Source of the DNA: an uncultured Bacteroidales bacterium | GTDB taxonomy: Bacteria > Bacteroidota > Bacteroidia > Bacteroidales > Muribaculaceae | Reading direction: 5' to 3' | Length of the DNA: 51,950 nucleotides | Assembly (NCBI GenBank): GCA_902787185.1 | Contig: CADAFP010000013.1 | Location: 1-51,950, forward strand | In this document: piece after piece, positions 1-51,950 of the stretch | Layout of the letters: each line of letters starts with the position of its first letter | Numbering within the stretch: the first letter of the stretch is position 1 | The notes under the pieces: model-generated | Databases searched by the model: none | Seen by the model: the letters and a program-made list of their open reading frames with translations, nothing else | Told to the model about the DNA's origin: nothing | Made by a program: the position numbers and the translations under genes

Positions 1-1
1 G

Positions 2-67
2 CCCCCAGCAGACTTTAGCACCAACAATGACGGCTCAGCATTACCCGTCTATTGGAATATAGAATGA
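2..67 (+). CDS. C-terminal end of an unidentified protein (partial)
   Basis: A reading frame enters from the left edge and ends at TGA (65-67), giving about 21 residues ending in PVYWNIE. Codon choice (gac, agc, acc, aac, ggc) resembles the coding regions further along, which favours this frame over a neighbouring frame that is also open for about 57 nt. It would be the tail of a plus-strand gene convergent with the ATPase gene that ends at 86. Too little is present to name a family. Confidence 0.35.
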   Translation, partial: PPADFSTNNDGSALPVYWNIE

Positions 68-85
68 TAAATCTGTAAACTTTTT

Positions 86-1390
86 TCAGGACGATACATT
101 ATTCTTGAAATATGCGGAAATAGCATATAATGGGACATTTTCCATCCACCCTTCGTCACGGTAAGGTTTCATGGATACCCTTACACCCTTGAATTCCGGA
201 TGGTGATTAATGAATGTTCGAAACGACTTGGACTTCACATTTATTGTGGCTTTGACCTCTATAGGGATTATCCGCTCATCGGTTTGTACTACAAAATCTA
301 TCTCCACTTGAGAGTCATTCTTGCTGAAATATCCTATGGGCATACCCATCGGGACAAGTTGAGAATAGACATACTGCTCGGTAAATGCGCCCTTATATTC
401 CTCAAATACATCGTCACCCACCAATACCTTACCGGCAGGAACACCAATTTGAGCGCCAAGCAAACCCACATCAAGCATGAAAAGCTTGAAAACATTTTGT
501 TCCTGATAAAATTTGATGGGCATACTTGCTTTGTTGATTCGGTGAGCCCTGTAAACAAGGCCTGCATCGATTAACCACTCAATAGCGACAGAAAACTCTT
601 TGGCTCGGCCTCCATGCTTGAGTTCAGTATATTGAAATTTCTTATTCTCTTTGGCCAATTGATGAGGGATACTATCCCAAACGAGTTGTATGCGGGGAAC
701 TTCTCGCGACTCTGGATGCTTGGAGAAATCCATCTGATAATCGTTCAGAATCTGTTTTTGAAGTTCTCTCACCTCATTAGGACCCGCTCCAGCTATATAC
801 TCACTTACTACCCCAGGCATACCACCAACGAAATAGTACTGCCTAAGCAATTCAACAAAAACAGATGGGACAGCATTAATAGTTTCCCAATCGCGTTCAT
901 GCAAGGCTTTTACTAACACATCTTTTCCCAATGCCAGCAGAAACTCCTCAAAATCCATGGGATAAAGATTCAACGTTTCCACTTTGCCTACAGGAAACGA
1001 AACGCTTTGATGCAAACTGATTCCCAAAAGCGAACCCGCTACCGCTATATGAAATTGTGGGGCATCCTCACAAAAGTACTTGAGAGCGGTCAAAGCGCGA
1101 GGGAATTCCTGAATTTCATCAAGTATAATCAGTGTTGTGTTAGGCTGAATATCAACCCCTGACGCTGCAGATATTGCCCTTATCAGACGCGACGTATCAT
1201 AGTCGATGAAAATCTGCTCAAGATTATCCTGCTTTTCACAGTTGATGTAAGCCACTGACTGGTATTCAGTTTCACCAAAATGTTGCAGCAACCAAGTCTT
1301 CCCCACCTGGCGCGCTCCATGCAAGATGAGCGGTTTTCGGTTCTTTTTTTTCTTCCACTCTTTTAAATCATTGATTAACAGTCTTTTCAT
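86..1390 (-). CDS. AAA-family ATPase with C-terminal DUF4143 domain
   Basis: A 434-residue protein. The Walker A motif GARQVGKT lies at residues 25-32, Walker B (LIILDEIQ) near 87-94, and the C-terminal DUF4143 domain carries a PD-(D/E)XK-like signature (VEIDFVV, then IPIEVKA), so a nuclease-like fold is expected after the ATPase. The family is abundant in Bacteroidetes and anaerobes, and its cellular role is unknown. The frame is open upstream to 2167, but that part is only the antisense of the acyltransferase gene. I place the start at ATG 1390 because a TAATTTTG promoter box lies at 1426-1433, giving a leader of about 30 nt. Three repeats with 33-bp spacing surround that promoter. A second, divergent member of the family lies at 7683-8831. 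Confidence 0.88.
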   Translation of the reverse strand: MKRLLINDLKEWKKKKNRKPLILHGARQVGKTWLLQHFGETEYQSVAYINCEKQDNLEQIFIDYDTSRLIRAISAASGVDIQPNTTLIILDEIQEFPRALTALKYFCEDAPQFHIAVAGSLLGISLHQSVSFPVGKVETLNLYPMDFEEFLLALGKDVLVKALHERDWETINAVPSVFVELLRQYYFVGGMPGVVSEYIAGAGPNEVRELQKQILNDYQMDFSKHPESREVPRIQLVWDSIPHQLAKENKKFQYTELKHGGRAKEFSVAIEWLIDAGLVYRAHRINKASMPIKFYQEQNVFKLFMLDVGLLGAQIGVPAGKVLVGDDVFEEYKGAFTEQYVYSQLVPMGMPIGYFSKNDSQVEIDFVVQTDERIIPIEVKATINVKSKSFRTFINHHPEFKGVRVSMKPYRDEGWMENVPLYAISAYFKNNVSS

Positions 1391-1400
1391 TTCAGAATCG

Positions 1401-1484
1401 CATTTTTTATGACGAATATTTGCCACAAAATTACATTTTTCTTGACGAATAAACAATACAATTGAACACTTTTCTTGACTTATC
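1401..1484. repeat. Three direct repeats, 33-bp period, around the ATPase promoter
   Basis: Similar 18-bp units begin at 1401, 1434 and 1467 (consensus catttttcttgacgaata on the plus strand). Units 1 and 2 match at 16 of 18 positions; unit 3 is weaker, at about 13 of 18. Unit 2 fills the space between the -33 and -7 boxes, unit 1 lies in the leader and unit 3 lies upstream. This is the layout expected of an operator. Confidence 0.7.
1426..1456 (-). promoter_or_regulatory. Promoter of the first DUF4143 ATPase
   Basis: Read on the minus strand, TTG (1456-1454) is followed after 20 bp by TAATTTTG (1433-1426), matching the Bacteroidetes -33/-7 consensus. The predicted transcript start is near 1419. 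Confidence 0.65.
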
Positions 1485-1551
1485 GCTGCTGATATTGCGT
1501 CAAAACTGCTTTTCCTGATTGACACGAACCGTCTTTTCGGCAAAAAAGTCT

Positions 1552-1559
1552 TACCTTTG
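1552..1559 (+). promoter_or_regulatory. -7 box TACCTTTG, leaderless arrangement
   Basis: A perfect TAnnTTTG box ends only five bases before the ATG of the acyltransferase gene (1565). No convincing -33 element is seen. The transcript would have little or no leader. Confidence 0.6.
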
Positions 1560-1564
1560 CAGCC

Positions 1565-2611
1565 ATGACGGAGACCGGCCATATCGCTCACCAAGGCACA
1601 ACGCAGCGCATCGGGTATATCGATGCGTTGCGGGGCTTCACCATGTTTCTGGTGGTGCTGGAGCATGTGGCGTCGTTGTGTTGGGGCATCGTGGGCAAGG
1701 GCATCTCCATCCACGATTACCTGGTGCAGGTGAGGATGCCGCTGTTCTTCTTCATCAGCGGCTTTGTGCTGTACAAGCCGGGCGTGGTGTGGAACACGGG
1801 GCACATCGTGCGGTTTTTCAAGAAGAAGATTCCCGTGCAGCTGCTCAGCCCACTGCTGTTCTTGGTCATCTTCCTGCACGTCAAGGGCGTACCCCTGTGG
1901 GACGGGCTGATGGACAAATACAAGGCGGGCTACTGGTTCACGCTGGCCTTGCTGGAATTCTTCGTCATCTATGCCGCGGTGCGGTTTGTCGTGCGGCAAT
2001 GGTGGTCGAGCATCGTGCTTGTCGCCATCGGGGTCCTTCTGTATTGGCTCTGTTGGCCGTCGATGACCACGGGCAACCAGACCATCGACAACGGGCTGAT
2101 GCTGCTGAGCGTTCACCAGTGGCGATTCTTCATCTTCCTGGTGCTGGGCACGCTGGTACGCGAGCATTTTGACGTGGTGCAGCGGTGGCTCGACGGCAAG
2201 TGGCTGGTGGCGGCGTGCGTCGTGTTTTACCTCGTGGTCAATGCCTTGGGCGACGTGCTGCCTGTTCGCGCCATCGCCATGCGCGGACTGCTGTCACTGG
2301 CAGGGCTGGTCGTGGTGTTCACGTTCTTCCGCAGCAAGCAGGCGTTGTTCTCACGCGAGACCGCATTGGGGCGCACGATGCAGTATGTGGGTCGTCGCAC
2401 CCTCGACATCTACCTCATCCACTACTTCCTGATTCCCATGCAGTTAAACTTCGTCACCGTGTTCACCGACCACCCGATGCCCGTCATCGAGGCCACGGTG
2501 TCGTCGATCATTGCCATCGTCATCATCGCCGCCAGCCTGCTCGTGAGCGAAATCATCAGGCTCAGCCCCTGGCTGGCGCACTGGCTCTTCGGCGCCAAGT
2601 ACCGTAATTGA
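1565..2611 (+). CDS. Acyltransferase 3 family membrane protein
   Basis: A 348-residue integral membrane protein with the N-terminal acyltransferase-3 signature (RIGYIDALRGFTMF, then LEHV near residue 33) followed by about ten hydrophobic helices. Members transfer acetyl or other acyl groups onto extracytoplasmic sugars or glycolipids; the acceptor cannot be told from this sequence. The ATG at 1565 follows a TACCTTTG promoter box by five bases, so the gene has its own promoter and probably a leaderless message. The following putative porin gene is on the same strand, 88 bp away, separated by two competing hairpins, so co-transcription is doubtful. GC-rich codon use is like the core genes in the window. 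Confidence 0.87.
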   Translation: MTETGHIAHQGTTQRIGYIDALRGFTMFLVVLEHVASLCWGIVGKGISIHDYLVQVRMPLFFFISGFVLYKPGVVWNTGHIVRFFKKKIPVQLLSPLLFLVIFLHVKGVPLWDGLMDKYKAGYWFTLALLEFFVIYAAVRFVVRQWWSSIVLVAIGVLLYWLCWPSMTTGNQTIDNGLMLLSVHQWRFFIFLVLGTLVREHFDVVQRWLDGKWLVAACVVFYLVVNALGDVLPVRAIAMRGLLSLAGLVVVFTFFRSKQALFSRETALGRTMQYVGRRTLDIYLIHYFLIPMQLNFVTVFTDHPMPVIEATVSSIIAIVIIAASLLVSEIIRLSPWLAHWLFGAKYRN

Positions 2612-2620
2612 ACTGCAAAT

Positions 2621-2670
2621 CATGCGAATTACACCCGCGATTGAATAATTCGCATGATTCGTGTAATTCG
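2621..2670 (+). terminator. Two mutually exclusive hairpins between acyltransferase and porin genes
   Basis: The segment 2621-2631 pairs perfectly over 11 bp with 2646-2656. The overlapping segment 2625-2634 pairs perfectly over 10 bp with 2661-2670. Both cannot form together. This is either a terminator for the upstream gene or a switch just ahead of the porin promoter. There is no long T run. Confidence 0.45.
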
Positions 2671-2686
2671 TCGTTTGAAAAATTAT

Positions 2687-2694
2687 TACCTTTG
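2687..2694 (+). promoter_or_regulatory. -7 box TACCTTTG before the porin gene
   Basis: A perfect TAnnTTTG box sits five bases before the GTG start at 2700, the same spacing as at the acyltransferase gene. It implies a leaderless transcript. Confidence 0.6.
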
Positions 2695-2699
2695 CATCC

Positions 2700-4706
2700 G
2701 TGAAAAAGATATTGACCATACTGGTTTTGATGCTAACGGCAGCGATGTGTATTCCCACTATCGCCCAAATGCCGTCGCAGAGCAGCAGCAAGACCACCAA
2801 GGTCAAGAAACAACGTGTGGAGCCGTCGGTGGCATGGAGCGTGAGCGAGCCGCTGGGACTGCATTACCCCTCGACCATCGACACCATCCACCTGGACTAC
2901 CACCTGACGATGGTGCCCACGGGCGTGAGCGACGCTTGGCTCACGACGGGCAACTATGGCGCGCCGGGACAGAACCAGATCTTCATGGAACGCCCGCTGG
3001 CCAGCAAGTTCTTCTTTGAGGACGCCATCGAGGCATGGATGCACAACACGGCGACGATGCGCTACTACAACACGCGCATCCCCATGACGCTGCTCAGCCA
3101 CTCGACCGGCGGCGACAAATACAGTAACCTGGACCGCACCAAGTTTGAATTCTCGGGCAACGTGGACCGCAAGACGCAGGTGGGCGCAGGGTTGGACTAC
3201 ATCTACAGCAAGGGCTCCTATGACGCTCAGGCCGACAAGGACTTCACCTGGCGCCTGTTCGGTTCCCACATGGGCGACCGCTATGAGATGCAGACCTTCT
3301 TCAACCACTACAACTACACCACCAAGGAGAGCGGCGGCATCACCGACGACCGCTACATCACCGACCCTGCCGAGGTGCAAGGCGGCGAGACCAAAGTCGA
3401 TAACAAGAGCATCCCCACCCTGCTGAGCAACGCCCACAGCCACCTCGAGGGCAGCCAGCTGTGGCTCAACCAGCGCTACAAGGTGGGATTCTACCGCTAC
3501 CGCCGCGACAGCGTCACCGACACCATCATCGACCGCACCTACGTGCCGGTGACGAGTTTCATCTGGACGCTCGACTTCAAGCACGGCAAGCACCAGTTTC
3601 TGAACAGCATCGCCAGCCAGGACCAAAGCTTCTTTGACTACACCTACCTGTCATTGAACGGCACCAGTGACGAGACGAGCTACTGGCGCCTGCGCAACAC
3701 CGTCGGCGTGTCGATGCTCGAGGGCTTTAACAAGTACGCCAAATTTGGTTTCTCGGTCTATGGCACCCACGAGGTGAGACGTTACACCCAGGCCATCGAC
3801 ACCGTCTCGGGCACTGTCCTGCCCGATGGACTGGAGGCCTTGCCCGCCATAGTGCCGCACCGCGTGACACAGAACCTGCTGTGGGTGGGCGGACAACTCA
3901 CCAAGCAACGCGGCTCGGTGCTGCGCTATAACGCCACGGCACAATTCGGCGTGCTGGGCGAGGCGGCAGGCGAGGTGGACCTGACAGGCGACCTGGTCAC
4001 CCGCTTCAGGATGCTGGGCGACACGGTGAGCATCAGGGGCTATAGCTACTTCAAGAACCTGGCGGTGCCTTATCTGTTGAAACACTACGTCTCTAACCAC
4101 TATGCGTGGGAGAACGACTTCAGCAAGACCAAGCGCGTGCGCGTGGGCGGGGAGTTGGACATCCCCCACTCGTGGACCAACATCAACGTGGGTTACGAGA
4201 CCTTGAACGATTACATCTATTGGGACGCAAACGGCCTCCCCGCCCAGCACAGCGGCGCCATCCATGTGCTGAGTGCCCGACTGCGTCAGGGCCTGCACTT
4301 CAAGGCCTTCAACTGGGACAACAGCGTGACACTGCAGACGAGCAGTAACGAGCAGGTGCTGCCGCTGCCCAAATTCGCCGTCTACAGCAACCTGTATGCC
4401 ACCTTCATCATTGCCCACGTGCTGCATGTGCAGATGGGCGTTGACTGCAACTACTACACCAAGTACTACGCCCCCGCCTATAATCCCGCGACGATGACCT
4501 TCCACGGCCAGCAGGAGCAGGAGTGCGGCAACTTCGCCCTGATGAACCTGTATGCTAACTTCAGGATGAAGCAGGCCCGCTTCTTTGTCGCCTGGAACCA
4601 TTTCAACCAGAAATTCAAGGGCGGCACCGCCTACTTCGCCACCCCGCACTACCCGCTGAACCCAGCCCGCCTGCAAGTCGGTGTCTCGGTCAACTTCGTG
4701 AACTAG
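2700..4706 (+). CDS. Putative outer-membrane porin (Bacteroidetes putative porin family)
   Basis: A 668-residue protein starting at GTG 2700, the only start that agrees with the TACCTTTG box at 2687-2694. An N-terminal signal peptide (MKKILTILVLMLTAA) ends near residue 22. The rest is rich in aromatic-alternating strands typical of a beta barrel and ends in SVNFVN, as expected for a final barrel strand. Architecture and length fit the Bacteroidetes putative-porin family (PF14121 type); the substrate is unknown. Its last five codons are duplicated 1.4 kb downstream (6116-6130) at the far side of an AT-rich island, suggesting that something inserted at the 3' end of this gene and separated it from its terminator. 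Confidence 0.8.
   Translation: MKKILTILVLMLTAAMCIPTIAQMPSQSSSKTTKVKKQRVEPSVAWSVSEPLGLHYPSTIDTIHLDYHLTMVPTGVSDAWLTTGNYGAPGQNQIFMERPLASKFFFEDAIEAWMHNTATMRYYNTRIPMTLLSHSTGGDKYSNLDRTKFEFSGNVDRKTQVGAGLDYIYSKGSYDAQADKDFTWRLFGSHMGDRYEMQTFFNHYNYTTKESGGITDDRYITDPAEVQGGETKVDNKSIPTLLSNAHSHLEGSQLWLNQRYKVGFYRYRRDSVTDTIIDRTYVPVTSFIWTLDFKHGKHQFLNSIASQDQSFFDYTYLSLNGTSDETSYWRLRNTVGVSMLEGFNKYAKFGFSVYGTHEVRRYTQAIDTVSGTVLPDGLEALPAIVPHRVTQNLLWVGGQLTKQRGSVLRYNATAQFGVLGEAAGEVDLTGDLVTRFRMLGDTVSIRGYSYFKNLAVPYLLKHYVSNHYAWENDFSKTKRVRVGGELDIPHSWTNINVGYETLNDYIYWDANGLPAQHSGAIHVLSARLRQGLHFKAFNWDNSVTLQTSSNEQVLPLPKFAVYSNLYATFIIAHVLHVQMGVDCNYYTKYYAPAYNPATMTFHGQQEQECGNFALMNLYANFRMKQARFFVAWNHFNQKFKGGTAYFATPHYPLNPARLQVGVSVNFVN
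4688..4702 (+). repeat. Left copy of 15-bp direct repeat flanking the AT-rich island
   Basis: The sequence ggtcaacttcgtgaa at the end of the porin gene recurs exactly at 6116-6130. In both places it is read as VNFV just before a stop codon. Confidence 0.75.
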
Positions 4707-4803
4707 ATACTTTATAAAAGTCATAAACTATAAAATATAACAAAAAAAATAGAAAAAAACAGAAAAAAAGCAACGAAACTTATAAAATTTGAAAATAAAA
4801 TAG

Positions 4804-4811
4804 TATTTTTG
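4804..4811 (+). promoter_or_regulatory. -7 box TATTTTTG for the island genes
   Basis: A TAnnTTTG match 19 bases upstream of the ATG at 4831, in an A-rich stretch. No -33 box is visible at the usual distance. Confidence 0.5.
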
Positions 4812-4830
4812 CAGACTAAATATATAAACG

Positions 4831-5271
4831 ATGAATTTAGATAACGAAATAATACATAAAAAAGAGGTACCTTTATTACATGCCTTGTTGTGGGCAATAG
4901 CTCTTTTTTTGGGCTATACTTGTTCTAATATATGGCCAGAAAAGATTATAATGGAATTAATGGCTGTTTTTATAGTTTTTGTGGTTTTTTTATGGGAAAC
5001 AGCGATAATTTTTTTGGATATAAAGAGTCGTTATCCCAAAAAGAACTTTGTGGGCAATATATTTGGTCTTAATGCGCGTCTATTCTTCATTATACCTATT
5101 CCTTTTGTTTTAGGGGCTATCTATAAAAAATTAGATTTGATTATCTGTTTTTATTTGGCTCTATTTTCAATGGTTTGGTTAAAGTGGGAAATTGCGTCAT
5201 TTGCCAATAACATCGAATCTTATTTGGTTGACATTAAACCAGAAATCTATCCAAATAATTTTAATCAATAA
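4831..5271 (+). CDS. Unrecognised small membrane protein (about four TM helices)
   Basis: A 146-residue protein with four hydrophobic segments, roughly at residues 12-32, 40-62, 80-98 and 102-122, and short charged ends, so it is an inner-membrane protein. I do not recognise the family. Base composition is much more AT-rich than the neighbouring porin and aminotransferase genes. It is followed after 11 bp by the gene at 5283, and a single promoter box lies upstream, so the two form an operon. Both lie within an island bounded by a 15-bp direct repeat, which points to acquisition from elsewhere. A partnership with the membrane-anchored S24-like protein downstream is inferred only from this arrangement. 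Confidence 0.75.
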   Translation: MNLDNEIIHKKEVPLLHALLWAIALFLGYTCSNIWPEKIIMELMAVFIVFVVFLWETAIIFLDIKSRYPKKNFVGNIFGLNARLFFIIPIPFVLGAIYKKLDLIICFYLALFSMVWLKWEIASFANNIESYLVDIKPEIYPNNFNQ

Positions 5272-5282
5272 AGCGCTCTCTT

Positions 5283-6080
5283 ATGATTACCATAAATGCA
5301 GGAACACCTCTCTTAATTAATAGTATCCCTCTTTTCCCATCGCTAGTCGCAGGGGTGGGGATAGCATATTTTGGTTGGACTTTTTATAAAGCCAATAAAA
5401 GAGTAAATGAGTATCGACAAAAAGTTCAACGAGACATAATAAATCAATCAGTAAAGGTCATTCCTCAAAAAGATTATTATCTAGCTTGTGCTGGGAGTAA
5501 TGAAGATTGCACCGATGAGAAAGTTCGCAAGATTGATGTGGACTTGTGTAATTTCTGCGATCACAACAAAAAGCCGCTTGATGTCTCATTATATGATTGT
5601 TATGTCGTTCAAGGAGATTCCATGAAATATGCAGGCATAAATGATGGAGATATCTTGTTTGTCCCAAAAGATTTTAAATTGGAAACTCTTACAACATTTC
5701 CTGTTATTTTAGTTCTGAGATACGGGAATTGTCACGAGGAAAAAGCAAAATATAAAGTCCGTAGAACATGGTTCAAAGGCTCATACAAAAATTTAGAGGA
5801 TAAAGCAAAAGAGATTATTAAAACCCCTAAATTCAGAAAACTTACTCTACAATCCGGATTTAAGGGAGAGGAGTGGATGCTGGAGGATTTAAAGAACAAA
5901 CGATTGAAGAAGTATATGAAAAAATATTCTGTAGATGGTATTATACCAAAAGAATATGACGAAGTAATTCTTTCAACGACTTATGATACAAAATACAAAG
6001 AGATTCACTTCTCTATACATCCAATATCTTTAATTGTTGGAAATGTTGAAGAATGTTATACAGTTGATATAGAAAATTAA
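5283..6080 (+). CDS. Membrane-anchored protein with S24/LexA-type peptidase-like domain
   Basis: A 265-residue protein with one N-terminal transmembrane segment (about residues 15-32) followed by a basic stretch. It then has a cysteine cluster (C-x6-C, then CNFC about 12 residues on) and a segment VVQGDSMKYAG..DGD. That segment matches the serine nucleophile region of S24/S26 peptidases such as LexA and UmuD. A candidate catalytic lysine occurs in KYKVRR, 43-45 residues after the serine. Soluble LexA relatives carry a DNA-binding domain in front; here it is replaced by a membrane anchor. I cannot assign a substrate. The partner gene 11 bp upstream also encodes a membrane protein. The AT-rich composition marks both as recent arrivals. 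Confidence 0.7.
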   Translation: MITINAGTPLLINSIPLFPSLVAGVGIAYFGWTFYKANKRVNEYRQKVQRDIINQSVKVIPQKDYYLACAGSNEDCTDEKVRKIDVDLCNFCDHNKKPLDVSLYDCYVVQGDSMKYAGINDGDILFVPKDFKLETLTTFPVILVLRYGNCHEEKAKYKVRRTWFKGSYKNLEDKAKEIIKTPKFRKLTLQSGFKGEEWMLEDLKNKRLKKYMKKYSVDGIIPKEYDEVILSTTYDTKYKEIHFSIHPISLIVGNVEECYTVDIEN

Positions 6081-6115
6081 TAGGTATAACGCACACATTT
6101 TAAGAAGATTACCTT

Positions 6116-6130
6116 GGTCAACTTCGTGAA
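6116..6130 (+). repeat. Right copy of 15-bp direct repeat flanking the AT-rich island
   Basis: Identical to 4688-4702. In the frame acc ttg gtc aac ttc gtg aaa taa it reads TLVNFVK then stop, resembling the end of the porin gene. It is followed by a hairpin that would be the natural terminator of that gene. Confidence 0.75.
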
Positions 6131-6168
6131 ATAAAAAACACTAATTAAGCAAGACTAAAAGATAAGAA

Positions 6169-6248
6169 GAATACAATAAACACAATAAATTCAAGCTATT
6201 AATAATCAACCGCTTGCACTTCTTGTATTTATTGTATTCGTTGTTTTC
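6169..6248. terminator. Large AT-rich inverted repeat, member of a dispersed pair
   Basis: Positions 6169-6185 pair with 6223-6239 (16 of 17 bp). The left arm matches the left arm of the hairpin at 16189-16259 at 22 of 26 positions, and the right arms match at 23 of 26. It probably ended the porin transcript before the island arrived. Confidence 0.55.
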
Positions 6249-6272
6249 AGTTGATATCCTGCATTTACATAA

Positions 6273-6302
6273 TTGTTGTTTTGGAAAAAAACAGTACCTT
6301 TG
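6273..6302 (+). promoter_or_regulatory. Promoter of the aminotransferase gene
   Basis: TTG (6273-6275), 19 bp, then TACCTTTG (6295-6302). The leader to ATG 6360 is about 50 nt. Confidence 0.65.
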
Positions 6303-6359
6303 TCGGCTGAAAATTAAACTTCAAATATCATTATCAACCAATAACAAGAAAAAAGGATT

Positions 6360-7448
6360 ATGCCTAAATTATCAGATCGCAGCGTGAAGATGCCGGCATC
6401 GCCCATCCGCAAGCTGGCTCCGTTTGCCGCTGAAGCAAAAAAACGCGGTATCAAAGTGTATCACCTGAACATCGGTCAGCCCGACCTGCACACCCCCGAG
6501 GAAGGTCTTGAGGCCCTCAAGCATGTGGACCGCAAGGTGCTGGAATACAGCCCCTCGCAGGGCTATCCCGCCTATGTGGAGAAGCTGGTTGGCTACTACA
6601 AGCGCTATGACATCGACCTGAATGTTGACGACATCATCGTCACCTGCGGTGGCAGTGAGGCCGTGCAGATGGCATTCATGGTGTGCTTGAACCCCGGTGA
6701 CGAGGTGATCATCCCCGAGCCTGCCTATGCCAACTACATGGGCTTTGCCTGCGAGACCGGTGCCAACCCCAACAACCCCACCGGCACCCTGTACAGCCGC
6801 GAGGAGCTGATGCGCCTGCGTGACCTGGTGAAGAAATATGACCTGTTCCTGTTTGCCGACGAGGTATATCGCGAGTTCATCTACAGCGATGCGCCCTACA
6901 CCAGCGCCATGCACCTCGAGGGCATCGAGAACAACGTGATTATGATTGACAGTGTGTCGAAGCGCTACAGCGAGTGCGGTATCCGCATCGGCGCCTTCAT
7001 CACCCGCAACAAGGAAGTGCGCGCTGCCGCCATGAAACTGGCTCAGGCCCGTCTGAGTCCTCCCCTGCTCGGCCAGATCGTTGCCGAGGCATCGCTCGAC
7101 GCTCCGCAGTCCTACCACAAGGGCGTCTATGACGAGTACATCGCTCGCCGCAACTGCCTGGTGGAGGGTCTGAACAAGATTCCCGGCGTCTTCACCCCGA
7201 TGCCCATGGGCGCCTTCTACACCGTTGCCAAACTGCCGGTGAAGGATATCGACGACTTCTGCCGCTGGTGTCTGGAAGAGTTCAACTACGAGGGCGAGAC
7301 CGTGATGATGGCACCTGCCAGCGGTTTCTATGCTACCCCCGGTCTGGGCAAGGACCAGGTGCGCATGGCCTACGTACTGAAGATTGAAGACCTGAAGCGC
7401 GCCCTTGTCATCCTCGAGAAAGCCCTCGAGGCCTACAATGCCCGTTAA
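6360..7448 (+). CDS. PLP-dependent class I/II aminotransferase with an internal deletion
   Basis: A 362-residue fold-type-I aminotransferase. The visible parts are the N-terminal substrate segment (NIGQPDLHTP), the GGSEA turn at 98-102, NPNNPTG at 136-142, D167-E-V-Y170, the PLP lysine K201 in DSVSKRYSECG, and a C-terminal domain ending AYNAR. From memory, the close family in Bacteroides is about 397 residues. About 35 residues that normally separate the PAYANY segment from NPNNPTG are missing, with the join after residue 135 (near base 6764) and the frame kept. The lost piece includes a core strand of the large domain, so activity is doubtful. The gene has its own promoter and a strong terminator (7518-7550). 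Its substrate cannot be read from sequence. Confidence 0.88.
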   Translation: MPKLSDRSVKMPASPIRKLAPFAAEAKKRGIKVYHLNIGQPDLHTPEEGLEALKHVDRKVLEYSPSQGYPAYVEKLVGYYKRYDIDLNVDDIIVTCGGSEAVQMAFMVCLNPGDEVIIPEPAYANYMGFACETGANPNNPTGTLYSREELMRLRDLVKKYDLFLFADEVYREFIYSDAPYTSAMHLEGIENNVIMIDSVSKRYSECGIRIGAFITRNKEVRAAAMKLAQARLSPPLLGQIVAEASLDAPQSYHKGVYDEYIARRNCLVEGLNKIPGVFTPMPMGAFYTVAKLPVKDIDDFCRWCLEEFNYEGETVMMAPASGFYATPGLGKDQVRMAYVLKIEDLKRALVILEKALEAYNAR

Positions 7449-7483
7449 TTAGGCTTTAGGCTTTAGGTCTTAGGCTTTAGGTA
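7449..7483. repeat. Heptamer array, five units of TTAGGCT type
   Basis: Five consecutive 7-bp units (TTAGGCT, TTAGGCT, TTAGGTC, TTAGGCT, TTAGGTA) begin right after the aminotransferase stop codon. The same word, in the opposite orientation, recurs at 37025-37066 and 38454-38502. Confidence 0.85.
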
Positions 7484-7506
7484 GCCACGCCAAGGCGAGG
7501 CCCTAC
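7484..7506 (-). repeat. 23-bp dispersed repeat, copy 1
   Basis: On the minus strand this segment (gtagggcctcgccttggcg...) matches 45055-45077 of the plus strand at 22 of 23 positions. Both copies are non-coding. Confidence 0.65.
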
Positions 7507-7517
7507 ATCGATATATG

Positions 7518-7550
7518 CCGCCAGCCCCGTATTGAGGCTGGCGGTATTTT
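7518..7550 (+). terminator. Terminator of the aminotransferase gene
   Basis: A perfect 9-bp stem (CCGCCAGCC at 7518-7526 with 7536-7544), 9-nt loop, followed by tattttgt. Confidence 0.8.
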
Positions 7551-7570
7551 GTCCCCAAAAATGCAGAAAA

Positions 7571-7626
7571 TTTGAAGTACCACTTCAGATTTTCGCTGAA
7601 TTTTTGAAGTACTACTTCAGATTTTC
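7571..7626. repeat. Two palindromic direct repeats (operator-like) upstream of the second ATPase
   Basis: The 24-bp units 7571-7594 and 7603-7626 agree at 23 of 24 positions with a 32-bp period. Each contains the palindrome TGAAGT-3 bp-ACTTCA. They end 10 bp before the -33 box of the promoter at 7637-7667. Confidence 0.78.
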
Positions 7627-7636
7627 ATCATTTTTC

Positions 7637-7667
7637 TTGCTTATTTCCACCATAGTCTTTACCTTTG
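7637..7667 (+). promoter_or_regulatory. Promoter of the second DUF4143 ATPase
   Basis: TTG (7637-7639), 20 bp, TACCTTTG (7660-7667). A possible TTG start at 7665 lies inside this box and is therefore excluded as the translation start. Confidence 0.7.
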
Positions 7668-7682
7668 CCATCACAAAAAATC

Positions 7683-8831
7683 ATGACTATGCTTGAACGG
7701 ATATTAAAACTTGAGGAAATCAAGGAGGACAGTCTGTTTCTGTGGGGTTCAAGGCAGACAGGGAAAAGCACGTTATTAAAAATGCTTTTCCCAAAAGCAC
7801 ATGTTTATGACCTCTTGAAGAGTGATACGCGTATGGAACTGCAGATACGCCCTGCATTGCTCCGCGAGGAATGTGAGTTACTTGATGACGGCGAATTAGT
7901 TATCATCGATGAGGTGCAGAAGGTGCCCGCATTGCTAGACGAGGTGCATTGGCTCATCGAGAATAAGGGGCTGAGATTTATCCTTAGCGGCTCCAGTGCC
8001 CGCAAATTGAGGCGAAGCGGTGCCAACTTGCTTGGTGGCAGAGCATTACGTCAGGTCTTATATCCACTCGTGAGTGCCGAGATTCCCGACTTTGACCTTA
8101 ACCGAGCGCTAAACAACGGTATGTTGCCGCGTCACTACTTGGTTGAGAACCCATCGATGAGGATTCAAGCCTATATCGGAGACTATTTACAGCAGGAAAT
8201 TGTAGAGGAGGCCATCGTCCGCAGGTTGGATTCCTTTACCCGCTTCCTGCAGGTCGCCGCGCTGAGCAACAGTGAGATTGTCAACTACACCAATATCGCT
8301 CAAGAATGCGGTATTTCTTCCAAGACGGTCAAAGAATATTTCACGATTCTCGAAGAAACCATGCTGGGCTTCTATCTGCCGTCTTTCACTAAGGTCATCA
8401 AGCGCAGAGTCATCCAGTCACCCAAATTCTATTACTTTGATGTGGCCATCCCCAACCATTTGTTAAAACGGGTGCCCTTGCAACCTGGCACCGACATCTA
8501 CGGTCACGCACTTGAGCATTTCGTCATTCAAGAATTGAGGGCTTATCTCTCCTATCGACATACGGGCAAATCCCTTTCATATTGGCACACGATGGACAAC
8601 AAATATGAGGTGGATGCCGTCATCGGACAAGCCGAAGCAGGCATTGAAGTGAAATCGTCCAAAACCATCACCTCCAGCGACACTAAAGGCCTAAAAGCCT
8701 TCGGTGAAGAATACCCAAACGCAAAACTATTCTTGCTCTCGATGGAAGAACGCCCCCGCAAACAAGGCAACATCGAGATCTGGCCCGTCGAGCAATTCCT
8801 AAAACACCTTTGGGCAGATAAAATCATCTAA
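7683..8831 (+). CDS. AAA-family ATPase with C-terminal DUF4143 domain (second copy)
   Basis: A 382-residue protein with Walker A GSRQTGKS (22-29), Walker B LVIIDEVQ (about 73-80), a sensor-like LSGSSARK, and a C-terminal DUF4143 domain with a PD-(D/E)XK-type pattern (YEVDAVIG, then GIEVKSSK). The family is widespread in anaerobes, and its role is unknown. It differs strongly in sequence from the copy at 86-1390, so it is not a recent duplicate. I choose ATG 7683 (ATG 7689 is also possible), 15 bp after the promoter box. Two palindromic repeats upstream suggest specific regulation. The gene is followed by a possible gene remnant and the convergent FRG gene, within a region of mixed composition. 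Confidence 0.87.
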   Translation: MTMLERILKLEEIKEDSLFLWGSRQTGKSTLLKMLFPKAHVYDLLKSDTRMELQIRPALLREECELLDDGELVIIDEVQKVPALLDEVHWLIENKGLRFILSGSSARKLRRSGANLLGGRALRQVLYPLVSAEIPDFDLNRALNNGMLPRHYLVENPSMRIQAYIGDYLQQEIVEEAIVRRLDSFTRFLQVAALSNSEIVNYTNIAQECGISSKTVKEYFTILEETMLGFYLPSFTKVIKRRVIQSPKFYYFDVAIPNHLLKRVPLQPGTDIYGHALEHFVIQELRAYLSYRHTGKSLSYWHTMDNKYEVDAVIGQAEAGIEVKSSKTITSSDTKGLKAFGEEYPNAKLFLLSMEERPRKQGNIEIWPVEQFLKHLWADKII

Positions 8832-8836
8832 CCACA

Positions 8837-8996
8837 AACTTCAAAATCGCACGCATCATTGCCGACCTCGAAGGCCATTTGAAACAACAGAACTTTCTGG
8901 CTATTCTGATTGGCATCCTCACACGCCACTGTCGACGGACTCGACCACCACATTATGGGAGCCTCGACCTCGGTGGTCACATTGATTATTATTTAA
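8837..8996 (+). pseudogene. Possible remnant of an unidentified coding sequence
   Basis: Downstream of the ATPase, one frame reads about 25 plausible residues (KIARIIADLEG, then FLAILIGIL). A neighbouring frame continues it (TVDGLDHHIMG, then a hydrophobic tail) to TAA at 8994-8996. One +1 shift near 8918 would join them. This looks like a decayed C-terminus without a surviving start, but chance cannot be excluded. Confidence 0.3.
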
Positions 8997-10063
8997 ATAC
9001 CCGTCTCAGTTTTCTTAGATTCTCTATACTTCTTGTTCTTCTCCTTACTATGAATCTCAGAGTGTTCTTTTAGAAATTTTGCAACACCAACATAACCAGG
9101 GAACATGGTTGAAGCATTATAACCTATTCTTTCTACAAAAGAATATATTTCATATGCAGTATCTTGTGGGATAGTAATTTGATAAAGGATGGGGACCTCA
9201 GTTGCTTTATTTTCTCTCAAATAAGAATCAAGTAAAACATCAAGTGATTTTCTATTTGTAATTTGCTTGACACAAGCCTTAAAATTTGGCTTTCCTTCCT
9301 TATCTAACACACCAGGATAATCACTCTCCCAAAATGTGAGCATTCCTTTTTGAGCACAAAGATTATCATTATCATGATATCTAGGCTGTATTATATGTAA
9401 TGGTATTTTGGGGTTATATATAACTAGATTTGTTCTCAAGGCCCATATTTCCAAATTGTGTTTTGGAGAATAATTATCACCTTCTCTAAATGCCGCGAAA
9501 GCCTTAAGTAGGTGATTTTTTTCCTTCGAATCATAATAAACACCCTTGGTTGCAAAGTACAAGGCAACATAGATATCATGAGTCCAATCTAGTAAACGTG
9601 TTTTGACACCATAGTGTTGGGCAAGAGCTGCTAACTCCCAGTACTTTTTAGGAATCCATTTCGACTTACAAAATAATGTTTCAGCGTCAACACCTGGAAA
9701 TAATGAATTACGAAGCGATTCTACATGAGGAATATACAAGCCGCAAGTGTCGCAAACACGATAGAAATCTTGGAGCAAATTATACTCTTGTAGAATCTGA
9801 GCAAACTCAGTTTGAGCTAAAGAATCGAATAAATATCTCTCGTCAGCAGAATTCAATTTATTAGAATTGACGGTATCTTGAACAAGGTTTCCTCTGAGAG
9901 CAGTTGGAATCAATTCATACTCATCAGTTGAATGTCCACGATATATATATTGTTTATCGAACAAATTATATAACTCTCCCTTATATGAGATGGCTTTTAA
10001 AAAATCATCTGCATTTTCATAATGGATGGTCTTGATATATGGAGAATCTTGTATGTGTAGCAT
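8993..10063 (-). CDS. FRG-domain protein
   Basis: A 356-residue protein with the FRG domain: YIYRGHS around residues 39-45 supplies the name-giving F/Y-R-G, and LAQHYG (about 146-151) with TRLLDW (154-159) is the second conserved block. No signal peptide or membrane segment is seen, so it should be cytoplasmic. FRG domains occur widely in accessory regions and next to defence genes; no biochemical activity is firmly established for them. The gene is AT-rich compared with the core genes. It lies 9 bp downstream of a 53-residue ORF on the same strand, and both share a promoter box (10262-10269) preceded by three 11-bp-spaced repeats. This is a plausible two-component accessory module, possibly defensive. 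Confidence 0.8.
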   Translation of the reverse strand: MLHIQDSPYIKTIHYENADDFLKAISYKGELYNLFDKQYIYRGHSTDEYELIPTALRGNLVQDTVNSNKLNSADERYLFDSLAQTEFAQILQEYNLLQDFYRVCDTCGLYIPHVESLRNSLFPGVDAETLFCKSKWIPKKYWELAALAQHYGVKTRLLDWTHDIYVALYFATKGVYYDSKEKNHLLKAFAAFREGDNYSPKHNLEIWALRTNLVIYNPKIPLHIIQPRYHDNDNLCAQKGMLTFWESDYPGVLDKEGKPNFKACVKQITNRKSLDVLLDSYLRENKATEVPILYQITIPQDTAYEIYSFVERIGYNASTMFPGYVGVAKFLKEHSEIHSKEKNKKYRESKKTETGI

Positions 10064-10072
10064 AGTTCATTT

Positions 10073-10234
10073 TTAGTTTATCATATATTTCCGTATTGTA
10101 TCTAAGCATTTTGCATAATAGTTAACAAAATCTATTTGGCGACAATACATTTCGGCTAAGACAGGAGGATAGCTGATTCTTATCAATTGCTTGAACATTT
10201 GGACTTGAAGTTCTTTTTTGATGTTGATTTCCAT
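10073..10234 (-). CDS. Small 53-residue protein upstream of the FRG gene
   Basis: Starting at ATG 10234, this short frame encodes a mostly polar protein (MEINIKKELQVQMF..., ending RKYMIN) that stops nine bases before the FRG gene begins. A TATCTTTG promoter box (10269-10262) lies about 28 bases upstream of the ATG. That is a normal leader length and the main support for its being real. No known family is recognised. Its position as first gene of a two-gene operon with an FRG effector-like protein would suit an antitoxin, inhibitor or sensor. That is inference from layout alone. Confidence 0.55.
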   Translation of the reverse strand: MEINIKKELQVQMFKQLIRISYPPVLAEMYCRQIDFVNYYAKCLDTIRKYMIN

Positions 10235-10261
10235 AATAAAAAAATTTATTTAACCCTTAGA

Positions 10262-10269
10262 CAAAGATA
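10262..10269 (-). promoter_or_regulatory. -7 box of the small-ORF/FRG operon
   Basis: TATCTTTG on the minus strand. The predicted start is near 10256, giving a leader of about 22 nt. Confidence 0.6.
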
Positions 10270-10309
10270 CACATTTGCTCTAAAACAACGCACATTTATT
10301 TCACTGTTT

Positions 10310-10340
10310 TATTGACATTCTATTGACATATTATTGAATC
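10310..10340. repeat. Three 9-bp iterons at exact 11-bp spacing
   Basis: TATTGACAT at 10310-10318 and 10321-10329, and TATTGAATC at 10332-10340. Spacing is one helical turn. They lie 41-71 bp upstream of the promoter box of the FRG operon, where an activator or repressor would bind. Confidence 0.55.
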
Positions 10341-10476
10341 AAAGTTACAGCATTGTTTTGTAATGTGGTATTAGCAGTCGCTTGATTTACCTTTGTGATA
10401 AATCAACGATTCTACCTTGACAAGACAGCATCTTTGCTATTTTAATGCACAACTGTTTCTCCCATTCTCATTGAAG

Positions 10477-12801
10477 CTAATTCTGGGACACACGCACAGC
10501 ACGGATGGACAACCCTTTGCAGCGATAGTTGCTGTTCCAACCCACGATGTCCGAGCCGAAGTACAGGAAATAAGCGTTGTAGGGGTAGTCTTGGTTGAGC
10601 GTGCGAGACCAAAAATAGCCGCATGAGCCTACATCGTAAAGCGACTCGTTCCAAAGGTTGCCCGCAGCGGGTAAGAAGATGGTGTTCCCATTCGGTCCAG
10701 TAGCCAATTGACCATTCACGCCATTCCTTGCTGCACGAGTCCAAGTGCAATAATCCATCAGTTCTTGCAGTTGCACCCAAGTCGGCATGCGCCATAACGC
10801 GCCCCAGTTCACATAAGCCGCATCGTCTTCGTGATCCAAATCCGTATTGTTGTCAACCCAACCGTAGGTGCCTTTAGTGCAATACTTCGTCAGCAAGTCA
10901 AGACTGCCGTTACACCACCTGTAACCAGCCCAGCTGTAGCCCCCTTGAGGTTCGGTCTCACCCCAAGCGAAGTAGTCACCGTATTCCTCAGGACTGTCTG
11001 CACCAACATTGCATGTAGCCCATAGTGTACCGCTGGGCAGGCCCAGGTCAACCCACTCGTGATCTTCGGGCTCTGGACTAATGTTTGGGCCAAGAGCGAG
11101 GCGCAACCCGAGGCTGCTGTACTCGTACTCAGGGACGCATTCCGCGCGGTACGACACACGACAACCACTGGGGGTGTTGGCCCAACTACCACCACGGTGC
11201 ACGCGATAAGAACCCGTTGAGGGACCAATAGGATTGGTCTGCGCATCACCGTTGTAAGAGCCATACCTGTCACGGCACCACTCCGACACGTTGCCACTCA
11301 TGTCGTACAGGCCTAACTCGTTGGGGGCTTTAGTAGCAACCGCATGGGTTTTTCTATCATTATAGGGATAATCGTAGCACCATGCCACATCGCCAATCGT
11401 ATTACCACCAGCATATTTATAGCCTTTGCTCTTGTTGCCGCCACGAGCTGCAAACTCCCATTCCGCCTCGGTAGGCAGGCGGAAGGCCTTGCCAGTCAAC
11501 TGGCTCAACTTAATGATAAACGTCTTACAGTCTTCCCAAGAAACATTTTCCACTGGGTGCTGCAGGTAGCCAGTAAAATTGCTCGGATTGCTGCCCATCA
11601 CAGCAAGCCACAAAGCCTGAGTCACTTCAGTCTCGCCGATGCTGTAACCCGACAACGTCACCAAATGGGCCGGCTTCTCATTGTCCATTGCATCCTCATC
11701 ATCATCTGATGCACCTATCGTAAAAGTGCCGCCCTTAACAGCCACCATCGTGAAAGTTACGCCGTTTACCGTGAAGGTCTCGGTATGCGGTTCATATGGT
11801 TCCTCCCATGGCCATCTGCCACTCAACAGGTAGTCAATTAATGCAGTTACATCGCCAATACTAACGTTGCCATCTTGTTCAATATCAGCATTTTTCACAC
11901 TAATTGACTCAGTATCACCATTTAGTAAATAATCAATTAATGCTGTAACGTCACCTATGTTAATATATCCGTCGCAATTCACATCTCCCGTTTCGGTATA
12001 GACCGTTACTTCGCAAGTGTCGGGATTACCCCTGCCATCCGCAGCATTAACTGTGATGGCAGCTGTGCCTTCAGCAACGCCGACCACCATAATAGAGCCA
12101 TTCACGATGCGCGGAATGGCAACTTCAGGATTACTTGAAGTCACTGCAAGTTCAACAGCAAAAGGTGAGCAAGTAGTATTCAGTGCTAAAGTGTGGTTTG
12201 GCAACAGACTCGCTTCATGATTGTCGAGGGTGATAGTAACTCGCGGTGAGGTCACAGTCACATGGCATACAGAAATTTTATCAATACACGTAGCCCATAT
12301 TTCACATTCACCTACTGCAACCGCTGTTACAGTACCACCGCTGCTAACGGTGGCAACAGATGTGTTAGTTGATGACCAGTACACAGTGTTCGGAGTGGCA
12401 TTGCTAGGAACAACAGTTGCAGACAATGATAGATGCTGGCCAATTTCCAACTCGGCTTCATCAGTGTTCGTCGTTACTGACAGCGGCTCAATAGCATCAG
12501 ATAGGATGTTGTTGAAGTTGTACCAGTAGAAAGTGGTGAAATAAGAGACCATGCCCGCGGCGGGTACATGGAGGGTTGCGCCATAGCCAGTAAAGGTGTT
12601 AGATACACACGCAGGGGGAATTGTTGCATAACAATAGATAACGCTGGGATTAACTTGCAAGTTATCAAGAGAGGTCACGCTGCTACTGATATAAAGCGTC
12701 GAGCCATCTTGATAGACACCATCAGCTAATTGTTCGAAAGAGTTTGCCATTAATGGTAGCATGGCAACCATCAGTATTAGAGTTAAAATAGATTTCTTCA
12801 T
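10477..12801 (-). CDS. Secreted multidomain protein: Big2, dockerin, FGE/SUMF1-like and FISUMP domains
   Basis: A 774-residue protein with a clean signal peptide (about 1-20), a short BspA-type end motif (TLHVPA), and one Big2-like domain (about 108-184) with a second Ig-like stretch to about 267. Two dockerin repeats follow (272-295 and 305-328; each GD or AD-x-DG-x-GDVTALIDYLL). Next is a formylglycine-generating-enzyme-like domain (about 343-572, with RLPTEAEWEFAARGG and HRGGSW), then a FISUMP-type domain (about 581-774, beginning WVDLGLPSGTLWATCNVG). Such FGE-like domains in secreted bacterial proteins usually act as ligand-binding C-type-lectin-like folds rather than as true sulfatase activators. 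Dockerins are normally terminal; here the pair lies mid-protein. A long structured leader (12838-13023) precedes the gene. Confidence 0.87.
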   Translation of the reverse strand: MKKSILTLILMVAMLPLMANSFEQLADGVYQDGSTLYISSSVTSLDNLQVNPSVIYCYATIPPACVSNTFTGYGATLHVPAAGMVSYFTTFYWYNFNNILSDAIEPLSVTTNTDEAELEIGQHLSLSATVVPSNATPNTVYWSSTNTSVATVSSGGTVTAVAVGECEIWATCIDKISVCHVTVTSPRVTITLDNHEASLLPNHTLALNTTCSPFAVELAVTSSNPEVAIPRIVNGSIMVVGVAEGTAAITVNAADGRGNPDTCEVTVYTETGDVNCDGYINIGDVTALIDYLLNGDTESISVKNADIEQDGNVSIGDVTALIDYLLSGRWPWEEPYEPHTETFTVNGVTFTMVAVKGGTFTIGASDDDEDAMDNEKPAHLVTLSGYSIGETEVTQALWLAVMGSNPSNFTGYLQHPVENVSWEDCKTFIIKLSQLTGKAFRLPTEAEWEFAARGGNKSKGYKYAGGNTIGDVAWCYDYPYNDRKTHAVATKAPNELGLYDMSGNVSEWCRDRYGSYNGDAQTNPIGPSTGSYRVHRGGSWANTPSGCRVSYRAECVPEYEYSSLGLRLALGPNISPEPEDHEWVDLGLPSGTLWATCNVGADSPEEYGDYFAWGETEPQGGYSWAGYRWCNGSLDLLTKYCTKGTYGWVDNNTDLDHEDDAAYVNWGALWRMPTWVQLQELMDYCTWTRAARNGVNGQLATGPNGNTIFLPAAGNLWNESLYDVGSCGYFWSRTLNQDYPYNAYFLYFGSDIVGWNSNYRCKGLSIRAVRVSQN

Positions 12802-12837
12802 ATTGTATTTGCTTTAGTTTGTAATAGTTGACAATAA

Positions 12838-13023
12838 AAGAAGCGTGGGCTGCTATTTATGCCACGCTTTGTGATCTGACGGTCGTGAGAAAACCGATAG
12901 TACAAAAAGGGGATAAAGGGAGACAGTCCACGCCGTAGCGTGGAAGCCGTCATGCCTTTCTCTTGTACTATTTTAGAAAATTTCTCACGTTTTCAGATCA
13001 CAAGAATAAGCATAACGCTTCTT
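12838..13023 (-). ncRNA. Rod-shaped structured RNA element (sRNA or 5' leader)
   Basis: Nested perfect stems, outer to inner: 12838-12846 with 13015-13023 (9 bp); 12869-12879 with 12993-13003 (11 bp); 12884-12892 with 12981-12989 (9 bp); 12897-12905 with 12963-12971 (9 bp); 12906-12910 with 12955-12959 (5 bp); and an apical 7-bp hairpin, 12927-12933 with 12938-12944. On the minus strand a TATATTTG box lies upstream (13068-13061). The 3' side can instead form a local 8-bp hairpin (12862-12869 with 12841-12848) followed by ttcttttatt, which is terminator-like. So the RNA could be a stand-alone transcript of about 220 nt or an attenuating leader of the gene starting at 12801. The rod shape recalls 6S RNA, but I cannot assign a family. 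Confidence 0.55.
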
Positions 13024-13060
13024 GATTCCAAAATGTCTTGGATTGACTAGCAATCCACCG

Positions 13061-13068
13061 CAAATATA
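13061..13068 (-). promoter_or_regulatory. -7 box TATATTTG upstream of the structured RNA
   Basis: A TAnnTTTG match on the minus strand. The predicted transcript start is near 13054, 30 nt ahead of the outermost stem. Confidence 0.5.
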
Positions 13069-13139
13069 GACATAATTCCGCAAATTCTCTCATTTTGAGT
13101 GTATTTTTCTTGCCTATTCTTTGAGATGTGAGTTTTTTC

Positions 13140-13339
13140 CCGAGTTTTGAACTGAGCCCAGTTGAATAATGGCAGTGGAAATCTTCAGATTTATCAGAAC
13201 TTTCTGTTGTTTGAGATTATTTGAGTTTTAAATCGATGTATTTTTCTATAGTTTTAGCACTCGAATAGGAATGATGGTAAGCGGTTAAGGCAAGAAAGAC
13301 CTACAAAATAATTGATAAAAAAATGGAGATGCAGACCTG
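13140..13339. other. Intergenic stretch with no recognised feature
   Basis: AT-rich DNA between the divergent promoters of the structured RNA and the solute-binding-like gene. I see no frame, strong hairpin or repeat here. Confidence 0.6.
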
Positions 13340-13370
13340 TTGTGGAAATGAAGAAAAAACACTATCTTTG
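13340..13370 (+). promoter_or_regulatory. Promoter of the solute-binding-like gene
   Basis: TTG (13340-13342), 20 bp, TATCTTTG (13363-13370), 21 bases upstream of ATG 13392. Confidence 0.65.
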
Positions 13371-13391
13371 TGCCCCAATTAATGAAAGTCG

Positions 13392-14240
13392 ATGGCAATG
13401 AAGAGGAAAGAAAAGCCCGCGAAGCGGGGACAGATGATACTTTACATTGTGCTGCTCGCCGTGGTGGTGGGATTCATGGTGGCGCTGAGCATGTGCGACA
13501 AGCCCGTGGATCAGGCCGGCACCCAGCACAGCGGCGGCGACACGCTCGACATTGCCATCGAGTATTCGCCGGTGACCTATTACACCTATGACGACACGCT
13601 GGGTGGGTACAACTACGACTTGCTACGCATGATTTCGCACAATACCGGCCGTCCGATGAAGTTCCACCCCATCGTGACGCTCGAGAAGGCGCTGACAGGG
13701 CTGGAAGAGGGACGCTATGACGTGGTAGTTGCCCAATATCCCATGACAGCCGGCGACACAGCGCGCTACGCCTTCACCCAGCCCATCTACATCGACCAGC
13801 AAGTGCTCGTGCAGCGGCGTGTCAGCAAAGCCATCCACTCCCAACTCGACCTGGCAGGCGACACGGTGTGGGTGGTCAAGGGGTCGCCCATGAATCAGCG
13901 CATCGCCAGCCTGAGCCGCGAAATCGGGGACACCATCTATGTCCATGTTGATGAACTGTATGGTCCCGAACAACTGATGATGATGGTGTCGGCGGGTGAA
14001 ATCCGCTATGCCGTCGTGAACCGCTCCATCGCCAGGGCGATGGCATCCAAGTTGCCCAATCTGGATGGCTCGGTTGCCATCAGCCTGTCCCAGTTCCAAT
14101 CCTGGATAGTATCCAAGCACCGACAAGGACTGTGCGATACCCTCAACCTGTGGCACAATCAGGTGAAACGTGACACAACCGCCTATTTGGGATTGCAGCG
14201 CCGTTACTTCGGCGGCACATTCCCGACCTTGGCACGATAA
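13392..14240 (+). CDS. Membrane-anchored solute-binding-like protein (SBP_bac_3 type)
   Basis: A 282-residue protein: a short basic start, one transmembrane segment (about 15-33) ending in a lipobox-like LSMC, then a periplasmic domain. That domain has the hallmarks of family-3 solute-binding folds (LDIAIEYSPV, then GYNYDLLRMI, EEGRYDVVVAQYPMT and a late hinge segment). Similar domains occur in amino-acid-binding proteins and at the N-terminus of MltF transglycosylases; no lysozyme-like domain follows here. No transporter permease or ATPase gene is nearby, so a sensory or cell-wall role is as likely as transport. ATG 13398 is an alternative start. The last codons overlap the first unit of a 12-bp tandem repeat. 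Confidence 0.75.
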   Translation: MAMKRKEKPAKRGQMILYIVLLAVVVGFMVALSMCDKPVDQAGTQHSGGDTLDIAIEYSPVTYYTYDDTLGGYNYDLLRMISHNTGRPMKFHPIVTLEKALTGLEEGRYDVVVAQYPMTAGDTARYAFTQPIYIDQQVLVQRRVSKAIHSQLDLAGDTVWVVKGSPMNQRIASLSREIGDTIYVHVDELYGPEQLMMMVSAGEIRYAVVNRSIARAMASKLPNLDGSVAISLSQFQSWIVSKHRQGLCDTLNLWHNQVKRDTTAYLGLQRRYFGGTFPTLAR

Positions 14241-14278
14241 TCGGCACGATTATTGGCACGATTATTGGCACGATAATT
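14231..14278. repeat. Four 12-bp tandem repeats (GGCACGATWATY)
   Basis: Units at 14231, 14243, 14255 and 14267, each GGCACGATAATC or a near match. The first supplies the stop codon of the preceding gene. Confidence 0.8.
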
Positions 14279-14408
14279 TGATATTATCGGCTGCACCTCA
14301 GCCATTGATGCAAGCATCATGGCCTTCGGTTGGCACGATAATTTGATATTATCGGCTGCACCTCAGCCATTGATGCAAGCATCATGGCCTTCGGTTGGCA
14401 CGATAATT
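14265..14408. repeat. 65-bp tandem repeat made of three small hairpins (BIME-like)
   Basis: Two essentially identical 65-bp units (14265-14329 and 14330-14394) and a 14-bp partial third. Each unit has three short inverted repeats in a row; in unit 1 they are GATAAT/ATTATC (14272-14288), GGCTG/CAGCC (14289-14303) and TGATGC/GCATCA (14306-14319). This organisation resembles bacterial interspersed mosaic elements. Confidence 0.8.
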
Positions 14409-14450
14409 GCAGTGTTGCTATACATTTACCCATTCAACACATCCATCAAT

Positions 14451-16127
14451 ATGCGCATCAGGAAGAAAAAAAACTCTACAACAGCCGACTTTGAACAGTT
14501 TCTCAAGACTTACAACTGCCGCTATGACATTGACCATGATAACAATGCCACAGTTTATAACTTTGAGTATCAGGCAGCTCACTTTGTCGCCGCCATCCGC
14601 AACCAAGATGACTGCGTGGAGGTGACCTATCCCACTATCGCAACTGTGCCCATGAGCCAGCTCGACCTGGTGCGCTCCAAGTGCAATGAACGCAACAACA
14701 GCAATATTCTGTTTAAATACAGCTACTCGATTGACCACGAGAAGAATGAGGTGAATGTCCACATGTCGTTCTTTAACAACCGTGTCACCCCCGAGGACAT
14801 GGCCCACCAGTTGGGGGCAGCCTTCCACTTCCAGCGCGAATGGTACCGTGACTTTGACGAGGCGGTGGCCATCAGCAAGGACAACGACACGTTGGATCTG
14901 GAGAGCGAGCTCTACAAGCATCATCGCGAGATGTTTATGCTGCGTCGGCTGGAGCTGAGGCACCAACTCGACAGCAGTGCCGCCTCGGTTGCCGCTGGCA
15001 CCAACGCGTTGCCCCTGTGGCAACTGCTCGAAACGGTCTCTCCCCTGCCCCAGGCCAGCCTGCTGTTTATGACAGTGAACACCGTCAGCGGCCAGGAGCG
15101 CCTCGAGGACGAAAAGGCCATCCGCGACTACGACCTGCGCCGAGCCCTTGTCGAGGGCGAGGGCAAGCAGGCACACCTCACGCGGGACTATGCCGTGCTT
15201 GACCTGCACTACAAGCAGGGCCATGACCAGCAGCCGCGCATGACCACCATCACCCTCACTGCCGAGGGCGAGGACGACCACAGCATCTACACGCGCGTCA
15301 CCGTCACCCATGTGCCGCGCAATGCCAGCCGCATGAACTCGTTGAGCAACGAGAACCGCCAGCCCCAGAGCGTGAGCCTGCTTATCGCCCTGGACCGCAG
15401 CAGCGACAAGCAGCGACAGCAGGAGTTTGACTACATGTGGAGCGACGCCCAGCTCAAGGCCCGCAACGGCGAGAATGACAGCCTGACCGATGACCAGCTG
15501 CTGCTGGGTCAAGTCAGGGTCGCCGACGTGGCCTACAACATGTACTGGGGTGTGCAGGCGTTCAACAGCGAACGCTACTATGAGGCGATACTGTATCTTG
15601 AGAACGTGTTCAACAGCTACCGCTGCGACTTCTTTGAGATGGGTTCCGAGGGCAAGCGCCTCTTCATGGAAACGGCCTACAAGCTGGGATTCTGCTACAA
15701 CGAGCTGGGGCTCTACCGCCAGGCATTCTATTATCTGGACCTGATGGCCAACGACGGCAACATCCGCCACACCATGGAACTGGTGAACTCTATGGCCAAC
15801 AGCAAGGACTTGCGCCTGTTCAGCTACACCGAGGGCGTAATGGAAGAGGTGAAGCGCAACTTCAACGAGAACGACGAGTTGCCCGACAACATCAAGGACT
15901 TCATCAACTTCATGCGCCGTCGCCGCGGCTATGCCTTCATCGACTTCAACCAGCTCGACAAGGCCGAGAAAATCTTCACCCAGATGCTCGACGAGGAAGA
16001 CAATGCCGACTACGCCATCAACGAGCTCGCCTACATCAAGAAGCTGCGCCAACTGCGCGGCGAGGAACCCACCGACCAAAACAACGACGTGCCTCAAGAC
16101 GGCCCCGCCGACGACCTCCCATTCTAA
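14451..16127 (+). CDS. Tetratricopeptide-repeat protein of unknown function
   Basis: A 558-residue protein starting at ATG 14451 (MRIRKKKNSTTADFEQF). The frame is open further upstream to 14319, but that part only translates the 65-bp repeats. No signal peptide or membrane segment is seen. The N-terminal two thirds is an unrecognised mixed domain with long charged helices. The C-terminal third has TPR-like helices (AYNMYWGVQAFNSERYYEAILYLENVF, FMETAYKLGFCYNELGLYRQAFYYLD and NQLDKAEKIFTQML), then an acidic tail ending DDLPF. TPRs mediate protein-protein contacts. The gene follows the solute-binding-like gene by 210 bp of repeats, and I see no promoter of its own. A strong bidirectional terminator lies downstream. 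Confidence 0.75.
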   Translation: MRIRKKKNSTTADFEQFLKTYNCRYDIDHDNNATVYNFEYQAAHFVAAIRNQDDCVEVTYPTIATVPMSQLDLVRSKCNERNNSNILFKYSYSIDHEKNEVNVHMSFFNNRVTPEDMAHQLGAAFHFQREWYRDFDEAVAISKDNDTLDLESELYKHHREMFMLRRLELRHQLDSSAASVAAGTNALPLWQLLETVSPLPQASLLFMTVNTVSGQERLEDEKAIRDYDLRRALVEGEGKQAHLTRDYAVLDLHYKQGHDQQPRMTTITLTAEGEDDHSIYTRVTVTHVPRNASRMNSLSNENRQPQSVSLLIALDRSSDKQRQQEFDYMWSDAQLKARNGENDSLTDDQLLLGQVRVADVAYNMYWGVQAFNSERYYEAILYLENVFNSYRCDFFEMGSEGKRLFMETAYKLGFCYNELGLYRQAFYYLDLMANDGNIRHTMELVNSMANSKDLRLFSYTEGVMEEVKRNFNENDELPDNIKDFINFMRRRRGYAFIDFNQLDKAEKIFTQMLDEEDNADYAINELAYIKKLRQLRGEEPTDQNNDVPQDGPADDLPF

Positions 16128-16188
16128 TCATCACAACAAGAAAAAAAACAATAAGAATAATTACAAAACGACGAGACTACGAGAAAAA

Positions 16189-16259
16189 GAAAACAATAAG
16201 TACAATAAATACAATCTGTTGTGAGTCAGATATTTGTATTTATTGTACTTATTGTTTTC
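16189..16259. terminator. Perfect 26-bp inverted repeat between convergent genes
   Basis: Positions 16189-16214 pair perfectly with 16234-16259 across a 19-nt loop. A-rich and T-rich flanks make it usable in both directions for the TPR gene and the convergent pseudouridine synthase gene. Its arms resemble those at 6169-6248. Confidence 0.8.
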
Positions 16260-16288
16260 CTTTTATTATTTGACGGGCGGGGTTGTTG

Positions 16289-17203
16289 TTAGGAAGTGTG
16301 GTGGAGGGCGGTGCCAAAGTAGCGGGGGATGGGGGTCTCGAAGTAGAGGGGCTCACCAGTCACGGGATGATGGAAGGCCAGGCGGAAGGCGTGCAGGCAC
16401 ATGCGGGTGCCTGGGTCGTCCTGGCGGCCATATTTGCCGTCGCCCACCACGGGGTGACCGATGTCGGCCATGTGGACGCGAATCTGGTTCTTGCGTCCCG
16501 TCAACAGGTGGAGATAAAGCAACGCGCGTTCCTTGGCCTGCTCCACGAGTTCCCACTCGGTCGAAGCCCACTTGCCGCCGTCATCGACGGGGCTGCTGAC
16601 GACGACCATGCGGTCGGTATCATGCAGCCAACTCTCGACTTTGCCCTGTGGCTCTTCCATGACACCCTCGACCACTGCGACATAGCGGCGGTCGATAATG
16701 GTGGCGTGCCAGTCGGCTGTCATCTGCTGCTGAACGTCAATGCTCTTGGCGTACACCATGAGGCCCGACGTGCGGGCATCCAGGCGATGCACCACATGGG
16801 CGGTGCAACGCTGGCGCGTCTCGGTGAAATGACGGTCGAGCAGGGTCTTCATGTTCAGGCTGCCAGCCCCTACGGGCATCGACAGCACACCCTGCTGCTT
16901 GTCCACGACTACCACCCACTGGTCCTCATAGACGATGTTGTAGTGGGGGTTACGCGTGGCCGAGGGACGCGCATGACGACGGATTTTCACAATGCTCCCC
17001 TCGTCAAGAGGGTAGTCCACGTGGGTTTGCACGTGATCGTCAACGGTGACGCCGCCATGAGCCAGGATGGACTTGGCCTTGTTGCGGCTGATGCCGTCGA
17101 GCGTTTGCATCACAAATTCAAGCAGTTTGCTGGGCTGCTTCACCTCGCGGACGAGCGCTTTGTCGTCGTTGCGGGGCACACGGTGGTCATGAGGTCGTCC
17201 CAT
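16289..17203 (-). CDS. RluA-family RNA pseudouridine synthase
   Basis: A 304-residue protein with an N-terminal S4-like RNA-binding segment (SKLLEFVMQTL..ISRNKAKSILAHGGVTVDD, residues 25-60) followed by the RluA catalytic domain. The catalytic aspartate is in HRLDARTSGLMVYAK; many members have HRLDRxTSG, so the alanine is a mild variation. LTGRKNQIRVHMADIGHPVVGDGKYG is the second conserved block. It converts uridine to pseudouridine in rRNA or tRNA; which site cannot be told here. It follows dnaJ by 45 bp on the same strand, separated by a heptamer array. Confidence 0.9.
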   Translation of the reverse strand: MGRPHDHRVPRNDDKALVREVKQPSKLLEFVMQTLDGISRNKAKSILAHGGVTVDDHVQTHVDYPLDEGSIVKIRRHARPSATRNPHYNIVYEDQWVVVVDKQQGVLSMPVGAGSLNMKTLLDRHFTETRQRCTAHVVHRLDARTSGLMVYAKSIDVQQQMTADWHATIIDRRYVAVVEGVMEEPQGKVESWLHDTDRMVVVSSPVDDGGKWASTEWELVEQAKERALLYLHLLTGRKNQIRVHMADIGHPVVGDGKYGRQDDPGTRMCLHAFRLAFHHPVTGEPLYFETPIPRYFGTALHHTS

Positions 17204-17208
17204 TATTC

Positions 17209-17250
17209 AGTTAATAGTTAACAGTTTACAGTTTACAGTTAATAGTTATT
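17209..17250. repeat. Heptamer array, six units of AGTTAAT/AGTTTAC type
   Basis: Six consecutive 7-bp units fill the gap between dnaJ and the pseudouridine synthase gene and overlap the dnaJ stop codon. Confidence 0.85.
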
Positions 17251-18424
17251 AATCGAAGATGTGGCGCAGGCGGGAGAAAATGCGGCTCTTGTCGCCATCG
17301 GAGGGCTTGACATGTTCACCGGCATTCTGCAGCATGGTGATGGCCTCTTTCTCCTTCTCGTTCAGCTTCTCGGGCATATAGACCATGACGTTGATGAGCA
17401 GGTCGCCAGTGCCATAGCGTTCGGGAGAAGGCAATCCCTTGCCACGCAGACGCAGAATGCTGCCAGGCTGAGTCCCAGGCTTGATGGTGACACGCGCCTT
17501 GCCATCGACGGTGGGCACATCCACCTTGCCGCCCAACACCGCCGTTGGGATGTCGAGCATGAGGTTATAGATGAGGTCGTTGCCGTCACGTGTGAGCTGG
17601 GCATCGCGCACCTCCTCGATGACCACGAGCAGGTCGCCAGGCAGGCCACCGCCAGGGGCATCATTACCTTGACGTCCCATGCGCAGGGTCATGCCGTCGG
17701 CAACGCCAGCGGGAATGCTGATGCTCACCACGTCCTCTTTGCGCACGAGGCCTTTGCCGCCACAATGGGGGCAAGCCTCCTTGATACGCTTGCCGCTGCC
17801 GCCACAGGTGTGGCACACACTCTGTGACTGCATCGTGCCGAACATCGTCCGCTGCATGCGCACCTCTACACCCGAACCGTTGCAGGTGGGGCAAGTCTCC
17901 AGCGCAGTGCCATTTTTGGCACCAGTGCCATGGCAATGGTCACAGGACTTCATGCGGGGGATGCGCAGCTTCTTTTCGGCACCCTTGGCAATCTCACTCA
18001 GGTTCATCTTGACGCGCACGCGCAGGTCAGTACCACGCTTCACGCGCTGAGCCTGACCGCCGCCACCGCCGCCAAAGATATCCCCAAAGCCGCCAAAACC
18101 GCCGAAACCGCCGAACAGGTCGCCAAACTGGCGCAGGATGTCCTCCATCGACATGCCGCCGCCATAGCCGCCACCACCCATCTGCTCACCGGCAAAACCA
18201 AACTGGTCATAGCGGGCGCGCTTATCGGGGTCGCTGAGCACATTATAAGCCTCGGCAGCCTCCTTGAATTTCTCCTCGGCAGCTTTTTTCTCGGCATCGC
18301 TCTTGCCTTGCTGCTTGTCGGGGTGGTACTGAATCGCCAACTTGCGATAGGCCTTCTTCAGGTCATCGGCAGAGGCGTTCTTATCCACGCCCAACACCTC
18401 GTAGTAATCTCTCTTCTGAGCCAT
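17249..18424 (-). CDS. dnaJ: Chaperone protein DnaJ
   Basis: A 391-residue type-I Hsp40. The J domain has H34-P35-D36, which stimulates the DnaK ATPase. A Gly/Phe-rich linker follows (many GGFGG repeats, about 75-130), then four CxxCxGxG zinc-binding repeats ([32 protein letters not shown]) and the substrate-binding C-terminal domain. It lies 69 bp downstream of grpE on the same strand, the usual Bacteroidetes grpE-dnaJ pair. No CIRCE element is seen near either gene. dnaK is not in the window. Confidence 0.97.
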
Positions 18425-18441
18425 TTTATCTTGAAATCTCT

Positions 18442-18476
18442 CTAATCACTAATCTCTAATCACTAATCACCAATCG
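18442..18476. repeat. Heptamer array, five units of CTAATCA type
   Basis: CTAATCA, CTAATCT, CTAATCA, CTAATCA, CCAATCG in the grpE-dnaJ gap. Confidence 0.8.
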
Positions 18477-18493
18477 GCGCATAGCGCGCTTCC

Positions 18494-19066
18494 TTAACTG
18501 CCGACAACCACCTTGGCGTGGCGCAGCACCTTGTCGTTGATCATGTAACCCTTGATGGTCGTATCGATGACCTTACCCTTCATCGAGGGGTCGGGAGCGG
18601 GGAACATGGTCACCGCCTCGTGCACATCGGTATCAAAATCCTTGCCTGTCGAGTCGATGGCTGTCACGTGCTGACTCTCAAGGTATTTCACAAATTTATT
18701 GTAGATGAGGTCAACACCCTCCCTGAGGCTGTCGAGGTCACCACCCTTGCTGATGGCGTCCAAAGCACGCTCCAAATCGTCAACAACGGGCAAGAGGTCC
18801 CTCATGGCACTCTCGGCACCGTTCTTGAGCAGGTCGGCTTTCTCCTTAAGTGTGCGTTTGCGGAAGTTCTCAAAGTCGGCCATCAGGAACAGGTATTCCT
18901 TCTTCTCGTGCTCAAGGGCGGCTTCAAGTTCGGCAATCTTCTTTTCAGGGTCAAGGGCATCCTCTTTCACCTGTTCTTGTTCCTGCTGTTGCAGCTCCTC
19001 GTTGAGCGCCTCGTCCTGTGCGGCCTTGGCCTCCGTGTTTTGATTCTTTTTGTTCTTTTTTGACAT
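18494..19066 (-). CDS. grpE: Nucleotide exchange factor GrpE
   Basis: A 190-residue protein with a long charged, Glu/Gln-rich coiled-coil N-terminus (about 1-80), the conserved ADFENFRKRT at the end of the long helix, LLPVVDDLERAL, and the beta-wing with HEAV and a C-terminal KVLRHAKVVV. GrpE releases ADP from DnaK so that substrate cycles. Length and layout are typical. It is the first gene of the grpE-dnaJ pair, with no clear TAnnTTTG box in the 125 bp upstream. Confidence 0.96.
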   Translation of the reverse strand: MSKKNKKNQNTEAKAAQDEALNEELQQQEQEQVKEDALDPEKKIAELEAALEHEKKEYLFLMADFENFRKRTLKEKADLLKNGAESAMRDLLPVVDDLERALDAISKGGDLDSLREGVDLIYNKFVKYLESQHVTAIDSTGKDFDTDVHEAVTMFPAPDPSMKGKVIDTTIKGYMINDKVLRHAKVVVGS

Positions 19067-19191
19067 ATTCGTTGTTGTGTTTATCTCCTTGTTTTATCTT
19101 TTTAACAGACTACAAAAACCAGTCCAACGCACCGTCAGCCCGACAAAAAGGGGCAAACGGTGGAATTCATGGTTTTTATAGCGGTAAGCGA

Positions 19192-20007
19192 CTACAGGGA
19201 AAGGACAAAGGTGGCGTAATCGGCAAAAGTGTCAGCCGCGTTTTCTGCCAGTTTGTCACTATCGAAAATACCGAAAACAGTTGAGCCCGAGCCCGACATA
19301 GCGGCATACTGGGCGCCCGCGTCGAGCAAATGTGCCTTGATGAGCCACAACTGCGGCAAGGCAGCAAACACACTCGGTTCAAAATCATTGACCAGCAGGC
19401 CATCCCACGCCTGTACCGGTCGGGATATGATGTCGGTGAGCGGCATATCGGGAGCCTGCGGATTGACCCGGCTATAGGCCGTGCGGGTATCCACCCCCAT
19501 CGGCGGTTTCACCAGCAGCAAGGTCTTGCCCTTGAGGTCCACATCCACCAGCGAAAAGACGTCACCAATGCCTGTTGCCATCAGCGGTCGGTTATAGACA
19601 AAGAAAGCGCAATCGGCACCCAGTTTGGCAGCCATCGCCGCCAGCTCCTCATCGGCAATTCCCAAATCAAACATCCTATTGAGCATCACCAGGGTGTGCG
19701 CGGCATCGCTTGAGCCGCCCCCCAGTCCCGCGCCGTCGGGGATGTGCTTGTACAGGTGCATCGCCACGGGCGGTATGCCATATCGCTTTTGCATGAGGCG
19801 ATAGGCCTTCATCACCAGGTTCTTCTCTTGCGGACAGTCCACCGCATTGCCATAGCAGGTGAGTGAGACCTCGTCGGCAGGGACTATTTCCAGCACATCA
19901 GTGAGCGGGATGGGATAAAACACCGTCTCGATATTGTGGTAACCGTCGGCTCGACGTTCCACAATGTTAAGACCGAGGTTGATTTTTGCGTTAGGGAATG
20001 TTATCAT
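19192..20007 (-). CDS. ispE: 4-diphosphocytidyl-2-C-methyl-D-erythritol kinase
   Basis: A 271-residue GHMP kinase. The start segment FPNAKINLGLNI and the ATP-binding glycine loop GLGGGSSDAA (about 92-101) are characteristic, and the C-terminal SGSGSTVFGIF motif completes the fold. It phosphorylates the 2-hydroxyl of CDP-ME in the non-mevalonate pathway, feeding isoprenoid synthesis, including the undecaprenyl chain made by UppS (also in this window) and quinone side chains. It lies 15 bp downstream of the cardiolipin synthase gene and is probably co-transcribed with it. Confidence 0.95.
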   Translation of the reverse strand: MITFPNAKINLGLNIVERRADGYHNIETVFYPIPLTDVLEIVPADEVSLTCYGNAVDCPQEKNLVMKAYRLMQKRYGIPPVAMHLYKHIPDGAGLGGGSSDAAHTLVMLNRMFDLGIADEELAAMAAKLGADCAFFVYNRPLMATGIGDVFSLVDVDLKGKTLLLVKPPMGVDTRTAYSRVNPQAPDMPLTDIISRPVQAWDGLLVNDFEPSVFAALPQLWLIKAHLLDAGAQYAAMSGSGSTVFGIFDSDKLAENAADTFADYATFVLSL

Positions 20008-20022
20008 CTTGTTGAAAATGTA

Positions 20023-21471
20023 TCACAAAATAGGACTCATCAGGCGAATAATCGACTCGAGCGCCTTCTGCATCAATGGGCGCTGTTTCCACTTGCCCAT
20101 GCTCAGCCTCGTGCATTGCTCCATGTCGGATTCAAACACTGCGCGCATTTTGCTGTTAAACTCCTTGTCGTAAACCAGCACATTAAACTCAAAGTTGTGC
20201 TCAAAGCTGCGGAAATCAAAGTTGGTCGAACCCGTCGTGACAAACTCGTCATCGACGATGACAACCTTGGAATGCAGCACGGTTGGCTCATACAGATAGA
20301 CCTTGATACCCGACAGCAGGCACTCCTTGATGTAGGAACTCGTTGCCAGACGCAACATCTCGGAGTCGGGCTTGCGCGGAATCATCAGGCGCACGTCAAC
20401 GCCCGACAGGGCTGCGCTTTCCAAAGCCTTGACCAACGAGTCGCTGGGCAGGAAATAGGGCGACTGGATATAAACGCGGTGTTTGGCCAGGGCGATGGCC
20501 TTGAAAAACACAAACGAGATGTTGTTCCATCGGTTAGTGGGCCCACTGCCCATCATCTGCATGATGATGTTCTGGTCGAGGACGGGACCGTCATAGCGCA
20601 TCGTCGGCGAATTGAGGAGTTTGCGAGTCGTGAAATTCCAGTCGATGGCAAACGAGTACTGCAAGGCCGTCACAGCTTCGCCCGTCACCCGCAGGTGAGT
20701 GTCGCGCCAAGCGCTCCACTTCTTGTCGCCAGTGACATAGCGGTCGGCGATGTTCATACCGCCAATATAGCCCACCTTGCCGTCAATGACCACAATCTTG
20801 CGGTGGTTGCGCCAGTTCACGCGGAAGGCGAACTGTGTGAACGACAGCTCAAGGAACGGGTGAACCTCGATGCCCGCGCCACGCATCTGCTTGAGCACGC
20901 GCGACGGCATATAGAAAGACCCCACGTAGTCATAGAGCACACGCACCTGCACCCCCTCGCGCGCCTTCTTCATCAGCAACTGAATCAACTCGGTGCCAAC
21001 CTTGTCGTTCTCGATAATGAAATACTGCACATGGATGTGATCGGTCGCCGCGGCAATATCGCGCTTAAGTGACTCAAACTTGTCGGCACCATTGGTAAAC
21101 ATCTCGACATCGTTGCCGACAAACAAGTGTGAACCAGCCAATTTGTCAACCAGCGCTATGAGTTGGCGGGATTCCTCGGAAAGTCCACTGGTCGCCTCCA
21201 CAGGATAGGAGAAATTGTTCATGCGACGCAACTCACGCAAGGCTGAGCGCGATATCAGACTCATACCCTTGAGGCTGCGGCCAAAAATGAGGTAAATCAC
21301 CAGTCCCAACACCGGCAAGAGCACAAGCACCAGCACCCACGCCATCGACTTGACCGGGTTGCGGTTCTCGCTCAGCACCACCACAATCACGGCAAGCACA
21401 GTAAGGAAATACAACACCAATAAGATGTTGTAAACCACGTTAGCATATGGGAACAACTCAGCGAGAAACAT
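20023..21471 (-). CDS. cls: Cardiolipin synthase
   Basis: A 482-residue phospholipase-D superfamily membrane protein. Two N-terminal transmembrane helices (about 10-32 and 42-63) form the usual PLDNc segment. Two HKD motifs follow, HRKIVVID (223-230) and HSKVVIVD (400-407), each with the downstream GG or GS-N pattern. It joins two phosphatidylglycerol molecules into cardiolipin at the inner membrane. ispE follows after 15 bp. No TAnnTTTG box is visible directly upstream of the ATG. Confidence 0.94.
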   Translation of the reverse strand: MFLAELFPYANVVYNILLVLYFLTVLAVIVVVLSENRNPVKSMAWVLVLVLLPVLGLVIYLIFGRSLKGMSLISRSALRELRRMNNFSYPVEATSGLSEESRQLIALVDKLAGSHLFVGNDVEMFTNGADKFESLKRDIAAATDHIHVQYFIIENDKVGTELIQLLMKKAREGVQVRVLYDYVGSFYMPSRVLKQMRGAGIEVHPFLELSFTQFAFRVNWRNHRKIVVIDGKVGYIGGMNIADRYVTGDKKWSAWRDTHLRVTGEAVTALQYSFAIDWNFTTRKLLNSPTMRYDGPVLDQNIIMQMMGSGPTNRWNNISFVFFKAIALAKHRVYIQSPYFLPSDSLVKALESAALSGVDVRLMIPRKPDSEMLRLATSSYIKECLLSGIKVYLYEPTVLHSKVVIVDDEFVTTGSTNFDFRSFEHNFEFNVLVYDKEFNSKMRAVFESDMEQCTRLSMGKWKQRPLMQKALESIIRLMSPIL

Positions 21472-21548
21472 TAGGCCTCAATTACTCTCTTTATGTCGCA
21501 TTATTAATGCCGTCACATGGCGGCTGGATATACTCCCGAAACAACAAC

Positions 21549-21569
21549 GGACGTGACAACATCACGTCC
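21549..21569 (-). terminator. Hairpin downstream of the small T9SS-domain gene
   Basis: A perfect 7-bp stem (GGACGTG with CACGTCC) with a 7-nt loop, followed on the minus strand by a T-containing stretch. It is a weak terminator candidate. Confidence 0.4.
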
Positions 21570-21619
21570 ATTTATCCATCCGCATGGCGGCTATCAATAC
21601 TGTACCAGCGGGCACGGTA

Positions 21620-21940
21620 TCAACGCACCACCACCTTGCGAGACCACTGGTTGCTGAATTTCACGATATAGAAACCCTTGGGAAGTTCCACCGATACGCG
21701 CTGTTCAGCACTCACACGCACCACTTTAACAAGCTGCCCAGTGATGGAATAGACATTGAACACGGCGTCACTGTTGCCAGCAGTGAAGATGATCCGGCCT
21801 TCAGCACCCTGCGCAGTTGGTCCAGTCGCCGCAGTCTCTACACGCTGCGGCAAGAAGTTGTCGGGGACAGGAGCAGCAACCGCAGCACCCATCGCCAACA
21901 GGCAGACCACTATGTAGAGTAACCGTTTCATCTTGCGCAT
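21620..21940 (-). CDS. Minimal secreted protein: signal peptide plus T9SS-type sorting domain
   Basis: A 106-residue protein. A signal peptide (about 1-24, ending AVAAP) is followed by only about 25 linker residues. Then comes a C-terminal segment (FNVYSITGQLVKVVRV, VELPKGFYIVKF, SRKVVVR) that matches type-A type-IX-secretion sorting domains. Such domains normally sit at the end of large secreted enzymes; here there is almost no cargo. It has a textbook promoter and its own start, so it is a real gene, not a fragment at a broken end. ATG 21931 is an alternative start. Whether a type IX machinery exists cannot be judged from this window. Confidence 0.72.
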   Translation of the reverse strand: MRKMKRLLYIVVCLLAMGAAVAAPVPDNFLPQRVETAATGPTAQGAEGRIIFTAGNSDAVFNVYSITGQLVKVVRVSAEQRVSVELPKGFYIVKFSNQWSRKVVVR

Positions 21941-21958
21941 TCACGTTGTTTCAATCTG

Positions 21959-21989
21959 CAAAGATAGTAACTCTCTTGCAAAAATCCAA
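21959..21989 (-). promoter_or_regulatory. Promoter of the T9SS-domain gene
   Basis: On the minus strand TTG (21989-21987), 20 bp, TATCTTTG (21966-21959). The leader is about 12 nt. Confidence 0.7.
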
Positions 21990-22106
21990 CATTTTGTCCC
22001 AGATTTCAATCTTTAGACACCGTAGATGCCCTAAAGTTGCATCCCCCCACCACCATTTTAACAACAATTAATGCAATAACCGAATCAGGTAAGCCTTCAA
22101 AAAAAA

Positions 22107-23849
22107 TCACTTGCGGATAATTTGGCCAATTTTGCTGGTCAGATTGGGTCCCAACACTTTTCGCGCCATTTGCTTAATCGAGCCTTCGCTATCAATCAAT
22201 GAATTACGCAACAACTTGATAGCATCACTCTCATCGTCAGAGTCTGTAAACACCTCAAAAACGACAGGACGGTCTTTTGCCTCAGGGGCAAAGAATTTAG
22301 CGGCGGATGCCTTGTACTCTTCCTTGTTGGATGCACTCATATACTCATATCCCAAATCACTGGCAAAGTGCTTAACCAAATTTGGAGACTTAAAGCCAAA
22401 ATGCCCAGCTGCCGCCATAAAGGGGTCGCCATCTTCGCCAAACCGTGAAGCGGGATGGTCGAAATTATGGAACTCTGTGCCACGGCCGTTATTGATGAGC
22501 ATAATGCGCACATTCTTACCCACATGCCTATTACCCAGCACGTTCAAGTCATAGAAGAACGCCAAGTCGCCCACAACCGCAAAGCACAATCTGTCAGGAT
22601 CGACCAGTGATGCCCCGATAAGCGTGGACACATCACCATCAATGCCAAAGCCGCCCACATTGCATGCAGTCTTCACGCCCTTGGGCAAATCAAAATAATT
22701 CCAGCAACGCAATGAGTTCAAGATGCCCACGTGCAGGATCGAGCCTTCAGGAATCATCGGTGCGCTCTGCTTGGCAATCCAAACGTTAGAGAAGGGGAAC
22801 TCCGGCAATATCTCAAGTGCCTGATTGTTACACTTGCGACAAGTTTCAAGATAGCCGGTCTTGTTGCCATCACCAACGGCATAATGACGGAAGAACGTGA
22901 TTTCCTCCATTTCAAAAACTATGCGCAAGCGTTTGAACCGATCCCTGATTTCCCCGTCAGGACTCACGCGCCACAATGCATCGGGGACAAGCGCATCCAT
23001 TGAGTAATCTCCACTGACCTCACCAATGTGAATCATCAAATTTGGACGTATGGGCTCTTTACCCCAGTTGAATTGAGAGGCCAACAGTGCCGCATGGAAC
23101 TCATACTTACCATGATACCCACTGGTGACATCACAAAAGACTACCGCATCATGAACAGCACAGAAGGCATCTACGGCCTCGGTCAATTCTTTGCTGAAAG
23201 GCTGATGAGCACCCACAAAGATGCCGATTTTGCCTTTTTCGGGCAACTTCGGGAATTCTTCATGTGGCATAATGCGACGAATCCTGCGCGCGGGAGGCAA
23301 CTCACGCAGCGAGAAATCCTTATTATAAGATGTCTCAAGGTTGATATGGACAGGGCCTCCACCATGACGGCTCAATGCGAGCAACGCCTTGTTCACCCTG
23401 ATCTCGCAATCCCACACCTGTTCAGAATCCCGAGGAATGGGTAACAGCAAACTCTCCACAACGGTATCGGCCTGCTGCCGTGACCTATCGATTACCTGAG
23501 GAACAAGATGCCCCACCTTCACTGGATTTTGGGTTGACGTCACGGCTAATACAGGCAACTTACGGTAATGGGCCTCGGTTAATCCCGAGATGTAATTCCT
23601 TGATGCGGTGGCGCCAGTGCAACTTAGCACAACAGGCTCCCCTGTTTCGCTGGCAATACCACATGCCATATAGGCTGCCGAACGCTCATCAACCGAAGAG
23701 AACACCTTAAAAAACGGATCGCACTGAACACTGGCCACAAAATTGATGTTAGTTGTACCAGGAGATGCTATTACATATTTAATTCCGTAGGCTTTGAGCA
23801 GTGCCACCAATATCTGCACATTTCGCTCAGCAGAATAAAACTTATCCAT
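22107..23849 (-). CDS. MenD-like thiamine-diphosphate-dependent enzyme
   Basis: A 580-residue ThDP enzyme. The N-terminal domain has IASPGTTN (MenD has SPGSRN) and the cofactor-activating glutamate in VDERSAAYMACG. The C-terminal domain has the ThDP/metal motif GDLAFF...INNGRG. The overall arrangement is that of MenD (SEPHCHC synthase), but other menaquinone genes are absent, and the gene closes a three-gene operon after a flippase and an SDR. A role decarboxylating a 2-keto acid and adding the product to a sugar or other precursor for a surface polymer is more likely than quinone synthesis. It begins 12 bp after the SDR gene. Substrate is unknown. Confidence 0.82.
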   Translation of the reverse strand: MDKFYSAERNVQILVALLKAYGIKYVIASPGTTNINFVASVQCDPFFKVFSSVDERSAAYMACGIASETGEPVVLSCTGATASRNYISGLTEAHYRKLPVLAVTSTQNPVKVGHLVPQVIDRSRQQADTVVESLLLPIPRDSEQVWDCEIRVNKALLALSRHGGGPVHINLETSYNKDFSLRELPPARRIRRIMPHEEFPKLPEKGKIGIFVGAHQPFSKELTEAVDAFCAVHDAVVFCDVTSGYHGKYEFHAALLASQFNWGKEPIRPNLMIHIGEVSGDYSMDALVPDALWRVSPDGEIRDRFKRLRIVFEMEEITFFRHYAVGDGNKTGYLETCRKCNNQALEILPEFPFSNVWIAKQSAPMIPEGSILHVGILNSLRCWNYFDLPKGVKTACNVGGFGIDGDVSTLIGASLVDPDRLCFAVVGDLAFFYDLNVLGNRHVGKNVRIMLINNGRGTEFHNFDHPASRFGEDGDPFMAAAGHFGFKSPNLVKHFASDLGYEYMSASNKEEYKASAAKFFAPEAKDRPVVFEVFTDSDDESDAIKLLRNSLIDSEGSIKQMARKVLGPNLTSKIGQIIRK

Positions 23850-23861
23850 AATTGAAGATTA

Positions 23862-24677
23862 TTATTTCCACCTCGCATTAATGGTTTTGCCATTATTGCA
23901 GGTGATGATTTGTCCTGATATACAATTTGAAACATCCGAGAGCAGGAATACCGCCACCTCGGCAATCTCCTCTGGCAGGTAAACCCTGCCATTGGGATTA
24001 TAAGAACAATTAAGATTGCTCTCGGGGTTAAAGCCTGTCATGGCCGTCGCTGTCACTCCAGGAGCAATGGCATTCACCCTTATCCCATTCTTGATGTGAT
24101 AATAGGCAAGTCCTTGAACCAAGCTATTAATGGCCGCCTTGGTCCACCCATAAGGGCGGCAATCAACCGTATCTCCGGTTTCAGAAGAAATGAACAAAAT
24201 GTTGCCTTTAACCGCATTTTGCTCCATGTGGGACATCACCTTCTGCGTCAAGAAGAACGGCCCACGCATATTAGTGGATATCTGCAGGTCAAAGCCTTGT
24301 GGCGACACAGCCTTATAGGAACTCTCATGCAGCGAGACACCAGCATTATTCACTAAACAGTCGATGCCGCCAAGCTCCTGGATAGCTTGGTTTACAAATG
24401 AATCAAAAGACTCAATCTGGGTCAGATCCAATGACAAGGCATAACAACCCAGCTCCTGTGAGACCTTTTCCAATTCACTTTTATTCCGGCCTGTTATTAA
24501 GACTTTAGCACCCTCTTCAGTAAATCGTTTGGCTATAGCATAACCGATTCCTTTAGTACCACCAGTGACAACAACACGCTTACCCTCCAAGCTGTTGTTT
24601 GGAGCCAAGTAAGACACCTTAGCAGTCACTACTCGGGCCGGTCTTAGAAGATTCTTGATTTTTCTCAATATAGCCAT
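23862..24677 (-). CDS. Short-chain dehydrogenase/reductase
   Basis: A 271-residue SDR: the cofactor-binding TGGTKGIG (about 37-44), NNAG, a catalytic serine in FISSETG, Y-x3-K in PYGWTKAA, and the C-terminal SGQIITCNNGK. About 28 extra residues precede the Rossmann fold. It would oxidise or reduce a hydroxyl/keto group with NAD(P)H. Located between the flippase and the MenD-like gene, it probably modifies the same polymer precursor. The gap to the MenD-like gene is only 12 bp. Confidence 0.88.
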   Translation of the reverse strand: MAILRKIKNLLRPARVVTAKVSYLAPNNSLEGKRVVVTGGTKGIGYAIAKRFTEEGAKVLITGRNKSELEKVSQELGCYALSLDLTQIESFDSFVNQAIQELGGIDCLVNNAGVSLHESSYKAVSPQGFDLQISTNMRGPFFLTQKVMSHMEQNAVKGNILFISSETGDTVDCRPYGWTKAAINSLVQGLAYYHIKNGIRVNAIAPGVTATAMTGFNPESNLNCSYNPNGRVYLPEEIAEVAVFLLSDVSNCISGQIITCNNGKTINARWK

Positions 24678-24803
24678 ATCTATTTCTTTGTTATTATCAG
24701 GATGAGGCGCTACGGTAGCGCTTTACACCCTGATTTCTTATTGAACATGAACAATTCACCCATTACCTTGCCAATCATTGGGCAAATAACGGATTCATCT
24801 TCA

Positions 24804-26399
24804 TTAGGAGCTCTTGACCTTTTTCAAAGCAGACCTTATCATGCCTATCAAGGTCACGCGCTCTTTAGCATTCAATCCCACCCAATAAATGACTGCTGCA
24901 GATGATGTGAAACTAACCAAGCACAACAATATCAACCTTAATATCGAGCTTGGCATTGTCAAGTAAATCAATAATGGCAAGGCCATGGATATCAACAGCA
25001 CAATTGCGCATTTCAAAAGGACACCTTTTAGGTATATGCCCCAACTCATTTTGATCAGATCTTTAACCAAATAAATTCTGACAAAAACCAATGCAAAATA
25101 CACGATTGCAAAGACAGCATAGGACCAAATCGGGCCACCACCAAGTTTAAAAGCCAACCATGTGAGCGGGAAAACCCAAAAACCACAAACCGTCATGACG
25201 ATTTGGTATTTCTTGATATCTCCTGTTGCCAACTGTGCAGTGACAAGGGTGTTGCCAATCACAGTGGTCATGGTGCACAACATTGTCATCCTGACAAACA
25301 GGACTGAATATTCGGGCACTTTTCCGAGCCATAAAGATAGAATGCTTTCGGTCTCCAATGAGATTGGTATCGCAAAGAATATCACCAGGAAAAACGAAAA
25401 CTTCGCCCCACTGCACACAAGTTGATGCATATAGGGTAAGTCTCCTGCAGCATACGATTTCGTGATCTGCGGATTCAATGCCACCATAAAATTGTCGATA
25501 AAATGATGGGCTATTCCATTGAGCTGATTGGCTATTCCTCTTGCGGCATTCAAGGTCACACCAAAATAAATGTTAATCAAGATATTGATACCTTGACTAT
25601 TGAATATCCATGCCGCACTTCCAAGAAAATTCCAGCCTGCAAAACTCGTCATTTCCTTGAATAGAGAGGTGTCGAACACAAGTTTGTAAGTACACTCTTC
25701 AAAGTGTTTCTTGCAATATCGGGCGTAGATAAAACGGATGACGATGCCAACAGTAACGCCCAACACCATATAGGTTTTCAGCTTATCATATGGCGACAGG
25801 TACAAGGCGTAAACTATCAGCAACTTGAGCACAACCTGAAGGATTGACATATAGGCGAAAACACTCATCCGTTCGTGTGAAACGATCGAAGCACTATAAG
25901 GCACGCTTATCAACCCAATCGCAAACGAGATAAGACTGCAACCCAATACCCAATCTGCAGCGCCCATTCTATCTGCCGGAATGTTCATCTTGTGATGAAG
26001 GAACCATCCTCCAGCTGTTATGCCCACGACAACGACAACTAGCGAGATAACAACCTGAACATTCAATGATGTGGAGAATATCTTTTTTAATTTCTCCATA
26101 TCACCTCGACCCAATTCAAAGGTTAAATAGCGGCTGATGGCTCGAGACAGAGATCCAGAAATCACTGACAACATCGATACCACACCACCTACTGCATTAT
26201 AAACACCATAGTCCGTAACGCCCAGCACTTGCAAGATCACTCGGCTTGTGAATAAGCTGATAAGCATCATGACGATCATACGGATGTACATGACGAGTGT
26301 ATTCTTGGCAATACGGCGATTATTAGCCCCACGATCCCTCATATCGAGATCTGAGTTCAGAACCATGTCGTTATTATCAGATGATGTGTCTATTGACAT
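24804..26399 (-). CDS. Wzx-type polysaccharide flippase (MOP superfamily)
   Basis: A 531-residue protein with about 12-14 transmembrane helices from residue 35 onward. Family-like segments are the first helix pair (MISLFTSRVILQVLGVTDYGVYNAVGG), GSLSRAISRYLTFELGRGD, and NQLNGIAHHFIDNFMVALNPQITKSYAAGD. Such proteins move undecaprenyl-linked saccharide units across the inner membrane. It is the first gene of a minus-strand operon with an SDR and a MenD-like enzyme. No glycosyltransferase or polymerase gene is in this cluster, so it is either a fragment of a larger locus or a small specialised module. A promoter lies at 26472-26501. Confidence 0.88.
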   Translation of the reverse strand: MSIDTSSDNNDMVLNSDLDMRDRGANNRRIAKNTLVMYIRMIVMMLISLFTSRVILQVLGVTDYGVYNAVGGVVSMLSVISGSLSRAISRYLTFELGRGDMEKLKKIFSTSLNVQVVISLVVVVVGITAGGWFLHHKMNIPADRMGAADWVLGCSLISFAIGLISVPYSASIVSHERMSVFAYMSILQVVLKLLIVYALYLSPYDKLKTYMVLGVTVGIVIRFIYARYCKKHFEECTYKLVFDTSLFKEMTSFAGWNFLGSAAWIFNSQGINILINIYFGVTLNAARGIANQLNGIAHHFIDNFMVALNPQITKSYAAGDLPYMHQLVCSGAKFSFFLVIFFAIPISLETESILSLWLGKVPEYSVLFVRMTMLCTMTTVIGNTLVTAQLATGDIKKYQIVMTVCGFWVFPLTWLAFKLGGGPIWSYAVFAIVYFALVFVRIYLVKDLIKMSWGIYLKGVLLKCAIVLLISMALPLLIYLTMPSSILRLILLCLVSFTSSAAVIYWVGLNAKERVTLIGMIRSALKKVKSS

Positions 26400-26471
26400 A
26401 TTGTCATTCAGTAATCTTAATTACGCCTCGCCAACAGGATAAGGACATCCTTGCAAAGCAGATATGAACAA

Positions 26472-26501
26472 CAAAAGTACTTACACTCGCCGACATGGCA
26501 A
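26472..26501 (-). promoter_or_regulatory. Promoter of the flippase operon
   Basis: On the minus strand TTG (26501-26499), 19 bp, TACTTTTG (26479-26472). The leader is about 65 nt. Confidence 0.55.
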
Positions 26502-26631
26502 AACTTTTGATTGAATTTTTCTGTTTCGGTTTTCCATACTTGCTGCAGTAAGGCCAACACAGCTATGTGTAAAAAATGTCACAATCCTTTAACAACCCAT
26601 TAATTATCAATCAGATTCAAACTAAAAGGAG

Positions 26632-26667
26632 TGCGAGGCTCCGGGGGTTGAGCCCTGGAGCCTCGCA
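26632..26667 (-). terminator. Strong GC hairpin downstream of the C10 protease gene
   Basis: A perfect 11-bp stem (26632-26642 with 26657-26667) extended by an inner GGG/CCC pairing, followed on the minus strand by actcctttta. Confidence 0.6.
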
Positions 26668-26685
26668 ATGTTATGGATCAGGAAG

Positions 26686-26717
26686 GGGCATCGGTGCTCT
26701 TGAGCACCGCGATGCCC
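26686..26717 (-). terminator. Second GC hairpin directly after the C10 protease stop
   Basis: A 14-bp stem with a 2-nt bulge (26686-26699 with 26702-26717) and a very tight loop. It starts 10 bp after the stop codon. There is no T run, so it may act with the next hairpin or protect the 3' end of the RNA. Confidence 0.55.
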
Positions 26718-26726
26718 TTGCCATGC

Positions 26727-29141
26727 TTATTCAGCGCCGTTCATCAGATAGTCAATCAGGGATGTTGCGTCACCGAGGGTGACAGCGCCATCCTGGTCAT
26801 AATCAGCCGCCGTAACATCCATTCCTTCACCAATTACGCCATTGACAAGGTAGTCAATGATGGCTGTCACGTCACCGAGGGTGATTACACCATCCTGGTC
26901 AAGGTCGCCCAGCAGAACAGAGAGATCGGGAAGGACTACCTCCTGGATGCTGCTCCAAGCGCTCTCTGTACCGTTGACATAGAGGGCCTTAACGTGGTAG
27001 AAGTAGGCCTGGCCAGCCGTGAGTCCGGTGGCAACGAATGATGTCAGATCAGGAGCAATGCCCTCAAACAGGAAGTTCTCTTCGTTACCCCTCAGGCTTG
27101 GAGCACTCAACATGAAGGGCCCGGGATCCAAAATCTCGCCGCCAATGATCTGAATGCTCTGAATCTCGGGATAATAACCGGTCTTGACCGATACGACGCC
27201 ATCATTGTTGCAATTGAGCACAACGAGGTAGGTGTCAAGTTCTGGAGCAAGATAGATTTTCTTGGAGTCCTCAGAGGTAAAGATGGTCAAGTCGGTATTG
27301 GTGGTACCCTTGGGATAATTCTTTGCCTTGATGATAACGCTCACCCTGCTATAGCCCGACAGGTCACAGTGGGCGCTAAGGATACAGTCACGACCCGGGG
27401 ATACGAAACCACCATCCAGATAGAAGCGGCTGCCAGTGAAGGTCCAGTCGTCAGGCAGGTAATTCTGAGCATCCGAGGCATGGTTAACCGATTCGTCGGG
27501 CACACCGCTGAAGTCCACCTGGGTCAACAGCTTGACATCGCCCCTGGGCATCACCTCAAGGGTGTAGCTCGATACATTCTCTTCGGGAGTGGCATCGCTC
27601 CAATCGGCGCGGAACGAGGTTGCAGTGATTTCCGACTCATTCAAGGGGAGCAACTCGGGACGGTACAGCTCATAAGGAGCGTTACCCGTCAGTTGCACCG
27701 TCACGTCCTCGGCACCAGGGGTGCTGCAGGTGATGGTGGCGGTATAGTTGGTAGAAGCCGTCGGCGCAAAGGTCACCGTAAAGGTCTTACCGCTCTTGGC
27801 ACTCTCGATAGGCATGGTATTCTCACTCAGGGTGAACACGCCTTCGGGATCATTGAGCGTGAGCGTTGCTGCATCTTCCAAGCGGCTGCCCGACAACACG
27901 AAGGCTGCACTTGCCGTCTGGCCCTTGAAGCACTCCATGGACAGCGACTCGGTGTTGACCTTAAGGCGCGGTGCCATGTTGCCCGGCTGAATACCAATCA
28001 CCATCTGCTGATACTGGTTGAACACATCACCACCGCCGTTGAAGGCGTTGAGGGCATAGTAGTTGTTGTAAGAACCGCTCCACCCGAAGTTGATGTGGTA
28101 CTTGTTAGTCGAGGCATCATAGCCGTCAACATTGAAGGCATGGCCACCACCGCCCCAGCCGCCGCTGATGGCGCAGAACACAACGGGACGACCTTCGGCC
28201 ATCTCTTCCTGGATTAAGGCAGCCCACTGGGCATCGGTGTACAAGGTTTGACCGCCGCTATAGGCACTGGTCTTCTTGACGACACGCACAGTTTCCTCGT
28301 CATAGCCGAAGAGCTTGAACGCATTGGCAATCAGGATGACACTATCGGCATCCACGCCACTACCATCAACGCCATAGGCCATGTGCTCGGCCTGGCCGAT
28401 ATAACGCATCAGCGTGGCCACAGCATTACCCTGTGCTGTCGTGTAATTGCTACCATAGTTATCCAACATATTATCCCAATCAAAGACAACGGGAGGCAAA
28501 GCAGCGACATTCACATAGGAAGTGCCGCCCCAGTAAGAGGTGCTCAACTCACAGCGGTAGGCTGGAACCTGAGGAGTCTCATAGTCGGGGAACTTCCAGT
28601 AATAGAACACCATTGCAGCCGACGTGGCGGGGCAGCCCGTCAGGCACTGCACATTGTTGATCTTGCACTGGTTCCAATAGGGAGCCTCCTGGTCCCAGTT
28701 GCACGTCAGCATCGGGGTCACACTGGCAATATTCAACGGTGCAGGATTGGGGCCGGCAACGAGTTCGGGATGAGCCTGGAGGTACTCAAGCTGCACTTTA
28801 TAGGTTCCTAACCACTCACGCAAGTTGGCAGGAAGATTGTTCATGTCCAGCGGCATGTCGCCATAACCCAGAATGGGCTCGGCGCGGTCATCACCCGAGA
28901 CGATGATATAACCGCCAGAGGTGTTGAACACATAGAAAGCGGCACGGTCCAGCATCTGGCTGTTCCACTCGGTGTGGGCAAGGGTGAGCTGCCCTGAAAG
29001 GGGGGCATTCAATTTGCCATTGTAACTTTTCTCTTGCACAAAACGTTGTGCTGTCTCGCGGGCAGTAACCTTGTCAACAGGACCACCCCACAGCTGCACC
29101 GTAGCAAACAGCGCAACTGCAAAAATCAAGAATCTCCTCAT
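26727..29141 (-). CDS. C10-family (streptopain-like) cysteine protease with C-terminal dockerin
   Basis: An 804-residue secreted protein. I use ATG 29141 (MRRFLIFAVALFATVQ); the frame opens seven codons earlier at a TTG, but the signal peptide begins here. After the signal peptide comes a Spi-type inhibitory propeptide (VTARETAQRFVQEK onward, to about residue 125). Then follows the C10 catalytic domain, with catalytic cysteine C170 in CLTGCPATSAAM, histidine H334 in GGGGHAFNVDGYD, and NFGWSG. Ig/Fn3-like modules come next, and a dockerin pair closes the protein (GDLDQDG..GDVTAIIDYL and ADYDQDG..GDATSLIDYL). It is an extracellular or surface protease kept inactive until the propeptide is removed. 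It has a good promoter and two strong 3' hairpins. Confidence 0.92.
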   Translation of the reverse strand: MRRFLIFAVALFATVQLWGGPVDKVTARETAQRFVQEKSYNGKLNAPLSGQLTLAHTEWNSQMLDRAAFYVFNTSGGYIIVSGDDRAEPILGYGDMPLDMNNLPANLREWLGTYKVQLEYLQAHPELVAGPNPAPLNIASVTPMLTCNWDQEAPYWNQCKINNVQCLTGCPATSAAMVFYYWKFPDYETPQVPAYRCELSTSYWGGTSYVNVAALPPVVFDWDNMLDNYGSNYTTAQGNAVATLMRYIGQAEHMAYGVDGSGVDADSVILIANAFKLFGYDEETVRVVKKTSAYSGGQTLYTDAQWAALIQEEMAEGRPVVFCAISGGWGGGGHAFNVDGYDASTNKYHINFGWSGSYNNYYALNAFNGGGDVFNQYQQMVIGIQPGNMAPRLKVNTESLSMECFKGQTASAAFVLSGSRLEDAATLTLNDPEGVFTLSENTMPIESAKSGKTFTVTFAPTASTNYTATITCSTPGAEDVTVQLTGNAPYELYRPELLPLNESEITATSFRADWSDATPEENVSSYTLEVMPRGDVKLLTQVDFSGVPDESVNHASDAQNYLPDDWTFTGSRFYLDGGFVSPGRDCILSAHCDLSGYSRVSVIIKAKNYPKGTTNTDLTIFTSEDSKKIYLAPELDTYLVVLNCNNDGVVSVKTGYYPEIQSIQIIGGEILDPGPFMLSAPSLRGNEENFLFEGIAPDLTSFVATGLTAGQAYFYHVKALYVNGTESAWSSIQEVVLPDLSVLLGDLDQDGVITLGDVTAIIDYLVNGVIGEGMDVTAADYDQDGAVTLGDATSLIDYLMNGAE

Positions 29142-29238
29142 AAAATTGTAATTGTTTATCAACTTATAAATAATAACTTCAAGACTGAAAAAACAGCACC
29201 CCCGCCCCCTGGCGACGATACCACATTAAAAACAGGTG

Positions 29239-29269
29239 CAAATTTAGATAAATAAATTATAAATGGCAA
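29239..29269 (-). promoter_or_regulatory. Promoter of the C10 protease gene
   Basis: On the minus strand TTG (29269-29267), 20 bp, TAAATTTG (29246-29239). The leader is about 90 nt. Confidence 0.7.
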
Positions 29270-29408
29270 CTTTTTTCATGCAAAACTACACAAAAACATA
29301 ATGAAATTCTTACACCCGCGGTTTATGCCCCTCTTTTTCAGCCCACAGTCAAGGCCGCGGCTCCAGCAGGCATTGTCATCGTGAGAGGAAAAAACAAGTG
29401 ATTATAAA

Positions 29409-29454
29409 ATGAAAGCAGGGAAACGCTGCATGGGTGCCATGCTTGTTTCCCTGC
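29409..29454 (-). terminator. Terminator of the tRNA-Thr gene
   Basis: A two-part hairpin: GCAGGGAAAC pairs perfectly (29415-29424 with 29445-29454) and encloses GCATGG/CCATGC (29428-29442). On the minus strand it is followed by tttcatttta. Confidence 0.8.
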
Positions 29455-29463
29455 CTTGGGAGG

Positions 29464-29536
29464 AGCCGCGAGCGGGACTCGAACCCGCGACCTTTTCGTT
29501 ACGAATGAAATGCTCTACCGACTGAGCTATTGCGGC
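29464..29536 (-). tRNA. tRNA-Thr (anticodon CGU)
   Basis: A 73-nt cloverleaf: acceptor GCCGCAA with TCGCGGC, D arm GCTC..GAGC, anticodon loop TTCGTAA (anticodon CGU, reading ACG), T arm GCGGG-TTCGAGT-CCCGC. CCA is not encoded. Two A-C mismatches are visible, at 6:67 in the acceptor stem and 31:39 in the anticodon stem. A perfect promoter and a terminator bracket it. Confidence 0.93.
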
Positions 29537-29567
29537 TTGATGCACTGCGAGATTTGCAATGCGGGTG

Positions 29568-29598
29568 CAAAGGTAGCACTATTTTTCCAATCCCACAA
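29568..29598 (-). promoter_or_regulatory. Promoter of tRNA-Thr
   Basis: On the minus strand TTG (29598-29596), 20 bp, TACCTTTG (29575-29568). Confidence 0.75.
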
Positions 29599-29620
29599 GA
29601 GTTTGCCGTGGAAAAAACAC

Positions 29621-31042
29621 TTATTCCACTATCTGCTTGCTGAAGGTTATTCTGATTTTTGCCTTATCCAGTTGCAGGCAAGCCACGGCAGGCCGCGACA
29701 CCATGGGTGATATCTTGGTCACCACCGAGCTGGATTGGGACGAGTAATAATAGGAATAAGACTGGGAATAGGTGTAGGTCGTCACGTCAACAGGCGTGAT
29801 GGTAAACTCCATATCCTCCTCGTCGGCGATGCCGCCCTTATTATTGATGATGTCCAGTATATAACTGCGCAATCCCGAGAAGTTGTACTGCTTGGTCAAC
29901 GCGTCATACTTGGCATAGAACGAATCCTTGTTGTTGGTCAAGCTGTCGCCGTTGATGAACAGGTCCTTCTTGGAGGTCTTGACCATGAGCAGATAGGTGG
30001 GCGGCTGGATGTTATACTGCGTGAGCGGAATCGTCACGGGCAGCTCCAGCGAGAGGGTGTTGATGATTGACTGGTTCCTGCCCACGTTAGCGCGATACTT
30101 GTCGATGATATCCTGAACGGGGAAATGCACCTGCACATCATATCCCGCCGGGGCGACAATCAACGCCTGGCCCGCATCGGCCATCGAAGTCAGATCGTCA
30201 TCGATGTCAAAGCGGATGATGTTGTTAGAGACCACCTCGGGTGTTGAGGCCAGATAGGACTGGCACTGTGCGTTGTAGATGGTGTCGGTCGTGTCGGTCA
30301 ACTGTTCATGCTTGCGGTAATACACGTCCAGCTCGGTGCCCTTGATATTCATCACGTGGCCGCTGCCATAAGAGTTGGTCACATAGATGCCGGGGAACAC
30401 GTCGGCAAAAGCACGCGGAGAAGAGAACTTCTCAGGGTCGGCGCGGTAAGTCCTGAACAGCTCGCGGCCAAGTTCGGTGGGCATGGGAACCGATACCACA
30501 CGCACCGTGTCATGCTGAGCCGTTCCGGTCAGGTAGGACGTGGTTACCTCCACCCAACCCGACGTGGGAGAGTAGGACTCCGTGGCCAGCAGGTCGTCGG
30601 GGTCATAATAGCCCGTAGGATCAAAGTCGCTGTAGATGGGACTGGGCAGCGACTTGTTCAGGCGGTACACCGACAGGCGCATGGGCGCCAGCGAGTCGCC
30701 GGTGAAGCCGTTGGTGACGGGCACGCGCAGCTTCAGGCGGCACGAGTCGATCCACTCGGGTTTCACGCCCGCCGTGTCGATGCTCACCGCGGGCATCCAT
30801 GTGGTCACAGCCTCGGCCTCAAGTGTGCCATAGCCCTCGGCACTGATACACCCCAGCATCTTGCTGGCAGTGCGCATCTGCACGCGGCTGTTACGTACCG
30901 AGTGTCCCGTGATGACAAAGGATGAATCCTCGATGACCGACGACACGCCGTCGGTGATCGAAGTGCCAATGGTTTCATCTGTGCAGGAGCACAAGACGAA
31001 CAGCATTGCCGTCGTCAATATCACACAGAATGAATGTCTCAT
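29621..31042 (-). CDS. DUF4270 family lipoprotein
   Basis: A 473-residue protein with a lipoprotein signal (lipobox VLCSC near residue 20), so it is anchored in a membrane, probably the outer membrane. The rest matches DUF4270, a Bacteroidetes beta-rich family of unknown role: the early SRVQMRTASKMLGCISAEGYG block, paired LRVPVTN and LPVTIPL strands, and a Ser/Tyr-rich stretch (SQSYSYYYSSQSSS) near the C-terminus. It follows the GT5-like gene by 73 bp on the same strand. From memory, the pairing is recurrent in Bacteroidales, often beside pantothenate genes; those are not here. Confidence 0.85.
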   Translation of the reverse strand: MRHSFCVILTTAMLFVLCSCTDETIGTSITDGVSSVIEDSSFVITGHSVRNSRVQMRTASKMLGCISAEGYGTLEAEAVTTWMPAVSIDTAGVKPEWIDSCRLKLRVPVTNGFTGDSLAPMRLSVYRLNKSLPSPIYSDFDPTGYYDPDDLLATESYSPTSGWVEVTTSYLTGTAQHDTVRVVSVPMPTELGRELFRTYRADPEKFSSPRAFADVFPGIYVTNSYGSGHVMNIKGTELDVYYRKHEQLTDTTDTIYNAQCQSYLASTPEVVSNNIIRFDIDDDLTSMADAGQALIVAPAGYDVQVHFPVQDIIDKYRANVGRNQSIINTLSLELPVTIPLTQYNIQPPTYLLMVKTSKKDLFINGDSLTNNKDSFYAKYDALTKQYNFSGLRSYILDIINNKGGIADEEDMEFTITPVDVTTYTYSQSYSYYYSSQSSSVVTKISPMVSRPAVACLQLDKAKIRITFSKQIVE

Positions 31043-31115
31043 ATTCCTGTAATGAAAAAACTGTTTTGATTTTAGAATAATTGTAACCCTGGTAAGGCAT
31101 CAGACGCGTGGCGCC

Positions 31116-31919
31116 TCAATCAAACAGCGAGGTGTAGAAATCCTTCACCTTGACCAAGTCATCATCGCCCAGGAACTGCAGGTTGGGCAGCGACGAGGCA
31201 GCCGCAAGCACCGGGGCGCTGATTTCGGGTTCGCACTGGATGACGGCATCAGAATACTTCAGGGAGTAAGCCATCAACTCGTCATATCCCAGTTGCTTGC
31301 CAGCGATGGGTTTGAGCACATATTTGGGGATGCCATCCATGTGCATCTTCTCGCTCAGTCGCGCATCGAGCACACCGGGCATCTGCTCGTTGAAGAGGGC
31401 CGTCACAATCTTAGCCTCGCGGAATGAGGGGTCGTCACCGTAGAGCGTGCGGATGTAAACGGGTGCCAGTGCCGAAATCCAACCGGTGCACTGGATGATA
31501 TCGGGAGCCCAGCGCATCTTGCGTATCGACTCAATCACGGCGCGCACAAAGAACATGCTGCGCTCGTCATTATCATCGGGAGAGCAGTTCATCTCCAACT
31601 CGTCGATGCGGCTGCTGGCGAAATAATCCTCGTTATAGATAAAATAAACCTGGAAATGAGCCTGCTGGAGCGTCGCCACCTTGATGATCAACGGATGGTC
31701 GGTGTCATCGATAATCACATTCATGCCCGACAACCTGATCATCTCATGCAACTGGTTGCTGCGCTCGGCAATCATGCCATACTTAGGCATGAATGTGCGT
31801 TCCTCGATGCCTTGCTCCTTTACCCCCTGGGGGAACAAGCGTCCTATCGTGGACAAACGCCTCTCGGGCACATAGGGTGCAATCTCCTGCGATATAAATA
31901 AGACTTTCTTTACTTCCAT
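31116..31919 (-). CDS. Glycogen/starch-synthase N-terminal domain protein (GT5-like, single domain)
   Basis: A 267-residue protein equal to the N-terminal Rossmann half of GT5 glycogen synthases: KKVLFISQEIAPYVPE at the start, MPKYGMI, and DIIQCTGWISALAPVYIRTLY, the counterpart of the region around the DWHT motif. The ADP-glucose-binding KxGGL loop after the first strand is replaced (ERRLSTIG), and the whole C-terminal catalytic half is absent. It is therefore unlikely to make glycogen, and a regulatory or binding role is more plausible. From memory, such short forms are common in Bacteroidales next to DUF4270 genes, as here. Confidence 0.78.
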   Translation of the reverse strand: MEVKKVLFISQEIAPYVPERRLSTIGRLFPQGVKEQGIEERTFMPKYGMIAERSNQLHEMIRLSGMNVIIDDTDHPLIIKVATLQQAHFQVYFIYNEDYFASSRIDELEMNCSPDDNDERSMFFVRAVIESIRKMRWAPDIIQCTGWISALAPVYIRTLYGDDPSFREAKIVTALFNEQMPGVLDARLSEKMHMDGIPKYVLKPIAGKQLGYDELMAYSLKYSDAVIQCEPEISAPVLAAASSLPNLQFLGDDDLVKVKDFYTSLFD

Positions 31920-31944
31920 GTCGATATTACTCTTAATTTAAATG

Positions 31945-31952
31945 CAAAGATA
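31945..31952 (-). promoter_or_regulatory. -7 box of the GT5-like/DUF4270 operon
   Basis: TATCTTTG on the minus strand, about 26 bases before ATG 31919. A CAA at 31970-31972 gives only a 17-bp spacer. Confidence 0.5.
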
Positions 31953-32092
31953 GCAATTTTTTCCCTCTTCAAGCCATTTTTTACTTCAATAAAGGGAATT
32001 TTTACATAAAATGGCATCATTTTTAACATCTTCTAATCTTTCTTCCTACCTTTTTAGGCAATATCAGCCATCATGCTTACCATTATCCAAAC

Positions 32093-32142
32093 AAGCAAAA
32101 AAAAGGCGGCGGGCACTTCCTTCAAACCAGGAAACTCCCGCC
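32093..32142 (-). terminator. Terminator of the Spy-like gene
   Basis: On the minus strand GGCGGG (32142-32137) pairs with CCCGCC (32113-32108), with an extra GTTTCC/GGAA pairing inside, followed by a run of T residues. Confidence 0.7.
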
Positions 32143-32215
32143 TCTTTCAAAACACACACACGATTAAATCATTACTCACTCAATATTATTCGCCTTTCAT
32201 AGTGGCAGGCTTTGC

Positions 32216-32743
32216 TTACTCACCCTTGGGCTTGTCACAGCAGTCTTTAGGATTCTCTTCGACAGCCTTGGGCTTGTCACAGCAGCCTTCGGTCTTGCCC
32301 TCTGGGCAACAGTTGCCCTCTTTGGGCGCACGCTTGGGTTTCTGATGTTGGCGGCGGTCCTTCGGTCCGAAGCCACCACGGCCCTCACGCTTTAACTCCT
32401 CGTGCCTGAATTGCTTGAATTTTTCCTGCTGTTCAGGAGTCAGCACTTCCACAATCTTTTCGTCGATAGCGGCACGGTGTTCTCTCATTTTATCACGGCG
32501 TGACCTCTTGTCAACTTGGTCAGGATTCTCGCCCTCGGTCTTTGACGCTCTGTCCATCTTAGCTTGTGACACGCTCTCGGTGAGGATTTCGGTCACCTTG
32601 GCTTGCTGGGTCTCATCAAGGCCCAATGCCTGTGTGAGTTGCGCAACACGTTCCTTTACCATCCCTGCGCCACGCGGCGGCTGGGCACTCATCGCAACCG
32701 TGCCCATCAGGGCAACGATCAAAACTAATACAATCTTTTTCAT
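32216..32743 (-). CDS. Periplasmic Spy/CpxP-like protein with cysteine-pair tail
   Basis: A 175-residue protein: signal peptide (about 1-20), then a helical, very charged domain with LGLDETQQAKVTEIL and VLTPEQQEKFKQFR. These are two LTxxQ-type motifs as in Spy, CpxP and DUF4890 proteins, which act as periplasmic chaperones or metal sensors. The C-terminal 45 residues are different: Lys/Pro-rich with three adjacent cysteine pairs (NCCPEG, GCCDKP, DCCDKP). That tail suggests metal binding. Single gene with its own terminator and no clear promoter box. Confidence 0.72.
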   Translation of the reverse strand: MKKIVLVLIVALMGTVAMSAQPPRGAGMVKERVAQLTQALGLDETQQAKVTEILTESVSQAKMDRASKTEGENPDQVDKRSRRDKMREHRAAIDEKIVEVLTPEQQEKFKQFRHEELKREGRGGFGPKDRRQHQKPKRAPKEGNCCPEGKTEGCCDKPKAVEENPKDCCDKPKGE

Positions 32744-33015
32744 TTTAATAGTGGTGTTTTTGAAATAATAAATCGATTTGCCTAAAAAGCGTAAAAACCC
32801 GCTTTATAGGAATGGCAAAATAACACAAAAAAAACCGAATAGAAAAATGCCCAGACGCCACTTCGTGACCAAATGGCCAATCTCGTTGACAAACGCCACA
32901 AAAATCAAGACAAAAACAGCCCACATTCAAGGCTCCACCCGATGAATATATCCAAAATTCTTGTCAATAAATCAAAAAAAATGTAACCACCCGTACAACC
33001 TAATGAAAATATGAC
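32744..33015. other. Divergent intergenic region, AT-rich
   Basis: About 270 bp between the divergent Spy-like gene and nagA. Apart from the nagA promoter box at its right end and a short hairpin (AAAGCG with GCTTT near 32790), I see nothing coding or repeated. Confidence 0.6.
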
Positions 33016-33023
33016 TACATTTG
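33016..33023 (+). promoter_or_regulatory. -7 box TACATTTG of nagA
   Basis: Located 28 bases before ATG 33052. An in-frame ATG at 33025 lies upstream of the expected transcript start and so is unlikely to be used. Confidence 0.55.
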
Positions 33024-33051
33024 CATGATTGTAAGGATATCAAGACAGGCA

Positions 33052-34242
33052 ATGTTGACTCAAATCTATAATGGTCACGTGCTCACCCCCGAGGGGTGGA
33101 TCAATGGCGGTTCGGTCATCATCGAGGACTGCCGCATCAAGGAGGTGAGCAAGAGCAGCCGCAGGCTGGATGGCATGGATCGGGCGATTGACGCTCAAGC
33201 CATGCACGTCGTGCCGGGCGGCATCGACCTGCATTGCCACGGCGGTGGCGGCAGCGACTTCCAGGAATGCTCGCGCGAGGCCTTTGAGACGGTGGCCAGC
33301 ACCCACCTGCGCCACGGCACGACAGCCATCTTTGCCACCTTATCGTCATCGCCGCTCGACATGATGGAGCAGGCCTGCCAGACGTGTGACGAGCTGATGC
33401 GTGAAGGCAAAACCACCATCATGGGCATGCACATGGAAGGGCCCTACTTCAACCCGAGCAAGGCTGGAGCGCAGATGCCCGAGGTCATCCGCATCCCCGA
33501 TCCTGACGAATACCGACACATCGTTGAGGATTTTGACTGCCTGCGCCGCTGGGACACCGCCCCCGAACTTCCCGGCGCCATCGAGATGGGACAATACATC
33601 ACCGGCAAGGGCATCGTCGCCGCCATCGGGCACACCGCAGCCGAGTACCCCCACGTCAAGAGCGCATGGGACGCGGGCTACACCCTCGCCACCCACTTCT
33701 ATAACGGCATGCCGGGCTTCCACAACGTGCGCGAGTTCAAGCACGCCGGCACCGTCGAGAGCGTTTATCTGCTCGAGGACATGGCCGTCGAAGTCATCGC
33801 CGACGGCATCCACGTGCCCTCGACGCTGCTCAACCTGGTCTATCACATCAAGGGCGTGGAGCGCACCGCCCTGTGTACCGACGCCCTCGCCGTGACCGAC
33901 AGCGACAGCGAGCACGCCTTCGACCCGCGCGTCATCATCGAGGACGGCGTGTGCAAGCTCTCGGACCGCAGCGCGCTGGCAGGCAGCATCGCCACGATGG
34001 ACCGCCTCATCAAGACGATGACACGCGTGGTGAAAGTGCCCCTGCAGGACAGCATACGCATGGCGAGCGAGACACCCGCCCGCATCATGGGCATCTATGA
34101 CCGCAAGGGTTCCCTGCAGCGCGGCAAGGACGCCGACATTCTGCTGCTCGACAGCGACATCAACCTGCGCGGCGTCTTCTCGATGGGCGAGTTTGTCAAG
34201 GGCAGCGACCGCATTGCCCCCGCCGTCATCGTCGAGCAGTAA
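33052..34242 (+). CDS. nagA: N-acetylglucosamine-6-phosphate deacetylase
   Basis: A 396-residue amidohydrolase. Metal and active-site features: H61-x-H63 in DLHCHGGG, E129 in HMEGPYF, H194 in IGHTAAEY, H215 in THFYNGMPG, and the catalytic aspartate in CTDALAVTD. It removes acetate from GlcNAc-6-P to give GlcN-6-P for wall recycling or catabolism. I choose ATG 33052 instead of the in-frame ATG 33025, because the promoter box (33016-33023) leaves no room for the earlier start. No nagB or transporter gene is adjacent. The downstream gap contains a 9-bp palindromic repeat array. Confidence 0.94.
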   Translation: MLTQIYNGHVLTPEGWINGGSVIIEDCRIKEVSKSSRRLDGMDRAIDAQAMHVVPGGIDLHCHGGGGSDFQECSREAFETVASTHLRHGTTAIFATLSSSPLDMMEQACQTCDELMREGKTTIMGMHMEGPYFNPSKAGAQMPEVIRIPDPDEYRHIVEDFDCLRRWDTAPELPGAIEMGQYITGKGIVAAIGHTAAEYPHVKSAWDAGYTLATHFYNGMPGFHNVREFKHAGTVESVYLLEDMAVEVIADGIHVPSTLLNLVYHIKGVERTALCTDALAVTDSDSEHAFDPRVIIEDGVCKLSDRSALAGSIATMDRLIKTMTRVVKVPLQDSIRMASETPARIMGIYDRKGSLQRGKDADILLLDSDINLRGVFSMGEFVKGSDRIAPAVIVEQ

Positions 34243-34281
34243 CCCCCACCCCACGCTAAGGCGCTGAGATTTAAAAGAACT

Positions 34282-34374
34282 GAGATCTCGGAGTGCTCGG
34301 AGATCTCGGAGTGCTCGGAGTGCTCTGAGTGCTCGGAGTGCTCTGAGTGCTCTGAGTTCTCCGAGATCTCTGAG
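34282..34374. repeat. Ten 9-bp tandem palindromic units (GAGTGCTC / GAGATCTC)
   Basis: Ten consecutive 9-bp units alternate GAGTGCTC and GAGATCTC cores with one spacer base; the array ends in a partial unit. GAGATCTC is a perfect palindrome, GAGTGCTC nearly so. It lies between nagA and the tRNA-His promoter. Confidence 0.88.
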
Positions 34375-34435
34375 GGCATCTGCACGCTTTGGAGTGGGGA
34401 GTTAGTAAAAAAGAGTGAAATTTTTCGCGATATTC

Positions 34436-34466
34436 TTGCACAGAATCAAAATTGGTATTATCTTTG
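34436..34466 (+). promoter_or_regulatory. Promoter of tRNA-His
   Basis: TTG (34436-34438), 20 bp, TATCTTTG (34459-34466). Transcription would begin about 25 bases before the mature tRNA. Confidence 0.75.
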
Positions 34467-34497
34467 CACCCGCGTTTGAGAGAAAACGCGACAAATG

Positions 34498-34571
<74 letters not shown>

Positions 34572-34582
34572 CCATCAACAAG

Positions 34583-34614
34583 AAAACCCGTGTCATTCGA
34601 CGCGGGTTTTTCTG
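34583..34614 (+). terminator. Terminator of tRNA-His
   Basis: A 12-bp stem (34583-34594 with 34599-34610, one G-T pair), 4-nt loop, ending in tttttct. In the other direction it also faces the convergent lipoprotein gene. Confidence 0.85.
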
Positions 34615-34641
34615 TTACTGGGTAGTCCCTTGGAGATGCGG

Positions 34642-36978
34642 TCACCCTGCGGTGTTGGGACGTAGGGGAATGGGACTGTGGCTTGCAGTCAGGATGCTGC
34701 TCCAGGAGGATGTCGTGGGCTGTGTCCAGTTGCTTGTCCACCCGGCGGTGCTCCAGGGGGCGGTCACCGCTGCTGGGGATGTCGGAGCCCATGCCGTTTG
34801 GTTTGTTGAGGGTGGCAACGTGAAGAATGTGATGATGGAAGCGGCATAGAAATCCTTTCCCATAATCCTACTGTGCACCTCGGTAGTGTAGATTCTTCCA
34901 GGGCCACGATTTGCGTCGCCAGGGAAGTCCTCCACCTTGTCGTTAAACTCAAACGGTTCGATAAACTCATTGAAAGTGAACATCATCCCGTCAATAATCA
35001 GGAATCGGTCACATATTGTTCCATCAACAAATGGGTCATCAACGCGCAGTCCAGGAACATAGACCCCAGGGTCGTATCCATAACTTACAATATGATGACT
35101 ATATGTTGCAGTAACAGCATACCAACCGGATTCCAACTCAGACGGCATGCCTTGCCCGACCACGGTTACACCGGTTAAATCAAGATCAAGATTAGTATAT
35201 AATATATCTTGTTTATAAGCCTCCCAATTGCCGGGTACTGATGCGCCTGAGGTCCATCCATCTTCGACAGGACCAAAGTCTCTTACATGCTCCATATCAG
35301 GAACTGCGATTGACTCTGCCAAAATTTTAGTATAAGAATCTGAGGTTATGCCTTTATAAGGATAATAGATGACCTTTCCGCCATCCCAAGTCACCTCTAC
35401 AGTATCTTTTTGGGCATGTAATATTCCAGGAACCCAATGACAAGATCTCCCATAATCCCTAAACGTATCTGTGTAGGTCTTCCCGTCAGAGTAGGTGCGG
35501 TCGCGATAGACCATCGCATAACTGGCCAACGGCAGGTTGTCGTGGGCTTCAATCCACTCCCAATCTTTGCGGTAGGTGACCTTGACGAGTTTGGGTTCTT
35601 CTTTAACCGCGATGTAGCGGACGATGTACTCCATGGCTTCGGTGCGCGGCTCGGCGAGGTTCATCAGCTTGATGTCTTGGCGCAGGCGCACGGTCACCTC
35701 GGCCTTGCCATCGCTCTCGTTGACGGTGACCCTATGAACCGTGGGTTTCTCGAGCTGGAGCCACGGCATTGCCACGGTCTCGTCATTGACCTGCTGGTCG
35801 CCTAACGACTGGTAGTCCCAATCGGTGACGATGGCCTGTCCGCCGCCCAAGGTGATGATTTGCCGGCACGTGTGATTCACGGGGTCGGTGCCCGAGGTCT
35901 CGACATCCCAGTCCTCGACGCTGACGGCCTTGAGGGTTGCAGGGTCGTCGCTGTAGGTGACGGTGTCACGGCCCAGGGCGACGATGACATTGGCGGTCGT
36001 CTCGCGGGTGATGACGCGGCTCTCGAGAGCCTCCATCGAGAAGTAGGAACACTGGCTCGTCCCCAGCAGTTGCAGGTGCATGGTCTCGCCCGGCGTAACC
36101 TCAAAGGGCGATGCCTCGCTGTAGCTGCCTTGCTTCACCACCGTCTGGTAGGACAGGGTGGTGGTGGGGTCGGGCACCTGGGTGGTGGACTCGACCTCAG
36201 CAGCATAGGTTACCTCAAACGACAGGGTATGACTCTGCGGTTTCTTGGCATTGACGGTCTCAATATCCATGTTGAAAGACACAGTAACGTCATAGGCCTG
36301 TACCATAGTCACCGACTTGGCACGATGTGGGCCGGTCATCGGGCGCGGTGTGAGACGGATGCCGCGTACCGACATATTAGCCACTGCGGGCGCTGCAAAA
36401 TGCGGATCTGAGGCCTCAGTGGTCTGAGCCGCGCCATATTTCATGTCGTTGAGCTTAAAATAAGGCATTTCGATGGTCATTCCCAGCTTGTTGACATAGG
36501 TATAGACCTCGTGCATCATGTCGAAGGTGATGACCTGGCCGCCCACGTCAAAGGTCTGCACCGCACGATGCGCCACAGGGTTGTCGCCCGAGGTGGTGCG
36601 TTGAGCATCGGGCGAGGCGTTGACAGTGACCAGCGTCTGGAGATCCTTAACGTATAGCGTATCCTTACTTGCCTGGACCGTAATGCTGGCCTTGGGGTTG
36701 CAAGTGAACTTGCTGCCGTCAAGGTCGGCATAGGTGCTCGTCTGGCTGATAGTGAAGTGCAGCGGGTCGGTGCCGTGGCACACGGCGGGCGAAGACTGGC
36801 TGCCGATGCCGCTGCCGTCGTTGGAATAGGTGTAACTGATGTCACCAGTAGTTTCGGGCTGAGTTCCAGGCGGGTCGGGCACATTAGGCTCGTCGGTGCT
36901 GCACGATATAGCCACCAACAATGTCATGGCAGCGATTATCACGTGGTAGATTGAAAACTTATGGAACAGTACTTTCAT
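34642..36978 (-). CDS. Large surface lipoprotein of unknown family, probably frameshifted near its end
   Basis: A 778-codon frame with a lipoprotein signal (lipobox VAISC near residue 26) and a beta-rich extracellular region. That region contains related modules: FDVGGQVITFDMM..MPYFKLND and IITLGGGQAIVTDWD..MPWLQLEK, each followed by a VTVxFNMDIE/VTVRLRQDIK-type strand. I do not recognise a named family. The last 60 or so residues in this frame contain no Asp, Glu or Lys and four Trp, quite unlike the rest. The neighbouring frame from about 34845 down to 34650 has the GC-rich third positions and normal composition (SSGDRPLEHRRVDKQL). A one-base shift at about 34810-34850 would explain this. 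The true C-terminus is therefore uncertain. Confidence 0.68.
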   Translation of the reverse strand: MKVLFHKFSIYHVIIAAMTLLVAISCSTDEPNVPDPPGTQPETTGDISYTYSNDGSGIGSQSSPAVCHGTDPLHFTISQTSTYADLDGSKFTCNPKASITVQASKDTLYVKDLQTLVTVNASPDAQRTTSGDNPVAHRAVQTFDVGGQVITFDMMHEVYTYVNKLGMTIEMPYFKLNDMKYGAAQTTEASDPHFAAPAVANMSVRGIRLTPRPMTGPHRAKSVTMVQAYDVTVSFNMDIETVNAKKPQSHTLSFEVTYAAEVESTTQVPDPTTTLSYQTVVKQGSYSEASPFEVTPGETMHLQLLGTSQCSYFSMEALESRVITRETTANVIVALGRDTVTYSDDPATLKAVSVEDWDVETSGTDPVNHTCRQIITLGGGQAIVTDWDYQSLGDQQVNDETVAMPWLQLEKPTVHRVTVNESDGKAEVTVRLRQDIKLMNLAEPRTEAMEYIVRYIAVKEEPKLVKVTYRKDWEWIEAHDNLPLASYAMVYRDRTYSDGKTYTDTFRDYGRSCHWVPGILHAQKDTVEVTWDGGKVIYYPYKGITSDSYTKILAESIAVPDMEHVRDFGPVEDGWTSGASVPGNWEAYKQDILYTNLDLDLTGVTVVGQGMPSELESGWYAVTATYSHHIVSYGYDPGVYVPGLRVDDPFVDGTICDRFLIIDGMMFTFNEFIEPFEFNDKVEDFPGDANRGPGRIYTTEVHSRIMGKDFYAASIITFFTLPPSTNQTAWAPTSPAAVTAPWSTAGWTSNWTQPTTSSWSSILTASHSPIPLRPNTAG

Positions 36979-37024
36979 ATTCTATGTAGTTTTGATTTCA
37001 ATTTGCTCATCTAAGCACCTTAAA

Positions 37025-37066
37025 CCTAATGCCTAAAGCCTAAAACCTAATGCCTAAAACCTAAAG
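37025..37066. repeat. Heptamer array, six units of CCTAAAG/CCTAATG type
   Basis: Six exact 7-bp units that include the stop codon of the first Skp/OmpH gene (37061-37063). Read on the minus strand it is the same circular word as TTAGGCT at 7449. Confidence 0.85.
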
Positions 37067-37564
37067 CCCAAGAATGGCCTTGACGACGGGGGTGATATCG
37101 ACGGTGGCGGGGCCGGTGTAGGCGACCGGGGTGACGGCGGTGTCAAACACCACGTCCAGGGCGCCCTGCTCGCCAGCGGTGCGGATGGCGGCCTGGATGC
37201 GCTCGGTGATGGGACGGGTGAGAGCCTCGCGGCGCGCTGCGATGTCATCGGCGGCACGTTGCTCAAACTCGCGCATCTTCTTATCGTTTTCCTGCAGTTC
37301 GTGGACGCGGCGTTCACGTATGGCCTCAGGTACCGAGGGGTCGCTCGCAATCGCCTGGTAGTCGGCATACTTCTTGTCAAACTCCCCCTTCAACAGCTCA
37401 TACTCGGCATGATACCTGTCGCTGAAAGCCTTTAGCTGGGCCTCGGCGGCAGCTTTCTCAGGCATGAGGTCAAACAACTGCTGTGAGTTCACAATACCAA
37501 TCCTCGCCTGTGCAGCGAGCAAGAGCGGCATCAATGCCAATGCAATGATGAGAATGCGTTTCAT
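37061..37564 (-). CDS. Skp/OmpH family periplasmic chaperone (paralog 1)
   Basis: A 167-residue protein with a signal peptide (MKRILIIALALMPLLLAAQA), RIGIVNSQQLFDLMPE and a long charged coiled-coil (about 40-130) of the Skp fold, ending with a short strand region (DVVFDTAVTPVAYTG). Skp-type proteins bind unfolded outer-membrane proteins in the periplasm and pass them to BamA, encoded 2 kb upstream in the same block. It has its own promoter, so it can be expressed apart from the bamA operon. Confidence 0.88.
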   Translation of the reverse strand: MKRILIIALALMPLLLAAQARIGIVNSQQLFDLMPEKAAAEAQLKAFSDRYHAEYELLKGEFDKKYADYQAIASDPSVPEAIRERRVHELQENDKKMREFEQRAADDIAARREALTRPITERIQAAIRTAGEQGALDVVFDTAVTPVAYTGPATVDITPVVKAILGL

Positions 37565-37603
37565 TGTTCTATCGTGTTATTTTACATTATTATATTATAG
37601 GGG

Positions 37604-37633
37604 CAAAGATAGCATTATTTTTTGTAACAGCAA
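37604..37633 (-). promoter_or_regulatory. Promoter of Skp/OmpH paralog 1
   Basis: On the minus strand TTG (37633-37631), 19 bp, TATCTTTG (37611-37604). The leader is about 33 nt. Confidence 0.65.
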
Positions 37634-37731
37634 TTTTAATCGCCCTAACGGGCGAGAAATCAAAAAAAATCTTTAGAAATGAGCTATGCGCCTAATACTT
37701 GATAGCTGAGATGAGTATAAAACAGCAAGCC

Positions 37732-37755
37732 CCTGCCAGCATCACAGCTGGCGGG
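37732..37755 (-). terminator. Terminator after Skp/OmpH paralog 2
   Basis: CCTGCCAGC (37732-37740) pairs with GCTGGCGGG (37747-37755), 6-nt loop. On the minus strand it is followed by ggcttgctgttttat. Confidence 0.65.
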
Positions 37756-37804
37756 AGCCTGCATCTTATCAATTATCGTGAAATGTGTTGTCCTGCCTAA
37801 TTGA

Positions 37805-38317
37805 TTACTTGATACCCAATTTGGCCTTTACCTTGGAGCTGATGTCCTCGGCGTTGGTGCCGGTATAGAGGATAGCGCCGGCAGCCTGGTCAAAGATGAA
37901 GGTGAAACCGCCCTCGGCACCTACGGCCTGGATGGCGTTCTGGATCTTCTGGGTAATCGGGGCAAGCAGCGTTTCCTGCTGGCGCTGCAGATCCTGGGCA
38001 GCAGTCTGCTGGAAGTTCTGAATCTTCATGTAATCATCCTGCAGTTCTTGCTGGTGACGGTCCTTGATAGCTTGGGGCGTGGTGGCGTCCTTGTCGGCAG
38101 CCTCATAGTCGGCCATCTTCTTCTGGAAAGCGTCCTGCAAGTTCTTGAACTCGGTCTCATACTTGTCGCTTACCGACTTGAGGGTATTCTCGGCCGTAGC
38201 CTTGTCAGGCATAACGTTGAAAATCTCAGTGGTGTTGACGTAACCGAATTTTTGAGCCTGTGCGGCAAAGCACATCAGGGTAGCCGTAACGGCTAAGAGC
38301 ATAAATCTTTTAAACAT
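37805..38317 (-). CDS. Skp/OmpH family periplasmic chaperone (paralog 2)
   Basis: A 170-residue protein: signal peptide ending AQAQ, KFGYVNTTEIFNVMPDK, then a coiled-coil rich in Lys/Gln/Glu (about 45-130) and a C-terminal FTFIFDQAAGAILYTG strand segment. It shares organisation and the VN..F..MPxKA start with paralog 1, so the two look like a tandem duplication. It lies 187 bp after paralog 3 and is followed by a terminator. Confidence 0.9.
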   Translation of the reverse strand: MFKRFMLLAVTATLMCFAAQAQKFGYVNTTEIFNVMPDKATAENTLKSVSDKYETEFKNLQDAFQKKMADYEAADKDATTPQAIKDRHQQELQDDYMKIQNFQQTAAQDLQRQQETLLAPITQKIQNAIQAVGAEGGFTFIFDQAAGAILYTGTNAEDISSKVKAKLGIK

Positions 38318-38369
38318 GTCTAAAAAAATTTCAATTTCGTTATTATAATTCTTTTTCTTAATAATTCAG

Positions 38370-38432
38370 TTTTTAGTTTCTAGTCCTTAGTTTCTAGTCC
38401 TTAGTCCTTAGTCCCTAGTCCCTAGTTTCTAG
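38370..38432. repeat. Heptamer array, nine units of TCCTTAG/TTTCTAG type
   Basis: Nine exact 7-bp units in the gap between Skp/OmpH paralogs 2 and 3. Confidence 0.87.
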
Positions 38433-38453
38433 TTGGCATCCGCCTTCCTACAG

Positions 38454-38502
38454 CCTAAAGCCTAAAACCTAATGCCTAAGACCTAAAGCCTAATGCCTAA
38501 TG
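38454..38502. repeat. Heptamer array, seven units of CCTAAAG/CCTAATG type
   Basis: Seven exact 7-bp units ending just before the stop codon of Skp/OmpH paralog 3. It uses the same word as the arrays at 7449 and 37025. Confidence 0.87.
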
Positions 38503-38504
38503 CC

Positions 38505-39017
38505 TTATTTATAACCCATCTTCTCGAGTACCTCGTTGCTCACGTCGATGCGGGGCGAGGCAAAGATGATGCTCTGGCTGCTGGCGCGGTCAAAGATGAC
38601 CTGGAAGCCGCGATCCTCACACACCTTCTTGCAAGCGTTGTAGATATCGTCCTGGATGGGCTTGATGAGCGACTGGCGCTTCTTGAACAGCTCGCCCTGG
38701 GGGCCAAAGTACTTGTACTGCAGCTGCTGAGCCTCTTTCTCCTTCTCGGTGATCTCGGTCTCTTTCTTCTTCTTCTGATCATCGGTCAGGAAGACCATGT
38801 CGGCCTGATAGTTCTTATACATAGTGTCGGCCTCCTTCTTGAGCTCGTCCACCTCGCGCTGCCAGCGCTGCGAAATCTGGTTCAACTGCTCATTGGCCAT
38901 CTCGTAGGCGGGAATGTTCTTGAGCACATACTCCATATCCACGAGGGCAAACTTCTGCGCGTTGGCGGTCATGAAGCCAGCAACAAGCGCAACTGCGATT
39001 AAAACGAATTTCTTCAT
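38505..39017 (-). CDS. Skp/OmpH family periplasmic chaperone (paralog 3)
   Basis: A 170-residue protein: signal peptide (to about 20), KFALVDMEYVLKNIPAYE, a coiled-coil with many Lys/Glu/Gln, then FQVIFDRASSQSIIFASP and a last segment ending MGYK. This is the classic Bacteroidetes OmpH directly after bamA (82-bp gap). It differs clearly from paralogs 1 and 2 in the VDMEYVL motif. It would escort outer-membrane proteins to BamA. Confidence 0.92.
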   Translation of the reverse strand: MKKFVLIAVALVAGFMTANAQKFALVDMEYVLKNIPAYEMANEQLNQISQRWQREVDELKKEADTMYKNYQADMVFLTDDQKKKKETEITEKEKEAQQLQYKYFGPQGELFKKRQSLIKPIQDDIYNACKKVCEDRGFQVIFDRASSQSIIFASPRIDVSNEVLEKMGYK

Positions 39018-39098
39018 ATCTTTCTCTATTTTTACGTTAATTTTCGGTTCTTAGACTGCGACAAGCGTAATAAGTTTATTTGATTAAGTAAAATCAGA

Positions 39099-41780
39099 TT
39101 AAAATTCCTGTCCCAGCACGAAGTGGAAGTTGCTGCCGCCCTTCTCGCCGAAGACCTTGTCGAAGCCATAGCCCCAGTCGATACCCATCATACCGATCAT
39201 GGGCAGGAAGATGCGGGCACCCACGCCTGCCGAGCGCTTGATGTCGAAGGGGTTGAAGTCCTTGATATCGGTCCACGCGTTACCGGCCTCGAGGAAGACG
39301 AGCGGGTAGATGGTGGCGCTCTGTGACAGCATCAGCGGGAAGTGAAGCTCGACGACGAAGCGGTCGTAGGCATAACCGTCGCTGCGGGGAGTGAACGCAC
39401 CGTTCTCATAGCCGCGCAGGGCGATGGTCTCGGTAGCATAGGTGTAGGAACCCGACATACCGTCACCGCCGACGTAGAAGGTCTCGAACGGCGACTTCAG
39501 GTATTTGTTCCAGCTGCCCAGCAGACCGAAGTCGGCACGTGTCATCAGCACGAGGGTCCAGCGGCCCATCGGGTCGGTGAGCGGCGTGTAGGTGCGTGCC
39601 TGGAACTTGAGTTTCCAGTACTCAATCCATTTGTAGCGCTCCTTCTTGGCGGCATCGGTGTTGCTCTCGCTCAGCGCCTTCCAGTTCTTCTTGCCAAACA
39701 GGCTTGCGGGAGGCGTGGCGTTGAAGCTCAGGGTGAACACACTACCGCGGCGGGTATAGAGCGGGTTGTCGATACTGTTGCGCTGCAAGGTCAAGCCCAG
39801 CACAATCGAGTTAGACACACCATTCTGCATGTAATAGAGGTACTCCCACTTCTTGAGGCTGTACCACTGGTAGGACAGCGATGCGCTGAACTGGAAATAG
39901 TCATCAGGCCACTTCAGGCGCTTGCCGTAGCCCACGGTCACACCCAGCATCTGCAGGTACTTGTTGGGGTCGTAGGAGTTCTCGTAGTAGTTGTAGCCAC
40001 CACCGTAACCGCCATAGCCATATCCACCATAGCCACCATATCCGCCATAATAGCCAGGATAATAGTTATTGGCATACATGTAGGCGTAGTTCTGGGCCAT
40101 CTGCTGGTAGTAGGAGTTGTTGATACCCGTCTGGCGGCTGTAGTAGGCCGAGATGGACAAGGCGTTGGGGCGCTTGCCGCCGAACCAGGGATCCAGGAAC
40201 GAGATGCTGTAGGCCTGGTAGTACTTGGCATTGGTCTGGGCGCTGATCGACAGCGTCTGGCCCTCGCCCTGGGGAATGAGTCCCTTGAAGGACGACGGGT
40301 GCAGCATGTTCTGCAACGAGAAGTTGGTGAACTTGAGACCTGCCTTGAGGATGATACCCGCCTGTCCCCAACCGGCGCTGAGCTCAACCTGGTCGTTGGC
40401 CTTGCTCTCGAGATTGAGGATAATATCCACGGTACCGTTGTCGGGGTTGGGCTCGGGACGTACGTCCATCTTCTCGGGGTCGAAATGTCCCGTTTGGGAA
40501 ATCTCACGGACTGAACGGATGAGGTCCTCCTTGGAGAACAGGTCACCGGGGCGCACACGCAGCTCGCGTCGCACCACCTTCTCGTACAGGCGGTCGTTAC
40601 CGTTGATGACCACCTTGTTGATGCGGGCCTGCTTGCCCTCATACATGCGCATCTCCAAATCGATGCTGTCGCCCTCGATTCTCGTCTCGATGGGAACCAG
40701 GCGATAGAAGAGGTAACCGTTATTGAGATAGAGGTTGGACACGGCGTCATCGTCATCCTGGGTGCGCTTGGTCAGGAGTTTCTGGTTATAGACGTCACCC
40801 TTCTTGATACCCAAGATGTCGTCGAGGAAGACTGACGGATAGACGGTGTTTCCCACCCAAGTGATATCCGAGATATAGTAGCGCTTGCCCTCGTTGACGG
40901 TAAGGTAAACGTCAACACTCTTCTCGTCGTAGGGGACCACGCTGTCGCTCACGATGACGGCATCGCGGTAACCCTTCTCGTTATACTTGTCGATGATGAG
41001 CTGCTTGTCGGCCTCATAGTCCTCGCGGACAAACTTCTTCTGGGAGAAGATTTTCCACAGGCTCTTCTTCTCGTTGGTCTTCTTCATGGTGCGCTTGAGC
41101 TTGCTGTCGCTCAGAACCTCGTTGCCGTCGATGTAGATCTTGTGGACCTTGATCTTCTCGTGCTTATCAACGTTGATGTTGACGATGACCTCGTTCTGCT
41201 TGCTCAGGTCGGGCACCTGTACGACTTCGCACGTGGCCTGGCCGAAGCCCTTGCTGGCATAGTACTTCTCGACGATGACCTTGATGCGGTCGGCGATGTT
41301 GGGCGTCATCTGGCTACCGGGCTGGAAACTCAGCCGCTCGATGATGTCCTTCTTCTCACCGCTCTTCATGCCGTTGTAGTTGACCTGTGACACGCGGGGC
41401 TGCTGGCGCAGGTTGAACACCAGCCACGCCTGGTTGTCATAAATCTTCTCGACAAGGATCTGCACCTTGGAGAACAGGCCTTGCCTCCAGAAGCGCTTAG
41501 CGGCACTCTTGATGTCGTCACCGGGAATGTCAATCTGCTGACCTACCGCCAGCCCTGAATAACCGATGATCATATCCGGGTCATAGTTATCCACGCCCTC
41601 GACGCGGATGCCGGCAATCTCATACCTTGACGGAGTGCCGGTGAACACGACCTTGGGGTTATATATGGTATCATTGGCCATGCGCGTCTCCTGGGCATTG
41701 GCCTGCACGGTCACGGCAGACAACGCCACAAGGGCCAACAGCGCGCGCTTGATATTCTGCTTGATCGATTTACTCTTCAT
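39099..41780 (-). CDS. bamA: Outer-membrane protein assembly factor BamA
   Basis: An 893-residue Omp85 protein: signal peptide (to about 29), five POTRA-type domains (about 45-440, with repeats such as [21 protein letters not shown] and [17 protein letters not shown]), and a C-terminal 16-strand barrel ending FHFVLGQEF. It folds and inserts outer-membrane proteins. An unusual Gly/Tyr-rich stretch (about 40 residues, bases 39985-40080) lies between barrel strands. The start overlaps the end of uppS by 11 bp, indicating translational coupling, and skp-like genes follow. Confidence 0.97.
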
Positions 41781-42549
41781 TATCGTTTTTTACCTGTTCG
41801 CTCGTTTTACCATAACGGCGCTCACGCGCTTGGAAGTCGGCTATCGCCTCCACAAAGTCTTCCTTGGTGAAATCGGGCCAATATTTTGAAGTGAAGTAAA
41901 GTTCGCTATAGGCTATCTGCCACAACAGATAGTTGCTCACCCTCAGGTCGCCCCCCGTGCGGATAAGCAGGTCGGGATCCGGCATGTCACGAGTGGCCAG
42001 ATGAGCCGACATCATGTCATCGTCGATGTCGTCGGGCGACAAGGTGCCGGCGGCAGCCTCACGCGCCATTTGACGGCACGCCTCCACGATTTCCCAGCGC
42101 GACGAGTAGCTCAACGCCAGGCACAGCACCAGTCCCGTGCAATGGCCGGTGTCATCCATGCACTTGCGCAGGCGGTTGGCGGCAAAGGCGGGCATGCGCT
42201 CCATGTTGCCGATGGTGGTCAGACGCACGTTGTTCTTGATCAGGTCGGGGGTCTGCTTCTCGATGCTCACCACAATCAGGTTCATCAAGGCATCCACCTC
42301 GTCCTGCGGACGGTTCCAGTTCTCGGTCGAGAAGGTGTACAACGTCAAGAACTTCACGCCCACCTCGCTGGCAATCTCGGTCACTTGACGCACCGTGGAC
42401 ACGCCGTTCTCGTGGCCGAAGCTGCGCTCCTGCCCGTGCTGTTTGGCCCAGCGGCCGTTGCCGTCCATGATGATGGCGACGTGACGCGGGATGCGCGTCG
42501 GGTCTAATTGCTGTATTTTATCGCTAAGGGATGACATAGTGATAATCAT
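41770..42549 (-). CDS. uppS: Isoprenyl (undecaprenyl) diphosphate synthase
   Basis: A 259-residue cis-prenyltransferase: [17 protein letters not shown] with the catalytic aspartate D29, FSTENWNRP, and the C-terminal [19 protein letters not shown] block. It makes the C55 lipid carrier for peptidoglycan and surface glycans, using precursors from the pathway that includes IspE. The start at 42549 overlaps the DUF6089 stop in an ATGA arrangement; ATG 42537 is a possible alternative. It precedes bamA with an 11-bp overlap, the conserved Bacteroidetes order. Confidence 0.95.
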
Positions 42550-43214
42550 TCTATATAGTTACACTTGATGCAACGCTTGCCGAACTCATAGGTCACTGAC
42601 AGCATCGCGAACGAGTACCAATCGGTGTTCTTGCCAAACTTGTGCTTGATGCCGAACAAGTCGCTGTAACCGTCGATGCGGTCACTGAACTCCTTGCGCA
42701 TGGTGAACTCGAAGCCCAAGTTAAGGCGGTCCTTATACTTGTATTTCACACCGATGCCGATAGGGATGGTGAACGAGGCCTGGTTATGGCCGTTGCTCAT
42801 GGCAAACACAAAGCCGACACCAGCGACCATATAGGGCGAGATGGGCTTGTATTTCTTGTACATGGGGCCGCGGCCAAAGTTCAGGAAGTTGAACTCGGCA
42901 GTCAGGCCCATATCTATCAGGTGGGAAGAGAAGACGTAATTGGCGCCATCGGGAAACCATGTCTCATCATACATGCTGTGTCCCCTGATGTTGGCATAGT
43001 TGAGATTGGCCTTGAATGCCCAACGGCTGTTGTGGGCATAACGGAAAATCACACCGCCGGTCACGCTGGGGCGCTCAAACAGGTGATCAAAGTTACAATC
43101 GCCCAAATAGCCAGTCATACCGATCACGGGACCCACCTCATACTTGTACTGCTGTGCCGACGCCGTGAACAGCGCCAGCAGTGACAGTAACGTTATGGAC
43201 AGGATTCTCTTCAT
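42546..43214 (-). CDS. DUF6089 family outer-membrane protein
   Basis: A 222-residue protein with a signal peptide (to about 20), [16 protein letters not shown], and alternating strands that form a small beta barrel ([40 protein letters not shown]), ending just after [13 protein letters not shown]6089 genes typically sit directly upstream of uppS and bamA in Bacteroidetes, as here, and the stop overlaps the uppS start. A role in outer-membrane assembly is inferred from this position. Function is unknown. Confidence 0.87.
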
Positions 43215-43222
43215 GAAACGTC

Positions 43223-44719
43223 TTAATAAATGGGGGTGTTGGTTAAACGGTTATACACGCCGCACCACATCCATGGCAGCAACTCGTCCTCGCTGTTATA
43301 ACCGCCGAACAGGTAGATGTAAGGGCAGTCCCACGAGGTGACCAACGCCTTCACGCGACCGGGCATGTGGTTGGGGCCGCCAACGCTGAGCAACTCACTG
43401 TCCACGAGAGCCTGAGCACCATAGAACTTGGGCATGTACGAGGGCTGGCTTATCGTCGAGTCGCCAACGGCCCAAGTGATACCTTGGGTGTTAGACAGAT
43501 AGATTTTGCCATTGAGGGTGCCGTCGGCGAGTTTGCCGCCCATGACGTACCATGTCGATTGGCGGGCATAACGGCGGATGCCGGGCAGGCTCCTGTAGGT
43601 GTAATAGGGCATCAGCGTGGCATCGGCCAGTGCGGGCAGCGCGCCCGAGTGAGCGTTGTTGATCTTGCCCCAGGTCGAGCCATCATATCCCCACACGTCG
43701 CTCAACAAGCGGCCATTGACATCATAGCCGCCAACAATGATGGCCTGCTGCGATACCGCCCACTTGTTGTCGGTCACAATCATGTCTGATGAATGGGCGA
43801 CAGGGAAGCCACCCTCGACCACCGAGGGCACAAAGCCATCGCTGCGGGGATACTCGTCATGGAAATAGGCGCCGCCCTCGGTGATGATGCCGAGCACGCG
43901 ATTGTCGTAGGCACCGAACAGGCTATGCCATTTCACCCCACATGCGGTCCACTGCTGACCATCGGCCGAGGTCCACAGGCCGCCATCGTCGGCGAGCATA
44001 TACAAAGCGTCGCTGGTGGCTGTTAACGTGGCAATCTGCGGTTCAAACGGCACATTGGCCTGCTGGTTGGTCCAGGCTGCAGTGGGATGGTCTGCCGTCA
44101 TCAGGTAACAAGCGGTTCCGTCATACGCCATCGCGCGGTACGCGTCGCCCTGGCGGACAACCTTGAAGGCCTGTGTCTTGTCGGTCAGCCCAGGCAGGTC
44201 ACGACGCCATGACATGTTCCACTTGAGGGAATCGGGGTTCTCGTTGTGCACCAGCACCTTGACCTCGTAGGTCTTGACCTGGGTCTGGTCGGACGAGGTG
44301 ACGGTAAGGAGCGTCTTTCCCGTGAAGTCCAGCGCCGTTGTCATCGAGGTACTGTAGTTGACAGTCGTGTCGTTATGCTGCTTGGCGCCAGTCGTGCTGA
44401 ACACCGCCGAGCTGACGGTATTGAGGAAATTGACCCTCACCTTCAAGGACGAGATATCGGTACCCACAGGAAGTGAGTCGGCGTTATAGATGAGTCCGTT
44501 ATTGACATCAACGGTGAAATAAACCGAGTCCAGACTTGGCAGGACATCAGCATCAGCCTGCAAGCTAAAAGCAGTCACCAGGGTGGTCTGCTTGCTTGAG
44601 CTATAGGTTTCAACGGTTTCTACCTCCTCTTTTTTGTCTTTGCAAGAATTGAGAGTGGTGAGCAGCATAAATGCCGACATCACCATGAGCACACCGTATA
44701 ACAGAGTTTTATTGGTCAT
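43223..44719 (-). CDS. DUF6242 family lipoprotein (beta-propeller-like)
   Basis: A 498-residue protein using ATG 44719 (MTNKTLLYGVLM), which places a lipobox (LNSC) near residue 26. The frame opens 20 codons earlier, but the promoter box at 44755-44762 supports the later start. An N-terminal DUF6242 domain (TLVTAFSLQADADVLPSLDSVYF onward) is followed by Kelch-like repeats (WGYDGSTWGKI, YVMGGKLADG, YLFGGYNSED) that would form a propeller on the cell surface. It is the first gene of the block leading to DUF6089 (8-bp gap), uppS and bamA. Function is unknown. Confidence 0.82.
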   Translation of the reverse strand: MTNKTLLYGVLMVMSAFMLLTTLNSCKDKKEEVETVETYSSSKQTTLVTAFSLQADADVLPSLDSVYFTVDVNNGLIYNADSLPVGTDISSLKVRVNFLNTVSSAVFSTTGAKQHNDTTVNYSTSMTTALDFTGKTLLTVTSSDQTQVKTYEVKVLVHNENPDSLKWNMSWRRDLPGLTDKTQAFKVVRQGDAYRAMAYDGTACYLMTADHPTAAWTNQQANVPFEPQIATLTATSDALYMLADDGGLWTSADGQQWTACGVKWHSLFGAYDNRVLGIITEGGAYFHDEYPRSDGFVPSVVEGGFPVAHSSDMIVTDNKWAVSQQAIIVGGYDVNGRLLSDVWGYDGSTWGKINNAHSGALPALADATLMPYYTYRSLPGIRRYARQSTWYVMGGKLADGTLNGKIYLSNTQGITWAVGDSTISQPSYMPKFYGAQALVDSELLSVGGPNHMPGRVKALVTSWDCPYIYLFGGYNSEDELLPWMWCGVYNRLTNTPIY

Positions 44720-44754
44720 TATCGTTTTTTGAATCGTTGTATTATAACAAACGG

Positions 44755-44762
44755 CAAAATTA
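44755..44762 (-). promoter_or_regulatory. -7 box of the DUF6242-DUF6089-uppS-bamA block
   Basis: TAATTTTG on the minus strand, with a leader of about 29 nt to ATG 44719. No -33 TTG at the usual place. Confidence 0.5.
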
Positions 44763-44840
44763 CTAAAAAATTCCGTCACAGAACGGATTTTTCTTTATAA
44801 TAATGTCTGCCGCCGCCATTTTCGGGGGGTAAAGGTACTA

Positions 44841-44871
44841 TTTAACGGGCACACCAACGGCACCCGTTAAA
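44841..44871 (-). terminator. Hairpin downstream of the LRR gene
   Basis: A perfect 9-bp stem (TTTAACGGG with CCCGTTAAA) and 13-nt loop, lying 79 bp upstream of the promoter box of the next operon. It probably insulates the two transcription units. Confidence 0.6.
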
Positions 44872-44965
44872 GATAATAAACGGTAATCAATGCAATTTTA
44901 CGGCTTTTTAACGAAGTAATGCCACCCCCCGCGGCAACTCTACAGCGAATCGCCTGCAGTTATGC

Positions 44966-45110
44966 CCCACGCCAAGCCGCAAAGCCGCGAAGTCTTTTTG
45001 GATTGCTCGCATGGCTCGCAAGAAATCAAAGACTTTTTATTGGGCATCACCTTGGTAGGGCATCGCCTTGGCGTGGCCGAACTCTGTGTGACCGAAGGCA
45101 CCACGCCAAG
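44966..45110. repeat. Non-coding cluster of CCACGCCAAG words and inverted repeats
   Basis: CCACGCCAAG occurs at about 44966-44975 and again at 45101-45110. Its exact reverse complement at 45067-45076 can pair with the latter over 10 bp. The segment 45055-45077 is the second copy of the 23-bp repeat at 7484-7506. No gene is seen in the roughly 450-bp gap 44720-45170. Confidence 0.65.
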
Positions 45111-45170
45111 ACGCGAAGACTCAAAGATTATTTCGATTAGCATCCGCTGCTTTAATACAGCGGCGAGAAG

Positions 45171-46415
45171 TTAGTTGCCGTATAGGAGCTTGTCGATGAT
45201 CCTGGTGACATCGCCGATGGTGATGTTACCGTCACTATCCACATCAGCAGCAGGATAATCGGCTACCGACACCCCACCGCCAAGCAGCTTATCAATCAGA
45301 TTGGTCACATCACCGATGGAAACGTTGCCGTCTCCATCCACATCACCCACGGCATTGGAAATCTCAACAATGTTACCAAAGTAAGGATACCAATTCGCAT
45401 CGGCCTGATAAGCAGCCAGCGTGCCTGCTGGCACATGCAGCGTGCGGTTAGTGTAGTCTTCTGAATCAAGATGAAAGATTCTATTTCCCATGAAAACTGA
45501 AGATGGTTCCATGATAAGACTATAGACGTCAGTCATGCTTGAGCAACCATCAAATGCCTCAATTTGGATGTAAGTGACAGAATTGGGAATGGTGATACTT
45601 GTCAATCCGGTACAGTACTGAAAAGCCCATGCATCGATACTGGTAACCGAACTGGGGATGGAAATACTTGTCAACCCCTCGCAGCCGCAGAACGCATCAA
45701 CACCGATATAAGAGACTGTGTTAGGAATAACGGTACTCTGGCAACCGACAATCAGCTTGTTAGTTGCAGTCTCAATGATAGCATTGCAGTTATCCCGGGA
45801 ATCATATTGCGGATTGTTGCTGTCAACGGTGATGTTGGTCAGTCCCGAACAGTAACTAAACGCAAATATGTTAATGTCAGTCACAGAACTTGGGATGTTG
45901 ATGATTGTCAATTCGTAGCAACCATAGAACGCATTGCCTTTGATAGTTGTAACAGTATTCGGAATAATAGTGTTCTGACAACCGGCAATCAGCTTGTTAG
46001 TTGCAGTCTCAATGATGGCATTGCAGTTGTCTCGGGAATCATATTGCGGATTGCCTTCGTCAACAGTAATGTTGGTGAGAGCATTGCAGACAATGAAAGC
46101 CAAATCACCAATGGCTGTGACAGAACTTGGGATACTGATGCTCGTCAACCCAGAACATAACATAAAAGCTTGGTTGTCAATGGCAGTGACAGGATAGGTT
46201 GTTCCGTTGTAGATGACCGTTTCGGGAATCACCACATCACCTGAGTAAGAAGGAATCACAGGCGAGGTTTCGTAGGTGACAGCGACTTCGTTGTCGTTAA
46301 TGATATTGTAGAAAATGCCATCCACTTCAAAGTCGTGGGCGGCGGCGAGGGCGGGCAGTAGCATTGCTAACATCAGCAGGATGGGCAAGCGGAGTGAAAT
46401 GTGTAATCTTTTCAT
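45171..46415 (-). CDS. BspA-like leucine-rich-repeat surface protein with C-terminal dockerin
   Basis: A 414-residue protein starting at ATG 46415 (MKRLHISLRLPILLML), which gives a clean signal peptide ending AAA. Six or so BspA/TpLRR-type repeats follow (SGLTSISIPSSVTAIGDLAF pattern). Among them is an internal duplication of period 79 residues (237 bp), with NPQYDSRDNCNAII in each copy. The repeat block ends with the family's cap (TLHVPAGTLAAYQADANWYPYFGNIVEI). A dockerin pair closes the protein (GDVDGDG..GDVTNLIDKLL and ADVDSDG..GDVTRIIDKLL). BspA-type proteins bind host or bacterial surface ligands; the ligand here is unknown. The leader is long (about 165 nt). Confidence 0.9.
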   Translation of the reverse strand: MKRLHISLRLPILLMLAMLLPALAAAHDFEVDGIFYNIINDNEVAVTYETSPVIPSYSGDVVIPETVIYNGTTYPVTAIDNQAFMLCSGLTSISIPSSVTAIGDLAFIVCNALTNITVDEGNPQYDSRDNCNAIIETATNKLIAGCQNTIIPNTVTTIKGNAFYGCYELTIINIPSSVTDINIFAFSYCSGLTNITVDSNNPQYDSRDNCNAIIETATNKLIVGCQSTVIPNTVSYIGVDAFCGCEGLTSISIPSSVTSIDAWAFQYCTGLTSITIPNSVTYIQIEAFDGCSSMTDVYSLIMEPSSVFMGNRIFHLDSEDYTNRTLHVPAGTLAAYQADANWYPYFGNIVEISNAVGDVDGDGNVSIGDVTNLIDKLLGGGVSVADYPAADVDSDGNITIGDVTRIIDKLLYGN

Positions 46416-46588
46416 AACGGTAAAAAATGCTATCGGCACGCGCAGCCCCCAACGTCCCTTGAAACAATGAATTGAAAGCGTGGACTGGATTCGCCTCACC
46501 TTTCCCCGTAAACAGCGAGTAAGAGCGACAGCAAAACGCTTTGTTCAAAATGCAATCAAGCAGCAAGAATAGCCACCTCATCACCTCG

Positions 46589-46618
46589 CAAAGTTAACAC
46601 ATTTCACCAAAGGGGCAA
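46589..46618 (-). promoter_or_regulatory. Promoter of the LRR-dockerin gene
   Basis: On the minus strand TTG (46618-46616), 19 bp, TAACTTTG (46596-46589). Confidence 0.55.
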
Positions 46619-46664
46619 AAAGAAAACAGTATCTTTTTCAAGTCAACCCACTCTCAGTTGCCGG

Positions 46665-47714
46665 TCAACTCATGTTGGACGGAGTTCGGTGGAGATAGGT
46701 GATGGTGTTGCCGTCGATGAGGTATTGGGATGACTGATGGGCATCGATGTGGGGAGCCTTCACGCCCTGCCCTACCCTGCGGGAGCTGACCTCGATGCGG
46801 GCTTCGTCCCATGTGCCGGCGGCGATGAGGCCTTGCAGCACCTGGGTGCCGCCCTCGACCATGACGCTGGTCACGCCGCGATGGTAGAGGTCTTCGAGCC
46901 ATGACTGGGGGTCGGTCGTATCCATTTTGACATACTGCACCGTGCCGCACACCTCATCTTTCACGCCGTTATAGACGATGGTGGGCAGGCCGTCGGTGAG
47001 CAGTTTGAGATTTTGGGGAATTGACAGATTTCTTGACAGCACCACACGCAGGGGGGAGCGGCCCGGCCACTGGCGGGTGGTCAATGACGGGTTGTCGATG
47101 CGGGCGGTGGCTGCGCCCACCACGATGGCATCGCACAGTGCACGCTGGCGGTGCATGAGCCGCATGGTCACGGGCGTGGACATGTGCAAGGGGTTCTCGC
47201 CGGCATCAGGAGGCAGGGCGATATAGCCGTCGGCCGTCTGCGCCCACTTGAGCTGCACCCAGGGGCGCCCGGCAGTGTGGGCAGTCATGAAACGGCGGTT
47301 CAACTCACGGCATTCCCGCTCGAGCACACCTACGGTGACCTCGATGCCCGCCTCGCGCAGCATCGCCACACCGCGCCCCGCTACCTTGACAAAGGGGTCC
47401 AGACATCCCACCACCACACGGGGAATGCCGCGCTCGATGAGCAGACGGGCGCAAGGCGGCGTTTTGCCATAGTGAGAACAAGGCTCAAGGGTGACGTATA
47501 TCGTACTGTCCCGCAACAAACTGGCATCAGTGACACTCGCCACAGCGTTGACCTCGGCATGGGCCTCGCCGCACTTGCGGTGCCACCCCTCGCCGATGAT
47601 CGTACCATCGGGGCCGACAATCACCGCGCCCACCATGGGGTTGGGCGACGTGTGTCCTGCTCCCAGGCGTGCCAGCTGCAACGCGCGACGCATATATTTC
47701 TCGTCCACAATCAT
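46665..47714 (-). CDS. ribD: Bifunctional riboflavin deaminase/reductase RibD
   Basis: A 349-residue protein. The N-terminal deaminase has H52-A53-E54 and the zinc cysteines C79 and C88 in LEPCSHYGKTPPC; the C-terminal half is the reductase domain (VQLKWAQTADGYIAL, GGTQVLQGLI). It performs the second and third steps of riboflavin synthesis, deaminating and then reducing the pyrimidine from the GTP branch. I start at ATG 47714; the frame begins one codon earlier at a GTG. A CAAACAAC repeat block separates it from prmC upstream, and no TAnnTTTG box is evident there. Confidence 0.94.
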   Translation of the reverse strand: MIVDEKYMRRALQLARLGAGHTSPNPMVGAVIVGPDGTIIGEGWHRKCGEAHAEVNAVASVTDASLLRDSTIYVTLEPCSHYGKTPPCARLLIERGIPRVVVGCLDPFVKVAGRGVAMLREAGIEVTVGVLERECRELNRRFMTAHTAGRPWVQLKWAQTADGYIALPPDAGENPLHMSTPVTMRLMHRQRALCDAIVVGAATARIDNPSLTTRQWPGRSPLRVVLSRNLSIPQNLKLLTDGLPTIVYNGVKDEVCGTVQYVKMDTTDPQSWLEDLYHRGVTSVMVEGGTQVLQGLIAAGTWDEARIEVSSRRVGQGVKAPHIDAHQSSQYLIDGNTITYLHRTPSNMS

Positions 47715-47735
47715 CACTTTCTTGTCATAGTCACA

Positions 47736-47889
47736 TCAAACAACTACATTTTTTTCAAACAACTACATTTTTTTTCAAACAACTTTTACAACGTTGAACA
47801 ACATAAACAACAGAATTATAAGTTGTTGAAGTTGTTTTTTGTTGTTCATGTTGTTTGATTTTTCCGTTGTTTGACCGTTTCTGTTGTTT
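47736..47889. repeat. CAAACAAC words facing GTTGTTTG words
   Basis: Three direct repeats of about 20 bp (starts 47736, 47755, 47775; tcaaacaactacattttttt) are followed by several words with the reverse complement gttgtttg (47849 to 47890). The region can form a large AT-rich hairpin between prmC and ribD. Confidence 0.75.
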
Positions 47890-47891
47890 GG

Positions 47892-48731
47892 TTATCTGGT
47901 GGCCGCGGCGAAGCGGGGGTTGCCGAAGCTGTCGTCGATGATGCGCACCTCGTCAAAGCCGCAGTCCTCGAGCAGGCGCTTCACCTCGTTGCCAAAGCGC
48001 TGGTTGATTTCCAGGTACAACCGGCCGCCGCGCTCCAGCGACTGGGCGGCATAGGGGGCGATAGCCTTGTAGAACAGCAGCGGGTCGTTGTCGGGGACAA
48101 ACAGCGCCTGGCCTGGCTCATAGTCCTTGACATTAGGCTCCATCGCCTCGCGCTCGCTCCAGCACACATAGGGGGGATTGCTCACGATGATGTCATAACG
48201 CGCTGCGGGCTGCGGGGCAAGCATATCGCTCTCGAAGAAGCGCACCTTGACCTTCAAGGTGGCGGCATTCTCCCTCGCCACCTCAAGGGCGTCGCGCGAT
48301 ACGTCCAACGCATCGACCTGCGGGAATTTCAAGGCCCGGGCCAACGATATGGCGATGCAGCCGCTGCCCGTGCCCATGTCGAGCACACGCAGGTCGCTGC
48401 CCTCGTTCTCGTCGATGATGAGGTCCACCAGTTGCTCGGTCTCGGGACGCGGAATGAGCACGGCAGGCGTCACCTTGAACTTGTGGCCATGGAACAAGGC
48501 TTGGCCCACGACATACTGCAACGGCTCGTGACGGCGCAGGCGTGTGATGAGGTCAGCGATACGCTCCTGCGCGAAATCGGGCAATTCACTCTCCTGGCGC
48601 AGGGCGACGTCCACCTGGTCATAGTTGAAGACGTCCTCACAGATGACGCGTATCATCGCCTGCACTTCCTGGGGCTCGGCGACTCCCGCCAAGCCGCTCT
48701 TGAGTTGTTCAATAGCTTCTTTCAGTATCAT
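47892..48731 (-). CDS. prmC: Peptide-chain release factor N5-glutamine methyltransferase
   Basis: A 279-residue protein starting at ATG 48731 (MILKEAIEQLKSG); the frame is open nine codons further, but the promoter box 48736-48743 excludes that. It has a helical N-terminal domain, the SAM-binding LDMGTGSGCIAISLA (about 117-131), and the glutamine-binding NPPYV (185-189). It methylates the GGQ glutamine of release factors and so aids translation termination. Only four bases separate the promoter box from the ATG, so the transcript is probably leaderless. ribD follows on the same strand after the repeat block. Confidence 0.94.
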   Translation of the reverse strand: MILKEAIEQLKSGLAGVAEPQEVQAMIRVICEDVFNYDQVDVALRQESELPDFAQERIADLITRLRRHEPLQYVVGQALFHGHKFKVTPAVLIPRPETEQLVDLIIDENEGSDLRVLDMGTGSGCIAISLARALKFPQVDALDVSRDALEVARENAATLKVKVRFFESDMLAPQPAARYDIIVSNPPYVCWSEREAMEPNVKDYEPGQALFVPDNDPLLFYKAIAPYAAQSLERGGRLYLEINQRFGNEVKRLLEDCGFDEVRIIDDSFGNPRFAAATR

Positions 48732-48735
48732 GGTA

Positions 48736-48766
48736 CAAAGGTAGTTAAAGTCCAACACAACAACAA
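48736..48766 (-). promoter_or_regulatory. Promoter of prmC, leaderless arrangement
   Basis: On the minus strand TTG (48766-48764), 20 bp, TACCTTTG (48743-48736), then four bases to the ATG. Confidence 0.72.
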
Positions 48767-48863
48767 AACTTAATTGCGTTTTTTGCTATGGCGCGGCTTG
48801 ACTTACCTATTTTTTGGGCTGGTAGGCTTTTTCTTACGTTTTTGTTGAAAAAACCGTCATATA

Positions 48864-48895
48864 TTTTGGAAATTTCATTTTTTTCACTAATTTTG
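48864..48895 (+). promoter_or_regulatory. Promoter of the DUF4492-cydAB operon
   Basis: TTTTG (48864-48868), 19 bp, TAATTTTG (48888-48895). The leader is about 17 nt. No FNR-like site is evident. Confidence 0.7.
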
Positions 48896-48918
48896 TGGAT
48901 TATTCAAACTTTTGAGCT

Positions 48919-49161
48919 ATGGGCAGCGACCACGAGCAGGAGCACAAGCAAGGATTCTGGTCACAGGCATTCCACCTGTACTATGACGGATTCCGCAGCA
49001 TGACTGTGGGCAAGACGTTATGGCTCATCATTGCCATCAAGCTGTTCATCTTCTTTGTCATCATCAAGATGATTTTCTTCCCTAACTTCCTAAACACCAA
49101 GTGCGACAGTGAGCAAGAAAAGACCGAGTATGTGCGTCAGCAACTCACCGACAGGCATTAG
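48919..49161 (+). CDS. DUF4492 family small membrane protein
   Basis: An 80-residue protein: polar start, FHLYYDGFRSMTVGKTLWLIIAIKLFIFF and one transmembrane helix (about 36-56), then a charged tail. DUF4492 is found almost only immediately upstream of cydA in Bacteroidetes and is thought to be an accessory to the cytochrome bd oxidase, perhaps a small subunit or assembly factor. Here it is the first gene of the operon, 60 bp ahead of cydA. Confidence 0.87.
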   Translation: MGSDHEQEHKQGFWSQAFHLYYDGFRSMTVGKTLWLIIAIKLFIFFVIIKMIFFPNFLNTKCDSEQEKTEYVRQQLTDRH

Positions 49162-49221
49162 GCACTTGACAATACATATTTGACTCGAGACTAAAAACCT
49201 ACAACTTAAAAACTATGTGAT

Positions 49222-50799
49222 ATGGAAGAGTTAATCAATGTTGTTGACTGGTCGAGGGCGCAATTTGCGCTGACGGCTATCTACCATTGGCTGTTCGTGC
49301 CGTTGACGCTGGGTCTGGGCATCATCGTCGCCGTCATGGAGACGATTTACCTCAAGACCAAGAGCGAGAAATGGCTCGCGACGACCAAGTTTTGGATGAC
49401 CATCTTCGGCGTGAACTTCGCCATCGGCGTCGCCACCGGTATCATCCTGGAGTTTGAGTTCGGCACCAACTGGTCCAACTACAGTTGGTTTGTGGGCGAC
49501 ATCTTCGGTGCGCCGCTGGCTGTGGAGGGCATCCTGGCCTTCTTTATGGAATCGACCTTCATCGCCGTGATGTTCTTTGGCTGGAAAAAGGTGAGTCCCA
49601 AATTCCACCTCGCCGCCACCTGGCTCACCGCCATCGGCGCCAGCCTGTCGGCACTATGGATTCTTGTGGCCAACGCATGGATGCAGTATCCCACGGGTTG
49701 CGAGTTCAACCCCGCCACGATGCGCAACGAGATGACGAGCTTTGCCGCCGTGGCCCTCTCACCGATGGCCATGAGCAAGTTTTTCCACACCGTGCTGAGC
49801 GCCTGGGCGCTGGGCGGCGTGTTTGTGTGCGGCGTGTGCGGTTGGATGATGCTCAAGAAGCGCAACATCGACCACTGCTGGCGCAGCCTCAAGGTGGGTG
49901 CCTGGGTGGGCGTCATCGGCATCGTGCTCACGATGATCACCGGCGACACCAGCGCTGTTACCGTAGCCAAGTACCAGCCCATGAAGCTGGCTGCCATGGA
50001 GGGCCTGTACAAGGGCAACCACGAGCAGGCGATTGTGGCCTTCGGTATCCTGAACCCGTCCAAGCAGGCCTTTGACGACCAGGATCCCTACCTGTTCGAC
50101 ATCAGCATCCCCTACGGACTGTCGTTCCTCGCCACCCACGATTTCAAGGCCTTTGTGCCGGGCATCGAGGACATCATCAAGGGCGTGACCTATGACAACG
50201 AGGGCAACGAGGTGAGCACCGTCTCCTATGCCGAGCGCATGGAACGCGGCAAACAGCTGCAGGAGATGATGGCCCAATACAGCGCCGCGATGAACAGCGG
50301 CAACACCACGGTGCTCGACAGCCTCAAGACCGCCATCAATGCCGACTTCAAGCACTTCGGCTACGCCTATCTCGACAAGCCCGAGGAGGCCATCCCCAAC
50401 GTGCCGTTGACGTTCTACACCTTCCACTTCATGGTCACCGTGGGCGGCTATCTGCTGCTGTTCTTGCTGTTGGCACTGCTGTTCGTTTACAAGCCTAACA
50501 TCCTGAACAAGGCCAAGTGGGCCAAGTGGTGGCACATCCTGGCCATCATCACCGTGCCGCTGACCTACCTGTGCAGCGCCAGCGGATGGATTGTCGCCGA
50601 GGTAGGACGCCAGCCGTGGACCATCCAAGACCTGATGCCCAACAAGGTGGCCATCAGCGACCTGAGTGCGGGATATGTGCAGGTGACCTTCTGGATCTTT
50701 GCCGTGGTATTCACCGCCCTGCTGATTGCTGACATCGGCATCATCTGCAAACAGATTTCCAAGAAGTCACAGACCGATTTAGACACCGTTAACGATTAA
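49222..50799 (+). CDS. cydA: Cytochrome bd ubiquinol oxidase subunit I
   Basis: A 525-residue protein with about nine transmembrane helices. RAQFALTAIYHWLFVPLTLGLG supplies the conserved N-terminal histidine region, and the central periplasmic Q-loop region is of the short type. GWIVAEVGRQPWTIQ is the conserved block near the C-terminus. It binds haems b558, b595 and d and oxidises quinol to reduce oxygen to water. In gut Bacteroidetes this oxidase allows growth with nanomolar oxygen. cydB follows after 20 bp. Confidence 0.97.
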   Translation: MEELINVVDWSRAQFALTAIYHWLFVPLTLGLGIIVAVMETIYLKTKSEKWLATTKFWMTIFGVNFAIGVATGIILEFEFGTNWSNYSWFVGDIFGAPLAVEGILAFFMESTFIAVMFFGWKKVSPKFHLAATWLTAIGASLSALWILVANAWMQYPTGCEFNPATMRNEMTSFAAVALSPMAMSKFFHTVLSAWALGGVFVCGVCGWMMLKKRNIDHCWRSLKVGAWVGVIGIVLTMITGDTSAVTVAKYQPMKLAAMEGLYKGNHEQAIVAFGILNPSKQAFDDQDPYLFDISIPYGLSFLATHDFKAFVPGIEDIIKGVTYDNEGNEVSTVSYAERMERGKQLQEMMAQYSAAMNSGNTTVLDSLKTAINADFKHFGYAYLDKPEEAIPNVPLTFYTFHFMVTVGGYLLLFLLLALLFVYKPNILNKAKWAKWWHILAIITVPLTYLCSASGWIVAEVGRQPWTIQDLMPNKVAISDLSAGYVQVTFWIFAVVFTALLIADIGIICKQISKKSQTDLDTVND

Positions 50800-50804
50800 A
50801 CAAG

Positions 50805-50810
50805 AGGAGG
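50805..50810 (+). promoter_or_regulatory. Shine-Dalgarno-like AGGAGG before cydB
   Basis: A full AGGAGG nine bases before the cydB ATG. Such strong sites are rare in Bacteroidetes and not seen at most genes here. It may balance cydB translation with cydA. Confidence 0.55.
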
Positions 50811-50819
50811 ACCCAAGAC

Positions 50820-51950
50820 ATGACAACATACAATCTGTTACAAAATTACTGGTGGCTCATCATGTCGGTGCTGGGCGCTTTACTGGTTTTCCTGCTCATG
50901 GTGCAGGGTGGCCAGTCGATGCTCATCCACTATGGCAAGCCCGACAAGCGAGCGTTGCTCATCAACTCGATGGGCCGCAAGTGGGAGTTGACCTACACGA
51001 CGCTGGTCACCTTTGGCGGCGCATTCTTCGCCTCGTTCCCGCTGTTCTATAGCACCAGCTTTGGCGGTGCCTACTGGCTGTGGATGCTCATCCTGTTCAG
51101 CTTTGTGATTCAGGCCATCAGCTATGAGTACCGTTCAAAGCCCGGCAACATCTACGGCTCGCGCTTCTACGACACGCTGTTGCTCATCAACGGCATCGTG
51201 GGGCCCGTCCTGCTGGGCGTGGCCGTGGCGACGATGTTCTTTGGCGCCGAGTTCACGGTGACCAAGAGCAACATCCTCAACGTGCAGGCCTCATCGATTT
51301 CGCAGTGGGGACCGCAGCACGGCATCGAGGCCATCTTCAACTGGAAAAACCTGATCTTTGGCGTGATGGTGTTCTTCCTGGCACGCACGCTGGCATCGCT
51401 CTACTTCATCAACAACATCCAGGACGATGAGGTGAATGCAAGCCAGCGTCACCTGCTGCTCATCAATGCGGGCGTGTTTGTGCCCCTGTTCATCGCCGTG
51501 GTGATTGTCATCCTCACCTCGGCAGGCGTGGGCTATGACGACAGCGGCAATGCCCAATGGGTGCCCTACAAGTACCTGCACAACTACCTCACGATGTGGT
51601 GGGCGCTCATCATCCTGTTGCTGGGTGTGGTCATGGTGCTCTTCGGCGTGGGCAAGACGCTCATGAAGGGCGACTACAAGAGCGGTATCTGGCCCGCAGG
51701 CATCGGCACGGTGCTGGTGGTAATGACGCTGTTCTGGGTAGTGGGCTACAACAACACCGCCTACCTGCCCTCGCTGCTCGACGTGCAAAGTTCGCTCACG
51801 TTGCGCAACAGTTCGTCGAGCGAGTTCACCCTCACCGTGATGAGCGTCGTGAGCATCCTCGTGCCCTTCGTCCTGGCCTATATCGCCTACTGCTGGTACA
51901 AGATGGACCACCGCAAACTCACCAGCGACGAACTCGACCATACGGACGAG
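50820..51950 (+). CDS. cydB: Cytochrome bd ubiquinol oxidase subunit II (partial, runs off the window)
   Basis: Starts at ATG 50820 (MTTYNLLQNYWWLIMSVLG) and stays open for 377 codons to the end of the window. Eight transmembrane helices and VQGGQSML, MGRKWELTYTTLVTFGGAFFASFPLFYST and SKPGNIYGSRFYDTLLLINGIVGP match CydB. As the usual length is about 380 residues, only a few C-terminal residues are missing. It pairs with CydA to form the bd oxidase. It starts 20 bp after cydA, preceded by AGGAGG. Confidence 0.96.
   Translation, partial: MTTYNLLQNYWWLIMSVLGALLVFLLMVQGGQSMLIHYGKPDKRALLINSMGRKWELTYTTLVTFGGAFFASFPLFYSTSFGGAYWLWMLILFSFVIQAISYEYRSKPGNIYGSRFYDTLLLINGIVGPVLLGVAVATMFFGAEFTVTKSNILNVQASSISQWGPQHGIEAIFNWKNLIFGVMVFFLARTLASLYFINNIQDDEVNASQRHLLLINAGVFVPLFIAVVIVILTSAGVGYDDSGNAQWVPYKYLHNYLTMWWALIILLLGVVMVLFGVGKTLMKGDYKSGIWPAGIGTVLVVMTLFWVVGYNNTAYLPSLLDVQSSLTLRNSSSSEFTLTVMSVVSILVPFVLAYIAYCWYKMDHRKLTSDELDHTDE

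Follow-up and report, generated by a model that had tools for sequence, protein, structure and literature searches.

A two-gene insert behind a Bacteroidales porin gene, with the gene's end repeated on its far side, and similarly placed defence candidates in relatives

By what means small defence genes lacking a transposase move is a question raised by the DNA analyzed here, a 51,950-nucleotide stretch (the window) from an uncultured Bacteroidales bacterium, in which two foreign genes lie between the stop codon of a porin gene and a second copy of that gene's end. The host of the window is a gut bacterium. The porin gene (2700-4706, plus strand; Porin_10, PF14121, E 1.3e-178), which has orthologues in 96 of the 101 genomes of the genus, is intact and is the target of the insertion. 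The 15-mer GGTCAACTTCGTGAA is part of its last codons at 4688-4702 and recurs exactly at 6116-6130, both on the plus strand; two further sites match it with at most two mismatches (23241-23255 and 42880-42894 on the minus strand). The exact direct repeat claimed in a first-pass annotation of this DNA is thereby confirmed, none of 2000 dinucleotide shuffles of 4707-6360 having reached an exact match of 13 nt to the last 26 nt of the porin gene (the longest was 12 nt). The two copies, both said there to read VNFV followed by a stop, in fact read VNFVN-stop and VNFVK-stop, respectively.

The insert proper (4707-6115) is AT-rich, as had also been claimed, with a GC content of 31% (0.309) against 59% (0.593) in the porin gene and 0.586 in the aminotransferase gene (6360-7448, plus strand; PF00155), the native downstream neighbour of the porin, which directly follows it in relatives. 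It carries two genes on the plus strand, A (4831-5271) and B (5283-6080), preceded at 4804-4811 by a match to the pattern TAnnTTTG, a putative Bacteroides-type promoter-like element. Searches of Pfam, NCBIfam, PADLOC and PHROGs gave no recombinase match for either gene product, in agreement with the earlier reading. The spacer 3' of the second repeat copy (6131-6359) aligns with the spacers of relatives, best over the aminotransferase promoter, so that this copy is probably the original porin end. Within this native spacer, the hairpin at 6169 that had been taken for the likely porin terminator turned out to belong to a dispersed palindromic repeat (6169-6239), also present on two or more further contigs of the genome, rather than to be a terminator specific to the porin.

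Comparison of the same site in relatives shows that the window locus is one case of a wider pattern at the porin 3' end. The sister species G006 has an empty site, with the aminotransferase gene starting 174 bp behind the porin stop, and seven further gaps of 163-265 bp are likewise empty, so that 8 of the 21 relatives with the aminotransferase gene in reach lack the insert and contain one copy of the target; the window's gap minus one repeat unit comes to 225 bp. The hairpin expected directly after the porin gene in an empty genome was not seen, by eye, in G006. In 12 of the 21 relatives, the gaps are larger (331-7533 bp), mostly contain other genes and lack such a repeat; among the larger-gap loci, L062 and L046 do have the repeat and L052 has a weak one. 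Altogether, 5 of 39 close porin loci, including the window, carry their own porin 3' end again downstream, and there are a sixth case, G002, which spans two contigs, and a seventh, G114, which is weak. The five clear relatives have copies of 36-62 nt, whose last letter lies no more than 2 nt from the stop; the 15-bp repeat of the window is the shortest in the set. Of the 96 genomes in which the porin was matched, 94 had their porin DNA examined (all except G008 and G085), and several of these stretches run off their contig shortly behind the porin gene, where a far copy may be missed. For two of the 94 loci, L040 and L049, the repeat counts and the far-copy comparison used a porin end placed 15 nt too early, whereas the porin tree used the corrected ends.

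The inserts at this site differ in content, consisting of a DUF1016 nuclease gene (three cases), an MNT-HEPN pair, a spacer of ~95 bp or, in the window, genes A and B. When compared with 94 porin ends, the far copy was nearest to the porin end of the same genome in four of the seven cases, in which the near copy is species-own as well; of the other three, G102 gave a tie, whereas the copies in G114 and the window were nearer to other species (in the window, 18 of 21 positions match its own porin, against 19 for others). Within G002, G026, G098 and G106, the two copies are nearly identical, and what follows the far copy in G002 and G098 matches the sequence that comes after the porin stop in the insert-free genomes G117 and G070. 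In G032, the DUF1016 gene at the porin site is not followed by a second porin-end copy, and G113 contains a Vsr gene, with no methylase seen. The insertion at the porin 3' end proposed in the first-pass annotation, with the porin left intact, is thus borne out by the empty sites and by the other inserts with longer porin-end repeats. Because other suspected anti-phage genes are placed likewise in related species, small defence-like genes seem to be mobile there without a visible moving enzyme.

Similar layouts were found at other genes, where the copies span ~110-155 bp and the copied stretch either extends ~110 bp past the stop or sits in a terminator. A strict test for a gene-end repeat was positive for 5 of 72 DUF1016 open reading frames (ORFs) vs 2 of 179 other ORFs. 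Repeats of at least 24 nt as such are common, occurring elsewhere in 21 of 80 DUF1016 loci, and a broad scan for repeats returned much noise, with 140 of this minimal length in 852 kb; a gene-end scan of 1781 open frames gave 22 matches, many of them from spurious frames, with one judged to be a real gene end among the 20 matches listed. With the other genes included, the cargo comprises A and B, DUF1016, MNT-HEPN and an AAA_14 ATPase, and none of it is restriction-modification. PADLOC assigns DUF1016 to PDC-S02, the MNT protein to PDC-S09 and a DUF4143 ATPase of the window to PDC-S01, all candidate defence genes; no PADLOC model matched gene A, gene B or the HEPN protein. In the titles and the beginnings of abstracts of the open-licence literature, we found no description of such insertion for DUF1016, DUF4143 or HEPN genes.

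Gene A encodes a 146-aa membrane protein with four hydrophobic segments (helical model, mean pLDDT 62) and has no match in any other of the 101 genus genomes. Gene B, for which the same genomes yielded a single weak match (23% identity), encodes a 265-aa protein with one N-terminal hydrophobic segment and an S24-like domain, its Peptidase_S24 match (E 4e-4, 20.5 bits) lying below the Pfam cut-off of 23.3. Self-cleaving proteins of the LexA/UmuD type contain an Ala-Gly pair, then a serine, then a lysine, and B has these residues in the same order (A70-G71, S113, K158), invariant in three homologues that are 24-29% identical to it, an alignment of three rows only. Unlike these regulators, B has an N-terminal membrane segment in place of the DNA-binding domain. 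Judging from these sequence features, B looks like a membrane-tethered self-cleaving protein of this type, encoded next to the membrane protein A. The single-sequence structure model of B is poor (mean pLDDT 36), and comparison with solved structures gave only E values of 0.03-0.7, with a signal peptidase at the top. A phylum-wide profile search with B gave matches, mostly short and weak, in 41 of 395 genomes, and B was not found in the genome_contigs, viral_contigs, plasmids or phages collections. The suggestion that the same pair might recur at other gene 3' ends held in part: in one case, rpsJ is immediately followed by genes for a remote homologue of B and a membrane-protein partner, but no repeat was found at that locus and the partner showed no significant similarity to A.

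We consider it somewhat probable (roughly 0.55) that A and B are a passenger without a recombinase of its own, inserted between the porin stop and its native spacer with a long, variable target duplication, and that B acts as a switch. The porin's own end, 15 recognizable bases in the window and 36-62 in relatives, would have been duplicated on the far side of the passenger. Insertion may have occurred during break repair or replication, with the growing strand switching to the passenger and then rejoining the target slightly upstream of the point of exit, and we propose that this step is what would copy the gene end twice. A site behind the porin gene would be tolerated and perhaps transcribed, and the flanking repeats would permit clean loss of the passenger. 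B, if self-cleaving and tethered to the membrane, could control A by acting as a switch that damage or phage sets off. In favour of this reading are the repeat that shuffling did not reproduce, the break in composition, the empty sites, the longer copies in five relatives, the far copies that resemble their own genome's porin in four of seven cases, the scattered carriers, the layouts at other genes, the strict test and the residues shared by the B homologues. Against it are the shortness of the window's repeat and the lack of preference of its far copy for its own porin, the many larger gaps without a repeat, the G032 and rpsJ loci, the similar divergence of DUF1016 and porin genes, the abundance of repeats as such, and the weak S24 match and poor model of B. 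A nuclease encoded by the cargo was rejected as the general mover because, apart from the HEPN domain itself, no nuclease family showed up in MNT-HEPN, in A and B or in the short G106 insert (the latter judged by its length).

Nobusato et al. reportedly described, in 2000, insertion with long target duplication for restriction-modification genes. By analogy, this process appears to be the closest precedent; it is treated in PMC1643837, PMC3031569, PMC3154945 and PMC3874152, and concerns genes that lack a transposase and whose insertion is accompanied by target duplications of considerable and variable length, of the order of 100 bp in PMC3874152. The present loci resemble it in that the cargo includes no transposase or integrase, that an empty relative contains one copy of the target, and that the insertion was found by comparing genomes. 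The duplications in relatives are likewise long and variable (36-62 nt at the porin, ~110-155 bp elsewhere), but the window itself has only 15 bp; the cargo is DUF1016, MNT-HEPN, the AAA_14 ATPase or A and B rather than restriction-modification; and the porin duplications stop at the stop codon, with one gene end used in at least six species.

Alternatively, the porin 3' end could be the attachment site of a recombinase supplied in trans, with the passengers being non-autonomous circles that bear a copy of it, so that integration restores the gene. Integrative elements of tyrosine recombinases insert at gene 3' ends, keep the gene intact and leave direct repeats, and the loci described here resemble them in all three respects; furthermore, the closeness of the duplication's end to the stop in the five clear relatives and the presence of several different passengers, all without their own enzyme, at one site fit this scheme. 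The analogy, which the first-pass annotation had also drawn, nevertheless fits poorly with an insert in which no recombinase gene is recognizable, with far copies that vary in length and, in four of the seven cases, are species-own, and with copies at other genes that run past the stop or lie in a terminator, and we regard a recombinase in trans as rather unlikely.

Improbable in our assessment is the acquisition of DNA from a related strain, in which one junction would form by recombination within the porin gene common to both strains and the other by illegitimate joining a few tens of bases upstream of where the recipient's porin ends. If the donor already held the passenger behind its porin, this would explain without any enzyme why the copy ends at the stop, and the same DUF1016 gene is indeed found at the site in four species. 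The first copy should then resemble the donor, yet the two copies are nearly identical in the four genomes named above, and the first insertion is left unexplained.

Similarly improbable is that each passenger was inserted once in an ancestor, then inherited and frequently lost, while gene conversion maintained the likeness of the two copies. The nucleotide identity of DUF1016 among carriers (82-91%) is close to that of the porins (83-88%), a resemblance that would fit long residence combined with gene conversion. The carriers, however, are scattered on the porin tree, with DUF1016 present in only one member of the pairs G002-G117 and G102-G109 (both well supported) and G098-G070 (weakly supported); the stretch that separates DUF1016 from the far copy varies in both sequence and length; and the DUF1016 genes of G098 and G002 are closer (90.9%) than their porins (84.4%). 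A single ancestral DUF1016 insertion is therefore disfavoured by the identity comparisons, the far-copy distances and the porin tree. Very improbable, finally, is that the second copy arose by chance or is the remnant of a lost second porin, a view favoured by its 15-bp length and by the lack of any match to the porin upstream of it, but contradicted by the shuffles, by the five relatives with longer copies at the same place and by a search for the porin end in the 22 stretches that reach the aminotransferase gene, which flagged only the short gene-end copies and no second porin gene in the gap.

Insertion with long target duplication, our preferred reading, would mean that a pattern described for restriction-modification genes also holds for further defence candidates, both single genes and the MNT-HEPN pair. 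Far more speculatively, and in our judgement doubtfully, Bacteroidales might possess a general enzyme-directed route that docks solitary defence genes behind stop codons and copies the gene end to the far side, with the porin end preferred, and A and B might form a new defence switch in which a LexA-like protease in the membrane guards a membrane effector. Because one site offers several passengers, empty sisters and species-own copies, the insertion can be dissected by strain comparison, and a passenger gene with the last tens of bases of the upstream gene repeated behind it provides a search key. Genes A and B would represent an undescribed two-gene system, in which B keeps the self-cleavage residues of DNA-damage regulators at a predicted membrane location.

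The porin gene of the window (2700-4706, forward strand, a match to the Porin_10 family) ends in GGTCAACTTCGTGAACTAG, and the 15-mer at this end (4688-4702) has a second exact copy at 6116-6130; a spacer separates this copy from an aminotransferase gene that starts at 6360. The stretch between the two copies is AT-rich (0.309 GC vs 0.593) and carries gene A (4831-5271, forward strand, a membrane protein of 146 amino acids) and gene B (5283-6080, forward strand, 265 amino acids with an S24-like domain). Among 2000 dinucleotide-shuffled versions of 4707-6360, the best match to the last 26 nt of the porin reached 12 nt. The porin-aminotransferase gap of 1653 bp shrinks to 225 bp when one repeat unit (1428 bp) is subtracted, and the spacer can be aligned to those of relatives, most clearly across the aminotransferase promoter. 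The insertion and the repeat are both real, and the first-pass annotation, which had described an insert bounded by a repeat at the porin end, was right in this observation. A dispersed palindromic repeat lies at 6169-6239; contigs C8 and C15 of G000, the genome to which the window belongs as contig C13, carry further copies.

A porin orthologue is present in 96 of the 101 genomes of the genus, and we examined the DNA behind it for 94 of these, that is, 39 close loci, counting the window, and 55 distant ones. The aminotransferase was within reach in 21 close relatives, of which 8 have an insert-free gap of 163-265 bp from the porin stop to the aminotransferase start. These include G006 (gap of 174 bp), the sister of the window on the porin tree (support 86/83); the single-copy empty site anticipated for relatives was indeed found. 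In 12 others, the gap spans 331-7533 bp, mostly with other genes inside and mostly without a copy of the porin end, indicating that this gap is variable in general; in the remaining relative, G002 (locus L077), the DNA behind the porin begins on another contig. Genes resembling REP-associated transposases, recognized by eye, lie within the gap of G025, G007 and G002.

We scanned the 94 loci for an exact downstream repeat of the porin end of at least 14 nt and found it in five: the window (15 nt), G102 (30), G026 (43), G098 (44) and G106 (42 plus 15). Two further copies were identified, one of 62 exact nt spread over two contigs in G002 and one with three mismatches in G114. All seven loci belong to the 39 close ones, and no such exact repeat was detected in the 55 distant loci. 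The match ends precisely at the stop in G102, G026 and G106, one nucleotide before it in G098 and one after it in G002; the match of the window falls 4 nt short of the stop. The inserts of G102 and G098 encode DUF1016 proteins (408 and 409 amino acids), that of G002 contains DUF1016 in two pieces, that of G026 an MNT-HEPN pair, with the HEPN stop directly adjoining the far copy, and that of G106 comprises only about 95 bp. G032 has an interrupted DUF1016 gene at the porin site and no second copy. Beyond the far copy, G002 and G098 have DNA matching that behind the porin stop of the insert-free genomes G117 and G070. The window insert encodes no recognizable enzyme of movement; that insertions cluster at the porin stop speaks for a degree of targeting, keeping a trans-acting enzyme as a candidate.

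When each far copy was compared with the 94 porin ends, the porin of the same genome was the nearest in G002 (61/62), G026 (43/43), G098 (44/45) and G106 (57/58) and was tied for nearest in G102 (36/37); the far copies of the window (18/21 vs 19) and of G114 are not nearest to their own porins. The carriers are spread across the porin tree, with the well-supported pairs G002-G117 (100/96) and G102-G109 (96/88) and the weaker pairs G098-G070 (95/34) and window-G006 (86/83). Four carriers share 82-91% nucleotide identity in DUF1016 and 83-88% in the porin, similar values that make long residence of DUF1016 at the porin site, with exchange or conversion, possible.

Similar layouts are not confined to the porin. 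The aminotransferase end of G102 (34/36 nt) is repeated about 1.4 kb further downstream, after an ATPase gene similar by eye to window 7665-8831; the terminator that empty relatives have behind their aminotransferase comes after this far copy. In the same genome, an AAA_14 gene lies between two copies of a stretch that comprises the last 45 nt of a 499-codon gene (by eye a CoA transferase), its stop and about 110 bp beyond it. Gene-end copies in G113 (93 bp exact, more with mismatches) enclose Vsr plus DUF1016, and imperfect ones in G035 (L164, 1375-3600) enclose DUF1016 followed by an HTH gene and its 85-aa neighbour. Because a partial 21-nt copy lies behind DUF1016, in addition to the full copy behind the second passenger, the latter locus looks like a stepwise insertion. 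MNT-HEPN pairs are enclosed by terminator copies in G073 (31 bp exact in about 44) and by intergenic copies of about 52 bp in G034. Of 39 passenger loci (30 DUF1016, 9 HEPN), 8 carry an exact repeat of 15 nt or more; three of these are among the porin cases above, and the repeat in G090 (25 bp) has the appearance of a shared promoter. In other Bacteroidales, DUF1016 genes have flanking repeats of 493, 153 and 131 bp (L204, L221 and L180).

Among 80 named DUF1016 loci, repeats of at least 24 nt surround the gene in 17 and are placed otherwise in 21. Under strict limits, hugging repeats of at least 35 nt were found at 5 of 72 testable DUF1016 ORFs vs 2 of 179 other ORFs. The 852 kb of G000 (the window's genome) and G102 contain 140 repeats, many of those listed lying in tandem paralogues, and a gene-end scan of this DNA yielded 22 matches from 1781 open frames, one of which, the AAA_14 case of G102, was judged a real gene end. 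Repeats as such are common, and gene-end copies around passengers are in modest excess, most strongly at the porin.

The window aminotransferase (6360-7448) lacks 36 residues in frame (362 amino acids vs 398 in G006, other relatives compared being similar to G006 in length), either through a real deletion or through an assembly error; some of the missing residues belong to the stretch that precedes the NPNNPTG motif. It is adjoined by a DUF4143 ATPase gene (7665-8831, forward strand; solitary PADLOC candidate PDC-S01), with a gene for an FRG-domain protein nearby (8993-10063, reverse strand; solitary candidate PDC-S15); another AAA_14/DUF4143-like ATPase frame, identified by eye, occupies 86-2167 on the reverse strand.

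Among the 101 genus genomes, gene A has no match outside G000, and gene B matches only there, apart from one weak 23% match; B has no match in genome_contigs, viral_contigs, plasmids or phages. One B homologue was detected among 393 genomes of the order (G339, 30%, E 1.4e-4), between genes named by eye as rpsJ and rplC, with a membrane-protein partner that begins 5 nt behind the rpsJ stop. Recurrence of the pair at other gene 3' ends is partly supported by this remote B homologue with its membrane partner, but a gene-end copy is absent from this locus and the partner has no significant similarity to A. With a profile of these two B proteins, we reached a third homologue in G358 (L258), which lies upstream of an AbiH gene and is separated from it by small hydrophobic frames. 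All three B proteins have in common an Ala-Gly pair, a serine and a lysine, arranged as for the self-cleavage of LexA and UmuD. Near its N-terminus, B has a hydrophobic segment, absent from the G358 homologue, and the basic residues directly after it suggest that the remainder is probably cytosolic. Solved structures matched B weakly, the best being a signal peptidase (E 0.034), with LexA and UmuD next, and the predicted structure models of A and B were poor; a function for the pair is offered as a proposal.

Duplications that are species-own and of variable length fit a scheme in which repair or replication would leave the target, copy the passenger and re-enter the target upstream, so that the gene end would be duplicated. 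Passages of earlier work describe a precedent in restriction-modification systems, namely, insertion with long, variable target duplications (PMC3874152, PMC1643837, PMC3031569, PMC3154945). This mode of movement would be a variant of one already described, though little studied.
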